Virus record (IMG/VR): IMGVR_UViG_3300009176_000035
Span: 1-51,846 of that record
Direction: 5' to 3' (one strand)
Source of the DNA: a virus
DNA length: 51,846 bases
In this document: positions 1 to 51,846 of the stretch, in pieces
Layout: each line of letters starts with the position of its first letter
Numbering within the stretch: the first letter of the stretch is position 1
Made by a program: the position numbers and the translations under genes
The notes under the pieces: generated by a model
What the model saw: only the letters and a program-made list of their open reading frames with translations
The model's database searches: none
What the model was told of the DNA's origin: nothing

Positions 1-10
1 AGGCCGGCAA
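1..10. repeat. Terminal overlap, left copy
   Basis: The decamer AGGCCGGCAA here is identical to the last ten bases of the window. Merging the two copies keeps the minus-strand spike gene in frame across the join; simple end-to-end joining without merging shifts the frame. I infer that this is the overlap of a circular or circularly permuted phage genome, not a biological repeat. Confidence 0.85.
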
Positions 11-1403
11 GGCCCGAGCGGTAAACCCGACAGCCAATAGACCCCGAATTGACCACCGAGTGGACCCATTTCTGGCCCCACCCATCGATGTCCTTGTAGA
101 GGACATTGTAGAACCACACGTCGCGGTTCTGCCCAGCGCCGGAAACGTCCGAGCCCTCCCACGACCATTCGACCAGGCCGCCGCGAACGATCACATGGGT
201 GGCGGCGGAGATGGCCAGGCCATCAGCCTGATAAGATCGCTTCGCCGTTGCTGCTGGACCCATGTAGGTCCAGGTCTTCAGCCCGTCCGAGCAAGTGCCC
301 GAGGTGCAAGTGGGCGGGGTCGTTCCACTGGTCCCCCCGAGCGCCGTGGCCCGGTAAGAGTTCCCCGCGTTGGTGCGCCAGGGAAGGCCCTGGCTCGGTG
401 CGAGGTCTTGCCCGGCGATCCAGGGAATCGTCCCCCACAACCGCTGCACCCTGGCGTCGAGGATCTCGACGTTGGTGCAGGTGGAGCAGCGGATGCCCTG
501 CACCTGCTCAATTGCGGGGTCGGTGCCATCGGTGTTGGTCCACTCGATGTCGTGCACCCAGGGGCGGACCATGCGCCCGTTCACAACACTGAGGAGCTGG
601 ATGCCCGATCCGGCTCCCCCGCCGGTCACTTCCACATCCTCCAGATAGACATCATGCGGAACGACGGCCCCGTTCAGGCTGATCCAGATGCCGGCGTAAT
701 CCGCAATCGTGCCTACGGGCCCCCGGATGATCTTGACCCGCTTGAGGGTGAACGGCCCGGTGCAGCCGCCGCAATTGTTCGTCAGGACGCGGGCAGGGGT
801 CGCGCCGCCCTGGATGGTCATGTCCTGCAGGACGATGCCATCCCGCAGGTTGATGCCAGGATTGGCGGTGAAGTTGTAGGTCTTGCCAAGGCCGCTGAGC
901 GGCCAGATGCCGGGCAGGGTGTTGGTGCCGAAGGCGGCGAGCAGGGCGGCGTTGTCCTCCAGCCCGTCGTCACCGATGGCCCCGAGCATCTCCGGGTTCA
1001 CCGGCCGCTCGGAGGGCGCGATGCCATACCAGACGGTCGAGGCGTCGGCGAGCGTGATGGAGAAGCGATATGGGTGCGAAGGGGCGGCGGCGAGCTTGAC
1101 GTAGAGGCCACCCCCGGTCCCCGGCACGGAGTAGCCCTGCGTGCGGATGTAGGCAGGAGCGACGTTGGGGTGGTAATTTGGCGCTGCGGTCAGCGTCGAG
1201 AGCGTAGCTGCCGGCGCAAACAGATGAGTGGTTGTGTCGAGCGAGCCCATCGGCACGAACCCCGGCAGCGTCGGGTCGCGGACGTAGAGCTGCCGGAGCG
1301 ATCCGCTCGAGTCGAGCCCGAACGACGGCGTCACCTGCTGTGCTAACACCGGCGATGCCAGTAATCCGACCAGTGCGATTAGCCGCAACATATGTGCTGG
1401 CAT
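1..1403 (-). CDS. Tail spike/fibre, N-terminal part of an origin-spanning gene
   Basis: This open frame on the minus strand starts at ATG 1403, one base after the stop of the preceding fibre gene (GAGGG upstream), and runs off the left edge without a stop. It continues at 51846-50636; after merging the 10-base overlap the product is about 867 residues. The first residues (MPAHMLRLIALVGLLASP, then VLAQQ) look like a Sec signal peptide cleaved after LA. The rest is a glycine/threonine-rich beta-helix pattern, with NPEMLGAIGDDGLEDNAALL resembling the entry of the pectate-lyase-3 superfamily. Several Cys pairs (NNCGGCTG, CSTCTN) occur. I infer a receptor-binding spike. The signal peptide is odd for a protein normally assembled in the cytoplasm. 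Confidence 0.85.
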   Translation of the reverse strand, partial: MPAHMLRLIALVGLLASPVLAQQVTPSFGLDSSGSLRQLYVRDPTLPGFVPMGSLDTTTHLFAPAATLSTLTAAPNYHPNVAPAYIRTQGYSVPGTGGGLYVKLAAAPSHPYRFSITLADASTVWYGIAPSERPVNPEMLGAIGDDGLEDNAALLAAFGTNTLPGIWPLSGLGKTYNFTANPGINLRDGIVLQDMTIQGGATPARVLTNNCGGCTGPFTLKRVKIIRGPVGTIADYAGIWISLNGAVVPHDVYLEDVEVTGGGAGSGIQLLSVVNGRMVRPWVHDIEWTNTDGTDPAIEQVQGIRCSTCTNVEILDARVQRLWGTIPWIAGQDLAPSQGLPWRTNAGNSYRATALGGTSGTTPPTCTSGTCSDGLKTWTYMGPAATAKRSYQADGLAISAATHVIVRGGLVEWSWEGSDVSGAGQNRDVWFYNVLYKDIDGWGQKWVHSVVNSGSIGCRVYRSGLAG

Positions 1404-1404
1404 T

Positions 1405-3405
1405 CTATCCCTCGATCTCGAAATACGTATTGAGCGCCACGTTGTCATAGGTGACAGCCGCCCCTGTCGAATGGTCGACTGTCACCGTGTAGAGGCTCTC
1501 CGTCCCCGTCCCGTACCACTCGCTTCGGTGGAACACGGAGTGAGTCATCTCCACCCCGAAAGCGGCGGAGTTGGATGACCGGAAAACCCTCTGGGCAATC
1601 GTCGATCCTGCCCGCTTCAGCCGCACCGTCGTCCTGTCGCCATCCGGCAGAGCGCTAAGCTGAAGCGCCACCCGGATCTGCTTCGGCCCCGGCAGCCGCA
1701 CCCGGATGCCCTTCTCGGAAGCGACGTTGAGGCTCTGCACGCCGTTCACCCGCCCACCTACGGAGGTGTCCACGTCGACCGTGTCGAAGTTCAGCTGCAC
1801 CTCACCGCCGGTGATCACCTGAGCTGCCGCCATCTTCAGCCGGGTGACCGCTCGCTGCCCAGCGCCGGCATACACCTGCACCGGCCCGTTGAAGAAGGAG
1901 AGCGAAGCACGGCCCTGGAAGCCAAGGTCATTGTTGATGACGACCCTGTTCCCCCTCGATACGCTCGCCAGCATGTTGTTTCTTACGATCTCGTCCATGT
2001 AGCCGGTGTCCAGCACCCCATCGACGTTGACCGTGCAGTCGAAGATGCCGGCGACATCTCCCGCCTGGAAGTCGACGGCGCGAGCCTCCGTCGTCACCTG
2101 CATCCCATAGGTGGAGGTGGCATTGGGAGTGCCGGCCGACCAGGAGGCGACGGTGAGGACCTTGGTCGTGCCGTTGTAGGCGGTGACCACGCCCTTCGAT
2201 CCGACCGCCGCCCCACCGGTGATGACGATCTGGGAGTTGGCGGCGAAGTAGCCATCGACCGGCGAGGCGCTGGAAGCCAGAGTGGCATGCGTGGCGTCGG
2301 CCGCCTGAAGCGTGCCCGTGTGCAGGAAGAACCCCCCTACGCCCTTCCCCGTCACACTTTGGATATTGATCTGCTCGGTTGGAACGGTGCTGCCGGCGTA
2401 GATGACGACGGTGTAGCGCCCGACGTTCTCGCCGTAGATGCTGCGGATGTTCGCCCGCTGCCCGCCGTTGCCGGTCTTGAAGACGGCGCTGGCAACATTA
2501 TACCCGATGACCCGATCTATATTGACCCCGCAGGCGAAGCTGTCGATCACCTCGCCGACGTTATCCTCACCATTCACCCCATGATAATAGACCGTGTCGA
2601 TGATCGGGCCGGCGTCGTCGAGGGTGGAGATGGCGAAGGTGATCATGTCGGACTGGTCGCCGCCCTCCGCCCGCGCAGCACCGCCGACGTAGATCCGCCC
2701 GTGCGGCGCGACGATCTGGCGAATGGTGCCGCGCGCCGAGAACACCCCGCCGACCAGATCGGCGTCCAGGCCGAAGCCGGTCACCTGCACGAACGCCGGG
2801 TTGCCCCAGCTTGCCTTGGGGAGAGAGGTGTTGATCTCGTAAAGCTCAACGGTGTCAAGAGTGTAGCCGGCCGGGCCGATGGAGTTAAGCACGACGGTGC
2901 CGTTGATGCCGGCCAGATGATGGGCATAGAGCCGCCCGTAGCCGACGAACGGCTTCGTCGTCATGCCGCCGTTCACGGCAAGCGCCAGCGTCTGGTAGTC
3001 CTTGCCACGCGCGCCAGCGGCGTCCCCGTAAATCTCCAGGTTGGAGTAGCCCCCGCCATCGGCATTATTCCAGTTCAGCACGCACGAATCCTGGGCATAA
3101 CGACCGGAGCCACCGGACGCAGCCTGCACGTTGAACCCCCCGGTGCCGTGCTTGGCGCGAAGCACGATGTCCTGAAGGAAAGCCCCGGAGGCGCAGACCG
3201 CACCCGCGCCGATATAATAGAACGGCACGCCGGCCCGGCCGCTGATCCTGGCTCCCGCCGCCATCGCGGCCTGCAGGGCGGAGGTATCCTTGGTGACATC
3301 GCCTAAGCCTACGCCGGTTCCGAAGTCCTCGAGGAACGCACTATCCGACTCGGTCGGCAGCCACTGGTTGGTGTCGGGGTAGAACGCGAGAGGGACGGCG
3401 GTCAT
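1405..3405 (-). CDS. Tail spike/fibre with beta-helix fold
   Basis: A 666-residue protein. The start overlaps the stop of the upstream gene by four bases (ATGA), and the next gene starts one base after its stop, so translation of this fibre run is tightly coupled. Repeated short beta-strand patterns rich in Gly, Val and Asn (for example VQVTGFGLDADLVGGVFSA) from about residue 100 to 450 fit a right-handed parallel beta-helix of the pectin-lyase type. The C-terminal 150 residues look like a separate beta-sandwich. I infer a distal tail spike that binds or degrades surface polysaccharide. No catalytic residues can be assigned by eye. Confidence 0.75.
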   Translation of the reverse strand: MTAVPLAFYPDTNQWLPTESDSAFLEDFGTGVGLGDVTKDTSALQAAMAAGARISGRAGVPFYYIGAGAVCASGAFLQDIVLRAKHGTGGFNVQAASGGSGRYAQDSCVLNWNNADGGGYSNLEIYGDAAGARGKDYQTLALAVNGGMTTKPFVGYGRLYAHHLAGINGTVVLNSIGPAGYTLDTVELYEINTSLPKASWGNPAFVQVTGFGLDADLVGGVFSARGTIRQIVAPHGRIYVGGAARAEGGDQSDMITFAISTLDDAGPIIDTVYYHGVNGEDNVGEVIDSFACGVNIDRVIGYNVASAVFKTGNGGQRANIRSIYGENVGRYTVVIYAGSTVPTEQINIQSVTGKGVGGFFLHTGTLQAADATHATLASSASPVDGYFAANSQIVITGGAAVGSKGVVTAYNGTTKVLTVASWSAGTPNATSTYGMQVTTEARAVDFQAGDVAGIFDCTVNVDGVLDTGYMDEIVRNNMLASVSRGNRVVINNDLGFQGRASLSFFNGPVQVYAGAGQRAVTRLKMAAAQVITGGEVQLNFDTVDVDTSVGGRVNGVQSLNVASEKGIRVRLPGPKQIRVALQLSALPDGDRTTVRLKRAGSTIAQRVFRSSNSAAFGVEMTHSVFHRSEWYGTGTESLYTVTVDHSTGAAVTYDNVALNTYFEIEG

Positions 3406-5207
3406 GGCCTGGCTGCCTTGTATGGATGCCCAGCGGGGAGGAGAGAGGCTAGACCAACATCCCAGGCGAGCCAGCCCTCAAGCTGCTGCCGCTGGAGAGT
3501 CGTGAGCTGCGTGGTGATGAAGCCGTGGCGGAAAACACCCTTACCGAGAAGGGTTGCACCCTGTGAGCGCCCTCCCATCCGCAGCCCGCCCGTTGCTGTG
3601 GCAAGCGTTGCTATGGTGCCGCTCGGCGGGGTGATAGCCGTACCGTCGATCCAACCACTCTGCGTCGTGCCAGCCCACTCAGCGCCGGCAATATGGTTTC
3701 CAGCAAAATTAGTTACAGTGTCCGTCAGACTTACTAATTCGGTGGTTAAAGATAGTCGCGCACCACCCGACGATACAGTCCCTAGTGAACGTGCGTTACC
3801 TCCGTCTGTGCCATAGTTAAGTATACGACCGTTAGCCACGAGAACATTTGAGAACAGAACAAAGATGTTACCTGCCACTGCCCCGGTCGGAATGCTTGCC
3901 GGAACCGGGGTTAAGCCTAGGTTGTTCGCCACCCCATCGAACGTCAGCCCGGCGTAGGCAGAGTTAAAGCTATTGCTCGCCCAGGTTGGCCTCGCGGTGG
4001 TCGTGCCGGCAACGGCTATCCCGCTCACCCGATCCGTCCAGCTGGAGATCAGCCCCGCGCCGTCGTCCACCATCCGGAGCGTGCCGTGGTCGTCGGCGCT
4101 CCACCAGGCCTTCAGCGCTGGACCGAGGTTCCACGGCGTCCATGGAACGCTCTCTTTAACGACTATGACGTTATCGATCGATCCAGCAAACGCCGCGTCG
4201 GCGGCCATATTGACCTGGTTATTGCCGGCTCCAGCAACCAATGTCTCTGTGTAGGTGCCAACCGCACTGCGCGCCGTGCCAACTACCGTCGCGCCACCAA
4301 CGAAACGGGGTTGGACCGTTCCGGCCGAGATGGCGGTGACGGTGAAAGTGACGTTATAATTAGCATCGGGTACGAAGGGCATGTTGTGGAGTAGCGAACT
4401 TGCTGAGCCAGCCGTCTTGCTCGCCACGCCGGAACTAATTGTCCAGAGGCCGACAATCCAACCACCTGTCGCAGCGAACGTCCCTTCACCGTTGAGGCTA
4501 TCCACCCCTGGCCCGCGAATGTCGTGGGACAGCGCGTTCAGCTCAGCGGGGGTCTTACCGGCATTGAAGAGTACCAGCCGGCCCAGAATGCCCGTCCCCA
4601 CCGGGCCGGATGTCGCAACAGACGCTTTCAGAATTCGTAGGGTTGTAACCGCCGGCAGTGTAGCCGCTGTATCGGTCACGCCAATAATTCCGTTAACCGA
4701 AAGGTCTGTTGGATTCGTTGTCCAGCTAGCAGCTACACCATGGATAGTGTTCAGCAGCGCTAAATTAGACCCGCTGCCGTTATTGATAGCTGCCTGCGAA
4801 ACGTTCGCGGTGTTAACAAGAAGCTGCCCAACCAAGCCCGGAGTCTGGGCAAAAGCCACTTTATTATTATTGGTTCCGTCGTCTAACTCAAACCAGGTCT
4901 TTGAGCTACCGGGCGCGGCGAGCTGATAGATCGTGGCAGCAAATGCGCCCGGCGCGAACGCGCCGATACCAGCGAGCGCCAGCGTGATGTCAATCGTGTC
5001 AGTCGGAGCCAGCCCCCGCGCGTCGAACGTCGAGCCATTGAGCACGTAAGTGGTGAACTCAGCGGTAGTGCGGACCGCACCATTCCAGAAATATCTCTGG
5101 TTGGCGAAGTCAAGATCAACAACTGCACCAGGGGTGACCCACGCCGGTATGCCGCCCGGCGCTCGGCGAGGGATCTGCGGAATGGCGAGGCTCAGCCCGA
5201 GGAGCAC
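3402..5207 (-). CDS. Tail fibre with lectin-like (LamG/concanavalin-type) domains
   Basis: A 601-residue protein. Residues about 25-225 and 370-570 both read like jelly-roll lectin domains: they share patterns such as VDLDFANQRYFWNG and LKAWWSADDHGTLRMVDDG, followed by WTDRVSG and a late RLVLFNAGKTPAELNAL or GFITTQLTTLQRQQLEGWLA helix. This organisation is common in phage fibres that carry concanavalin-A-like glucanase folds. A beta-sandwich insert separates the two. It is the second fibre in the minus-strand series. I infer carbohydrate binding; enzyme activity is not evident. Confidence 0.7.
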   Translation of the reverse strand: MLLGLSLAIPQIPRRAPGGIPAWVTPGAVVDLDFANQRYFWNGAVRTTAEFTTYVLNGSTFDARGLAPTDTIDITLALAGIGAFAPGAFAATIYQLAAPGSSKTWFELDDGTNNNKVAFAQTPGLVGQLLVNTANVSQAAINNGSGSNLALLNTIHGVAASWTTNPTDLSVNGIIGVTDTAATLPAVTTLRILKASVATSGPVGTGILGRLVLFNAGKTPAELNALSHDIRGPGVDSLNGEGTFAATGGWIVGLWTISSGVASKTAGSASSLLHNMPFVPDANYNVTFTVTAISAGTVQPRFVGGATVVGTARSAVGTYTETLVAGAGNNQVNMAADAAFAGSIDNVIVVKESVPWTPWNLGPALKAWWSADDHGTLRMVDDGAGLISSWTDRVSGIAVAGTTTARPTWASNSFNSAYAGLTFDGVANNLGLTPVPASIPTGAVAGNIFVLFSNVLVANGRILNYGTDGGNARSLGTVSSGGARLSLTTELVSLTDTVTNFAGNHIAGAEWAGTTQSGWIDGTAITPPSGTIATLATATGGLRMGGRSQGATLLGKGVFRHGFITTQLTTLQRQQLEGWLAWDVGLASLLPAGHPYKAARP

Positions 5208-5211
5208 AGGA

Positions 5212-5517
5212 TTAGGTTCCCCTCAGCACCAGAATATCTCCCGCCACCACAGTCGTCGTGGTGGAGAATATTCTCCTAACCTGAATCGGATGGTAGCTCC
5301 CCGCAACTACCGTCATCGTAATAGGCGCCGCATCATCATTGAGCACCGGAATGAACTTCACCACCCCCGCAGAGGCGCAGTAAAATGCCTTCGCGTAGGT
5401 CGTGAGGTCAACTGTGTCTGACCGGGTCGGCACCTCGGCCGAGCGGGCGCTCTCGAGAGTCCCTAGGGAGCCCGACCCCAGGCTGGCCTGCGGATCATTC
5501 GCGGCGGAGTATGGCAT
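5212..5517 (-). CDS. Small phage protein of the fibre region
   Basis: A 101-residue protein starting at ATG 5517, which overlaps the TGA of the upstream gene (TGATG) and has AGGAG seven bases before it. The C-terminal half is beta-rich (AITMTVVAGSYHPIQVRRI, then STTTTVVAGDILVLRGT). I infer from its position directly in front of the fibre genes that it is a small virion or fibre-associated protein. I do not recognise the family. Confidence 0.65.
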   Translation of the reverse strand: MPYSAANDPQASLGSGSLGTLESARSAEVPTRSDTVDLTTYAKAFYCASAGVVKFIPVLNDDAAPITMTVVAGSYHPIQVRRIFSTTTTVVAGDILVLRGT

Positions 5518-5840
5518 CAATTGGCTCCTGCTGAGTACCCATCGAGGGCCGTCCTGCGAAGATTAGTATCGCCCGTTGGGCGATCTGTCAGCCCGCCCGG
5601 CTCGAGGAAAATGCTAAACGGAAGAGCCCCGAGGCGCCGCGGCGCTGAATCGCCCTGGGTGCGGAACATGATGCTTATATTGCTCACCCCCGGTGCGATC
5701 CGGCGAGCATGGACCAGTCGCACCGGGGAGAACCGGAAATCAATATGGCCCGCCCTGAGCTCCAGCCTCCCCACCGCCGCTCCGACCAGGCCGAAGTCTA
5801 GCTTGAGCTCTCCAGAATAATTGACTGGAACGGTGGGAAT
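5517..5840 (-). CDS. Small phage protein, possible ATT start
   Basis: The frame is open from just after a TAG up to 5517. No ATG, GTG or TTG occurs before GTG 5774, yet the upstream codons read as ordinary protein (VNYSGELKLDFGLVGAA). A strong Shine-Dalgarno sequence (GGGGAG, 5848-5853) sits seven bases before ATT at 5840-5838, giving 107 residues. If GTG 5774 is used instead, the product has 85 residues. The protein is beta-rich with no recognised domain. Its stop overlaps the next gene's start. The function is unknown; it is probably virion-associated by position. Confidence 0.6.
   Translation of the reverse strand: MPTVPVNYSGELKLDFGLVGAAVGRLELRAGHIDFRFSPVRLVHARRIAPGVSNISIMFRTQGDSAPRRLGALPFSIFLEPGGLTDRPTGDTNLRRTALDGYSAGAN
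5569..5587. repeat. 19-bp direct repeat, copy A
   Basis: TCGCCCGTTGGGCGATCTG occurs here, inside the 3' part of a small minus-strand gene, and again at 5863-5881 just upstream of the same gene. The core CGCCC-GTT-GGGCG can form a small hairpin. Confidence 0.85.
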
Positions 5841-5862
5841 AGCCTAGCTCCCCTTGCGAGCG

Positions 5863-5881
5863 TCGCCCGTTGGGCGATCTG
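5863..5881. repeat. 19-bp direct repeat, copy B
   Basis: This is an exact copy of the sequence at 5569-5587. It lies between the stop of the 5883-6299 gene and the ribosome-binding site of the next gene. The two copies bracket most of the 107-codon gene, which would fit a past duplication or recombination event. Confidence 0.85.
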
Positions 5882-5882
5882 G

Positions 5883-6299
5883 TTAAGATGCGGTGAATAA
5901 TCCGTTCACTGAGTCGAAGTCCAGAATGAACGGATCGCCGGAGGCGATGCTGATCGAACTCCCATAATCGATGTAGCCGATCAGGCTATCCCCACTCGAC
6001 GTATCATTATATAGAACAACCCAGCGAAATGGCCCGATCGTCCCCCCAGCCGCCGTGATCGTCGCGTCGGAGGCCGTAACCTTGGCCGTCGCTCCACTGA
6101 GACTCACCGCACATGGTACCACGACGCCCCCAGCGCTGTAGCCGAACCCGGCGCTGATCTCACTAATATCCGCCTTTACCGTATTGGCAGCCAATGGAGC
6201 GGAGTTCGTGAGAAGCGCCTTGAAGGTATGGCTGCTAAAATTATGAACTGCGAGGAGGATGTCCTTGCAAAAAACATTGAACTTAACCACCGTTGCCAT
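5883..6299 (-). CDS. Small virion-type protein
   Basis: A 138-residue protein. I choose ATG 6299 because GGAG lies seven bases upstream and the product then begins MATVVKFNVFCKDILLAVHN. This N-terminus and the following TFKALLTNSAPLAANTV are a pattern I know from small phage proteins encoded near tail-fibre genes (VKFN...HNL...KVALTNSAP), of unknown role. It is the first gene of the fibre run. I infer a minor structural or decoration protein. Confidence 0.7.
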   Translation of the reverse strand: MATVVKFNVFCKDILLAVHNFSSHTFKALLTNSAPLAANTVKADISEISAGFGYSAGGVVVPCAVSLSGATAKVTASDATITAAGGTIGPFRWVVLYNDTSSGDSLIGYIDYGSSISIASGDPFILDFDSVNGLFTAS

Positions 6300-6329
6300 G
6301 GGCGGACTCCTGGCCTTCCGCACCCTGGA

Positions 6330-6407
6330 CTATTCCGCGAAGCCCGTCAAGCCCCCTCGCGCGAGAAACCTAAGCAAATCGCGGCGCGTGGCCACTTCAC
6401 CCTGCAT
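6330..6407 (-). CDS. Possible 25-residue peptide
   Basis: A short frame with ATG 6407, preceded by GGGAGG at a good distance, ending at TAG 6330. The product is basic and contains TRRDLLRFLARGG, resembling the start of a twin-arginine leader but with nothing behind it. It may be translated or may be chance. Confidence 0.3.
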   Translation of the reverse strand: MQGEVATRRDLLRFLARGGLTGFAE

Positions 6408-6551
6408 CTGCACCTCCCTCCCCAGTTGTTTAGTCGGCTAAGGAAGATGGCCCCTGGTTAGGGTATTGGACTGGCAGGCCAAGATTATTTTCTGGAGAGA
6501 AAACTCAGGAGTGGAATTCCTAGGAAGGCCCCCGGCCCCTCAAGGGGGGAG

Positions 6552-6571
6552 GGCCGGCCGCGAGGCCGGCC
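6552..6571. other. GC-rich hairpin after the minus-strand gene at 6578
   Basis: GGCCGGCC-GCGA-GGCCGGCC forms an 8-bp stem with a four-base loop, six bases beyond the stop of the minus-strand gene at 6578-6742. A second small stem (CCCC-TCAA-GGGG, 6536-6547) follows on that strand. No T-tract is present, so it may be a factor-dependent terminator or simply a structured spacer. Confidence 0.45.
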
Positions 6572-6577
6572 GCCCGA

Positions 6578-6742
6578 TCATCGCCGCTCGAACTCGTTCA
6601 TACCGTCAAGGTCACTCGTTGCGGCCGCTAGTGCGGCACGCTCGGTCGGGGCGACGCCTTCGGCGATTGCCTCGCCATCCCGCCATATGCTCCACGCGAA
6701 CCCGCCCTCGAGCCGTGGGGTGATTTGGATTTCAAGCATCAT
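6578..6742 (-). CDS. Small hypothetical protein
   Basis: A 54-residue protein beginning with two ATG codons (6742 and 6739) and GGAG nine bases upstream. It reads MLEIQITPRLEGGFAWSIW, then TERAALAAATSDLDGM, and looks like a small two-layer domain (beta strands followed by a helix). It is the first minus-strand gene after the divergent region. The function is unknown. Confidence 0.6.
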   Translation of the reverse strand: MMLEIQITPRLEGGFAWSIWRDGEAIAEGVAPTERAALAAATSDLDGMNEFERR

Positions 6743-6770
6743 CGTTATGACTCCGTGTTTCAACAACCCA

Positions 6771-6799
6771 TCTATCCCACATCTTTCCGATCGAGGCAA
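6771..6799 (-). promoter_or_regulatory. Possible sigma-70-type promoter for the minus block
   Basis: Read on the minus strand, TTGCCT (6799-6794) is followed after 17 bases by GATAGA (6776-6771), with a TG upstream of the -10 box. It points at the small gene starting at 6742. The boxes are weak, so this is tentative. Confidence 0.3.
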
Positions 6800-6899
6800 C
6801 ATCTTTTCGATCACGAAACCGTGATTGGACTCGATCGACGAATGGTGGCATATGTGGGCCATCGAAACAGAAGGAGCTTTTAGGCACCGGATTGACATG

Positions 6900-6931
6900 G
6901 ATGGGCGGGTTCGATGTTCGAACCATCCCAC
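6900..6931. repeat. Intergenic palindrome, copy 1
   Basis: Left arm GATGGGCGGGTTCGA, spacer TGT, right arm TCGAACCATCCCAC. The inner 7 bp pair perfectly; the outer arms do not match each other. It lies in the divergent region, 55 bases before the plus-strand gene at 6987. It is the only copy not placed directly after a stop codon. TTGACA precedes it at 6892. Confidence 0.9.
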
Positions 6932-6986
6932 GGGAGTCTGATCACGCATCGGCCTCCCGGGCGATTGTGCCCATGGAGTCAATCTT

Positions 6987-7463
6987 ATGCCGCAAATGAT
7001 GCAGTTCACGAAACACGGCCACACGGTCGATCTTGACATCCCGCTTTGGGATGAGGCAAACGCAACGGCGCGGGAATACGCCTACTTTTACGGATGGCGT
7101 CAGACGCTCCAGGATAGCTATGCCTCCGCCAAAACGGCGGCCGAGATGGATGGCGCAGTCCGGAAAAAGTTCGAGAAGATCATTTCCGGTCTGGTTAAAT
7201 TCCGATTCGACGGCCAGGCTTCCCGTAAGTCTGAGCTTGAGACCGAGATGGACGCCATTGCCACTAGCCGTGTGCAGGCGCATGCCGCGCGGAAATCGAT
7301 CAAGCTCACGAAGGTGAAGCTCGAGGGATACGTCGCGGAGTATCTCGCTCGGACCGCCATCTTCGAGGAAATCCGGATCGAGGCGGAGGAAAATCTTTCC
7401 AAGCGTCGTGAGATGGCGGAAGTCGCGATCGCTGGGGACGACTTCTTCGCCGATATGTCGTAG
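6987..7463 (+). CDS. Hypothetical early protein, helical
   Basis: A 158-residue, strongly helical, charged protein; the middle (SRKSELETEMDAIATSRVQ and what follows) reads as long amphipathic helices or a coiled coil. It is the first plus-strand gene after the divergent region and is followed directly by a hairpin terminator, so it is probably a single-gene early transcript. I do not recognise the family. Confidence 0.75.
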   Translation: MPQMMQFTKHGHTVDLDIPLWDEANATAREYAYFYGWRQTLQDSYASAKTAAEMDGAVRKKFEKIISGLVKFRFDGQASRKSELETEMDAIATSRVQAHAARKSIKLTKVKLEGYVAEYLARTAIFEEIRIEAEENLSKRREMAEVAIAGDDFFADMS

Positions 7464-7470
7464 AGTTAAT

Positions 7471-7508
7471 ATCAATCCGGACGGGAATACTTGCCCGTCC
7501 GGATTGAT
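7471..7508 (+). terminator. Hairpin terminator
   Basis: A 15-bp perfect stem, ATCAATCCGGACGGG (7471-7485) with CCCGTCCGGATTGAT (7494-7508), encloses an 8-base loop and is followed by TT then ATCG. It starts eight bases after the stop of the gene at 6987-7463. The T-run is short, so efficiency is uncertain. Confidence 0.75.
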
Positions 7509-7532
7509 TTATCGCTCTCGAGTGCGCATATT
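7504..7532 (+). promoter_or_regulatory. Possible promoter overlapping the terminator
   Basis: TTGATT (7504-7509), a 17-base spacer, then CATATT (7527-7532). It overlaps the right arm of the terminator stem and points into the 7539-7778 inverted-repeat element. No convincing gene follows closely, so this is tentative. Confidence 0.35.
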
Positions 7533-7538
7533 CCCCCA

Positions 7539-7778
7539 CACATAGGAGACGTATACGAGCATGCCGGGCGGTCATTCGTCCGTGCGCAATCGTGGCCCCA
7601 GTCCCCCAGCTGGATTTTGGAGTGGACCAGCCCATCAAAAAGGGACAAGTTTTAATTATATATATATATATATCTATCTGGACTCTGGGAGGCCCTCAAC
7701 TGCAAACTTTGTCCTACCGTCCCACCATCCCGCACGGACGACCGACCGCGGGTCGACCCCGTATACGTCTCCTATGTG
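7539..7778. mobile_element. 240-bp inverted-repeat element with a TA tract
   Basis: A perfect 19-bp inverted repeat (CACATAGGAGACGTATACG at 7539-7557 with its complement at 7760-7778) continues inward to a second block (CGGTCATTCGTCCGTGCG, 7569-7586, against 7731-7748, 16 of 18 matching). These arms enclose about 145 bp with an AT-rich (TA)8 run at 7657-7672. I see no convincing gene between 7464 and 7942. The layout resembles a MITE-like insertion or a long cruciform/regulatory island; which one it is cannot be decided from one copy. Confidence 0.5.
7729..7747. repeat. 19-bp direct repeat shared with 9447-9465
   Basis: CCCGCACGGACGACCGACC is present here inside the right arm of the inverted-repeat element and identically at 9447-9465. 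A degenerate inverted copy is at 7569-7586. It could be a protein-binding site used at several places in the accessory region. Confidence 0.85.
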
Positions 7779-7942
7779 CGCCGCAATGTGCGCCGCCCAT
7801 TGGCTCCCCAGTCCAGCTGGCGCCAGTCCGGCTGCATTGCTCCCCAATCTCCACGCGGCCCATTGACATCCCCGGCAATGTGCGCCATCATACCATATGG
7901 AGCGCCCAATACCGGCGCGTTCCCGTTCTTTGGAGTTACAGA

Positions 7943-8068
7943 ATGTTCATGTGCAACGAGTGGATTTACGGCTCATTCCGACGCGCCTGGAGATGCTTAA
8001 TCTGGATCAAATATCCAGAGGACAAGCATTGGCATCTCCATTCGATCGAGTATGAGCCATCAAAATAG
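7943..8068 (+). CDS. Possible 41-residue basic/aromatic protein
   Basis: ATG 7943 has GGAG at a good distance (TTTGGAGTTACAG before the start). The product is rich in Trp, Tyr and His (MFMCNEWIYGSFRRAWRCL, ending HLHSIEYEPSK). The frame is open upstream to 7592, but that part is translated from the repeat element and looks unlike protein. It ends four bases before palindrome copy 2, as real genes do next to other copies. The function is unknown. Confidence 0.45.
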   Translation: MFMCNEWIYGSFRRAWRCLIWIKYPEDKHWHLHSIEYEPSK

Positions 8069-8072
8069 TAGC

Positions 8073-8111
8073 CTGGGTGGGTCGGTTCGATGTTCGAACC
8101 GACCCACCCAG
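8073..8111. repeat. Intergenic palindrome, copy 2 (perfect 18-bp stem)
   Basis: CTGGGTGGGTCGGTTCGA, spacer TGT, then its exact complement. This is the most perfect copy: 18 bp of uninterrupted pairing with a three-base loop. It lies four bases after a stop codon and 25 bases before the ATG at 8137. Confidence 0.95.
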
Positions 8112-8136
8112 CACAATCCAAAGAGGACATTCTACC

Positions 8137-8364
8137 ATGACTCTCCAAATCGACCTGGCGCGGCTTTGCGAAGCCCTCAGCCAGCAGGCCCTCGATGCTT
8201 CGCAGCTCGTCACCCAGGCCGAGAACCCAATCACCCTCCAGGCAAACTACACGGCCAGCATATTGCTCTATCGGCTATCCAGCGCCCTCGCAATAGCGGC
8301 CCAGGTCCAGGTCCAGACCCAGGTGGAGTTGCCTTCCCAGCCCCAGGAGAAACCCAATGAATGA
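8137..8364 (+). CDS. Small hypothetical helical protein
   Basis: A 75-residue protein. ATG 8137 has AGAGGA upstream; an earlier in-frame ATG lies inside the palindrome and is rejected. The product is a predicted amphipathic helix pair (LARLCEALSQQALDASQLV, then ASILLYRLSSALAIA) with a glutamine-rich end. Its stop overlaps the start region of the next gene. The function is unknown. Confidence 0.6.
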   Translation: MTLQIDLARLCEALSQQALDASQLVTQAENPITLQANYTASILLYRLSSALAIAAQVQVQTQVELPSQPQEKPNE

Positions 8365-8458
8365 TTATTCTCTCGGCCAAAAGCTAATCGGCCTAGCCTT
8401 CGTCGCATTCTTAATCTTCATGATGCTCCAGTCGGTGCACGAGCATGCAAGATTCTAG
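8357..8458 (+). CDS. 33-residue single-pass membrane peptide
   Basis: ATG 8357 lies seven bases after AGGAG and overlaps the end of the previous gene by eight bases. The product is MNDYSLGQ followed by the hydrophobic segment LIGLAFVAFLIFMMLQSV and a short His/Arg tail. One transmembrane helix is clear. It could be a holin-like or membrane-modulating peptide; position alone does not decide. Confidence 0.6.
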   Translation: MNDYSLGQKLIGLAFVAFLIFMMLQSVHEHARF

Positions 8459-8525
8459 CGGCAGGCGCAGTTCCAGGCACAGTTCCAGCTTAATCCAATT
8501 GGCGTATCACATCAGGACCATCCTC

Positions 8526-8858
8526 ATGCATCTCAAGTCCCCATCCTATCCGCTCCCCGGCTGGACCACCCAATGTTCAGGCGACCTCGGAATAGCAATC
8601 CAGGGCGGCCAGATCGTAGCCCAGGCTTTCATCCATCCAGAGTATTCCGGCCAGGAAGGCTTCGCCCTACCAACCGGCTTCATCCTCCACATCTTCGACA
8701 TCATCGCTGGAGGCCCACACCGAGTCATGCCCCTCGCCGAGGGCCTGGAGTATATGCAAGCCCTGGCTCGCCACTACTCAGCGCGAAGCACAGGTGCAGA
8801 TGCATCAACACTAACCGATGGAGCACCTCATGCCAATCACCCAAGCCCGAATGATTGA
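8526..8858 (+). CDS. Hypothetical protein
   Basis: A 110-residue product from ATG 8526 (AGGA upstream); an in-frame ATG at 8445 overlaps the preceding peptide gene and has a less protein-like N-terminus. The core reads WTTQCSGDLGIAIQGGQIV, then GFALPTGFILHIFDIIAGG, a compact alpha/beta pattern. The tail is Ser/Thr/Pro-rich and overlaps the next gene. The family is not recognised. Confidence 0.55.
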   Translation: MHLKSPSYPLPGWTTQCSGDLGIAIQGGQIVAQAFIHPEYSGQEGFALPTGFILHIFDIIAGGPHRVMPLAEGLEYMQALARHYSARSTGADASTLTDGAPHANHPSPND

Positions 8859-9288
8859 GCTCGCCACCGAATACGCCGCGGTCCTCCACGAGCGGGACGC
8901 CTTGCGCAACGAGCTAGCCGAGCGCATCGAACAGATCGCAAGCGGAGCGCTTCAACCCCAGGACGCCATGGCCATGCTAACTTCATACCTCGCCCTCCAA
9001 CCATCCACGCCGCCAATCGCCCTCAGGCTCGAGCAGCGCCATTTCTCCGTCAATTCTCGTCGGAATAGCCATAACAAAGAACGGGCTCGTCGGCGTCGGG
9101 AGACCGCTAGGGAGGACAATCCACCACTCGCCGTATTCGAGCGCCACTCCACGGCGCCATCCTCCCTAACCCGAGAGCTCTCCCTATCCGACATCCTCCC
9201 GGAGGCCTCGAGTCCTTCCGAGGATGATCTCGCATCATACCGAGCCTGGCTCAAGGGGGAAGAGCCCGAGGGCTTCATCCCAACGTAG
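8830..9288 (+). CDS. Hypothetical protein with coiled-coil and basic segment
   Basis: A 152-residue product. ATG 8830 is chosen because GGAG lies six bases before it; ATG 8818 is possible. The first 60 residues are helical (MIELATEYAAVLHERDALR), the middle is very basic (NKERARRRRETARED, residues about 80-95) and the C-terminus is acidic. The basic patch suggests nucleic acid contact, which is only an inference. It overlaps the previous gene by 29 bases. Confidence 0.6.
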   Translation: MPITQARMIELATEYAAVLHERDALRNELAERIEQIASGALQPQDAMAMLTSYLALQPSTPPIALRLEQRHFSVNSRRNSHNKERARRRRETAREDNPPLAVFERHSTAPSSLTRELSLSDILPEASSPSEDDLASYRAWLKGEEPEGFIPT

Positions 9289-9354
9289 GGGCTCGCGTTC
9301 CCCGCAGACTTTCGCCTGCGATCCGGCCCGCCTCGCCAACCTGGAGACCACTAA

Positions 9355-9423
9355 TTGACCTTTGCCCTGATCGCGACCCTGGCGCTCTTCTTCGCCGCCT
9401 ACCTGCTGGACGATGACGAGTGA
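9355..9423 (+). CDS. Possible 22-residue membrane peptide (TTG start)
   Basis: A TTG at 9355 has GGAG nine bases upstream and opens a short frame (TFALIATLALFFAAYLL, then DDDE) ending at TGA 9423. The product is one hydrophobic helix with an acidic end. It is very short and its translation is uncertain. Confidence 0.35.
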   Translation: MTFALIATLALFFAAYLLDDDE

Positions 9424-9446
9424 TCACCACACCCGTCCACAGACTG

Positions 9447-9465
9447 CCCGCACGGACGACCGACC
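9447..9465. repeat. 19-bp direct repeat, second copy
   Basis: This is identical to 7729-7747. It lies in the non-coding gap between the 22-residue frame and palindrome copy 3, close to a promoter. Confidence 0.85.
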
Positions 9466-9504
9466 ACCGAGCTCGTAACCGAGCCGGAACCCTAACTTAA
9501 CTCT

Positions 9505-9537
9505 GATGGGCGGGTTCGAACATCGAACCCGCCCATC
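9505..9537. repeat. Intergenic palindrome, copy 3 (perfect 15-bp stem)
   Basis: GATGGGCGGGTTCGA, spacer ACA, exact complement. The outer arm differs from copies 2 and 6 but is fully compensated, which supports pairing. A promoter follows at 9576-9604. Confidence 0.95.
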
Positions 9538-9575
9538 CATCTTGACCCACCCGCCGCGATTTCAGGGCGCCGCGC

Positions 9576-9604
9576 TTGACCGCCGCGTCGATTTGCCGTA
9601 GGAT
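9576..9604 (+). promoter_or_regulatory. Sigma-70-type promoter
   Basis: TTGACC (9576-9581), exactly 17 bases, TAGGAT (9599-9604). It lies between palindrome copy 3 and the gene at 9641 and can drive the accessory and spike genes that follow. Confidence 0.6.
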
Positions 9605-9640
9605 TGGATTAACCACAATCCAACCTGCGGAGCCAAGTCG

Positions 9641-10168
9641 ATGCCTTCCAAGTCTCGAGTCGTTTCGGACCACCGCAAGACCGAGGAAATTATCCAGTCC
9701 TACGGGCATGAGGTCAATAGTGAGACTCTAGCCCTATTCAATGGAGTGCTGCCCGAGCGGATCATCCAGACCCCAAGCTATGATACCGGAGCCCAGGCCG
9801 TGCGAGCGCGGGATGAGCTAGACCTCGCGGCGCCGCGAGCCATCGAGGATCTCGAGACCTCCCCAATCGACGGCCTCGCCCCAGCGGATATCTCGAAATC
9901 GAGAGATTCCAAGCCAGGTGGCCTTAATACTCTCGAAACTAAGCACGAGGCATCCGTAGTGGCCGCCCTCGAGCCCGAGCCACCGATCACCGGCCTAGAC
10001 GCCGGAACATTCATCACCCCAGAGCTTCCTCCAGCCGACCTCGGCGCCGCAACCAAGCGAGCGCCGCTATCGGATGAGGACAAGGCAAAGGCCCAGGCCA
10101 AAGCGGCGGAGGCCAAAGCCCAGGAGGAGAAGCGCAAGGCTGAGGCCAAGAAGACCGGGGCAGCTTAA
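9641..10168 (+). CDS. Hypothetical protein with Lys/Ala/Glu-rich tail
   Basis: A 175-residue product. The N-terminal 40 residues are the most protein-like (TEEIIQSYGHEVNSETLAL). The middle is Pro/Asp-rich and probably disordered, and the last 35 residues are a highly charged helix (SDEDKAKAQAKAAEAKAQ and on). It is the first gene after a good promoter. The tail could bind nucleic acid or membranes; the function is unknown. Confidence 0.65.
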   Translation: MPSKSRVVSDHRKTEEIIQSYGHEVNSETLALFNGVLPERIIQTPSYDTGAQAVRARDELDLAAPRAIEDLETSPIDGLAPADISKSRDSKPGGLNTLETKHEASVVAALEPEPPITGLDAGTFITPELPPADLGAATKRAPLSDEDKAKAQAKAAEAKAQEEKRKAEAKKTGAA

Positions 10169-10214
10169 CCCATAGGTGGAGTCTAGTCGCTTAACCCATA
10201 GGTGGAGTCTAGTC
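10163..10214. repeat. 26-bp tandem repeat carrying stop and Shine-Dalgarno
   Basis: Two exact 26-bp units (10163-10188, 10189-10214) begin GCTTAACCC and contain GGTGGAG. The first unit includes the TAA of the upstream gene; the second places GGAG in front of the ATG at 10216. It is a recent duplication of a stop-plus-ribosome-binding module. Confidence 0.9.
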
Positions 10215-10215
10215 T

Positions 10216-10383
10216 ATGTCCATGAGCCTAATCTTCTGGATTCTCATGCTCCTATGGCTAGTCTTCAGCATAGCGGCGCACTGGGGGCCAGCTGGCCCCT
10301 ATTGGGTCTGGGGAAACTCCGCCCTCCTCTTCATCCTATTCTTGCTCCTCGGATGGCAGGTCTTCGGGGCGCCAGTCAAGTAA
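10216..10383 (+). CDS. 55-residue protein with two membrane segments
   Basis: ATG 10216, with GGAG at good distance in the second tandem unit. The product has two hydrophobic stretches, LIFWILMLLWLVFSIA and ALLFILFLLLGWQVF, joined by a short loop with Gly/Pro/Trp, and a short basic end. Two helices and small size fit a class II holin or another membrane modulator. It lies just before the spike genes, and no endolysin is adjacent, so the assignment stays open. Confidence 0.65.
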   Translation: MSMSLIFWILMLLWLVFSIAAHWGPAGPYWVWGNSALLFILFLLLGWQVFGAPVK

Positions 10384-10424
10384 TCGGAACAAGTGCGGGT
10401 CAAGTACGGGTGGAGCTCAGCTGA

Positions 10425-13022
10425 ATGCCATTCGAGCGGGAATACCTAACTTACGTCCAGCTCCCTTCCGAGCACGAGTTCGAAACGGGGGCTTCGGCCC
10501 CCTGGCATCCAATCCCCGGAACCCGCATTCGCACCATCGCGGCTCACCCGGCGGGCCATCTCCAGTCCCGTGAGTTGGCCCGCCGCATCTACCCAACCTA
10601 CCCTCTCCGCACAGACCAGATCTCCGGAATCGGCGGAGTGCCAGCACCAGCCTCGATCCAGCCCCCGCCGCCGCCGGAACCCGAACCCTCCCCGGGACCA
10701 CCAGGACCACCGGGTCCGCAGGGTCCTCCAGGATCAGCCGGGCCTCCAGGGCCTCCAGGCCCCATTGGCGCTCCTGGTCCTCCCGGCCCAATAACCGGCT
10801 GGCTCTACGCCTCGCAGGAGGGCATAGAGGAGGATGATGGCCATACTGACTCAACGGACGCCCTCGTTGCGGCGTGCATCAAGGCCATCGCGCAGGGCAA
10901 GCCCCTCCTCTTGGACCGCCACAAGATCAGGTCGAGTAAACAGTTCCTCCTCCAGAACCTAGCCCCGTTCAGCAACCTTGCAATCTACAGTTTCATCGGC
11001 ACGAAAATAATAATCTCCGCTGGAACCAACGCCAACCCCTGGGGCAGCATAACAGGCACCCGGGTGGACGGAACTCTTCCAGTCCATTTCTGCGAGAACT
11101 CCGGCTTCAACAATGTAGATAAATTTCCGAAGACCCAGCTCATGGCAGACACCGGCCCTGGCTGGACCCTCCCAGTCGAGTCCACGGCGGACATCCAGCC
11201 AGGCTACCTCATCCAGATTCTATCCAAGCGCCTCCCGATCTGCGAGCATCGCTTCAGCACATACTACAGCGAGACCAACCGGGTCCGCTCCATCCAGCCG
11301 GGCAACGTAATCGAGCTAGACGAGAAGCTTCGGCACCGCTACCGAGTCGGAGTGCTCCATTCGACCACCATCGCGGCGGCGTCGAATATTCCTGACCCAG
11401 CGCATCCAGGCTCCGGTAAGTGCACCATCACCCTGGCTTCGCCGCCACCTCCCGATTTGCTCGACCACATGCATGGACTTCTAGTCACCACTACCGGAGT
11501 CGAGCGGAACATCCAGTGGTGGGACGCCGCAACCAATACGCTGAGCTTCCCATACGGCGGCACCTGGGACCCCCTCCCATATTCGCCCCTCCCTACCGTC
11601 GGCTCATCCATCACCCTATCCGCCGAAACCTACGTCCTCGTCATCGCGCCAATCTTCGTCACTCTCTGGGGCTTCACCATCGATGCCACGGAGGACCTTG
11701 GCGGCACGATGCGTGGCCTTTCGCTCCATTACATCGACCAGCTGAAGATCCAAGACGTCGGAGCTATCAATTGCCAGGCGTGGGGATTCAACATAGGAGA
11801 TTGTTTCGAGCCGCAGATTCGATTCTCCCGCACCGACCGCTCGAATTACGAGTCGCTCGGCTACACCATGATTATCCATAGTAACCGGAACACTTCAATC
11901 GATGGCTTTTACGCCCACAATTCTCGCCGCATGTTCGACGGTGGCGGCCAAGTCCAGGACATCGGAGCCAGGGTCACCAACTTCCAGGTCTCCGGTGGAT
12001 GGAAGGCCAACACCGGAGTGGAATGGGACTCCGAGGACGAGATCAATTACGGCGCGGGGGACCATGGAGGGTGCCTGGATTGGACCTGGGAGAACGGAAC
12101 CATCAGAAATGTGAAAACTGGAATAATATTCCGAGGCGGAGCGGAAACAGTCCGCAACGTCAAGTTTGAGGGCTTCATTTCGCAGCTATTCTTATTCGGC
12201 GCTGGCTATGGCCGGAACATAGAGAACATCTATGTTAATGATGGGCTCGGGGACGCAGACTTTCTCGATGAGGAAGGCGGCGTCCATTACGCCGACTACG
12301 GCAAGCCGTGCCTCGCTCTCGTCCAGATTTGGCAATTCGCCCGAAGCGGCTTCGCTCACCAAGGCCCTGGAGAAATCCGGAACATAACCATCAACGGGAC
12401 GCTCAGCACGCTTGTGAACTTCGACAGCGGCGGAGAGCTCGGTCTCGAAATATCCGACTGGGTCATAGATGGCATCACTTTCCGTTCTCAGCGAAACTCC
12501 GGCAACGCCCGAATCTTCATCTCAGGCACCTCCTCCGACGATGCCTTCACGCCAGAAGTTTGCCTCCTCCGTAACTTCACCGTCCAGAACATCGTCAACT
12601 ACTATCGCGGGAGCGGCTCCTATTCAGAGTCCCGCGTCGTCAAGCTGGCTCACAACAGCTGGATGCGAATGGGCCACCACAGGTTCAGGTTTCGTCTCAG
12701 CGACGATCAGGTGCTAGTATTCCCATTCGCCGGCTCGAAGTCCGGCATCGATCCAGGCAACCTTTTCCGGGTGCTTCTCTTCCCCTCCGCGCCAGCGGTC
12801 TCCGATTGGTTCGCCGACATAATCTGCGATCCTGGCACGCACACAATATTCCGAGAGATCACTCCAGTCGTAAACGTCAAGGTGGTCGATCCAGACATCA
12901 TCGGAATCTCAGACCTAGACGGATTCCTGAACATCGGTCGAGATTCGGATGGTGACATAGGCTTCACCATGAGGAACCGCCTAGGGGGAGAAATCTGGGG
13001 AGTCCTTGAGGTGAGTCAATGA
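10425..13022 (+). CDS. Tail spike with collagen-like linker and beta-helix
   Basis: An 865-residue protein (GGAG nine bases before ATG). Residues 1-70 form an N-terminal module ([33 protein letters not shown]) shared with the gene at 13272. Residues about 85-125 are G-P-x collagen-like repeats. The rest is a beta-helix body with repeated [13 protein letters not shown]- and [11 protein letters not shown]-type strands, and an [16 protein letters not shown] entry typical of pectate-lyase-3 proteins. I infer an anchor domain, a trimeric collagen stalk and a receptor-binding or depolymerase body. It is encoded on the early strand, away from the late operon. Confidence 0.8.
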
Positions 13023-13066
13023 GGAGGGCGGAGGGCGAGTCAATGAGCCAGGAGGGTGAGTCAATG
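13011..13066. repeat. Triplicated ribosome-binding/start module
   Basis: GTGAGTCAATGAG or GCGAGTCAATGAG occurs three times in a row, each with a GGAGGG- or GAGG-type sequence before it, placing in-frame ATG codons at 13019, 13043 and 13064. The first overlaps the TGA of the spike gene. Confidence 0.8.
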
Positions 13067-13285
13067 AGCCAGCTGGAGGTGCTTAGCCAGATCCGAGAGG
13101 GCTCGGTCTACGGCGATGGCACAACGTTCCGCTACCATGGAACCGACATCTCAACCGGTGTTCTGTCGGCCCTCCAGCAGGGCCTAGCCATCTGTCTCCC
13201 CCTCGAGGCGGTCAGCTTAACCAGAGCCGGTCTCGCCCACCAGGCGATGCTCAGGAATAGCGGAGAGCCCGATGCTCAAGAATAG
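13064..13285 (+). CDS. Small hypothetical protein with three possible starts
   Basis: A 73-residue product from ATG 13064 (GGAGGG seven bases upstream); starts at 13043 and 13019 would add 7 and 15 residues that merely repeat SMSQ/EGE. The body (QLEVLSQIREGSVYGDG, then SALQQGLAICLPLEAV) is a mixed alpha/beta pattern. It sits between two spike genes and overlaps the second by 14 bases. It could be a spike chaperone or linker; this is only inferred from position. Confidence 0.6.
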   Translation: MSQLEVLSQIREGSVYGDGTTFRYHGTDISTGVLSALQQGLAICLPLEAVSLTRAGLAHQAMLRNSGEPDAQE

Positions 13286-13790
13286 TTACCTGAGCTATGT
13301 CCAGCTCCCATCAGAGTCCGAGCTCGACTCGCCCCAATGGCACCCAATACCGACATCTCGCGTCCTCACGAATGAACAGCACCCGACCGGCAAGATCCGC
13401 TCCCGCGACATGGCCCGATCAATCTACCCAACCTATCCCCTCAAGACCGAGTGGACCACCGCCCCCGACACCTCTGGTCCTCCAGGGCCAGTCGGACCCC
13501 CTGGTCCTCCAGGCCCGGCCGGACCAATCGGCCCTCCCGGCGCACCATTCCCCCCAGGCGCGGTCACAGCGCGTCAGTGGCAACTTGCCTTGAGTTCAAG
13601 TGGAGTTTATTCTCAGGTCCGAGATGCCATCCCGACCTCAGGAGATGTCCACATCCAGTGGTTCGCCGCCGGCTTCATCCAGCCCCCGCCGGTCATCGAT
13701 CCACTCTGGACATTCACCCAAGGAGTACTATCATACTCCAACGCCCAGATGCTAGACCTGCACACAAGTGCCATGGGCATGGCGCCCTAG
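13272..13790 (+). CDS. Short spike-like protein with collagen repeats
   Basis: A 172-residue protein. The N-terminal 60 residues are a paralogue of the spike at 10425 (YLSYVQLPSESEL, WHPIPTSRV, MARSIYPTYPL). Residues about 68-100 are G-P-x repeats and the last 70 are a short domain (TARQWQLALSSSGVYSQVR). It lacks any beta-helix body, so it is either an adaptor carrying the next spike or a shortened copy of the larger gene. The next gene starts 95 bases later, after palindrome copy 4. Confidence 0.7.
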   Translation: MLKNSYLSYVQLPSESELDSPQWHPIPTSRVLTNEQHPTGKIRSRDMARSIYPTYPLKTEWTTAPDTSGPPGPVGPPGPPGPAGPIGPPGAPFPPGAVTARQWQLALSSSGVYSQVRDAIPTSGDVHIQWFAAGFIQPPPVIDPLWTFTQGVLSYSNAQMLDLHTSAMGMAP

Positions 13791-13823
13791 GCACAGGCAC
13801 AGAATAGAATATTCGCAACTGTG

Positions 13824-13855
13824 GTGGGATGGTTCGAACATCGAACCCGCCCATC
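13824..13855. repeat. Intergenic palindrome, copy 4
   Basis: GTGGGATGGTTCGA, spacer ACA, TCGAACCCGCCCATC. The core pairs; the outer arms are of two different types. It lies 33 bases after a stop and 29 bases before the ATG at 13885. Confidence 0.9.
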
Positions 13856-13884
13856 CATAACAACCCAACCTTGAGGCCCCAGCC

Positions 13885-16176
13885 ATGTCCAAGCACATCG
13901 GAACCTTCAGTGAACTTCATGGCCCCAAGGGCCGCATCCTCACCGAGTACGTGGATGAGAACATCCCCCTGCTATGGGACTCCGTCCCCGAGACCATCGT
14001 AGATGTGCAGAATACTGGGACTTACTACACCGGAAATCTTCCAGATTGGGGGCCGCAGGCATCAATCAACTACTACCCAGTTAATAAGCTTCTCTGGTTC
14101 TCCCCCCACGTGCCCAACAACTCGAGTGCCAGTCTATCCATTTCCGGCCTCTTGCCTCTCCCTCTCACCCTTGCCGACGGTATCACCTCCATCACCGCCG
14201 GCCAAATGGTCCCAGGGGCAGTCTACTTGCTTCGAGTTGGAGGACCAGCCGGAACCAGCGGGTCCTTCTTCGAAGTGGTCTCCCTCTCCGGACCTCCAGG
14301 CCCTCCAGGCACCTCAGTCCTCAACCGGACCCAGCTTGCCCAGCTTCCAACCACCTACCAGGCAGTCTTCCTCCTCGAGTCTGGTCGCCAGGGCATGTTC
14401 CAGTGGAGGGCCCAAGACCTCCACACCCAAGTGGCCGCCGATCCGGCGCAGGGAGTCTACGTTCCGCAGATCGGCCAGTCCGGCTCCGCCGGCGCATGGG
14501 TCCGAGTCTACGACGGGCCGCTCATGGCCACCTGGTTCGGAGCGGTGCCAGACGGGGTGCAGGACAGCACCGCTGCCCTAACCGGAATGCTCAGCCTGGT
14601 AACCACCATCGGCGGCATGGCCAGGTTTAATAGTGGAGGCCCTCTTGGGGACAAGTACATGTCGGGCAGATTGCTCATCCAGGGCCCAAATACTGTCCCA
14701 TTCGGCCTCGAGTGCGATCCGAATACTTGGCTCTTCAAAGCCACCTTGACCCATTTCAACCAGCTAGACATCTACAATTGTGAGAACGTAACCTTAGGCA
14801 ATCTCAATTTCAACATGAGACAGAGCGAGGATCCAGTAATCTTCGATCCGACTAACCCATTGGCTGACGACATCGGAAATGTTGGAGAGAATCAAGGAAC
14901 CGCTCTCACCATCAAGCAATGCAATTACGTGAGCCACACCGGCAAGATCAGAGCCCACGACATGTACATCGGGGTGCTCATCTATGACCCTGATGAGCTT
15001 CCAGCGCCGATATACCACGATGTGACGCTAGATTACCTCGAGCTTCGCTGCCACATCGAGCTCGATTCGAGCGGCAAAATAATCTCGGGCGGCTGGTCCC
15101 GGCTCGGCATCCTAATAGTAAACATGCAGCACAGCGGAGTCCGATTCGTCGATGTCGAGGGGGTGATGACTCGAAACCCCGGCTTCGCCATCGAGCTCAA
15201 GTCCAACTGTCTCGATTGCTGGTACGGCAGCTTCATAGCAAAGCACTGCTACTTCGCCGTCTCCGCCGCGGGGAGTAACATGGAGGATGAAGTTGATCTG
15301 ATAGATGCTAAGAATTGCTGGTTCGGTCCAGGCCTGGCCGACCGGTGCAGGAACGCAATAGTTTTAAGTCACGCCCAGCGGGTCACCTTCTCCCACATCC
15401 GAGCTCGTCACTATCCATTCCCGGAGTTCGACGACACAACTCGCGGACCGCAGCCTCACATGATACAGATGACCGGGCTCACCAGTGACTGCACGGTCAT
15501 CTGTGAAATAATCGAGTGGGACGAAGGCCCAGACAACATCCCGCCAATCTTGCTTGGCGGGGACCGCTGCTCCGTCATCGTGCCGATGATCAACAACAAT
15601 GTTCCTGTCTATGCCGAGATCTCGGCCGGAACGGCGCACTCCTCCATCTCCATCTGGCACGACGCGAGCTTGAGCACTGGACCAAACATCAGTGCTAAAT
15701 TCACCGACCTCTCCCTCGATCCGACGAACAACTATTACGTAGGTGGCGGTGGCTTCGCCTGGAGGCAAGGGCCTGAGGGCGGAGTCAAGATCGACAGCAA
15801 TGAGCTAAGCGTGAAGGTCAACAACGCCGGCCTCCCCGGCTTCACTGGCCAGGGCTACCTCGAGCTATCGTCAGAGGCCTACCAGATAGGTCTCCAGATC
15901 CTGGTCCCAGTCACCGGCTTCAGCCAGACCATCCCAGGCCACATCGGAGTCTACGTTCTCGAGCCGGCGGGCACCCTCGCAGCCGGCACTCTCCGCCTCC
16001 CTGCCTCCCCACCTGACGGCAAGCAGCAGACCATCACCAGCACCCAGACCATCACCTCGCTTACCCTGAGCACTTCCGACGGAAGCACCATCATAGGTGG
16101 CGTCACCACCCTAGCGGCGAACACGCCGATCAGGTACGTTTATAACCTCGCAAACACTAAGTGGTATCGGGCATAG
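13885..16176 (+). CDS. Tail spike, pectate-lyase-3-like
   Basis: A 763-residue protein. Residues 1-135 form an N-terminal region (MSKHIGTFSELHGPKGRIL) unlike that of the other plus-strand spikes. A very short collagen-like GPPGPPG follows near residue 136. From about residue 210, ATWFGAVPDGVQDSTAAL is a clear pectate-lyase-3-type entry, followed by beta-helix strands (ENVTLGNLNFNMRQ, GVRFVDVEGVMTRNPG). A C-terminal small beta domain is rich in Thr (TITSTQTITSLTLSTSDG). I infer a host-recognition spike, possibly with depolymerase activity. Confidence 0.8.
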   Translation: MSKHIGTFSELHGPKGRILTEYVDENIPLLWDSVPETIVDVQNTGTYYTGNLPDWGPQASINYYPVNKLLWFSPHVPNNSSASLSISGLLPLPLTLADGITSITAGQMVPGAVYLLRVGGPAGTSGSFFEVVSLSGPPGPPGTSVLNRTQLAQLPTTYQAVFLLESGRQGMFQWRAQDLHTQVAADPAQGVYVPQIGQSGSAGAWVRVYDGPLMATWFGAVPDGVQDSTAALTGMLSLVTTIGGMARFNSGGPLGDKYMSGRLLIQGPNTVPFGLECDPNTWLFKATLTHFNQLDIYNCENVTLGNLNFNMRQSEDPVIFDPTNPLADDIGNVGENQGTALTIKQCNYVSHTGKIRAHDMYIGVLIYDPDELPAPIYHDVTLDYLELRCHIELDSSGKIISGGWSRLGILIVNMQHSGVRFVDVEGVMTRNPGFAIELKSNCLDCWYGSFIAKHCYFAVSAAGSNMEDEVDLIDAKNCWFGPGLADRCRNAIVLSHAQRVTFSHIRARHYPFPEFDDTTRGPQPHMIQMTGLTSDCTVICEIIEWDEGPDNIPPILLGGDRCSVIVPMINNNVPVYAEISAGTAHSSISIWHDASLSTGPNISAKFTDLSLDPTNNYYVGGGGFAWRQGPEGGVKIDSNELSVKVNNAGLPGFTGQGYLELSSEAYQIGLQILVPVTGFSQTIPGHIGVYVLEPAGTLAAGTLRLPASPPDGKQQTITSTQTITSLTLSTSDGSTIIGGVTTLAANTPIRYVYNLANTKWYRA

Positions 16177-16231
16177 GATGAGGCATAGGGTGAGGGCAAG
16201 CCACCGGCACTCCATGATCTCATAAAATGAT

Positions 16232-16260
16232 TTGACATCGATGCGGCGTTGTGTCACAAT
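16232..16260 (+). promoter_or_regulatory. Sigma-70-type promoter of the replication block
   Basis: TTGACA (16232-16237), 17 bases, CACAAT (16255-16260). The leader that follows (CATTCTTAACAGGAGTC) nearly matches that of the promoter at 22742 and supplies the ribosome-binding site for the gene at 16284. Confidence 0.7.
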
Positions 16261-16283
16261 GGCATTCTTAACAGGAGTCCGTT

Positions 16284-16673
16284 ATGACACAACAGTTCAT
16301 GGCCCCCCTCGTGGGGATGCGTTTCAGGCCGCCGGCCCTCACCATAATCCAGGGATTGGGCCAGGATCAGCCGCTCGTCCTCCATCGGGAGCCGGAGAAC
16401 AGCTTTGATGAAAATGCTGTTGCGGTCTACATGCCCCCGGACTGGAGTGAGCAGCTCCCCGACCTCTTCCAGGAGGCCAGTGCTGAGGCCCAATCTCTCG
16501 GCACGCCGCTTAACCCAACTCTTACCCACCTGGGCTACATCGCCCGAGATTATGCGAAGAGATGGGCGCCGCTCCTTGATCAGGGACAGCCTCCAGAGGC
16601 CAAGCTCATCTTCTCCCTCGCCGGATCGCCGGTCGTTTCGTGGGGCGAGGGCGAGCTCGAGGAAACGACATGA
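16284..16673 (+). CDS. HIRAN-domain protein
   Basis: A 129-residue protein. VGMRFRPPALTII, LHREPENSFDENAVAVYMP and HLGYIARDYAKRWAPLL match the HIRAN domain pattern (residues about 8-100), including the DxNAV core. HIRAN domains bind 3' ends of single-stranded DNA at stalled forks in helicases such as HLTF; single-domain phage versions are known but their role is not. As the first gene after the promoter it heads the replication/repair operon. AGGAG precedes the ATG. Confidence 0.8.
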   Translation: MTQQFMAPLVGMRFRPPALTIIQGLGQDQPLVLHREPENSFDENAVAVYMPPDWSEQLPDLFQEASAEAQSLGTPLNPTLTHLGYIARDYAKRWAPLLDQGQPPEAKLIFSLAGSPVVSWGEGELEETT

Positions 16674-17107
16674 GGGCCCTCCTTATCAATCCATTCTCGG
16701 AGTCGATCAGTGAGATCGATTACGACGGGGACTGGAAATCCATAGCCCGGCTAATCGCAATCGAGCATCGTCCATTCACCCTAGTCTCGCTCGGGGACCC
16801 AGAGCGACACCATATATACCTGGATGATGAGGGACTTTACCAGCCGGCGCAACGTTTCTTCATCCTCCGGAGCTACCCCTCCCCACTGGCCGGGCGTGGT
16901 CTAGTCCTCCGGGATGGCCCAGATGGAGACGAGGCAGAGGCCACCCTCACGCTCGAGTCCCTCGCCGCGGCGATCAAGTGGCTCCCAGCTTCGATTAGAT
17001 TCACCGGGACGACCACTCGGGAGGGGGAGACCGATCACCCCCTCCTCGGCCGAGTTTCGTTCATAGAAAGTACTCCGAGATTCATCGACACCAAGAGGAT
17101 GAACTGA
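16670..17107 (+). CDS. DUF3846-like hypothetical protein
   Basis: A 145-residue protein. ATG 16670 overlaps the TGA of the HIRAN gene and has GAGGAAA before it. The start MRALLINPFSESISEIDYDG followed by HHIYLDDEGLY resembles the DUF3846 pattern (LLINP...I.E....DDEGL) seen in phages and mobile elements. The function is unknown. Coupled translation with the HIRAN gene is likely. Confidence 0.65.
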   Translation: MRALLINPFSESISEIDYDGDWKSIARLIAIEHRPFTLVSLGDPERHHIYLDDEGLYQPAQRFFILRSYPSPLAGRGLVLRDGPDGDEAEATLTLESLAAAIKWLPASIRFTGTTTREGETDHPLLGRVSFIESTPRFIDTKRMN

Positions 17108-17145
17108 CATGCCATCACCATTCGAGACTGCGAGAGGAATTGATT

Positions 17146-17367
17146 GTGAAGCTATTCATATGGGCCGAACCGCATCGTGTGTTATACGGAAGCAGCATGG
17201 TGATAGCTGTCGCCGAGACAGTGGAAGATGCCAAAAAATTAGCGGCAGCTTCTCCAGGCTATAGGTTTGCACAGTACCCGAACGCGCCTGGCAATGCGTC
17301 AGACTTAAAGGAGCCAACTCGCATCGTCGATCTTCCATGTGCGGAGTGGCACGAGTGGAGCGAGTAG
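17146..17367 (+). CDS. Small hypothetical protein
   Basis: A 73-residue product from GTG 17146, chosen because AGAGGAA lies seven bases upstream; TTG 17140 is too close to it. The sequence MKLFIWAEPHRVLYGSSM, then AVAETVEDAKKLAAAS, is a small beta-beta-helix fold common among phage proteins of unknown role. Confidence 0.55.
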   Translation: MKLFIWAEPHRVLYGSSMVIAVAETVEDAKKLAAASPGYRFAQYPNAPGNASDLKEPTRIVDLPCAEWHEWSE

Positions 17368-17411
17368 GAACCTGCCCGCCGCGCGGGCTCTCGCGCGTGG
17401 AGGCGGCGTAG

Positions 17412-19064
17412 ATGCCGCGGCTCGTCAGCGAGAAGACCGCTGCCGAACAGCTCGGGCTGGAGCTGTCGGTCTTCCGCCATTGGGTGCGGATTGAGCGCCT
17501 CCACCCTAGTAACCGAATCCAGAATAGTCTGGATCTCCAGGAGAATGAGATGACCGAATTTACCCCCACCCAAGAGCAACAGGCCATCGTCGAGGCGGCG
17601 GCACATTCACCCGCCTCCCTCATGGTCAAGGCGTTCGCCGGCTGTGCGAAGACCTCCACTCTTAAACTTCTAGCTCCCGGCCTCCCCACCCGCTCCGTCA
17701 TCTGCTTAGCATTTAATAAGAAGATTGCCCTGGACTTGACCGCCACCATGCCAGAAGGCTTCACCTGTGCTACGCTGAACAGCGTGGGGCATAAAGCATT
17801 CGCCTCGGCCGTCGGGCGCCGCCTCATCGTGGACAGCCAGAAAGTCTCCAAACTCGTGACCGAATGGTCCAAGAAGCTCGGTCGGGTCAGCGATGTAGAA
17901 TGGGCGGCGGTGCGGAACCTCGTGGTGAAGGCCAAGAGCGCAGGCCTAGTACCCTCCCGCTTTCCAGAAGCTCGCCGTTCCCTGATCCCCGACACCACAG
18001 AAGGCTGGGAGGAGATCGGGGACTCCATCGGAGTCACCGCCACGCAGGACCTCATCCAGGCGGCGCGAGACATCCTCAGCAAGTCAATCGACCTCGCACG
18101 ATCCGGCACCATCGACTATGATGACCAAATCTATATGAGTGCGCTATTCTTCGGCCTCTATCCGAAATTCCACACGGTGATCGGAGATGAGGTTCAGGAT
18201 TGGTCCCTGCTCAACCACCTCCAGGTTAAGAAGATGACCGGAGAGCGGCTCATAGTAGTGGGCGATCCCCTCCAGTCCATCTATGCGTTCCGGGGAGCGG
18301 ACTCAGCCTCGATGGAGAAAATCAGGAGATTGCGTCCCGAGTGGATTGACCTTCCCCTCACTACTACTTTCCGCTGCCCCCGAGTCATCGTCCAGCGCCA
18401 GCAGCGCCACGCGCCGGGCTTCAACGCCGCGGAGTCGGCTCCCGAGGGCCAAGTCCTCAATTGGCAAGGGAGCGAGGGAGGGTGGTCGCTCGGGGATGGC
18501 CAGCTCCCGGACGCCATCCTCTGTCGAAACAACGCCCCGCTAATCGGTCTGGCCTTCAAGCTCCTCCGCAAGCGGGTCGGGATCAATGTTCTCGGTCGGG
18601 ACTTCGGCAAGTCCATCGTCGGCCTCCTCAAGAAGCTCTGCGGGGAGGAGGGCTCGAGGCCGAGCATCGAGTGCCTCGAGGTGGTGACTCAGGCCATGGA
18701 GAAAGAAATCCGCTTAGCTCGAGCAGCGGGGAAGGATGAGAAAATTTCCCAGATCTCCGACCGTCATGAGAGTCTAATAGCAGTATTGGAGGAAACGGAC
18801 TCCCTCGGTTCCGCTCGCCGGTGGCTCGAGGAACTCTTCGACCGGCCGGGGCAGATCACCCTCTCATCGATCCACAAGGCCAAGGGCCTCGAGTGGAACA
18901 CCGTGCTCCATCTCGATCCATGGAGGCTCCCGAGCAAGTACGCTCGCCTCGCGGCGAACGATGGGAACGACGTTCCGCTGGAGCAGGAGCTCAATCTTCA
19001 GTATGTTTGCGAGACCCGGGCCAAGCAGACATTAATATTGGCTAACCTAGAGGACTTCAAATAG
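17412..19064 (+). CDS. UvrD/Rep-type SF1 helicase with N-terminal HTH-like extension
   Basis: A 550-residue protein. Residues 47-550 are an SF1A helicase: Q motif TPTQEQQAIV, Walker A AGCAKTS (the usual G before K is A), motif II GDEVQD near 258, motif III VVGDPLQSIYAFRGA near 283-297, TTTFRCP, then SSIHKAKGLEW and LQYVCETRAK near the end. Residues 1-46 (VSEKTAAEQLGLELSVFRHW) look like a small helix-turn-helix of the excisionase/MerR type. Both ATG 17412 (GGAGG upstream) and ATG 17550 (AGGAG upstream) have good ribosome-binding sites, so two products are possible. I infer a role in recombination-linked replication. Confidence 0.85.
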   Translation: MPRLVSEKTAAEQLGLELSVFRHWVRIERLHPSNRIQNSLDLQENEMTEFTPTQEQQAIVEAAAHSPASLMVKAFAGCAKTSTLKLLAPGLPTRSVICLAFNKKIALDLTATMPEGFTCATLNSVGHKAFASAVGRRLIVDSQKVSKLVTEWSKKLGRVSDVEWAAVRNLVVKAKSAGLVPSRFPEARRSLIPDTTEGWEEIGDSIGVTATQDLIQAARDILSKSIDLARSGTIDYDDQIYMSALFFGLYPKFHTVIGDEVQDWSLLNHLQVKKMTGERLIVVGDPLQSIYAFRGADSASMEKIRRLRPEWIDLPLTTTFRCPRVIVQRQQRHAPGFNAAESAPEGQVLNWQGSEGGWSLGDGQLPDAILCRNNAPLIGLAFKLLRKRVGINVLGRDFGKSIVGLLKKLCGEEGSRPSIECLEVVTQAMEKEIRLARAAGKDEKISQISDRHESLIAVLEETDSLGSARRWLEELFDRPGQITLSSIHKAKGLEWNTVLHLDPWRLPSKYARLAANDGNDVPLEQELNLQYVCETRAKQTLILANLEDFK

Positions 19065-19065
19065 A

Positions 19066-19323
19066 ATGGCCGACCACATCGAGTTGCTCCTCCGTGCCCT
19101 AGCCTCCCGTGGGCTACGCCTCCGGGGAGAGAGGCTTGCCCTCAAGACCCTTCGTCGCCAGTTGATGTATGCCAGGAGCAAGGATGAGAGGCTAAGTAGC
19201 TTAATGTTCAGGCTTCGTTCCGAGCGCAAGGGTGGCCTCATAGATGGCCAGCAGCACTCAGTGCTAGACATCATCAACACCCAGGCGGACGTTGGGCAAA
19301 TAGAGGATGCAATATGGACATGA
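19066..19323 (+). CDS. Small basic helical protein
   Basis: An 85-residue protein rich in Arg and Leu (ELLLRALASRGLRLRGERL, then TLRRQLMYARSKDERL), all helical. It starts two bases after the helicase stop and its end overlaps the next gene. It could be a DNA-binding or helicase-partner protein. No family is recognised. Confidence 0.6.
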   Translation: MADHIELLLRALASRGLRLRGERLALKTLRRQLMYARSKDERLSSLMFRLRSERKGGLIDGQQHSVLDIINTQADVGQIEDAIWT

Positions 19324-19535
19324 CCCAAGAGCAGCAGGAGGCCCTATCCCACCAGCACTACGGCCATTGGGTCGTCCCTCTCGAGTCCGGCCGAGTCGCC
19401 GTCTTTTCTCACCCCAATGGCAAGCTTCTATCCATATGCGAGTGGTCCGAGGTCAAGTCTGTCCCCATCAAGGCTCGGGTACTAGATCGAGTCCCTCGGA
19501 CCGAGCTTACCCTAGACGAACTGCTTAGCGTCTAG
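19314..19535 (+). CDS. Small hypothetical protein
   Basis: A 73-residue product that overlaps the previous gene by 10 bases. WVVPLESGRVAVFSHPNGKL is a compact beta pattern of a type seen in small phage early proteins. The function is unknown. Confidence 0.55.
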   Translation: MDMTQEQQEALSHQHYGHWVVPLESGRVAVFSHPNGKLLSICEWSEVKSVPIKARVLDRVPRTELTLDELLSV

Positions 19536-19552
19536 GGAGAGTCTAGCATACA

Positions 19553-19816
19553 ATGAGCCAATCCTTTTCCGAGAAGTTAACTGGACTTCGCGCCGCGGGC
19601 CTCGAGCTGGACTTACCGTTCCTCATCGCCCTCGCCTCAACCCACCAGTTCACCCCAGAGGAGGATCAGACGATCCGCCGGAACCTCATCATCTCCGAAT
19701 TGATGGCCCAGAACCCCCATCTGCGCAGGCACCGAGCCGAGGCACTAGTAAAGGAAGCACAAAATGGAAGAGGATCTCAAGACAGTGCCATATCAAGAAC
19801 TCGAAAAGAGGCTTGA
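19553..19816 (+). CDS. Small hypothetical helical protein
   Basis: An 87-residue product with GGGAGAG upstream of the ATG. It is helical throughout (EKLTGLRAAGLELDLPFLI, then EEDQTIRRNLIISELMAQ). The last third overlaps the start of the next gene in another frame. The function is unknown. Confidence 0.55.
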   Translation: MSQSFSEKLTGLRAAGLELDLPFLIALASTHQFTPEEDQTIRRNLIISELMAQNPHLRRHRAEALVKEAQNGRGSQDSAISRTRKEA

Positions 19817-19961
19817 CTACTATATGGATAAGCTATCCGACGCGAAGGCATGGGGCAAGCCAGCTGGCCCCATCCACGCACGTCGAGAGGCCATTGTGCG
19901 GGAGATGATCCGCCGAGCGCCACCCAAGCACGGCTTTGGCTTTACCGGGAGGACGAGATGA
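19764..19961 (+). CDS. Small basic hypothetical protein
   Basis: A 65-residue product, helical (YQELEKRLDYYMDKLSDA) with a basic C-terminus. It overlaps the previous gene by 53 bases and its stop overlaps the next start (ATGA). The family is not recognised. Confidence 0.55.
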   Translation: MEEDLKTVPYQELEKRLDYYMDKLSDAKAWGKPAGPIHARREAIVREMIRRAPPKHGFGFTGRTR

Positions 19962-20269
19962 GGGTGCGTGGAACGAGAGGGGATGATGTCCTGAATGATT
20001 CCCCAGAGCGAGACTTATTCTCCGGCGGACCAGGGGAGGACAATTTCACCTTCCACTACAATTCGGGTCAGCACGACGTCATCCTGGATTTCCAGCCGGG
20101 AGTAGATAATATTGACCTCTCCCCACTCTACGAAACCTTCATCTATCAAGATGATCGACCGCATGGGACAATGCTCTACGTGGACACCATCTATTCTGGA
20201 GGGACGATCTTCCTCCTCGGAGTCCATCCGGCGGACATCCACTTTGCAGATGACTTCATCTTGTATTAG
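19958..20269 (+). CDS. RTX/M10-C-terminal-like calcium-binding repeat protein
   Basis: A 103-residue protein from ATG 19958 (GGGAGG upstream, overlap with the previous stop). GTRGDDVLNDSPERDLFSGG followed by PGEDNFTFHY and then HDVILDFQPGVDNIDLSPL is the pattern of the last RTX repeats plus flanking domain of serralysin-type proteins, which bind calcium and help fold secreted bacterial proteins. Here only this segment is present, with no protease, adhesin or secretion gene, inside an early DNA-metabolism operon. I infer capture from a bacterial gene; its role in the phage is unknown. Confidence 0.7.
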   Translation: MRVRGTRGDDVLNDSPERDLFSGGPGEDNFTFHYNSGQHDVILDFQPGVDNIDLSPLYETFIYQDDRPHGTMLYVDTIYSGGTIFLLGVHPADIHFADDFILY

Positions 20270-20274
20270 GCTTC

Positions 20275-20306
20275 GATGGCCCGGTTCGATGTTCGAACCA
20301 TCCCAC
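20275..20306. repeat. Intergenic palindrome, copy 5
   Basis: GATGGCCCGGTTCGA, spacer TGT, TCGAACCATCCCAC. It lies five bases after the stop of the RTX-like gene, with a promoter at 20336 behind it. Confidence 0.9.
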
Positions 20307-20335
20307 GATTGCCTCACAAATCTGTCCATAGCCCA

Positions 20336-20364
20336 TTGACGCCGTGGCGCGTATATGCCAATAT
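20336..20364 (+). promoter_or_regulatory. Probable sigma-70-type promoter
   Basis: TTGACG (20336-20341), 17 bases, CAATAT (20359-20364; AATATT one base later is also possible). It lies between palindrome copy 5 and the gene at 20414, the same order as at 9505-9641. Confidence 0.5.
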
Positions 20365-20413
20365 TACAAGTCCGGGCATCCCCGCCCGAAACCAACGAAA
20401 GGAAAATCCTCCT

Positions 20414-20974
20414 ATGGTAAGTATCACGATCCAGGGGCGTGAGTTCAACGCACCGACCCCCTACAGCGCTGGGCATTCGTTGAGTGAAAATGAAGCCTCG
20501 GCATTCAATCAATTGCTCCACGAGAATCTCCGGAACAATTTCGCCAAGACCGTCAAGAATGCGGACGAAGCCCAGAAGGCGGGCAAGCCCGCGGTCTCCC
20601 AGGAGGATCTCCAACGCCAGTTCGACGAATATGCCTCCAAGTACGAGTTTGGAGTCCGGAAGAGTGGCGGTGGAGGGGATTCGAGTCTGCCCAAGGATCC
20701 TACGCTCCGTCAAGCGCACTCCATGGCCCGGGAGGCGATTCGAGCCCTGGCCAAGAAGAAGAGCTTCACCGTCAGCGCCGAGTGGGTGGCGAGCAAGGTG
20801 CCTGAGTTCCTCGAGAAGAACCCAGCCTATCTCGAGGAGGCTCGCCGTCGCGTCGAGTCCCAGGCCAGTATTTCGGTCGAGGAGCTTGACTTCAGCGATG
20901 CGCAGGCTTCGCGAGGCGAAGAGAACGGGGGAGGTGACTCCACCCCCGATGAGCAGGACCAGGCTGCGGCATAG
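20414..20974 (+). CDS. Hypothetical early phage protein
   Basis: A 186-residue protein. It starts with a short beta segment (MVSITIQGREFNAPTPYSAG), then helices that end in a flexible Gly-rich linker near residue 80, a second helical domain (AREAIRALAKKKSFTV) and an acidic disordered tail (RGEENGGGDSTPDEQD). The two-domain layout with an acidic tail resembles small phage DNA-transaction proteins, but I do not recognise the family. It is first in a promoter-led operon. Confidence 0.65.
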   Translation: MVSITIQGREFNAPTPYSAGHSLSENEASAFNQLLHENLRNNFAKTVKNADEAQKAGKPAVSQEDLQRQFDEYASKYEFGVRKSGGGGDSSLPKDPTLRQAHSMAREAIRALAKKKSFTVSAEWVASKVPEFLEKNPAYLEEARRRVESQASISVEELDFSDAQASRGEENGGGDSTPDEQDQAAA

Positions 20975-21003
20975 CCTGCCCTGCTCGGGGGGAAGGAGGT
21001 TCC

Positions 21004-21273
21004 ATGCCAGTTCCTTCCCCCCATTATCTTTCCCTCCTCCTTCGAGCCCAGGCCACGCCCTACGGCATCGCCCTCAAGGTTCTCGAGGGGGAGGTTGAGG
21101 CCATGAAGGACAAGCTCTCCCTCACCCGGCGCCTCGCCCGAGACCCAGAGCTCTTCAACCTCCAGTTCATGATTCCGCCGAACCGCCCTGGCGAGATATG
21201 GATTGTCAAACGCCAGAGAGGAGAGGTCGAGCCGGCACATAATGTCTTACCACTTCGAATAGAAGGAGGCTAA
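21004..21273 (+). CDS. Small hypothetical protein
   Basis: An 89-residue product with AAGGAGG before the ATG. The first half is helical (ALKVLEGEVEAMKDKLSL) and the second half is a short strand-rich part (GEIWIVKRQRGEVEP). It lies directly before the ribbon-helix-helix-like gene. The function is unknown. Confidence 0.6.
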   Translation: MPVPSPHYLSLLLRAQATPYGIALKVLEGEVEAMKDKLSLTRRLARDPELFNLQFMIPPNRPGEIWIVKRQRGEVEPAHNVLPLRIEGG

Positions 21274-21274
21274 A

Positions 21275-21502
21275 ATGCCACGTCGAGAAGATGAGGAAAT
21301 AGAGCGAGTCCATGTCACCATATATTCATCGGATGCTGCAAGGCTGCGTGAACTCTACGGAGAAGGCATTGGAATCTCCATGGCAGTGAGGAAAATGGTC
21401 CGAGCGGCCCTCAAGAAAATTGCCGAACGTCAGGTCATGGTATACCGCCAGCTCACCCCGACCGCCGGCTCAGTCGACGAGTTGGATGAGGGGAGCGACT
21501 GA
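21275..21502 (+). CDS. Ribbon-helix-helix-like DNA-binding protein
   Basis: A 75-residue protein. IERVHVTIYSSDAARLREL followed by GISMAVRKMVRAALKKI fits a ribbon-helix-helix fold (one strand, two helices) as in Arc/MetJ-type repressors. Its stop overlaps the next ATG by one base. I infer a transcription regulator of the early operons; the dyads near 22720-22747 or the dispersed palindromes are candidate targets. Confidence 0.55.
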   Translation: MPRREDEEIERVHVTIYSSDAARLRELYGEGIGISMAVRKMVRAALKKIAERQVMVYRQLTPTAGSVDELDEGSD

Positions 21503-21717
21503 TGGCAGAAGATAGTCCACTTCGCGAAGCCAAGCCCTCCATGGCCGAAATCTTCCAGAGGGACCCCCTGCAGTTAACTCGCCAGGACCGCGACGCAATA
21601 GTGGCGGTCCTGCGGCAGCGCCGGGTCGAGTTCCAGAGGGAAGAAGTGGCTTCGAAGAATAAGCCAAAGCGTACTCGCGCTCCGGACGGCCTCTCCCTGG
21701 ATGATCTCCTCAAATGA
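21502..21717 (+). CDS. Small hypothetical protein
   Basis: A 71-residue product, mostly one helix (DRDAIVAVLRQRRVEFQRE) and a basic linker (KNKPKRTRAPDG), ending in LSLDDLLK, a short acidic/hydrophobic motif of the kind used as a docking peptide. It overlaps the nuclease gene by four bases. The function is unknown; partnership with the nuclease is inferred from coupling. Confidence 0.55.
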   Translation: MAEDSPLREAKPSMAEIFQRDPLQLTRQDRDAIVAVLRQRRVEFQREEVASKNKPKRTRAPDGLSLDDLLK

Positions 21718-22679
21718 GCATAGTCCCAGACACCACCCAGCTCAAGGCCTTCTCATCCACCATCCCCGGCCTCCAGTTTGCCTGGGACTCCGTCTCCCTG
21801 GGCGAGCTCAAGACTTGCCCTCGGAAATATTACTACACCATCATAGAGGGCTGGCAGCCCATCTTGCGTTCCGACCATCTAACTTTCGGAATCCATTACC
21901 ACAGGGCATTGGAGTTATATGATCACCGCAAGGCCGAGGGGCAGTCGCACAATGATGCGCTTGATTGCGCAGTTAAGTATTGCCTGGAGGAGACCGTCGT
22001 TCGGCTTCCAGGCGACCGTTGGAGGCCGTGGACTAGCCAGGAGCCTAACAAGAACAGAGAAACGCTTCTCCGTACGGTGGTCTGGTATCTTGATCAGTTC
22101 GAGCAGGATGCTGCCCAGACCATCATCCTCCAGAACAGCAAGCCGGCGGTGGAGCTTTCATTCCGCTTCGAGATCGATTACCAGATTGACTCCCAGCCAG
22201 CTCTCCTGTGCGGCCATCTCGATCGCATCGTCGAGTTCACCGGGAAGAAATTCGTCCTTGATCATAAGACTACGAAGTATAATATCGACGACCGCTACTT
22301 TGCTCAATTCAACCCGGACAACCAGATGAGCTTATATTCTCTTGCTGCCCAGATAGTCTACGGCGAGCCAGTCCGCGGCATAATCATCGACGCAGCACAG
22401 GTACTTGTCAACTCATCCCGATTCCTCCGGGGCTTCACCTTCAGGCACAAGTCAGAGACCGACGAATGGCTAAGCGAGGTCAACTATTGGCTCGCCCAGG
22501 CTCAGCACTTTGCCCAGTCCGGCGTCTGGCCCAAGAACGATAAGTCGTGTGGCTTCTACGGGGGCTGTCCATTCAGAGAGGTCTGCGCTTCGGCGCCGTC
22601 CTTTCGAGAAACTCTCCTCAATGCCTCATTCCGCCGCCGGGTCTGGGACCCCCTCATCCCTCGAGGAACAGATGTCTAG
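21714..22679 (+). CDS. Cas4/RecB-like PD-(D/E)XK exonuclease with Fe-S cysteines
   Basis: A 321-residue protein. SLGELKTCPRKYYY (Cys 35), then HYHRALELYDH, CGHLDRIVEF and FVLDHKTTKYN (D...DxK catalytic pattern), FNPDNQMSLYSLAAQ (the QxxxY-type motif), and a C-terminal cysteine cluster CGFYGGCPFREVC near 278-290. This is the layout of Cas4/AddB-type nucleases, where four Cys hold a [4Fe-4S] cluster. No cas genes or repeats are present. With the Sak4-like ATPase next door it most likely processes DNA ends for recombination. Confidence 0.85.
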   Translation: MSIVPDTTQLKAFSSTIPGLQFAWDSVSLGELKTCPRKYYYTIIEGWQPILRSDHLTFGIHYHRALELYDHRKAEGQSHNDALDCAVKYCLEETVVRLPGDRWRPWTSQEPNKNRETLLRTVVWYLDQFEQDAAQTIILQNSKPAVELSFRFEIDYQIDSQPALLCGHLDRIVEFTGKKFVLDHKTTKYNIDDRYFAQFNPDNQMSLYSLAAQIVYGEPVRGIIIDAAQVLVNSSRFLRGFTFRHKSETDEWLSEVNYWLAQAQHFAQSGVWPKNDKSCGFYGGCPFREVCASAPSFRETLLNASFRRRVWDPLIPRGTDV

Positions 22680-22719
22680 GGGTGGATTCGGCTCATCGCT
22701 CCTGGTGGATTAATATTTC

Positions 22720-22747
22720 TTGACAAACTGTCAATTATCAATTGACA
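22720..22747. promoter_or_regulatory. Overlapping dyads, probable operator
   Basis: TTGACA-AAC-TGTCAA (22720-22734) and TGTCAAT-TATCA-ATTGACA (22729-22747) share a half-site, giving three TTGACA-type half-sites. The last one is the -35 box of the promoter at 22742. A bound repressor would block the promoter. Confidence 0.6.
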
Positions 22748-22770
22748 CATACCCGCCGGTGTGGCATAAT
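22742..22770 (+). promoter_or_regulatory. Sigma-70-type promoter of the Sak4 operon
   Basis: TTGACA (22742-22747), 17 bases, CATAAT (22765-22770). This is the best promoter match in the window. The following leader (CATTAACAGGGAGTC) is shared with the 16232 promoter region. Confidence 0.75.
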
Positions 22771-22792
22771 CGGACATTAACAGGGAGTCATC

Positions 22793-23623
22793 ATGCCACG
22801 AGCGAGTGCCATGACTTTGCAGCCGCCAATCAAGATGCTAATCCTGGGTGACTCTGGGAAGGGCAAGACCGGAGCGCTCGCCTCGCTCGCACAGGCTGGC
22901 TACAGCTTGCGGGTGCTCGATTTCGATTCCGGCTTCATCGTGGCCCTCAATATTATCCGGCACAAGTGTCCGGAGGCCCTGGAGCGCACCTATTTCGAAA
23001 CCCTAACCGACTCATTCAAAAATGTCCAGGGTCGGCTCGTGGCCCGGACTCCGGTCACAGCATGGTCGACCGCCGCCCGGCTCCTCAGCAATTGGAAGAC
23101 CGAGGACTATGATCTAGGTCCAGTAACTTCCTGGGGTGAGGATGCGGTACTAGTAATCGATAGCCTGACCCATGCCGGCTATGCCGCCATGAGGTTTCAG
23201 CAAGCACTTAATAGCAAACTCGGAACTAATCCCACTCTTCCCGATTGGGGCATCGTCCAGACTATGATGTTAGATTTGCTCTCCATGCTCTACAGCGACG
23301 ATGTCAAGTGCCACGTCATCGTCAATACGCACATAGACTGGAGATGGGAAGATGTGAAGAATGAGAAGGGCCAGGTCATCAATCGGGTTCTTTCCTCCGC
23401 CTATCCGAGTGCTCCAGGTAATAAATTGCCCGAGAAGATCGGCGCCTTCTTCAACAATGCGCTCCAGGTCGTGAGTTCCGGCACCGGAACGGCCGAGCGG
23501 AGGCAATTGATCACCATTCCCCAGGACGTGCTTGGGCTCAAGAACTCAAACCCAGGCAAAGTCAAGCGGACGTATCCCATAGATACCGGCTTAGCTGAGT
23601 TCTTCACCGACGTTAGGAGTTGA
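22793..23623 (+). CDS. Sak4-like RecA-fold ATPase
   Basis: A 276-residue protein. Walker A GDSGKGKTG at about 19-27, LRVLDFDSGF, Walker B VLVIDSLTHAGY near 117-128, then VIVNTHIDWRWED and a C-terminal SAYPSAPGNKLPEKIG region. This is the order of the phage Sak4/AAA_24 ATPases, which assist single-strand annealing recombination together with a phage SSB. An SSB-like gene lies 450 bp downstream and a Cas4-like nuclease directly upstream, which fits. It has its own regulated promoter. Confidence 0.8.
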   Translation: MPRASAMTLQPPIKMLILGDSGKGKTGALASLAQAGYSLRVLDFDSGFIVALNIIRHKCPEALERTYFETLTDSFKNVQGRLVARTPVTAWSTAARLLSNWKTEDYDLGPVTSWGEDAVLVIDSLTHAGYAAMRFQQALNSKLGTNPTLPDWGIVQTMMLDLLSMLYSDDVKCHVIVNTHIDWRWEDVKNEKGQVINRVLSSAYPSAPGNKLPEKIGAFFNNALQVVSSGTGTAERRQLITIPQDVLGLKNSNPGKVKRTYPIDTGLAEFFTDVRS

Positions 23624-23625
23624 CG

Positions 23626-23823
23626 ATGGGCGAATATATTTGCATCTGGACGGACCAGGACGGCGAGAACCATGTAACCCGCTGTGAAGTTGACGAGGAT
23701 GGAATGGTGGTTGGCCTTCCCGGCTCCCTAATCGCCATCATAGAGATCGAGGAAGAAGGCCTGACCTTCTGGAAAGCCGTTGGATCGGACGAGATCGGAG
23801 TGGAAAATCAATTCCGCCGCTAA
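23626..23823 (+). CDS. Small acidic hypothetical protein
   Basis: A 65-residue product from ATG 23626 (AGGAG seven bases before). It is acidic and strand-rich (MGEYICIWTDQDGENHV, then CEVDEDGMVVGLPGSL). The start lies three bases after the stop of the ATPase gene. The function is unknown. Confidence 0.6.
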   Translation: MGEYICIWTDQDGENHVTRCEVDEDGMVVGLPGSLIAIIEIEEEGLTFWKAVGSDEIGVENQFRR

Positions 23824-23824
23824 G

Positions 23825-24079
23825 ATGACCCACCTCCCGGATTCCTTCTGGCTCCGCTCAATGATCGAGGCCCTCCTTATTATGATTAAGGAGGCAGAGC
23901 CAAGTGGCTTGATGACCCATGATATGGGAACAGTAGCGAGGAATATCTGGCAGTACCTCGAGCAATACGACAAATCCGGCGCCTCATTCAGTTCGGACCG
24001 TCCAATCTCGAGCGCGCCGCGCTCCGGTCCCTCACCCGCCCCGCATGGGCAAGACAAGGAGAATTCCAATGGCAGTTGA
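23825..24079 (+). CDS. Small hypothetical protein
   Basis: An 84-residue product from ATG 23825, one base after the previous stop. The first 50 residues are helical (WLRSMIEALLIMIKEAEPS); the rest is a Ser/Pro-rich tail that overlaps the start of the SSB-like gene. The function is unknown. Confidence 0.5.
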   Translation: MTHLPDSFWLRSMIEALLIMIKEAEPSGLMTHDMGTVARNIWQYLEQYDKSGASFSSDRPISSAPRSGPSPAPHGQDKENSNGS

Positions 24080-24545
24080 TTTTACGAGCCTCCTTTCCAG
24101 AAAAGTGGACGAGGCCAAGAGGCCCCCAGTCCTCCCGCCGGGAACCTACGAAGGCACCGTGGTTAATTATCAGCCAGACGAGGCCCAGCTCAAGGATGGA
24201 ACCCGAGTCCCCATAGTTCGCTTCAACCTCAAGCTCACCGCCCCGACCGAGGACATCGATCCGGAGGACCTAGTCGACCGGGACGGGAAGCCAATCGAGG
24301 TGGCAGGGAAGCGCATCAGGCATGATTTCTGGCTCGACGGCCAGCAGGACTTCCGGCTTTCCGAGTTCATCTCGAGCTGCGGGGTGGAGACGGAAGGCCG
24401 TTCCTATGGAGAGACCCTCCCCGAGTGCGCCAACGCCCCGGTCCTCGTCACGGTTACCCAGACCCAGGCCCGGGACAAGGTGGACAAGGACGGGAACCCC
24501 GAGATGTATAATAACGCCTCGAGGTTGATCGGCCTCAATCGCTAG
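24069..24545 (+). CDS. Phage SSB-like (OB-fold) protein
   Basis: A 158-residue protein from ATG 24069 (AAGGAG seven bases before). YEGTVVNYQPDEAQLKDG, then VRFNLKLTAPTEDID and a late APVLVTVTQTQARDK follow the strand order of OB-fold single-stranded-DNA-binding proteins found beside phage recombinases. An acidic C-terminal tip, as in bacterial SSB, is absent. It is probably the partner of the Sak4-like ATPase. Palindrome copy 6 follows its stop. Confidence 0.65.
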   Translation: MAVDFTSLLSRKVDEAKRPPVLPPGTYEGTVVNYQPDEAQLKDGTRVPIVRFNLKLTAPTEDIDPEDLVDRDGKPIEVAGKRIRHDFWLDGQQDFRLSEFISSCGVETEGRSYGETLPECANAPVLVTVTQTQARDKVDKDGNPEMYNNASRLIGLNR

Positions 24546-24560
24546 AGTCGAGTAGGCTTC

Positions 24561-24593
24561 GGTGTGACGGTTCGATGTTCGAACCGTCACATC
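24561..24593. repeat. Intergenic palindrome, copy 6
   Basis: GGTGTGACGGTTCGA, spacer TGT, TCGAACCGTCACATC. Thirteen inner base pairs are perfect and one G-T pair extends them. It lies 15 bases after a stop and 53 bases before the ATG at 24647. Confidence 0.95.
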
Positions 24594-24646
24594 ACCCTCT
24601 CCGGACAATAGTCGGAGTCCCACCGGTGGCGGAATGAGGCATTGAG

Positions 24647-25933
24647 ATGCAGCTTCTTAACAAGTATCGTCGAGTCCCCCTCGAGGAGATCGTCATCGCG
24701 CGGGAGGATAGGCAACGGCGCGATCTCAAGATCGAAGCCCTTATGCCGTCGATCGCCCGCCTTGGGGTGATGAATCCAATAATAGTCCGAGACCAGACCA
24801 TGGAGCTCGTAGCTGGGGAAAGGCGATTGGCTGCAAGTAAAGCCCTCGGCCTCGCGGATATTCCCGTGCGCTTCACCTCGGAATTATCCACGGTTGAGCA
24901 CCAGATCATCGAGCTTGAGGAGAATGTCGCTCGCGAGTCCCTTCCATGGGACGACCGATGCCAAGCGGTTCTCAGGATTCACAAGTTGTATTGTTCTCTG
25001 GATTCCTCCTGGACCCAGTCACGTACTGCGGAGGCCCTGGGCTATTCCAAGGGCTCCATCTCGGACTATCTCCAGGTCGGCGGCGCGTTGCTCAGCGGAA
25101 ACGAGAAGCTCGCCCGCGCCACGAACGTCATCCAGGCCAGAAATGTCCTCGCCCGAGATCAAGCGCGGCGGGAGAGTAATCTTCTCGATGAGCTAACCGA
25201 GGCCATCACCCCAGTCGCGCCGGATGACCAGCCTATCGAGTCCAGTATCCTGGAGGATGATTTCATGATCTGGGCTCGAACTTACGAGGGGCCAAAATTT
25301 AACTTCATCCACTGTGATTTTCCATTTGGAATAGACATGCAGGATAGCGATCAGGGTCGGAGCGCTCTCTATGGCGAGTACGACGACCGGCCAGAGACTT
25401 ACTGGCAGTTACTCGAAGCTTTAGCTTTGCATCAGGATAAGCTTATTCTCCCATCAGCCCACATGATGTTTTGGTTCAGCATGAAGTTTTATCGAGAGAC
25501 TCTAGACTTTTTCAGAGAGCGGATGTCCGAGTGGGAGGTGGATGGCTTTCCATTAATATGGGTTAAGAGTGACAATCGAGGAATCCTCCCGGACCCGAAG
25601 CGTGGCCCACGCCGGATTTACGAGACCTGTCTCTTCGCTTCTCGCGGCGACCGATTTATCGTGCGAAGCGTCAGCAATTCTTACGTCGCCCCATCGGGAG
25701 AGAAAATCCATCAGAGCGAGAAGCCCGAGCCGGTGCTTCGCCATTTCATGCAGATGTTTGTGGATGAGCACTCGAGAATGCTTGATCCAACCTGCGGGAG
25801 TGGCAGCAGCTTACGCGCAGCGGAATCCCTCGGGGCGAGCGCAGTCCTCGGAGTTGAGAAGAATAAGGACTTCGTCCAGGGGGCGAGAAACTCGCTTAAA
25901 AGTTTTCGCACCCTGCGCAGGTTAGCTCAATGA
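24647..25933 (+). CDS. ParB-domain/DNA methyltransferase fusion
   Basis: A 428-residue protein. Residues 1-110 are a ParB/Spo0J-like domain (IARLGVMNPIIVRD, VAGERRLAASKALG, IELEENVARE); residues 120-145 an HTH (SRTAEALGYSKGSISDYL). From about 215 a SAM-dependent methyltransferase follows in permuted order: CDFPFG (motif IV; canonical DPPY or NPPY) near 222 and MLDPTCGSGSSLRAAE (motif I) near 379-394, typical of beta-class N6-adenine or N4-cytosine enzymes. ParB-MTase fusions occur in phages and mobile elements. It may modify phage DNA against restriction. The altered motif IV leaves activity open. Confidence 0.85.
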   Translation: MQLLNKYRRVPLEEIVIAREDRQRRDLKIEALMPSIARLGVMNPIIVRDQTMELVAGERRLAASKALGLADIPVRFTSELSTVEHQIIELEENVARESLPWDDRCQAVLRIHKLYCSLDSSWTQSRTAEALGYSKGSISDYLQVGGALLSGNEKLARATNVIQARNVLARDQARRESNLLDELTEAITPVAPDDQPIESSILEDDFMIWARTYEGPKFNFIHCDFPFGIDMQDSDQGRSALYGEYDDRPETYWQLLEALALHQDKLILPSAHMMFWFSMKFYRETLDFFRERMSEWEVDGFPLIWVKSDNRGILPDPKRGPRRIYETCLFASRGDRFIVRSVSNSYVAPSGEKIHQSEKPEPVLRHFMQMFVDEHSRMLDPTCGSGSSLRAAESLGASAVLGVEKNKDFVQGARNSLKSFRTLRRLAQ

Positions 25934-26988
25934 TCGACCATTTCAAGCCATGTATCCGAGCCATCGGACCACCTCAAGCCAAGATCGCATTCGTGGGCGA
26001 GGCTCCGGGAGAGACCGAGGAGCAGATCGGCTTGCCATTAGTTGGAGCATCAGGTCAAGAATTCACCTCCATGCTCCAGGACGTGGGCATCGAGCGCCGC
26101 CATTGTTACCTAACTAACGTCCTCTTCTCCCGCCCTCCAAACAATAAACTCGAGGCGTTCCTTGTCCCCAAGGGTGAGTTACCGGATGGTTACTCGCTTC
26201 CTCCGATTCTCCCGGCGCTATACCTCCACCCATCTCTCGTGCAGGAAGTTGACCGGCTTAGGGCCGAACTACTGGCACTCCGGCCGAATCTCGTCGTCCC
26301 TCTCGGGAACACCGCATGCTGGGCCCTGCTCGGACGTAGCCGAATTTCTTCCATTCGAGGCGTGGTCGCCGAGGCGAGTCTTCTCCCGGGCCAGAAAGTC
26401 CTCCCGACTTACCATCCGGCCGGAGTCATGCGAAATTGGTCCTGGCGAGTCGTGGTCTTGCAGGACCTCCTCAAGGCCAAGATCGAGGAAGAGTTTCCGG
26501 AGATCCGCCGCCCGGAGCGGCGCCTATTTATCGATCCGACTCTTGAAGAGGCGCTTTCCTTTCTTGACTCGGCGCGAAGCTGCCCGACTCTATCTTGCGA
26601 TATTGAAACTGCGAAAGGCCAGATCACGTCAATCGCCTTCGCAACCCAGCGAGATCTTGCAATGACCATCCCATTCTGGGACCGCCGCAAGGACGGGTGG
26701 AGCTATTGGACCGAACTCGAGGAGCTAACCATATGGGAGCTGATCGCCGGACTATTATCCAGCCATCCGCGGGTACTGTTCCAGAATGGCCTCTACGATG
26801 TGCAGTACCTATGGAGAATAGGCATCCCGGTTCCTGGCTTCTCGGAAGACACAATGCTCCTCCACCACTCTCGATTCCCCGAGCTGCCCAAGAGCCTCGA
26901 GTTCATGGGCTCGATCTACACGAACGAGCGGAGCTGGAAGTCCATGAGAACCCAGCATGGGGCTTCGGATACCAAGAGGGAAGAGTAG
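25930..26988 (+). CDS. Uracil-DNA glycosylase fused to first part of a 3'-5' exonuclease
   Basis: A 352-residue protein, overlapping the previous gene by four bases. Residues 1-190 match family 4/5 uracil-DNA glycosylases: VGEAPGETEEQ, GASGQEFTSML, CYLTNVLFSRPPNN and the late LPTYHPAGV. The cluster cysteines of family 4 are not evident. Residues 215-340 carry Exo I (CDIETAKG, near 223) and Exo II (NGLYDVQYLW, near 285) of a DnaQ-like proofreading domain, then stop after WKSMR. Exo III (YxxxD) is missing here but opens the polymerase gene at 27378. I infer that this is the front part of a split polymerase. Confidence 0.85.
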   Translation: MIDHFKPCIRAIGPPQAKIAFVGEAPGETEEQIGLPLVGASGQEFTSMLQDVGIERRHCYLTNVLFSRPPNNKLEAFLVPKGELPDGYSLPPILPALYLHPSLVQEVDRLRAELLALRPNLVVPLGNTACWALLGRSRISSIRGVVAEASLLPGQKVLPTYHPAGVMRNWSWRVVVLQDLLKAKIEEEFPEIRRPERRLFIDPTLEEALSFLDSARSCPTLSCDIETAKGQITSIAFATQRDLAMTIPFWDRRKDGWSYWTELEELTIWELIAGLLSSHPRVLFQNGLYDVQYLWRIGIPVPGFSEDTMLLHHSRFPELPKSLEFMGSIYTNERSWKSMRTQHGASDTKREE

Positions 26989-26989
26989 G

Positions 26990-27388
26990 ATGCACCCCAG
27001 CGAGATCCAATGTCGAGGCTATTACTATCTAGCTTCCCCCTATTCATCTCCCTCTGCCGTGGAGCGCCAATTCCGAGCGGCGTTGGCTTTGGACTATCAG
27101 GCGGACCTCATCCAGGCCGGCCTCTACATATACTCCCCGATTGGCTCAATCCACCAGCTAGCGGAGAGGCATAGTCTCAATAAGGACTACAAGCACTGGA
27201 GCGATTTCAATAAGATATTCATCATGCAGAGTGCCGGGATGATCATCGCCAAGATGAACGGATGGGAGGAATCTGAGGGAGTCTATCATGAAATCATCCT
27301 CTGCGAGCGGCTCAATAAAAAAATCTACACTTTCGATCGTTCTATCATGAGCGTCGCACCGTACGGGGAGGCGGAGGATGTTGCTTAA
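26990..27388 (+). CDS. DUF1937/DUF4406-like protein
   Basis: A 132-residue protein starting two bases after the previous stop. CRGYYYLASPYSSPSAVER, then ALALDYQADLIQAGLYIYSP and MIIAKMNGWEESEGVYHEI fit the DUF1937/DUF4406 family, which has a nucleoside 2-deoxyribosyltransferase-like fold. It may act on nucleotides. It sits between the two parts of the split proofreading domain and overlaps the polymerase gene by 11 bases. Confidence 0.75.
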   Translation: MHPSEIQCRGYYYLASPYSSPSAVERQFRAALALDYQADLIQAGLYIYSPIGSIHQLAERHSLNKDYKHWSDFNKIFIMQSAGMIIAKMNGWEESEGVYHEIILCERLNKKIYTFDRSIMSVAPYGEAEDVA

Positions 27389-28895
27389 CAGCACCGACTT
27401 ACCGTCCATTCTCGACGAGCACCAAACCCACCAGATTTACAACGCCCTCGACGCGGCCCTCACCCTCGAGATCTTCGAGGAACTTTCGGCGCTCCCGACC
27501 TCTCCCGAGTCTCAGCTCATGTATGATTTCAGCCGAGCGGTTCAAGCCCCGGCTCTCGAGATGATGCTCCGTGGCATCCGAGTGGACAACGCGAAGAGAT
27601 GGGCCTTCATCCACCGCCTCGAGGAGGACGAGATCCGAGTCCAGGAAATCCTCGATGAGTTCGCCACCGCAATCTGGGGCACTGGCCTCAATCCTCGCTC
27701 CCCTAAGCAGCTCAAGGAATTTTTCTATTCCGCCATGGGCTACCCCCAGCAGTTCAAGTTCTTCAAGGGAGAGAGAAAGCTCTCGACCGATCGGGAGGCC
27801 CTCGAGAAATTGGCTGCATACTTCCACACCCAGCCGTTGATTAATTGTATCTTGAAGCTTAGAGATCTCCGGAAGAAATCATCAATCCTACGGAGCGAGG
27901 TCGATGAAGCCTCGGACGGGTCCTATCGCATGCATACCTCGTATAATGTTGTCGGAACCGAGACCAACCGATGGTCGAGTTCCAAGAACGTCGAGGGAGG
28001 CGGAACCAATCTCCAGAATCTTACCGAAGAGCTCAGGCGAATATTCATCGCAGACCCCGGGCGCAAGTTGGCTTACATCGACCTATCTCAGGCCGAGAGC
28101 CGTGCTGTTGGCTTTCTTTGTTGGACTATTTTTGGGCGGAGCGCTTACCTTGACGCTAGCGAGTCAGGGGACCTCCATACCTCGGTCGCTCGGCTGGTGT
28201 GGCCGAGGATGCCATGGACAGAGGACCCCAGCCATAATCGGGCGTTGGCCGAGCGACCATTCTACCGGCATTTCTCCTACCGAGATATGGCCAAGAGAGC
28301 CGGACACGCCACCAATTACTACGGGCAGCCATTCACGGTTAGCAAGAATCTTAAAGTTCCTCAGGAACTAATCGAGAGCTTCCGCCGGGATTACTTCCAT
28401 GCTTTCCCTGAGCTTCAGGATTACCACAGATTTATATCTCGAGAGCTCCAGCTGAGTGGCCAGATCAGCACGCCGCTTGGGACCACCAGAACATTTTTCG
28501 GCCGCCGGAACGATGATGCGACCCTCCGGGAAGCAATAGCTCATGTCCCCCAGCACATGGTCGGGGTGCTGCTCAACCTCGCCCTCTGGCGAGTTTGGCA
28601 TCACCTTGGAAAGGAAGTGGACATCCTAGCCCAGGTCCACGATGCGATCCTCATCCAGTACCATGAGGAGCGCGAGACCGAGCTAATCTCCCGAGTGCTC
28701 CCATTGATGGTCACGCCACTCCAGCATGGGGGTCGAACAATGTTCATCCCGAGTGATGTGGCGGTCGGGTGGAACTGGAGCAAGTATAGTGCCAGCAACC
28801 CAGATGGACTCAAGCACCTAGCATTGGGGGAAGCGGATGGTAGAGTCAGGCGGGACTCCCCAACCAGCGATCCACTTAGTCGCCTCGTCGCCTAG
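27378..28895 (+). CDS. Family A DNA polymerase starting at Exo III
   Basis: A 505-residue protein. Residues 20-30 contain YNALDAALTLE, the Exo III motif of a proofreading domain whose other motifs are in the gene at 25930. The palm/fingers follow: TETNRWSSSKN, motif A YIDLSQAESRAV near 233, motif B RDMAKRAGHATNYYG near 302, motif C QVHDAIL near 420 (the usual E after HD is A). The length is that of a polymerase domain without an exonuclease. GGGGAGG lies six bases before the ATG. I infer the replicative polymerase, which would need the upstream protein for proofreading. Confidence 0.9.
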   Translation: MLLNSTDLPSILDEHQTHQIYNALDAALTLEIFEELSALPTSPESQLMYDFSRAVQAPALEMMLRGIRVDNAKRWAFIHRLEEDEIRVQEILDEFATAIWGTGLNPRSPKQLKEFFYSAMGYPQQFKFFKGERKLSTDREALEKLAAYFHTQPLINCILKLRDLRKKSSILRSEVDEASDGSYRMHTSYNVVGTETNRWSSSKNVEGGGTNLQNLTEELRRIFIADPGRKLAYIDLSQAESRAVGFLCWTIFGRSAYLDASESGDLHTSVARLVWPRMPWTEDPSHNRALAERPFYRHFSYRDMAKRAGHATNYYGQPFTVSKNLKVPQELIESFRRDYFHAFPELQDYHRFISRELQLSGQISTPLGTTRTFFGRRNDDATLREAIAHVPQHMVGVLLNLALWRVWHHLGKEVDILAQVHDAILIQYHEERETELISRVLPLMVTPLQHGGRTMFIPSDVAVGWNWSKYSASNPDGLKHLALGEADGRVRRDSPTSDPLSRLVA

Positions 28896-30126
28896 AGCGC
28901 GGGTGCTTTCCGACTGGCTCGACTCATTCATGGACTGCACGGAGTCGGCGGCGGCACCGCCAATCTTCCGCCTCTGGGCGGGCATCAGTTGCATCGCCGG
29001 AGCCCTCGAGCGCCGAGTATGGGTCCAGACTCTCCAGGATCCAGTATTCCCCCACCTCTTCACCTGGCTGATCGGCCCACCAACTACCGGGAAGGGTCAG
29101 GCCATCGGCCCAGTGGAGCGCATCTGGCACAAGGCCCGAGGGGGAGTCTTCGGTCACCTCAAAGTCGCTCCCCGTTCGATGACCAAGGCTTCAATGATCG
29201 ACTACATGAAGGGAGCTCAGCGCCGGATTCCGATCTCCAAGTTCAGGGGCCAGGAGGGCAAGATCGACTTGCTCGAGTATTGCTCGATTCAGATTCTATC
29301 CGAGGAACTCGGCGTATTCATCTCAGCTCACGACCTCGATTTCTTATCTAACCTCACTAACATTTATAATGCTCCCCCTATCTACTCGGAGACCCGGCGC
29401 GGCGGGAACATCGACATCGAGATATTCAATCCTCAGATCAATTGGCTCGCCGGAACCCAGCCAGCATTCTTGGCCAATCTCCTCCCGGAGGAAGCCTGGG
29501 GCCAGGGCACCATGTCCCGCGTGATCATGATATACTCCGGCGTCCCAGTCCGTAAGCCTCTCTTCGGGGAGGAGGATTTCGGGAAGCCCAAACTGGAGTC
29601 CCAGCTAGCGGCGGACTTGAGCCAACTTCTGGACCTCTACGGTCAGTTCTCCCTCGAAGCCTCCGCCACCCAATCGATCATGGACTGGCACGAGGCGGGG
29701 ATGGAGCCCTACCCGAGGCATAGTAAATTGGTCCACTATTGCGGGCGGCGCCACGTCCACCTGATTAAGCTCTGCATGGTCGCGTCCCTCTCCCGGAACA
29801 ATTCCCTCATAATCACCCAACCTGATTTCGATCGAGCGAAGGGATGGCTCTTGAGTGCCGAGCAGGCGATGCCCGACGTCTTCCGAGACATGGTGGGGAA
29901 GAGTGACAAGCAGGTAATGGACGAGCTGCATTACTACATGTATCAGGCTTGGAAGGACAAAAAACCTACCCACATAACTTCAATCAAGCTATTCCTGGCC
30001 TCCCGCATCCCATCGGAGAAAATCAACCGTCTGATCGACGTCATGGAGAAAAGTAATATGATAGCCCGGCAAGCCGGGAGCGAGCTATACATCCCGCGCC
30101 CATTGCACCAGCACGGAGTGGAGTGA
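28837..30126 (+). CDS. DUF3987-like replicative ATPase/helicase
   Basis: A 429-residue protein whose start overlaps the polymerase gene by 59 bases (GGGGGAAG before ATG). PIFRLWAGISCIAGALERR, Walker A GPPTTGKG near 80, ILSEELGVFIS near 155 and a late SRVIMIYSG resemble the DUF3987 family of phage and plasmid replication ATPases. The C-terminal region has a winged-helix look (THITSIKLFLASRIP). I infer the replicative helicase or loader. It is the last plus-strand gene and ends five bases from the convergent minus-strand block. Confidence 0.7.
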   Translation: MVESGGTPQPAIHLVASSPRARVLSDWLDSFMDCTESAAAPPIFRLWAGISCIAGALERRVWVQTLQDPVFPHLFTWLIGPPTTGKGQAIGPVERIWHKARGGVFGHLKVAPRSMTKASMIDYMKGAQRRIPISKFRGQEGKIDLLEYCSIQILSEELGVFISAHDLDFLSNLTNIYNAPPIYSETRRGGNIDIEIFNPQINWLAGTQPAFLANLLPEEAWGQGTMSRVIMIYSGVPVRKPLFGEEDFGKPKLESQLAADLSQLLDLYGQFSLEASATQSIMDWHEAGMEPYPRHSKLVHYCGRRHVHLIKLCMVASLSRNNSLIITQPDFDRAKGWLLSAEQAMPDVFRDMVGKSDKQVMDELHYYMYQAWKDKKPTHITSIKLFLASRIPSEKINRLIDVMEKSNMIARQAGSELYIPRPLHQHGVE

Positions 30127-30131
30127 GTGGC

Positions 30132-32273
30132 TTAGTGGCGTCGCTGTTCCTCGGTCTGCGCGAGGAAGTCGAACGGATTGAACGGAACTCCGCCGGCTGC
30201 CAGCCAATCAATAGAGCCCTTCTTCTTTGGATCGAACTGAGCCCAGGGGCTCCTCACCGCACTAGTGTCCAGCATCATATATTGATCCTGCAATCCTCCA
30301 ATATCTCTCATATTAGTCCCTATTGCGTAACTCTTACCTTGCCCTCTCGCTTCATCTATCAAGTTTTGCATTCTGTTATCATAATTCCACTCTCTTCCTC
30401 CCCAATCCTTCACTAGCGGATCATCCAGTCTAGGATGAAGCGGGTATAGATATTTGCCATACTGCTTTGCAATATCTGGATCTTTCGAGAGGAAAATAGC
30501 CTGCTCATCACCCTTACTGGTCGGATCGCGGAACCGAAGCATCGGATGTCTACCAGCGTGCCAAAGCGTCGTATCCAGATCGATTCCCATATCCTCAGCC
30601 CGTTGCCTCGCCGCGGCATCCCCCGGGAAGCCACGCTGCAAGAATGCATCAACCCTATCTCTCCAATCACTTCCTCCAGTATAAAATCCGTGTGGAATTA
30701 TAGTAGATCGAGGATTACCGCCAGAAGGATACTTACTCAGCAACTCCGCCCCAGCAGCTTCTCCCCTCCTATTATACTGATTCCCCAGAAATTCCTTAAG
30801 CAGCTCATTCTCATTCTCTCCACCCGCATAAATACTCCTCATCAGCTGTTCCCACTCCGGAGTGCCATGGGCCAAATATTGGCCGGGCGGCGGCGGCTGA
30901 ATACTAGTCAGAGGGATGGCTGGAGTCTGAGCCCACGGCGCGATGCCCGGCTGGAGCGGCTTGGGCTTGAGTGGATCGACCGGCGGTGCAGTATAGCCCT
31001 TCACAAGCGGCTCAAGGCTACTTCCTTTCACTACATTACTCGCATCCACCATCGAGTGATAATGCAAACTCATCTCGCTCAGCTCCCCCGCCGTATATTT
31101 CCCGGCGAGCGTATGCGGGTCCCATCCCTTCTCCCCGGCGGCTGCTATCAGATCATCCATCTCCTGACTTCCCGTCCCATAGTACGGCTTCTGGGCCAGG
31201 TTCGGCTTCTCCATCTTTGGCTTAACCTTAGCCAGCAGAGCCGAGGCATCCTTATAATTCATCGCTCCTGGATCGTGGCCAGTATCCTGAATCAGGTACC
31301 AATCCTTCGCTGGAATACTCAACCCATCGCCCAGGGTCTTAAAATTCCCAGGCGGCTCACCGTACTTATCAAGAGGAACATTAATTTGGCTCGGAGGAGC
31401 GGGGAGCTGCCCTCCGCCCGCCGGAGTCCAATTCTCTCCCCCCAGCACATCCGGGTAGTATCCAGTATTCTCCAGCGCTGTATGTGCTTGATCCAGCGTC
31501 ATCTGCTCAAGAGCTATATCTCCATAGCCAGCATCCATGAGGTGATTAAGTTCCTCCGAGGTGAGCACCGATCCATCACCCAAGGTCTTCAGAGGTGGCT
31601 GGATATCCGCCGGATCATAGGCCATTCCATGGGAATCAGTTGGGTAGATTCCAGCCTCCGGCAGATCATAGTAATCGTGCTCGAGCGGAGGCAGCTTCCC
31701 GTAGGTCTCCTCCGCCGCGGCCTCAATATGAGGCCCGTGTTGGGCCGTGAGATCCGGCCAATTCTCCGGATTATTCATCACATTCTGAGCGAGGTCATCC
31801 ACATGCATTCCAAGCTGATTAGCATGGCTCTCCAACTTCCATTTCAGACTATCGAGCAGAGGACCGCTCGCCAGTTGACTTGCCCGCCCAGCCCCGCTCG
31901 CCAGTCCCGCCATCGGAATCGTCATCGCGGCGCCGGCAGCCGCTTCAATCGGCCCCTGCCCGATATGAGCTTCTCCAGTCTCCTGATTAACATCCCACAG
32001 GCTTCCAGGATCCTGCAGCGCCCGCCCCACCATCGAGCCAAAATCCCGGAGCGGCTCCACGGTGCTTTGCATCAAGGGCGAGTGCGAGTAGGCCTGAGCT
32101 GGCGTCTCCTGACCTCCCAGGAGATTAACCAGATTCTCCCCCTCCGCCTCTACCATATTACTCAGCATCCCGCCGGGCAGGTACGGCATCGCGCTTTGCG
32201 CGGCGGGAAGGACCATGTTCCGCATATTCGACTGGTCCCACCACTCCTTGAGCTTCTCATCCCAGCTTGCCAT
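30132..32273 (-). CDS. Large virion-type protein with ART-PolyVal-like C-terminus
   Basis: A 713-residue protein, last of the minus-strand late block. Residues 1-170 have small-residue-rich helical segments (GPIEAAAGAAMTIPMAGLA); the middle has repeats of the type FKTLGDGLSIPAKDWYLI or LKTLGDGSVLTSEELNHLM (three versions). Residues about 570-690 resemble ADP-ribosyltransferase domains of polyvalent proteins: LWHAGRHPML, QAIFLSKDPDIAKQYGKYL and DQYMMLDTSAVRSPWAQF. I infer a protein injected with the DNA that may modify a host target. The ART match is by pattern only. Confidence 0.65.
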   Translation of the reverse strand: MASWDEKLKEWWDQSNMRNMVLPAAQSAMPYLPGGMLSNMVEAEGENLVNLLGGQETPAQAYSHSPLMQSTVEPLRDFGSMVGRALQDPGSLWDVNQETGEAHIGQGPIEAAAGAAMTIPMAGLASGAGRASQLASGPLLDSLKWKLESHANQLGMHVDDLAQNVMNNPENWPDLTAQHGPHIEAAAEETYGKLPPLEHDYYDLPEAGIYPTDSHGMAYDPADIQPPLKTLGDGSVLTSEELNHLMDAGYGDIALEQMTLDQAHTALENTGYYPDVLGGENWTPAGGGQLPAPPSQINVPLDKYGEPPGNFKTLGDGLSIPAKDWYLIQDTGHDPGAMNYKDASALLAKVKPKMEKPNLAQKPYYGTGSQEMDDLIAAAGEKGWDPHTLAGKYTAGELSEMSLHYHSMVDASNVVKGSSLEPLVKGYTAPPVDPLKPKPLQPGIAPWAQTPAIPLTSIQPPPPGQYLAHGTPEWEQLMRSIYAGGENENELLKEFLGNQYNRRGEAAGAELLSKYPSGGNPRSTIIPHGFYTGGSDWRDRVDAFLQRGFPGDAAARQRAEDMGIDLDTTLWHAGRHPMLRFRDPTSKGDEQAIFLSKDPDIAKQYGKYLYPLHPRLDDPLVKDWGGREWNYDNRMQNLIDEARGQGKSYAIGTNMRDIGGLQDQYMMLDTSAVRSPWAQFDPKKKGSIDWLAAGGVPFNPFDFLAQTEEQRRH

Positions 32274-32276
32274 GGC

Positions 32277-32432
32277 TTAATTTCTCCTCCTCACCACCGC
32301 GGCTCCCGCGCTCGCCGTGCCAGCACCCTCAGACGCAGCTTTACTAATAGTAACACTCGAGCCGACGGCGAATACCACCCCCGGAGTCTCGCAGGACGGC
32401 AGGGTGAGGCACAGAGCGAGCAATAGAATCAT
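32277..32432 (-). CDS. Small lipoprotein
   Basis: A 51-residue product from ATG 32432. MILLLALCLTLPSC is a lipoprotein signal with the lipidated Cys at residue 14; the mature part is small (VGSSVTISKAASEGAG) and basic at the end. It could be an outer-membrane spanin subunit or another phage lipoprotein. No inner-membrane partner is obvious. It lies nine bases after palindrome copy 7. Confidence 0.55.
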   Translation of the reverse strand: MILLLALCLTLPSCETPGVVFAVGSSVTISKAASEGAGTASAGAAVVRRRN

Positions 32433-32440
32433 CAACTCTG

Positions 32441-32472
32441 GTGGGATGGTTCGATGTTCGAACCGGCCCATC
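32441..32472. repeat. Intergenic palindrome, copy 7
   Basis: GTGGGATGGTTCGA, spacer TGT, TCGAACCGGCCCATC. On the minus strand it overlaps the TGA of the 1311-residue gene (TGATGGG) and precedes the lipoprotein start. Confidence 0.9.
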
Positions 32473-35400
32473 ACGGCTGCAACGCCCCTTCATACTGCTG
32501 AACATCTCCAGGCTTATACCGGCTGAGTGCGGATTGCCCGAGTCTCATTCTTGCTTTAACCGAGTCCCCTATCCGGCTCGGAGGAATCCCGAGTAGGATG
32601 GCCCGTCGCAGAATATTACTAGTCTCGACAAAGTCCCCGGCTTGCATCGCCTCATAGTACGCTTGCCCAAGGGCAGAGGTCACACTAGCCCGCGTCGCTT
32701 TATTATTATACAATTCATTCGAGGCTTGCATGGCGCGGTCAACCTGAGTCGGATTCAGCTTAAAAGTATATAATAGCCGCTCCCCCAGGCTAACATCATC
32801 GATGAGTGGATACCCGGTGCTCAGGCTCCTAATAGTATCCTCCCCCGAGAATGAGGCCAGCGCCCGGCTAATCGTGGAGGGCGCGAACGCTCGGACTAGC
32901 TGATCCCGCACGGCAGGACTCTTCCCAGGATGCTCCCCCGTCGCCTGCCAATGATCAATCGCGGAGCCCACAGCCTTCACGGCGCTTGCCATCCGGTCAA
33001 AGGTCACGGAACTCCATAGCATATTAGCATCATGCACCGGATCGGCAAACGGGCTTTGCACTTGACTATACAGGCTCACTCCAGTCAGGGCCGCCGGCAG
33101 GCCGAACATCAGCGCATCAGCGCCGCCCTCGGAGAGGTTTTCATAGGTATTTTGCAGCATCGAGTCACCGGAAAAGGCCCGGCTGAATCCATTGGCTACC
33201 CAGTAGAGTGGCGTCGCTGCCAGTCCCCCTATTGCAAACGTCCCCCCAGTCTGCCAAGCGAGCGGCGCAATATTTCCCTTCACCGCTTGCCCCGAGTATT
33301 CCACCATCATCGCCATGTAGTTCATCATCCAGGTCTTGAAGAGCCCGAGAGCGGAGCCGATGGGGCTGGTAAATATCCTCGGCCGGTCTGCCGTCGAGTA
33401 GAGGAACATCGTCCGTTCAGTCAACTGCTTAGAGAATAGATACGCTGCGTCATCCGTCAGGCCCATTACATCCTTCGCCACCCGGAACCCTGTGACGAAT
33501 GTATGAGTCCGAGCCATCTTCTCTGAGTTCGCCGGGAGCCAGCTCGAGACCCCACCCAGCCATTGGGCAAAGTCCTTCGGAGAGGAGAACGCACTTTTCA
33601 GATCCTTAACCTTAGTCGCGGTCTCCCCAATGTATTCCTCCACAAATCTCGGCGCTAGCGTGCCATCATTCGCGGCTCGCCCCACCGCCTGGAGCGTATC
33701 AGCCTGCGGCCTTGCCATCTCCCTTATGCCGCGGAACCCTGCCTTAAGCGGAGCGAAGACCGAGAGGAAGCCGCTCGGACCCTTCGTGCCAGCCACCGGC
33801 AAGCTGCTATAATAGTGGCTTGCCGCCTCCCGTGGAGCCCCGAGGACGAAGGCCAGTTCCGGAGTCACCGTCTGGAAGAAGGTCATTAGATTAGTCAGCG
33901 GATGACTGATATTCGCCATCCCCAGGTGGAATGCAAACATAGAGGTATTAGTCACCCCCACAATCCGAGTGGCTGAGTTCGATCCAATATACGGCGCAAG
34001 GACGGAGTCAACAACTTGGTTCTGCATCTTGGCGGCAGGGGATTGCTTAAGCAGGAGATCATTAATCCTCGCGCTCACCATTCTATGCATGACCGGATCG
34101 TCAGCCCCCAGTCGATTCATATCCTGGGCCAGTTGATCCTGGATCGATTTCTCCGCCTGGTGGCGGAACCGATCCCTCGTATTTTTCGAGTACGCTTCGA
34201 TTAAGTCCTTCTTCGTCCAGGGCTCCAGATCAAATTTATAGCCCCGGATGCCATCCCGCTCCAGCATAAAACCCGGCATGGTGCCCAACCGTTGGATCTC
34301 CGGAGAGGCACGGTGTAGCTGGCTTATGGAGAACTCTTCAGCTTGCCTCGTCCCCGGAATCTGCGCCATGAGCCGCTTCGCATTCGCCTGAGTGGCCTTG
34401 CGATTTGCCCCTCCCGCAAGGGCCCTCAGCACCCCGGCCTGGTCCCGAATGGCAATCCGGGTATCCCCCTCCCATTCTCGAGATAATCCTAAGTGCCCAG
34501 TCCTCGGCTTCTTCGGAACTTCCCCAATTGCAGTTGCTAATTTCGAGCCCTGTTCCCACACTCCTGAGTTAAGTTGCTCCAGGGCGCTCGCCGCCTGCGC
34601 TGCCCGTGGAGTAATCTTCCCCGCCGCGGCGAGTGCAGCATACTGATCCGGCGGGACCTCAGCATTCCGGAGCTGGCGCAAATCCTCCAGATCCTTCGAG
34701 TCCAGGCTATTGACAATCCCCTGAACGCTATCCGTGATGTCGGCCTGGCCCGCCCGGAGAGAGTAGACGAATAGATTCTTAGTCGGAGCCTTCTGCCGCC
34801 CAAATACTACATCGTGGGCTAGAGTGTCCGCCCCCTCCACCATTGCCCTCGCGCTCTGGAGAATATGCTGAGCGAGTGGACTCTTAGTGAATTGATGACT
34901 CGTCGGGGTGAGGAATTCCCGAGTGGCGCTTTGCAGTTTCTCCGCCGCGACGGCTGATGGCCCGACGAGATTCTTAGGCGCAAACGCCGCAATCATGGAG
35001 GGGCGTTGAGCCACCCGCAGGTCCCGAAGGGGGAAATTCTTCCGAAAAGTCTGCCCAATTCCATAGACTAGCCCCCCATCCACCAGCTCCCCCGCTCCGG
35101 GAATCCACGAGTTCGCCCCAATTACTACATTATTCCAGCGGTCTGCCTTCGGATGGAACGCACTGGGGCGGTCAGTCTTAAATATAACCCACTCGTCGAG
35201 TCCAGTTGCAGCCTTCGGCACGCCGCGGCTCTTTTTCGCCATCACGAACATTCCATCAGGCGATTCCCTCCCCAAGAACCACCCATCCCCGACGCTCTCC
35301 AGTCCATTCGTAATCTGCCGATCGAGAAGTGCCGCGCTATTCTTAGCATAATCCTTGGAGGCTAATTTCTCCACCGCCTTGGTATAGTCCGGCCAGCTCA

Positions 35401-36406
35401 GCTTCCCTGCTTGAACATCTCCAAACAGTTTAGTAATCTGATCGGCCACCGCCGGAGTTCTTCCCGTCGGCCGAAAAGAGACATGGCGATAGAATTGTCC
35501 CAGCTCAGAGAAATTCTCCGGCAGGCCAGCGTCGCTTGCGGCCAGCCTCCAGGCTTCCTCGGAATCAAATCCCGGAGTCTCCGGCTTAGATTTAACCACG
35601 AAGGGCTTACTTTGCAGCACCCGTCCGCTTTTAGCATCCGAGTTAAATACGGAGTTCAAGTTCCGGGTCAGCGCCTTCCCGCCGATATCGGCTACATATT
35701 TCCCCCTCGGCGCCTTCTCAGCGCGGCTCAAAATCTCAACCTGCATAATGCGCTGATTAGCCAGGCTCATCTGCTCTGGAGTAAGTGTTCCGCTCCCTGC
35801 TACTTCCCGCAACTTACGAAGTTGCAAGGGGAGAGGAGCATACGCATCAACTCCTGGAATGCTAGTCTTGAGGGCCCGAGTCCCACCAGCAGCCAAACCA
35901 TGAACAAGGCCACCAACGCCAGCACTAAGACCGAGGCTAAGAGCGACGTCGCCTGCCATATCAGGGAACGACTCATCGCCAACCACCTGGCTCGCCGCGA
36001 GGCGCCCGAGTTCAAATGGTGCGTAGCGGACGGCTTCCCTTGCTGCTCCGACTGCGAACGGCGCTTTCTCAAGATCTCCAATTGCCCCAATCAGCCTCGC
36101 AACCTTCGGAATCGCCGTCGTCGTCTTATACCATCCAGCATACGGAACCGCCATGGTAGCGAATTGCGTCGCAAGCGCCAGATACGGATGCTCCTGCTCA
36201 AATTCCGCGGCCCCCGGGATGCTTACCCCCACGAGTCCAGTCACGCCCTCCAGCGCACTCGCTCCCATCCCAGCCAGGAAATGGTAGGAGGGTATTTCAC
36301 TCGAAGGCGGTGGCGCCACTGCGGGTTGGGGGATCTGTACTCCCCCACCAGGGGGCTGGGTTTGCGGACCGAGCGGCGCCACCTTTGGGAAATTATACTC
36401 AACCAC
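32471..36406 (-). CDS. Giant internal virion/ejection protein
   Basis: A 1311-residue protein, the largest gene. The first 40 residues are Pro/Gln-rich; several hydrophobic Gly/Ala segments follow (ALATQFATMAVPYAGWY, VALSLGLSAGVGGLVHGLA), and long helical regions fill the rest. In podoviruses, a protein of this size encoded after the tail tube and transglycosylase genes is usually an internal core protein ejected into the cell with the DNA. I assign it by size and position; no catalytic motif is seen. Confidence 0.7.
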   Translation of the reverse strand: MVEYNFPKVAPLGPQTQPPGGGVQIPQPAVAPPPSSEIPSYHFLAGMGASALEGVTGLVGVSIPGAAEFEQEHPYLALATQFATMAVPYAGWYKTTTAIPKVARLIGAIGDLEKAPFAVGAAREAVRYAPFELGRLAASQVVGDESFPDMAGDVALSLGLSAGVGGLVHGLAAGGTRALKTSIPGVDAYAPLPLQLRKLREVAGSGTLTPEQMSLANQRIMQVEILSRAEKAPRGKYVADIGGKALTRNLNSVFNSDAKSGRVLQSKPFVVKSKPETPGFDSEEAWRLAASDAGLPENFSELGQFYRHVSFRPTGRTPAVADQITKLFGDVQAGKLSWPDYTKAVEKLASKDYAKNSAALLDRQITNGLESVGDGWFLGRESPDGMFVMAKKSRGVPKAATGLDEWVIFKTDRPSAFHPKADRWNNVVIGANSWIPGAGELVDGGLVYGIGQTFRKNFPLRDLRVAQRPSMIAAFAPKNLVGPSAVAAEKLQSATREFLTPTSHQFTKSPLAQHILQSARAMVEGADTLAHDVVFGRQKAPTKNLFVYSLRAGQADITDSVQGIVNSLDSKDLEDLRQLRNAEVPPDQYAALAAAGKITPRAAQAASALEQLNSGVWEQGSKLATAIGEVPKKPRTGHLGLSREWEGDTRIAIRDQAGVLRALAGGANRKATQANAKRLMAQIPGTRQAEEFSISQLHRASPEIQRLGTMPGFMLERDGIRGYKFDLEPWTKKDLIEAYSKNTRDRFRHQAEKSIQDQLAQDMNRLGADDPVMHRMVSARINDLLLKQSPAAKMQNQVVDSVLAPYIGSNSATRIVGVTNTSMFAFHLGMANISHPLTNLMTFFQTVTPELAFVLGAPREAASHYYSSLPVAGTKGPSGFLSVFAPLKAGFRGIREMARPQADTLQAVGRAANDGTLAPRFVEEYIGETATKVKDLKSAFSSPKDFAQWLGGVSSWLPANSEKMARTHTFVTGFRVAKDVMGLTDDAAYLFSKQLTERTMFLYSTADRPRIFTSPIGSALGLFKTWMMNYMAMMVEYSGQAVKGNIAPLAWQTGGTFAIGGLAATPLYWVANGFSRAFSGDSMLQNTYENLSEGGADALMFGLPAALTGVSLYSQVQSPFADPVHDANMLWSSVTFDRMASAVKAVGSAIDHWQATGEHPGKSPAVRDQLVRAFAPSTISRALASFSGEDTIRSLSTGYPLIDDVSLGERLLYTFKLNPTQVDRAMQASNELYNNKATRASVTSALGQAYYEAMQAGDFVETSNILRRAILLGIPPSRIGDSVKARMRLGQSALSRYKPGDVQQYEGALQP

Positions 36407-36538
36407 CGGAGTTAATCCTCATGGAATGGATGGGCCAAATCCCGGCCCCGTGGGGCGCCGTTGAGTTGCCCCGGCATACGGGTACCCCGATCCGGCCAAC
36501 GCCCGCCACGGGCCGTCCCTGTGCCCGCAAATGCCATA

Positions 36539-38572
36539 TCATTGCGCGTCCATCAATATTTGCGCCCCGTAGTTCCCAATCGCCGCCGCACTCGGCACCC
36601 AGCCATCATTCCCCCTTAGTTTTTCCTCCAGATAGTTGCTTATAATCTCATCCCTCGCCGCGGAATAGCCGGTGGTTCCCATGAGCATCTGGAGCGATTT
36701 ATCAGCATCAGCAAGAGCGGTAGCTTCGGCAACTAATTCCGGTGGCATCACCCTAGGTGCTTGCCCCGACTTAACGATGTCCTTCAAGACTCGACTCTTG
36801 AGCGGCTCCCTCCCCGTTTGAGCAATCATATTATACGTTACCCTATCATTAATCTCATCAGGAAGCTTCGGCTTCCCAAAATTCTTAAACAGATCGCTTT
36901 CCTGCGCAGGTGCAGGATGGAATTCAATTCCAGTCCCCGGAGTGTTCGTCCAGAATCCCTTATCACTCGGAGTGCCCAGGATTTGCGGAACCCCAATAGA
37001 ATTATTCCATTGAGTCAGTGCTTCGGCATTCGCCTGATCCGCCTTGAATTTCGTCGCCTTATTGGCTTCACTGACAGTATAGTCCTGTGTAGCCTGATTA
37101 TAGTCCGTCCCCTGCTTCCCAACTACATTGGCCCTCTTCGTTTCCGCTGCGGCGTTCCCATAGGTGGCTTTCGTCTCAGCCCTCTGCCCGGCAACTCCAG
37201 CCCTTGAGGCGGCGTAACCTTGCTGCCGGCGCCCATAATCCTGCTCCGCGGCCCGCTCATCCGCCCGAGCCCCCGCGCGGCCAGCCAGCGCTCCGGCGCC
37301 AACATTGGCGAAGAGCTTTCCAACGGCGCCGCTTCGGGTGAGGTCAGTATTTGCCGCACCCTGAGCCATCCCCTGCAGAATAGCCCCAATCCGGTCATTC
37401 TTCTGCTCCGCAGGTGTAGTATACCGCTGGGGCGCAGCTTGTTCCCACCAGGAGTTGGACTCGGAGTAGTCCGGAGGCTGAGCTATTGGCTGGTCAACAT
37501 ATCCTGGGACGTCCGGCGGAGAAGTGGCTTGATATGACTTTTGCTGATATGGCAACGCCGGCGTCGGCTGGCCGGCCATCCGAGAGATGCGAGCCCGGAG
37601 TTGCGCCACACTCAAATCCCTCACCCAGGGATTAGCCGCTACTGCATCATTATCCAGCACGGTAACTGCGGGCACACTTGGATCAGCGTCCAGCAAATTA
37701 ACCGCTCCTGTAGGCCCGAAGTGGTGAGCCAGGTAAATATTCGCATGGTCCACCGGATAGCCATGCGCTTGCAGCACGGCCGTATTCTTCCCAGCATACC
37801 AATTTATTGCCTCCCTGCTGAGCGCATCATTCGTCCGGTACTTTTGGATGTCCTCCCCCGCACTCCCAAGCTCCGGATGCATCTCATGCATGAATTCGGC
37901 CCAGGTACTTTTAATAAACTGCCCTGTCCCGGTGGCTGAGCTTCTCGTACTCTTCGCATTAGGATTCCCACCGCTCTCCGGCCCTGCAATGTAACTCGCA
38001 GCATCCTGCGGAGTCCCAGCTTGCGTTGGAGTCCCACTTGGCGTCACCTGCGCCGGTGGAGGTGCCGGCGCCGCCGCGCCGGCAGCCTTCGCCGCGGTCT
38101 GCTTGAGCGCCTCCCCTTCCGACGTCGTCGCCCAATTATAAGCATTATTCGCCGCATCACTCGCGGCGTGGCCGTACGCATCCAGGGTGCGTGCGATCAG
38201 CGGAATAGGCATATTATTAACCACCGCGGCTGGGATGTTCCCCATCCCTTGCTTATTCCAGACCGGCGCCCTATCGAGGCTCGGATCAACCGGATGCTTA
38301 ATCCAGTTCCAGAATCCTTGATCCTCCCAGACCGCCGGAACATGTCCAGCTCCAGGGGAGGTAACTTGCCCTCCCCCGAATGGCGGTGGGGCGCCAGCAG
38401 GCGGAGCCACGAGTCCCCCTAAGCCTCCCGGCCTAGCATCAGCCGGATTAATCGAGCCAGGAGCCAGGCCCATGGCCGGAGTGCCCTGAGGCCACACGGC
38501 CTGGAGCGCCTGTGGCCCGCCCTGGGAGAGCAAGAGAGCTTTCCGCAAATAGTCAAGAATTGGCTCAGCCAT
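36539..38572 (-). CDS. Virion-associated lytic transglycosylase
   Basis: A 677-residue protein. Residues 1-190 are Pro/Gly/Ala-rich. A transglycosylase SLT-type domain spans about 190-330: YIAGPESGGNPNAKS gives the catalytic Glu, then TGTGQFIKSTWAEF and YLAHHFGPTGAVNLL. The rest is helical with Ala/Gln-rich stretches. Such proteins cut peptidoglycan during DNA entry. Since no separate endolysin gene is evident, it might also contribute to lysis. The start is 25 bases after palindrome copy 8. Confidence 0.85.
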   Translation of the reverse strand: MAEPILDYLRKALLLSQGGPQALQAVWPQGTPAMGLAPGSINPADARPGGLGGLVAPPAGAPPPFGGGQVTSPGAGHVPAVWEDQGFWNWIKHPVDPSLDRAPVWNKQGMGNIPAAVVNNMPIPLIARTLDAYGHAASDAANNAYNWATTSEGEALKQTAAKAAGAAAPAPPPAQVTPSGTPTQAGTPQDAASYIAGPESGGNPNAKSTRSSATGTGQFIKSTWAEFMHEMHPELGSAGEDIQKYRTNDALSREAINWYAGKNTAVLQAHGYPVDHANIYLAHHFGPTGAVNLLDADPSVPAVTVLDNDAVAANPWVRDLSVAQLRARISRMAGQPTPALPYQQKSYQATSPPDVPGYVDQPIAQPPDYSESNSWWEQAAPQRYTTPAEQKNDRIGAILQGMAQGAANTDLTRSGAVGKLFANVGAGALAGRAGARADERAAEQDYGRRQQGYAASRAGVAGQRAETKATYGNAAAETKRANVVGKQGTDYNQATQDYTVSEANKATKFKADQANAEALTQWNNSIGVPQILGTPSDKGFWTNTPGTGIEFHPAPAQESDLFKNFGKPKLPDEINDRVTYNMIAQTGREPLKSRVLKDIVKSGQAPRVMPPELVAEATALADADKSLQMLMGTTGYSAARDEIISNYLEEKLRGNDGWVPSAAAIGNYGAQILMDAQ

Positions 38573-38596
38573 CAGCTTGGCTCCTCAGAGTTAGTC

Positions 38597-38628
38597 GTGT
38601 GACGGTTCGATGTTCGAACACGCCCATC
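38597..38628. repeat. Intergenic palindrome, copy 8
   Basis: GTGTGACGGTTCGA, spacer TGT, TCGAACACGCCCATC. The core (GTTCGA) pairs; the outer arms differ. It lies between the 308-residue gene (stop at 38640) and the transglycosylase gene start. Confidence 0.9.
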
Positions 38629-38639
38629 ATAACTCGCCA

Positions 38640-39566
38640 TCACATCAACCCTCCAATCCCACCCAGCAGTCCCCCAATCACAGCTCCCGCCGGACCACCA
38701 ACTGCACCCACCTCGCTTCCAATGGCCCACCCGGTGGCGGCGCCACCGATCGCCCCAGTCAAGAGGCTGCCCAGCGGATTAGCCTGAGGTTGCTCCTGAC
38801 TTTGGCTCGAGAACCCACCACCAGTCAGAACTGATGTATACTCCACAAACCCATACCACGGGCTGAGCAGTTCCTGCTCCCGATGCTTGAGTGCTTCATC
38901 CAGGCCTATCTGGGTCAGGGCCCGGAGGAGGTCGGCGTTCGCCTGGAGCAGCTGTCCCTTCTTAGCCTCAATATTCTCCGCCACGGTCAAGAGCTGAGGA
39001 CTCGCCTCGAGAATAGTGCGTTCTCTCTGATAATTCTCATAATAGACCGCAGCACTTATCTTATTCGCCTCATTGCTATATCGCTCAATCGCCCGGAGCG
39101 TGAGCTCAGCCTGTGAGGTCCCAGAGTACGCTCCCCCCTGGATGGCGTGATCAATTATGCTTGGGAGGATCTCATCAGTAAACTGACGATTAACCGTATC
39201 CAGGCTAGCATTAACCGTCCCTAGAATAAATGGATTAGTATTAGGGTTGAGCCAGTAGCCAGAGTACAATTGCGCCTGGTGGTCCCGAATCCTGTCCGCA
39301 TCGAGGGACATTTCATTCGCCGCTTCGTCCAGGGCGGTCCTCGCGAGCAAATCGTAGTCATTTTCCCCTGCAAAGAAAGTGCCTGAGTAAACATCCCGTG
39401 GAGTATTAATAAACGATTGCTGCGCCGCAATGTAGAGATCCTGGAAATACGGCTTCGCCTCATCCCAGGGCTCCACCCTCGAGGTAATATCCTGATCTCC
39501 CCCGGTGGTGCCGAACCAGAGCCGGGTGGAGTTGAGCAACGAGTCAAAATGCCTGGACCTGATCAT
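38640..39566 (-). CDS. Virion protein with C-terminal glycine zipper
   Basis: A 308-residue protein. The long middle is helical (LQANADLLRALTQIGLDEAL). The last 45 residues form a glycine-zipper-like membrane segment (LGSLLTGAIGGAATGWAIG, GGPAGAVIGGLLGG). Its position, between tail and ejection genes, suggests an ejected protein that inserts into the cell envelope. It overlaps the upstream gene by four bases. Confidence 0.65.
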   Translation of the reverse strand: MIRSRHFDSLLNSTRLWFGTTGGDQDITSRVEPWDEAKPYFQDLYIAAQQSFINTPRDVYSGTFFAGENDYDLLARTALDEAANEMSLDADRIRDHQAQLYSGYWLNPNTNPFILGTVNASLDTVNRQFTDEILPSIIDHAIQGGAYSGTSQAELTLRAIERYSNEANKISAAVYYENYQRERTILEASPQLLTVAENIEAKKGQLLQANADLLRALTQIGLDEALKHREQELLSPWYGFVEYTSVLTGGGFSSQSQEQPQANPLGSLLTGAIGGAATGWAIGSEVGAVGGPAGAVIGGLLGGIGGLM

Positions 39567-39994
39567 TGGAGTGGTTCAACCTCCCCTTGAAAAATATGAG
39601 CAACAATCGGAATGGCCCGGCTCGCGAGTAGCCAGTCCATCCCCTCCCTCTGGATTAGCCCGGAGAACGTGGAGCAGCCGGCCCGGCGGGCAATTTGCTT
39701 AATCGCGGAATGAACATCATCCCGGTGCTCCACCAGTCCATCTCCCCCAATTCCCTCAATCCAGAGTGTTTTACCGCGCGAGTTCTTATCCAGCCGGGTG
39801 AGCATCAGCCCCCTCATCAGCCCACTTATCCTCCAGAGCTGCAAGCGGCCGGAGATAATCTGAGCCACCAGTTCCGCCGGACTCCGTCCACTATAATCAA
39901 ACGGAGCGGTGGTGATCAGCAACTTAATCTCATCATCTCGCATATCATGGGGAGGGATGAGGACCATCAGGACCGGTGGAGGAGAATGGAGCAT
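39563..39994 (-). CDS. Hypothetical virion-region protein
   Basis: A 143-residue protein of alpha/beta type (ISGRLQLWRISGLMRGLML, then SRGKTLWIEGIGGDGLVE and SAIKQIARRAGCS). This loosely resembles small acetyltransferase-like phage proteins found near internal virion genes. No active-site motif is certain. It is coupled to both neighbours by short overlaps. Confidence 0.55.
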   Translation of the reverse strand: MLHSPPPVLMVLIPPHDMRDDEIKLLITTAPFDYSGRSPAELVAQIISGRLQLWRISGLMRGLMLTRLDKNSRGKTLWIEGIGGDGLVEHRDDVHSAIKQIARRAGCSTFSGLIQREGMDWLLASRAIPIVAHIFQGEVEPLQ

Positions 39995-40266
39995 CAGAGT
40001 TTAATAATCAGCTGAACGATCGAAGACGAGGGGAGTAGCGGTGCAGAGTTCGGCACTCGAAAATACCCCTGAGGATCTCCCTTCATCCTATTCCCCTCCA
40101 GGAACGAGTAAAGCACCGGAGAGATCTCCGCCGGATAGCACCGCCCATCGCAGGCGATCCACCCGGGAGGCACAGGCGCGCCGCGAAGCCATAGCACCAT
40201 AGTCCCAGAGCCACCAACTTCCGGCTTGAGAATCTCATGAGCATTTACGCTAGAATATTCTACCAC
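39994..40266 (-). CDS. Tail-collar-domain-like protein
   Basis: A 90-residue protein. MVLWLRGAPVPPGWIACDG and the later DPQGYFRVPNSAP match the phage tail collar pattern (PPGW..CDG...YF.VPN). Small free-standing versions occur near tail genes. I infer a minor tail-tip or collar component. It overlaps the tube-protein gene by 17 bases. Confidence 0.7.
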   Translation of the reverse strand: MVEYSSVNAHEILKPEVGGSGTMVLWLRGAPVPPGWIACDGRCYPAEISPVLYSFLEGNRMKGDPQGYFRVPNSAPLLPSSSIVQLIIKL

Positions 40267-41593
40267 TTGGAACCCCCGTCACCATCACCTGGGAGATGTT
40301 GAACCATGAGTCGGGTTCTCCCGTAAGCTCCAGAGTCAAGAATACGCTCTCCCTATGGAAGTGCAGGAAACTTTCCAGGCTCCCATCGTAGATCCAGAGC
40401 GGTTCCGCATTGACCTCATCATGGACGCCAATCTTGAGGTGCATCCCACTCCACTCTCCGACGAACCGAAAATAGTCCCAGAATTTATAAGTCACCGAGT
40501 CCCCGGCATCAAGCGGCTTCGTCAGGATGTAGCTCGAGCTCCGGGCATAGTCGCTCCCAAGTGCAATACCATCTTCTGTTCCGAAGATTGGATAATCGAA
40601 AACCTCGCGGGGGAGCGCCGCCCTCACCGGAATATTATATTTCGAGAACCCGCCGGAGGCATATCGATATCCGAGTCCCTTCCACTCCCCCTCCGGCGAG
40701 GGGAAGAAAAATATTACCTCCTCAAACGCTTCATTATGCAGGGTGAAGACTTCATCTGCCCTCTCCCAGTCCAGATTATTATTCAGATACCCATGCATCG
40801 CTGGATGATCGACGAACTCAAATTGAGTCCCATCCGTTATGAAGATTCCATTCTTCGTCAGGCCGTAGTTCTTGAATCCAGCAGAGCATACCGAGTTCGG
40901 CCCAACTGCACCGATGCCATCCAGTACTCGGGATTCCATCCCAAACCACATCCCAGCGCCGCGATAGCTCAGCACCCGAGCCGTATCTTTCGAGTAAATT
41001 CCTAGTCCATTGCTTACCGGAACGACTGCCACAATGTCGGATTCCGAGTCCCGAATCAAGAAGCTCCCCGCCGTCTTATCATGAGCTGGAGTGAATTGCT
41101 CTGGATCTCGGACATCCGGCCACTGCACGAGTCGATTTCCGAAGAACACCACATGGTTGGCCAGCTTAGCGACGGAATGTATGCTGGTCGGGAGATCGAG
41201 CTGGACTAGCGCTCCCTCCCCCTTCCAGAGCCACCCCCCGGCGCAGGCGGCGAATAGCCAATTCCCATAGGGCAATAGTTGCGCTGGCCCACTCACCTGC
41301 CCAATATAGAACACTGGCCCAGGACCGTCCCAGCCAAATATCCTCCAGAGCGAGTCCTGGAAATATATCCGCCTGGAGCCATCTCGGCTTTGCACCTGCG
41401 CCAGCCGGACCACCGGCACCCCGGTCGAGATAATATTAGGTTCCTGCGGCCCAATGGCCTTCTCAATCCCCAGATCCCGAAACGCCACATTCTCCGCATC
41501 ATGCCAGAATTGTGCAGATTCTGGGTGCCGGGCAGCCATAATCCCGGCTTCAATCGGCCCGCCGGGACCAACGTTGATGAGCGGATTCACCAT
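40250..41593 (-). CDS. Tail tube/stabilisation protein (beta-propeller type)
   Basis: A 447-residue protein. Repeated blades such as VVFFGNRLVQWPDVRDPEQF, LTKNGIFITDGTQFEFV and EVIFFFPSPEGEWKGL, with aromatic and Gly/Asp-rich turns, match the podoviral protein that closes the tail tube (tail tubular protein B or P22 gp10 type). It follows the adaptor gene directly, as in many podoviruses. Assigned by pattern and order. Confidence 0.7.
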   Translation of the reverse strand: MVNPLINVGPGGPIEAGIMAARHPESAQFWHDAENVAFRDLGIEKAIGPQEPNIISTGVPVVRLAQVQSRDGSRRIYFQDSLWRIFGWDGPGPVFYIGQVSGPAQLLPYGNWLFAACAGGWLWKGEGALVQLDLPTSIHSVAKLANHVVFFGNRLVQWPDVRDPEQFTPAHDKTAGSFLIRDSESDIVAVVPVSNGLGIYSKDTARVLSYRGAGMWFGMESRVLDGIGAVGPNSVCSAGFKNYGLTKNGIFITDGTQFEFVDHPAMHGYLNNNLDWERADEVFTLHNEAFEEVIFFFPSPEGEWKGLGYRYASGGFSKYNIPVRAALPREVFDYPIFGTEDGIALGSDYARSSSYILTKPLDAGDSVTYKFWDYFRFVGEWSGMHLKIGVHDEVNAEPLWIYDGSLESFLHFHRESVFLTLELTGEPDSWFNISQVMVTGVPSGRIF

Positions 41594-41608
41594 GGAGTTG
41601 CCTCGAGC

Positions 41609-42343
41609 CTAGCCTGGCCCAACATGATAGAGTCCCGGAACCCCGAAGGTGTCTGGAAGATCATACATCCCCTCAATAGCATTTATACACTCCGAGGCAT
41701 TTTGATACAGCCTCCCGGTGCCTCCCCAGTATTCCATCGAGATCTCAGTCTCCTTCTCCAGTTCCTCCTGCATAATAGCCACGCTCTGGAGTGATTCATC
41801 CCTCATGAGCTTCCAGCTCGGAATGGACTCATCCTTCCTGAGGGCCGGCGCCTGCTGAACCATAACCTGATACTTCAGCAGATCATCAGCAAACTCAAGC
41901 AACGGGTGGCTCACCGTGCCATCAGATGGCCAGACGGAGAATTGCACGACCCGGAGAATCATGGGGTATTCTTGAGTCATCCCCGCCGGCTTCAGAGAAC
42001 CCTCAAAAAATAGCCTCGTGCCCTGTTGCCAATACCCACAGGGCCGAGTGTGATTGAACGCGCCAAGCGATTGTCGATTTATTTTAGTTAGCGGAATCGC
42101 CCCGCCATCTACTCCGAAATAACTCAGCGAGTCGATCTGCTTGAGCCGGGGCAAGTCCAGATCGAAATATAACACGTCCGGGAATGGGAGGAGGAAATAA
42201 GTATCCCGCATGTAGTTGAACGTCGTATTCCGCTCGAGAAACTTCAGTGCCTCCGCACTCCAGTCCTTCAATTCCTGCTCAAGGGATGTCCCACGGCTCA
42301 ATGCCCTCCGTAGGTTATCATAGAAGTCATTGACCGTGGGCAT
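41609..42343 (-). CDS. Head-to-tail adaptor/tail tube protein A-like
   Basis: A 244-residue protein. The N-terminal helical half (VNDFYDNLRRALSRGTSLE, AEALKFLERNTTFNYM) and the strands that follow (YFLLPFPDVLYFDLDL) fit head-completion adaptors. Its place between the capsid gene and the tube gene supports this. The C-terminal half is helical with a Gly-rich end. Confidence 0.65.
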   Translation of the reverse strand: MPTVNDFYDNLRRALSRGTSLEQELKDWSAEALKFLERNTTFNYMRDTYFLLPFPDVLYFDLDLPRLKQIDSLSYFGVDGGAIPLTKINRQSLGAFNHTRPCGYWQQGTRLFFEGSLKPAGMTQEYPMILRVVQFSVWPSDGTVSHPLLEFADDLLKYQVMVQQAPALRKDESIPSWKLMRDESLQSVAIMQEELEKETEISMEYWGGTGRLYQNASECINAIEGMYDLPDTFGVPGLYHVGPG

Positions 42344-42364
42344 CTCGAAGGCCTCCAGTTAGCT

Positions 42365-42424
42365 TCAGTATGGCTTGCCGCTACCCGGCTTTGGCTTCGG
42401 CTTACCAGCTGGTTTCTTAGCCAC
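42365..42424 (-). CDS. Tiny lysine/proline-rich peptide
   Basis: A 19-residue product (MAKKPAGKPKPKPGSGKPY) from GTG 42424 with GGAGG seven bases upstream; an in-frame ATG at 42445 would give 26 residues and overlap the capsid stop. It is very basic. Small basic peptides of this type are found behind phage capsid genes. Translation is likely from the strong ribosome-binding site, but the role is unknown. Confidence 0.5.
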   Translation of the reverse strand: MAKKPAGKPKPKPGSGKPY

Positions 42425-42437
42425 TTTCTTTCCTCCT

Positions 42438-43676
42438 CTATGCATCCGCCGTCCCACCGGTGATGCCGGTGAAGATGAAGTGAGCCTCCGGATGATGAAG
42501 CTCCACTCCACATTCCGTCAAATATCCGCTCTTCTGCCCATCCAGCCCAACCGCGGTCAAGTCTTTCTCATACCGGAAGTCATCCCCAGGGAAGCACCGG
42601 TAGATGAACTGGCCCATATCCAGCACATAGATGTTATTCGCCTTGGTCAAGAAGGCGGCGCCGCTCACATTCACTGCCCCTCGCATTTGATTAAAGAGGG
42701 GATGGGTCTTATACACGAGTTCCCCAAACGGACATAGGACTCGGGAGACCGTCATCCCATATTCCTTAATCCCGGTGCTAATCTGGTACTGAGAATTTTT
42801 CCTGACGACCTGATTGAGCGCCATCAGCCCAACGTTCGAGCCGAACGCAACCTTCTCGGACGAGCCATACCGGAACGCGAGTTCCATATTCGCCTCAACC
42901 CAGTTGGCGTCAATCAGCCCACCAGCCGGAGCGGCCACAGTATTGCCGGGGGCTCCAGCCAGAATCTGAGCCTCAATCCCGGCGGTATAGCGGATCGGCT
43001 TCCCATTGAGCGTCGTGCTGAATCGTTTGCCGAACCAGAACGCCCGCTCAATATCAATCGAGTGGAGCTCCAGACATTCTCTCTTAGCCTCCTTCACCTG
43101 CTCAACCGTCCGCAGGCGAGTCTTGCTTGCAGTCCGGGTCATCTCCAAAGTGTTCCGGAAGATCTGGGTGTAATTATACACCTCGTTCGGATCATAGTTC
43201 ACCCCGGTAGGCGCCAGCGAACCCTCCTCATACGCCGAGCCAATGAGCACCATGTAGTAGTTAGTCCCGGCGACGGTCGGGTCCATAGCAGTTCCGGTGG
43301 TGCCCGCCTGCGCTCTGGCCACCGTCAGGGTAGTGCTGGCGGTCGGATCAGCGCTCACCCGGACAATTTCCCCCGTTGCCTCCACGAGGAACAAGTCCCC
43401 AGCCTTCGCAATGAGCGCCGTCTTAAACGTGGCATCAACCGTAATAGTCGTCGCCACATTCGTCATGGCAGCGCTGACCTTGACTCTCCGATCATCGAGC
43501 GACTTCTGCCACCAATGAAAGACCGGATCGTCAGTATTTTCGCTCTTCATCAAGCTCGTCAGCGCCGTGAGCGGAGCCATCCCATTCGGATAGGTCCGGA
43601 GGAGAGCTTGTCTCCAATTCTCTGGCCTCTCATTCGTTACGAAGTTAGCGGTTGTCCGCAGTCCCTGAATAGGCAT
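42438..43676 (-). CDS. Major capsid protein
   Basis: A 412-residue protein from ATG 43676 (MPIQGLRTTANFVTNERPE), chosen because the longer open frame reads through palindrome copy 9 and the scaffold gene. It has an immunoglobulin-like inserted stretch (VTTITVDAT-like, residues about 75-150), a LRTVEQVKEAKRECLELHS helix and a long C-terminal beta region (RGAVNVSGAAFLTKANNIY). This resembles the SU10/DUF5309 group of HK97-fold capsid proteins. The position right after the scaffold supports it. Confidence 0.85.
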   Translation of the reverse strand: MPIQGLRTTANFVTNERPENWRQALLRTYPNGMAPLTALTSLMKSENTDDPVFHWWQKSLDDRRVKVSAAMTNVATTITVDATFKTALIAKAGDLFLVEATGEIVRVSADPTASTTLTVARAQAGTTGTAMDPTVAGTNYYMVLIGSAYEEGSLAPTGVNYDPNEVYNYTQIFRNTLEMTRTASKTRLRTVEQVKEAKRECLELHSIDIERAFWFGKRFSTTLNGKPIRYTAGIEAQILAGAPGNTVAAPAGGLIDANWVEANMELAFRYGSSEKVAFGSNVGLMALNQVVRKNSQYQISTGIKEYGMTVSRVLCPFGELVYKTHPLFNQMRGAVNVSGAAFLTKANNIYVLDMGQFIYRCFPGDDFRYEKDLTAVGLDGQKSGYLTECGVELHHPEAHFIFTGITGGTADA

Positions 43677-43692
43677 AATCGTCGTCCCTCTG

Positions 43693-43724
43693 GTGTGACG
43701 GTTCGAACATCGAACCGGGCCATC
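43693..43724. repeat. Intergenic palindrome, copy 9
   Basis: GTGTGACGGTTCGA, spacer ACA, TCGAACCGGGCCATC. On the minus strand it starts inside the scaffold stop codon (TGATGG) and ends 17 bases before the capsid ATG, so it sits in the leader of the most abundant virion protein. Confidence 0.9.
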
Positions 43725-44577
43725 AATAGCCCATGGTTTCCCAAATATCCTGAATCGAGGAGTTCGCACTCTTTGGCGCACTAGGCCGAGGACCGCTTCC
43801 AGCGGAGTAGCTGGCCGGCTTAGGGACGCGCTGAGTTGGAGCACCCGTCGCCGGAATGCCCAGGTCGCCGTAGACCCGCTTCCCAATTTCCTCAATAAAC
43901 GCTGGCGACCATCCGGCATTTTGCCCCTGCTCCTTAGCAAGTTGTTGTGCCGTCATGGCCACAAGCCGCATCACATTCGGACTCTTCGCAAGTTGCGGAA
44001 ATCGTCCATAGAACTCATTCCACATCCGGCCCTGCTCTTCCCGTTGAGTGAGTTGCTGAGCCGTCGCCTGCGGCACCGCTCGAGCAAAGGACTCAAGTCG
44101 CTGGTTAAATTCTCCAACGAGTTCCGAGTGTATGGAGTTGGCTAGACCGTTTGCAAACGCGGTGAGGGCCTGGAGCCGTTCCCCCGGATCTTCACTTGTT
44201 ATGATGCCAGCGGCTATTGCCGGCGGCACCTGGAAGTTAAATCTCGGACCCTGAGGGGCTTGAGCCGGTGCCTGCGGCGGTTGCGCCGCCTGGCGCTGCT
44301 CTTCCCCCCTCTGAAGCAACTCTCTTATTTGCGCTAAACTTTGAACTACAGGATCAGGTGCTTGAACAGGTGGCGGTTGGGTTGACGGAGGGACTGTTTC
44401 ATCTCCACCAACAGCTCGCTGCTCCGGAGGACTTGGAGGAGCTTCGCCCTCTCCTTCCTCGCCCGGGCCTTGCCCAGGTTCAAACGGATCATAGCCATCG
44501 CTGATGGCTTGGCTCAGATCAGACGGCGCAGCCTCGCCCTCAGGGGGCTGAATCGACGTTTGATTCTCGTTCGGCAT
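43723..44577 (-). CDS. Scaffold protein
   Basis: A 284-residue protein, acidic, Pro/Gln-rich and probably disordered in the first 110 residues (PPSPPEQRAVGGDETVPP), with a helical centre (ITSEDPGERLQALTAFANG) and a basic end. Size, composition and the place between portal and capsid genes are those of podoviral scaffolds. It is expected to be absent from mature particles. Confidence 0.75.
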   Translation of the reverse strand: MPNENQTSIQPPEGEAAPSDLSQAISDGYDPFEPGQGPGEEGEGEAPPSPPEQRAVGGDETVPPSTQPPPVQAPDPVVQSLAQIRELLQRGEEQRQAAQPPQAPAQAPQGPRFNFQVPPAIAAGIITSEDPGERLQALTAFANGLANSIHSELVGEFNQRLESFARAVPQATAQQLTQREEQGRMWNEFYGRFPQLAKSPNVMRLVAMTAQQLAKEQGQNAGWSPAFIEEIGKRVYGDLGIPATGAPTQRVPKPASYSAGSGPRPSAPKSANSSIQDIWETMGY

Positions 44578-44857
44578 CTTCTAGCTCCTTAACTGGATCA
44601 AGCACCATGGAGATTGCGAGTCGCAGTCCCTCCACGATACCCTGTTTCTTCACCGCCCTGGCGACGCCTTCTTGGCTAACCAGATCGTCCCCTTGGAGGG
44701 ACTGGGCAATATCCTTTGCCCGCTGCTCAATTTCCCCAAGCATAATCCATAGAGGACTATCTGAGGAGAGCAACGGACGGAGTTTCCTGCCAAGATCACT
44801 GGAATCCTCCTCCGGGGTTACCCCCAATTGCACTCCCGCTCGACTGCGGTGCTCCAC
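44540..44857 (-). CDS. Small protein between portal and scaffold
   Basis: A 105-residue frame that overlaps the portal end by 62 bases and the scaffold start by 38. Residues 40-100 look like real helical protein (EIEQRAKDIAQSLQGDDL, then KKQGIVEGLRLAISMVLD). Small helical genes at this place are common in podovirus late operons. A start later than 44857 that avoids part of the overlap is possible. Confidence 0.55.
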   Translation of the reverse strand: MEHRSRAGVQLGVTPEEDSSDLGRKLRPLLSSDSPLWIMLGEIEQRAKDIAQSLQGDDLVSQEGVARAVKKQGIVEGLRLAISMVLDPVKELEDAERESNVDSAP

Positions 44858-46802
44858 CTTGCCCTCCTTGCCCCGGCATCGGGAACGGAATTACCCCAGG
44901 CGGCATCTCAGCCCCAGGCGGAGAGACCTGAATCCTGAAGTTGCTAATATTTTGCGCCCCTCCAAGTTCCGCCATATGTTCAAATATAGCTGGTCCATTG
45001 TATTGCATCATCAGCATGGGATTGGTCGAGACATCGGTCCAGATCTGACGCCAAATATCGAAGAGGGCGATTCGGTCGAGGGGCAGCGTCCCATCATGGA
45101 CCGGAAAATAGAAATCGCCTTGGACGTCACTGGGGCCGATAGGCACCATCATCCCCTCTTGGCCCACAATCCTCAGATAGAATTCCATACTTTGATACTG
45201 CTGAATATTGCTGGCCTGCTGCCCTGCGAGATCGGTCACTCCCTGGGCGCTGCATAGCCGGGCAATCGCGGCCAGCCGGCTCGCGCCAGACTCGCTACTC
45301 ACCCGCACCTCGGTCGCGCTCTTGCGCCCGCCGCTCTCCTGCACCCCGCGCAGGTTGTCATTGGTCGCACTCAGGACGTCTCCCATCCGCATAAAATTCT
45401 GCATATCCATGACGTGGTTCGCAGTGACGTCGCTGACTGGCAGCTGCTGGAGCATAGTCCTCACATCTCGGCCCATGGCGGTCGGCTTCAGCCGGATGAT
45501 TTTCCCTGGTTCTGGGTTCTTCAGATCCTGGAGTTCCACGAACGCCGGATCTACGACAAACATATTATTCAGCGCAGAGCGCACGTTGAAGACATGAGAA
45601 TTGACAAACCAGCTTAGAATATCCTGAATTGGTCCAAGCATGTCGACGACCCCAAGCTGTCCGAACCCATAGCCAATGCTATTCGGTTCAATGACACTCA
45701 CCGGGTGCCGATCATGGTCCGCGTCGAACTTTTCAGCCTGGATGACTTGTCGCTTGTTGGCGATGCTGAATAGCCACTTCTCTGGCACACTCTCCGGTCC
45801 AAGGCCCCACTCAACTGGAATCAGCTCCACCGTCCCCTGGTCAATTTGATGATAGTCATCCCGGAGGAACGGGTGGCTCGAGCTCTCCGGATGGGCATCC
45901 CCTCCAGTCAGCAGATCCCTCATCGACTGATCATTATCAGTCCCCTGCTCATTAGATCCACCTCGCCCGATCGCGTCGATCCAGCTCACCGTTCCCGCCG
46001 CCTCCGCCTTCTTAAGCGCATGCTTCCCCTCATAGGTCCGCCAGAATACAAATTCACCTTTCTCATTCACCTTGCTCATCGGAACCCTGGGATCGGGGAA
46101 GAACCGATACGGGTCGATATTGACCGTCTCGTTCCCTTCGAAGGACAAGTACGGAACGCTTTGCGTCATCACAGAGGATGAGAGAAAGTCTGGCGCAATA
46201 GCACCAAGCGGGGAACCCTGTACCTGTTGGACTTTGTTCTTGTACTTGGTTATCCATAGATTTCTCACCGCCCCCATTCCGTAGATCTGCCCATCAATCA
46301 TCCACTGAAATATCGTCCAGACCATCTTCCCGTAGTCGGCCCCGAATTGGAGCATAGTCTCCATTTTTCTTGCCGGCTCAACGGCTTCAGCTGCATAGGA
46401 ACCTACCTGGAATATGGGCTTCCTTCCGCAAAAGGTATGGGTTAGGTAGGTGACTATGGTCCAGACCGTGGCATAGGCATAGGGAACTGTGATTGATGTT
46501 GCGCTCGGCGTCATCCCCTTCTTATTGCTATCGCTGAGCATCTTCTCAAAGTCTTGTTGAAGAATGTAGGCCTGGAAGCGGCGCTCATTCGCCTGCCACC
46601 GGCTGTGAAATTGGCTCATCTTATCCTCGGAGGCTTTCAATCGCTCCAGAAGCTTATCTAAGACTCGCTTATGTGCGGTGCTTCCGGGGAGCAACAGCCC
46701 GATCGGCGAGTCCGACGGGGGAGGTTCCGCCGGAGTCTCCGGAAGCGAAGTCTCATTGCTAACTGGCCGATACCATGGGCCAACAGTTGGCATCTCAAGC
46801 AT
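44796..46802 (-). CDS. Portal protein
   Basis: A 668-residue protein. The region from about residue 35 to 180 (FHSRWQANERRFQAYI, VPYAYATVWTIVTYLTHTF, IDGQIYGMGAVRNLW) is typical of podoviral portals, and a helical stem with FVNSHVFNVRSALNNMF follows near 400. The last 60 residues are Pro/Gly/Gln-rich. It lies directly behind the large terminase. Confidence 0.85.
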   Translation of the reverse strand: MLEMPTVGPWYRPVSNETSLPETPAEPPPSDSPIGLLLPGSTAHKRVLDKLLERLKASEDKMSQFHSRWQANERRFQAYILQQDFEKMLSDSNKKGMTPSATSITVPYAYATVWTIVTYLTHTFCGRKPIFQVGSYAAEAVEPARKMETMLQFGADYGKMVWTIFQWMIDGQIYGMGAVRNLWITKYKNKVQQVQGSPLGAIAPDFLSSSVMTQSVPYLSFEGNETVNIDPYRFFPDPRVPMSKVNEKGEFVFWRTYEGKHALKKAEAAGTVSWIDAIGRGGSNEQGTDNDQSMRDLLTGGDAHPESSSHPFLRDDYHQIDQGTVELIPVEWGLGPESVPEKWLFSIANKRQVIQAEKFDADHDRHPVSVIEPNSIGYGFGQLGVVDMLGPIQDILSWFVNSHVFNVRSALNNMFVVDPAFVELQDLKNPEPGKIIRLKPTAMGRDVRTMLQQLPVSDVTANHVMDMQNFMRMGDVLSATNDNLRGVQESGGRKSATEVRVSSESGASRLAAIARLCSAQGVTDLAGQQASNIQQYQSMEFYLRIVGQEGMMVPIGPSDVQGDFYFPVHDGTLPLDRIALFDIWRQIWTDVSTNPMLMMQYNGPAIFEHMAELGGAQNISNFRIQVSPPGAEMPPGVIPFPMPGQGGQGGAPQSSGSAIGGNPGGGFQ

Positions 46803-46862
46803 TAAGTTACTCCGCTAACCAGCTGCTTAGCCGGCTAATCAATGTGGCCCCTGGGGAAAGTA

Positions 46863-48587
46863 TCATGGCGCCGACCTCCAGTCCCCAATCTCATAGTTCA
46901 GTGGCTTGTATTGATCCCGCAGGAAAGTATTTTCCAGCAAATTCCCATCCTCATCCCTCTCATCGGTCCACGCGGCGAGCGCGGCGAATGGATCAAGCAG
47001 CGCAATGGCCATGCTCACCACATCTGGACAGTCCATCTTCCCGAGAGGCCAATCCCGGAGTTGGCTAATCAGCTCCGGAAAGTGCCTCTGGTGAGTAATA
47101 TACCCGGCGGAATAGCGTGGAGCCAAGATTCCCTCCACCCGGTGCTCTTTCCTGGTTCTCCCATGGATAATCTTAGTTATTTCGAAATATGCCCGGCTCC
47201 CATAGAGCTTTCCATTCGGCCCCACCGCATGGCTCCAGCGAAACATTTCCTCCTGCAAGAGGTGCGCCAGCGCGGCTTGATAAGCCACCGTCTCCACTCC
47301 ATGGTGCGTCGGCATCCAGCGGAAGTGCATTTCAAAGAACTTATCAATTTGCTCCCGAGGGGTCATCCCCACCTTCGCATAGAGATCCAGCACGTGGTGC
47401 TGGCCTCTCGGCGTCATCCCGCAGATGGCTATCGAGGTGAAGTCCGCCTTTCGATCCTGCGAAATCGCCGGATCAATAACCTCCGCCACTGCGAGGAACT
47501 CCGTCCGATCCATAATCTGAATCTTAATCTTATCAGTATGGAATTTCCTCGAGGCGTCATCGAGGTATACTCGACTCCCAAACTCCATCTCGAATTCGGT
47601 AAGCATATTTTGCCGAGCATAGCTTGATCGCTTAGCTAGGAATTGATCTTTACTCATGTAGAACGGCGCGACCGGCTCACCCTCGGGGTCCAGGGCGCCA
47701 AATACTACGGAGATCCAGTCCGGATCCTTGCAGAGGCGCATGAGGAGCGCCTCTGGATGGAGCAACGTCCCCGCAACGATGATCTCCCCCTCCTCACTCA
47801 TCTGCGGTAGCGCCGGGACGAGGTCGCTGAAAAACCATCCCGCCGCCTTGAGCAGCTGTTCCGGCGTACTTACACTCTCCTTATCCTCCACATCGTCAAC
47901 CACAATTCTTCTCGGCCGCTTCGAGTTGACGTTCAGTCCCCGAATCTGTCCGCCGCGCCCTCGAGCGGTCACCACCACCCCATGGAGCGTCTCAATATGG
48001 TCCTCCCGCCAGCTCAGATCTTCACTCCGCTCTGGGCGGAACTGGCCGTAGACCTTTTGCAACATCTCATTAGATTCGAGCTGGCGCTTCAGGTTGCCCA
48101 ATTGCAACTTAGCCGCCGGCCCAGTCTCACTTACGTAGACTAAGAAGTCCGTATCCTTATAGATGACGGCGATTTCATTAGCCAGGTTAATAATCGAGGT
48201 CTTGCCCACCCCCCGAGGGAGCATCATCACTGTGAAGCGCGAGGTCACGAGATGAATCGAGCAGAGCTCCTTATCCCAAATGAAAAGTGGCTTGGTCGGA
48301 CTAAGCTCGTCCTCCGGATCTTCCCGATACCGGAAATATTTTAATATTTTCTCCAGCTGGTTCGGCGTCCAGTCCCAGGAGGATAATTTCCAGTCTTCTT
48401 CTCCAAAATTTAGCAAGAAGTCCGCCCGACGGAGCAATATTGCAAGCATGCCCCGATGCACCCAGGACATGGGTGCGTAAAAAGTATCCCGGTGGAACGT
48501 CCTCGCGTAGAGCACCGGATCGAGGTAACATTCAAGCCGTAGCGCTTGAACCTCCGCGTAGCTCAAATTAGCTGCGTTCACTGCCAT
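46863..48587 (-). CDS. terL: Large terminase subunit
   Basis: A 574-residue protein. ATPase: Walker A PRGVGKTS near 124, Walker B IVVDDVED near 227, coupling motif VAGTLLHP. The RNase H-like nuclease follows: EVIDPAISQDRKADFTSIA gives the first Asp, the middle part is MHFRWMPTHHGVETVAYQAA, and CPDVVSMAIALLDPF carries a late Asp. The length and order match phage TerL. It packages DNA into the prohead through the portal encoded next. The start is 18 bases after palindrome copy 10. Confidence 0.92.
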   Translation of the reverse strand: MAVNAANLSYAEVQALRLECYLDPVLYARTFHRDTFYAPMSWVHRGMLAILLRRADFLLNFGEEDWKLSSWDWTPNQLEKILKYFRYREDPEDELSPTKPLFIWDKELCSIHLVTSRFTVMMLPRGVGKTSIINLANEIAVIYKDTDFLVYVSETGPAAKLQLGNLKRQLESNEMLQKVYGQFRPERSEDLSWREDHIETLHGVVVTARGRGGQIRGLNVNSKRPRRIVVDDVEDKESVSTPEQLLKAAGWFFSDLVPALPQMSEEGEIIVAGTLLHPEALLMRLCKDPDWISVVFGALDPEGEPVAPFYMSKDQFLAKRSSYARQNMLTEFEMEFGSRVYLDDASRKFHTDKIKIQIMDRTEFLAVAEVIDPAISQDRKADFTSIAICGMTPRGQHHVLDLYAKVGMTPREQIDKFFEMHFRWMPTHHGVETVAYQAALAHLLQEEMFRWSHAVGPNGKLYGSRAYFEITKIIHGRTRKEHRVEGILAPRYSAGYITHQRHFPELISQLRDWPLGKMDCPDVVSMAIALLDPFAALAAWTDERDEDGNLLENTFLRDQYKPLNYEIGDWRSAP

Positions 48588-48604
48588 CAGGTTAGCACCC
48601 TATG

Positions 48605-48636
48605 GTGGGCGTGTTCGAACATCGAACCGTCCCATC
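48605..48636. repeat. Intergenic palindrome, copy 10
   Basis: GTGGGCGTGTTCGA, spacer ACA, TCGAACCGTCCCATC. It lies between the stop of the 113-residue gene (48645) and the large terminase start. Confidence 0.9.
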
Positions 48637-48644
48637 GGAGCCAA

Positions 48645-48986
48645 TCACCATAGACCTCCCTGCGGTGGCCGAGCCTGTGGCATCCGCGCCGTCTGCATGG
48701 CCGAGGCGATTGGGCTGGCCGGCTGCATTCCGCCCGGAGTGGCATTGAGAGGACTCCCGGTGGTTCCACCCCCTAATCCTTGAAGCAGCTTAAGAAAGTT
48801 CTCCAGTCCCGGATTACCCGGCTGCTGCTGTTGCGCCGCCTGTGGAGCGAATCCGCCCGGCTGCGCTGGCGGCATCCCAAGCCCCGCTGGTGCGCCGGCG
48901 GCATTGCTCACCCCCGGCTGTTGCACCATGGGATAGCGTTGCATCAAGTTGCCCCCCATCATGGGGCTTCCCGGATATTGTAGCAT
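48645..48986 (-). CDS. Low-complexity Gly/Pro/Gln-rich protein
   Basis: A 113-residue product rich in Gly, Pro, Gln and Met (PPAQPGGFAPQAAQQQQPG, then LENFLKLLQGLGGG). One short helix may be ordered. It lies between the terminase subunits, where small disordered proteins are often found. No function can be assigned. Confidence 0.6.
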   Translation of the reverse strand: MLQYPGSPMMGGNLMQRYPMVQQPGVSNAAGAPAGLGMPPAQPGGFAPQAAQQQQPGNPGLENFLKLLQGLGGGTTGSPLNATPGGMQPASPIASAMQTARMPQARPPQGGLW

Positions 48987-48995
48987 CGAGTTACC

Positions 48996-49664
48996 TCATC
49001 CTAACGCAGCTAGAAGCCGCAGAAATATTGGATCGACCGCAGCTCCGCGCTGCATCGGCGGAACGCTGTCCGGGCTTGGCGGAGTCCCACCAAGAAATTC
49101 CGGCGGGAGGAGCGGAATAGCCGACATTCCAAATGCCGGGTCGAGCGATCGGGTGAATATATCATGCTGTTGCTGATCGGTATTCATCCTCGGGGCGTAT
49201 CCCTGCGGAACATTGAGCCTTGGGTCCCCAAGCTGCTCCGCCCCAGGCTGGAATGTCGGGAGATTAATCCCTGGAGCAGATTGCCCCATCCCAATCTCTC
49301 GCACCCCCGGCAGGGGCTCGATACCCCTCCGATTTTCCTGTCCTCTTCTCCCCAACTCCTTTTTCAACTCTTCCGCCATCGGAGCGGCAAGCGCATCTCG
49401 TTCCGTCTGCATCGGAACGAGATCGGGAGCGCTGTATGGATATTGCATCCCTCGAACGCTGCCCGCCGTAACCATTCCCTGAATCATGTCATTCAGATCT
49501 CGAAACCTTGCTCCAAGCGGTCCAGCTCTTTGCAGCTGCTGGGTGGCAATACCCTCTACTCGAGCTCGCTCATCCGCAATATCCCCCGGATAATAGCTCG
49601 AGTCCGGCGGGCGAGCCGGATAGCCAACCGGAATAGCGCGGCGATTATTGATCCAGGGTTGCAT
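48996..49664 (-). CDS. Hypothetical Pro/Gln-rich protein
   Basis: A 222-residue product. The centre is helical (DERARVEGIATQQLQRAG, ERDALAAPMAEELKKELG); both ends are Pro-rich (GGTPPSPDSVPPMQRG). Its start overlaps the stop of the nuclease gene by one base. It may be a virion or packaging accessory protein; the family is not recognised. Confidence 0.6.
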   Translation of the reverse strand: MQPWINNRRAIPVGYPARPPDSSYYPGDIADERARVEGIATQQLQRAGPLGARFRDLNDMIQGMVTAGSVRGMQYPYSAPDLVPMQTERDALAAPMAEELKKELGRRGQENRRGIEPLPGVREIGMGQSAPGINLPTFQPGAEQLGDPRLNVPQGYAPRMNTDQQQHDIFTRSLDPAFGMSAIPLLPPEFLGGTPPSPDSVPPMQRGAAVDPIFLRLLAALG

Positions 49665-50101
49665 CAGGGCATCCAGTTCCAGACTAGCAGATTCACAGAG
49701 GGATCTCCTTGGATAAGAGTTTGGAATCCCTCAACTGGATATGAATCCGATGATCTTCTCCATTTACAGACCTGGACCTGGACCACCGGCTTCCGGAATA
49801 GGTGCTCCAGGAGAGGGGCGTAAAGGCATCGAAGCTGCACTCTCGCCATGTCACTTTCCGAGAGCTTACACTCGAAGAGCAATATTCTCGATCTGAGCTC
49901 GACCCAAGCGTCTGGCTGCGCATATCCATGCCCATTGCTATCCGTAAACTCGAGCCATTGGCCGAGATGAAGATTCTTCGAGGGGAAGCTCGAGCTGAGC
50001 ATCTTCCCGAATTTCTTCTCGTACGTCAGTCCCTTCGCCTTGACGCCGCGGACTCTCTTCCGAAGCCGGTGGGGTGGGCATTCCGACAGGGATACTGTCA
50101 A
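49664..50101 (-). CDS. PD-(D/E)XK nuclease beside the terminase genes
   Basis: About 145 residues from TTG 50101 (GGTGGAG nine bases upstream). KGLTYEKKFGKMLSSS, then YAQPDAWVELRSRILLFECK and MARVQLRCLYAPLLEHLF match the core of PD-(D/E)XK nucleases (PD, then ExK as ECK). The frame is open to 50188 but that part lies deep inside the small terminase gene. Even with TTG it overlaps that gene by 164 bases in another frame. I infer an endonuclease or resolvase that clears branched DNA before packaging. Confidence 0.7.
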   Translation of the reverse strand: MTVSLSECPPHRLRKRVRGVKAKGLTYEKKFGKMLSSSFPSKNLHLGQWLEFTDSNGHGYAQPDAWVELRSRILLFECKLSESDMARVQLRCLYAPLLEHLFRKPVVQVQVCKWRRSSDSYPVEGFQTLIQGDPSVNLLVWNWMP

Positions 50102-50636
50102 TATGGGGTGCTCCACCCGGCGACAATAGCCTAACGGCGCCGATGCGGCGCCGCTCAGCCTCGAGCTTAATTGCATTGAGGGAATCATCAGTCAGTACCA
50201 TCTGGCGGATATTCTGATTAATCGTGGACTTTGGCCCGAAGCCTACCCGATCCATGGTGAGCTTAAGCTGCTCATGCAAATCTACAACGCGGAACTTTTC
50301 CGGGGTCTCGAGCAGCCGCTCATGCAGCTCCTCCATCGTGTCGAGGCCCAGAAGCTCCAGCCTCCCATTAACATCCACCTGGATTTCATCCACCTGACTC
50401 TTATAGTGCGCAATAAGCTCCTGGAACGCCGGATCATCGAGCAGAGTATTAATCCGTCCGACCGAGTAGCCAGAGAGCCGACTTGCCTCCACTTCATCCT
50501 TGCCCTCAGCCAAGATTCGAGCCAAATGATGGTGAGAGTTCCTGAGCTTGGCGAGTGGCCGAACCGAGGCCGGCTGGCCCGTCCCCAGCACCACGAGGTC
50601 GCTTAGACTCAGCTCTCTTTCAAAATATGCTTCCAT
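49938..50636 (-). CDS. Probable small terminase subunit
   Basis: A 232-residue protein whose ATG overlaps the stop of the origin-spanning spike gene (TGATG). Residues 40-75 form an HTH-like unit (EGKDEVEASRLSGYSVGRI, DDPAFQELIAHY), the usual DNA-binding part of TerS, and a helical oligomerisation region follows (TMEELHERLLETPEKFRV). It lies upstream of the large terminase. Assigned by pattern and order. Confidence 0.65.
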   Translation of the reverse strand: MEAYFERELSLSDLVVLGTGQPASVRPLAKLRNSHHHLARILAEGKDEVEASRLSGYSVGRINTLLDDPAFQELIAHYKSQVDEIQVDVNGRLELLGLDTMEELHERLLETPEKFRVVDLHEQLKLTMDRVGFGPKSTINQNIRQMVLTDDSLNAIKLEAERRRIGAVRLLSPGGAPHIDSIPVGMPTPPASEESPRRQGEGTDVREEIREDAQLELPLEESSSRPMARVYG

Positions 50637-51846
50637 CAGTGCAGCACCCAGTTCGTGCCGTTGCAGTAGACCGGCATGTGGTTTGTCCCGGCACCTGCCG
50701 CCGTGGCGTTGTAGGTCGTGGAGTTAGCGTCGGTCACTCCGCGCATCATGCCTTCCAGAGGGCCGTTGCAGGACGGCAGCAGGGCCACCGTCGAAATGGC
50801 CACCTGCACCCCGCCGGCCACCCGGAGGTTGCCGAGTCCAGGGTCGGTCAGCGCCGAGCCCGTGTTGACCTGGACGCCCTGGCCGATTCGGAACCGCTCG
50901 CCGTTGGTGCCGGCAACGCTGGTATTGAACCGCAGCGTCCCCGCTTCAGCACCTGCGACGATGCTGTCGGCGACGGCGGCGATCGTCGCGTAGATGAAGT
51001 TCGCCGGGGTGGAGTTTGTCCCCTCGAAGCGGAATGCTCCAACTCCATCGTTATTGGTCGGCGTCGCGCGCGTATGCCGCTGGGTGATGATCGGCGTCGT
51101 TGCCGTATCGTTGGTGCCGATCAGCGTCTGAAGAACGCCGCCAGCGGCGTTGGTGATCGTCGAGGTGGCGTTGTTCGTCGTCACTCCGTTGAACGTCGTC
51201 GCCCCAGTATGCGTAGTTGCTCCTGTGACGGTCAGAGCGCCGGAGAAGGTAGCACCTCCTGCTCCGGCAATGGTCAGCCGGTCAGCTGGAGCGCTGCCGT
51301 TCGCCGTGCGGAATACGAGGTTAGAGACGGAACCGCCCGTCGTTGCAGTGGATACGATCTGCGCTGAGCGTCCACCCGGTGCATTGCTGGTTGGATTCAT
51401 GTCTATCGCCACGCCGGTGTTCGTCGCGCCGGCATGATTGGTCAGCGCCAGGGCGACCGCCTCCTGCCCGTTGTCGGTGTTGACAATCGTTTGCTGGCCG
51501 GTCGTCTCCCAGCCTGCGTCCGTCACCTCCGTCCTGTTGATTGGCCCATAAAAGTCAGCGGTCAGATACCCATAGGCACGACCATTGACGACGGTCGCCG
51601 GGACAGTTGTCGCCTGCTCGGTGTAGAAGCCGTAGTTCATCGTGTGGACGGCCTGGTCGTCTATGGCGAGCGGATTGATGACCTGTATGTCCACGCCGGG
51701 GATGCCACCGCCGGTAAGCCAGAATGCCGGAGCATTGCCCCAGTTCTGGCTCGCCCCCGGATTGACGACCATCATGTCGACGATCCTGAGATGCGTCCCG
51801 CCGCTGATGTCCGGGACGTTGCCGCCACCGATGGTCAGGCCGGCAA
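50636..51846 (-). CDS. Tail spike/fibre, C-terminal part of the origin-spanning gene
   Basis: This frame enters from the right edge without a start and ends at TGA 50638-50636. It continues the protein that begins at 1403: the joined sequence reads YRSGLAGLTIGGG across the ends. It holds the last beta-helix turns (INPLAIDDQAVHTMNYGFY), a Thr-rich repeat zone (GALTVTGATTHTGATTFNG) and a C-terminal domain ending GTNHMPVYCNGTNWVLH, a tip motif common in phage fibres. The ATG at 51775 is internal, not the start. It is coupled to the small terminase gene. Confidence 0.85.
   Translation of the reverse strand, partial: AGLTIGGGNVPDISGGTHLRIVDMMVVNPGASQNWGNAPAFWLTGGGIPGVDIQVINPLAIDDQAVHTMNYGFYTEQATTVPATVVNGRAYGYLTADFYGPINRTEVTDAGWETTGQQTIVNTDNGQEAVALALTNHAGATNTGVAIDMNPTSNAPGGRSAQIVSTATTGGSVSNLVFRTANGSAPADRLTIAGAGGATFSGALTVTGATTHTGATTFNGVTTNNATSTITNAAGGVLQTLIGTNDTATTPIITQRHTRATPTNNDGVGAFRFEGTNSTPANFIYATIAAVADSIVAGAEAGTLRFNTSVAGTNGERFRIGQGVQVNTGSALTDPGLGNLRVAGGVQVAISTVALLPSCNGPLEGMMRGVTDANSTTYNATAAGAGTNHMPVYCNGTNWVLH
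51837..51846. repeat. Terminal overlap, right copy
   Basis: AGGCCGGCAA, identical to positions 1-10. Merged length would be 51,836 bp. Confidence 0.85.

Follow-up and report, generated by a model that had tools for sequence, protein, structure and literature searches.

The family A DNA polymerase encoded in a 51,846-nucleotide stretch of viral DNA (IMG/VR record IMGVR_UViG_3300009176_000035, positions 1 to 51,846; the window) is probably an ancient two-chain enzyme, in which the proofreading exonuclease site would be completed by the N-terminus of the polymerase. We give this reading, in which assembly and activity are predicted from sequence comparison and structure models, a probability of about 85%. 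The window and its relatives share one break site, form a single clade and have invariant catalytic residues, coupled gene starts and varied small genes (cargo) between the two parts.

Organisation of the split polymerase in the window

The three genes concerned lie on the + strand in three different reading frames. The upstream gene (25930..26988; chain 1, 352 aa; phrog_17) encodes a uracil-DNA glycosylase (UDG) domain at residues 13-172 (PF03167, E = 5.6e-26), followed by the Exo I/Exo II part of a 3'-5' exonuclease and the tail WKSMRTQHGASDTKREE. The downstream gene (27378..28895; chain 2, 505 aa; PF00476, E = 3.9e-32) encodes an Exo III helix and the thumb, palm and fingers of the polymerase. 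In a profile alignment to Klenow, DIET corresponded to Exo I (D224 and E226 in DIE, 26599..26607), QNGLYD to Exo II (D290, 26797..26799) and YNALD to Exo III (Y21 and D25, 27438..27452). The Klenow-type set of four catalytic carboxylates and the Exo III tyrosine is complete and spread over two chains; since these are encoded by separate genes in different frames, we classify the enzyme as a split variant of a Klenow-like polymerase. Open reading frames, Pfam matches and the Klenow alignment bear out the arrangement described in the initial annotation, with Exo I and Exo II closing the UDG fusion gene, Exo III in the polymerase gene and a DUF1937 gene between them. The position given there for Exo III, polymerase residues 20-24, was off by one, as 20 residues precede the motif and it occupies residues 21-25.

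The intervening gene (26990..27388) encodes a nucleoside 2-deoxyribosyltransferase-like protein of 132 aa, which matched PF09152 (E = 7.4e-10 to 9.6e-10) and phrog_355 (2e-10). Its most likely start, judged from the sequence, is the ATG at 26990, one base past the chain 1 stop, because AAGAGGGAAGAG is found upstream of this codon and a comparable site is missing ahead of the ATG at 26957; the gene is complete with its own start, as had been proposed. Likewise, the 11-base overlap between its 3' end (27388) and the start of chain 2 is present. The AAG AGG codons at the end of chain 1 (AAG AGG GAA GAG TAG, 26973..26988) precede the DUF1937 gene as its putative Shine-Dalgarno sequence, and GGGGAGG is located 6 bases upstream of the chain 2 start at 27378.

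Chain 2 contains polymerase motifs A, B and C with the conserved residues D235, R302/K306 and H421-D422. Motif B (28278-28322) also includes H310, the equivalent of Phe762 of E. coli Pol I, which is His in 148 of 149 relatives with this column; the virioplankton literature that we checked discusses Phe, Tyr and Leu at this position and held no match for histidine. Upstream of chain 1, a gene at 24647-25933 encodes a ParB-like N-terminal domain fused to a DNA methyltransferase domain and shares an ATGA overlap with chain 1; the same fusion is found upstream of chain 1 in another locus (L004).

The break site is shared by all relatives found

Scans with the polymerase and chain 1 yielded 160 viral contig stretches, a survey biased by the limit of the best 80 matches per query and by the many contigs that are fragments; Caulobacter phage Kuura and the fused homologue MW202489 were found in addition. 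All 152 loci holding both parts among these best matches were split at the same place, and the two genes were always adjacent and in the same order. Ten loci with only the polymerase or only the UDG-exonuclease gene lie near contig ends and were not scored as losses. Removal of near-copies at 90% identity left 100 distinct loci. From the W of an invariant WK to the end of chain 1, which falls in a surface loop, there are 11-20 residues (W counted); the usual chain 1 tail in the 152 loci from the best 80 matches per query is WKxMRxRxxTxKR(D/E)(D/E). Chain 2 begins 17-27 residues ahead of the Exo III tyrosine, usually with MxIIxTxxLxP.

The gap between the two genes is essentially nil in 15 of the 100 loci, which abut or overlap by 0-3 nt (ATGA, TAATG, TGATG and similar); it measures 25-58 nt in two, and the remaining 83 carry 135-4644 nt of varied cargo. 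In the 15 loci lacking cargo, the AAG AGG of the chain 1 tail is positioned as expected for the Shine-Dalgarno sequence of the polymerase gene. In L043 (2640-2840), and in no other locus, the frames of chain 1 and chain 2 agree and a single TGA separates them, so that occasional readthrough would yield a fused protein. As a separate observation, the UDG and exonuclease parts of chain 1 are found in separate ORFs in L020 (3908-5433), a possible three-way split. The only clue to a host is a 52-kb contig (L250) binned with an Acidobacteria gp4 MAG, which is too weak to name one. The split clade is a large group of mostly uncultured phages, and small genes such as the DUF1937 gene of the window have settled in its gap again and again.

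Conservation of the divided exonuclease site

Among the 100 nonredundant loci, whose mean identity is 47-48%, D224, E226, Y21 and D25 were each present in 100 and D290 in 99. The one exception is the deep-branching L100, where the Exo II Asp is replaced by Glu (QNGLYE), possibly a natural weakening of proofreading. Mean column conservation was 0.61 for the UDG domain and 0.60 for the exonuclease part of chain 1, the surroundings of Exo III and the polymerase alike. Divergence of chain 1 and chain 2 was correlated, with a Spearman coefficient of 0.68 for which the relatedness of the loci inflates any test. The invariant motif residues together with this even conservation argue that the exonuclease function has not been lost.

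A fused sister clade with breaks of its own

A tree of 114 rows, based on the sequence that starts at Exo III, was computed by a quick maximum-likelihood method with no bootstrap. All split loci fell on one side of a branch with an SH-aLRT support of 100, and a clade of fused UDG-exonuclease-polymerase proteins including those of Microcystis phage Mel-JY34 and MW202489 was their sister. The initial annotation had held that these parts typically form one chain in related phages, which applies to the sister clade only; in the window's own clade, only split relatives were found. When fused homologues were used as queries, 80 further stretches were obtained (best 80 matches), in nearly all of which Exo II and Exo III lie in a single frame, connected by a loop of 11-26, most commonly 19, residues.

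Two members of the fused clade are broken in this same loop. In L188 (3100-3400), the sequence WKAGG is followed by a stop and then by an ATG behind GGAGG, and in L224 (4080-4400) the break takes the form of an ATGA overlap. Each is a single contig and a sequencing error in one of them is possible; from their position inside the fused clade, the same-loop break arose independently at least once more and probably twice. Breaks of other kinds were also seen: six members of the fused clade are broken in the palm before motif A (L165, 3956-7090; L208, L216, L219, L220 and L231), several of them with a gene or gap between the pieces, one fused relative is broken after the exonuclease domain (L166), and two loci may have frameshift breaks (L149, L163).

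Structure models

The polymerase of the window was predicted on its own at a pLDDT of 92.4, with the Exo III motif on a helix at residues 14-37, and the model matched the large fragments of Pol I. A pseudo-fusion of the two chains of L043, in which the single TGA was read as Gly, was predicted with a pLDDT of 95.2 and a pTM of 0.92, confidence being low only at the ends (first residues) and at the junction (337-352). Its best PDB matches were Klenow structures with the exonuclease (8oo6, 1kfs), with a TM-score of 0.77 by target length over 668 columns. The model shows that the sequences of chain 1 and chain 2 can complete one predicted fold when tethered, as they are in the pseudo-fusion, where the rows of fused homologues in the alignment also favour a single-chain fold. 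The composite exonuclease that the initial annotation had put forward as one of two outcomes is thus well supported by the invariant catalytic residues in both chains, the same-loop splits in the sister clade and the Klenow-like pseudo-fusion, and probably exists.

Genes found at the junction

The junctions contained 116 candidate ORFs in 78 clusters, with Pfam matches to DUF7768 (22), DUF1937 (8), HNH_3 (4), KTSC (4) and MazG (2); 29 of the ORFs matched phrog_355 (nucleoside 2-deoxyribosyltransferase). Using profiles built from the two main cargo clusters, we counted deoxyribosyltransferase-like genes at the junction in 36 of the 100 loci (DUF7768 in 26, DUF1937 in 10), all on the + strand; examples are L004, L009, L017, L022, L036 and the window (26990-27388). 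Only three such genes were present elsewhere in the same stretches, although the junctions account for just 5% of their sequence, giving a naive binomial p of 6e-44 that ignores relatedness. Presence of such a gene at the junction changes about 20 times on the tree, by gain or loss, and its association with the junction is real in this sample. Two fused loci (L174, L200) have a DUF1937 gene just upstream of the polymerase gene.

The DUF1937 protein of the window has SPY and GWxxSxGVxxE signatures, the latter conserved in the alignment. Since its match to PF05014 is below the cut-off, we regard it as a relative of the deoxyribosyltransferases rather than as a proven transferase; it is no part of the exonuclease. 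These genes may act together with the UDG or help to clear released nucleotides, but this is no more than a suggestion. More specifically, the split might be kept because the junction hosts a third partner: DUF1937/DUF7768 enzymes would work with the UDG-exonuclease chain, e.g. by hydrolysing dNMPs (dUMP or damaged) freed when DNA is repaired or proofread. The polymerase would thereby be joined with UDG, exonuclease and nucleotide clean-up in a modular unit with exchangeable parts. We consider this explanation of the split unlikely. A literature search retrieved nothing on DUF1937 in phages, nor on deoxyribosyltransferases in connection with uracil in phages.

Explanations for the split

In the two-chain polymerase that we favour, chain 1 would supply the UDG and the Exo I/Exo II part, and chain 2 the Exo III helix and the polymerase. 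These two proteins would be produced from adjacent, translationally coupled genes and then probably associate, bringing D224, E226 and D290 of chain 1 together with Y21 and D25 of chain 2 in a single proofreading site. It is unlikely that the chains instead function independently, with chain 1 repairing DNA by itself and the YNALD helix retained solely to lead structurally into the thumb. Separate genes would permit separate amounts of the proteins and the polymerase is modelled confidently alone, but Y21 and D25 are invariant in chain 2, which lacks an exonuclease sheet, no chain 1 has acquired a separate Exo III, and the genes are neighbours in one and the same order throughout the loci found. 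Even less probable is the other outcome considered in the initial annotation, that the split killed the exonuclease and left its motifs as remnants. The motifs are indeed separated at the gene level, but this loss of proofreading is contradicted by five catalytic residues that are (near-)invariant in 100 loci of such low mean identity and by an exonuclease part conserved no less than the rest.

As to the origin of the break, a single event in the ancestral phage of a large clade probably produced it, within a surface loop tolerant of length change, and the gap then would have become a site of small-gene turnover, often of deoxyribosyltransferase-like genes, with DUF1937 as the present occupant in the window phage. 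The view of the DUF1937-like gene as the splitter, by which it would have broken a fused gene in the window phage like a free-standing homing endonuclease of T4-type phages, has in its favour that the gene sits exactly at the break, that homing genes break phage polymerase genes elsewhere (PMC2988022) and that HNH genes are found at four junctions. We nevertheless judge it very improbable: the split is common to the whole clade, in which the gap holds DUF7768, HNH, MazG or unknown genes or nothing, and the DUF1937 gene lies between a pre-existing stop and a pre-existing start and is therefore not the maker of the break. An ancient insertion that was later lost is possible as its first cause. 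Breakage by a homing endonuclease or intron was rejected for the window, where the intervening gene is DUF1937 and a scan of the whole window against Rfam returned no match to an intron or other RNA element. Joining of the parts into one chain by RNA or protein splicing, frameshifting or readthrough is extremely unlikely. Only L043, with its in-phase frames, speaks for it, and readthrough was rejected as the normal route; the window uses three different frames, chain 1 and chain 2 are out of phase in most relatives without cargo, a separate start with its Shine-Dalgarno sequence serves each chain, and the cargo genes are complete ORFs. The earlier statement that no intein or intron boundary was visible is in line with these results.

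Relation to known polymerases

The fused phage UDG-exonuclease-family A polymerases (phrog_17; Microcystis phage Mel-JY34, MW202489) have the same domains, order and motifs as the window, but in one chain with a continuous Exo II-Exo III loop. A UDG-exonuclease-polymerase was described for Pseudomonas phage PaBG (PMC7412058). Caulobacter phage Kuura (OQ067476), an isolate, has the same split as the window, with 41% (chain 1) and 46% (chain 2) identity over the alignments, and two other small genes in the gap in place of DUF1937. Its chain 1 is annotated only as hypothetical, and the Kuura paper mentions neither an exonuclease nor a glycosylase (PMC9959647).

Two-chain phage polymerases are already known. 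The family A polymerase of the OM43 phages MEP401 and MEP402 is encoded by two ORFs with a small unknown gene between them (PMC10580990). In contrast to the window, the break there lies within the polymerase domain, the exonuclease domain is whole and a UDG is not mentioned (PMC10580990); the breaks of fused relatives in the palm or after the exonuclease domain resemble this case. In the Aeromonas T4-like phages 25 and 44RR, gp43 is split as 43A/43B, and gp43A and gp43B of an Aeromonas phage co-purify and are active (reviewed in PMC2988022). Compared by number of chains, intervening DNA and polymerase family, these share with the window a replicative polymerase in two chains and intervening DNA that differs among relatives; unlike the window, they belong to family B and are associated with either a homing endonuclease or inserted DNA that is not translated. 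A break dividing the proofreading site itself, or a clade with such a break as the rule, was not found in the literature searched, most subscription papers being outside the search. On the predicted assembly, the division of the proofreading site would be a new variation.

If this is true, DNA replication in an entire clade of environmental phages relies on a polymerase with a proofreading site built from two proteins, and the coupling of polymerase and exonuclease would be directly testable by mixing the chains, altering their ratios or exchanging chain 1 between relatives. Automatic annotation would class the polymerase as lacking an exonuclease and list its partner as a hypothetical protein, the label given in Kuura. 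The junction also documents that genes were gained repeatedly at a single point within an essential enzyme. With regard to the window as a whole, positions 1-10 and 51837-51846 both read AGGCCGGCAA, so that it is possibly a circular or terminally redundant complete genome.
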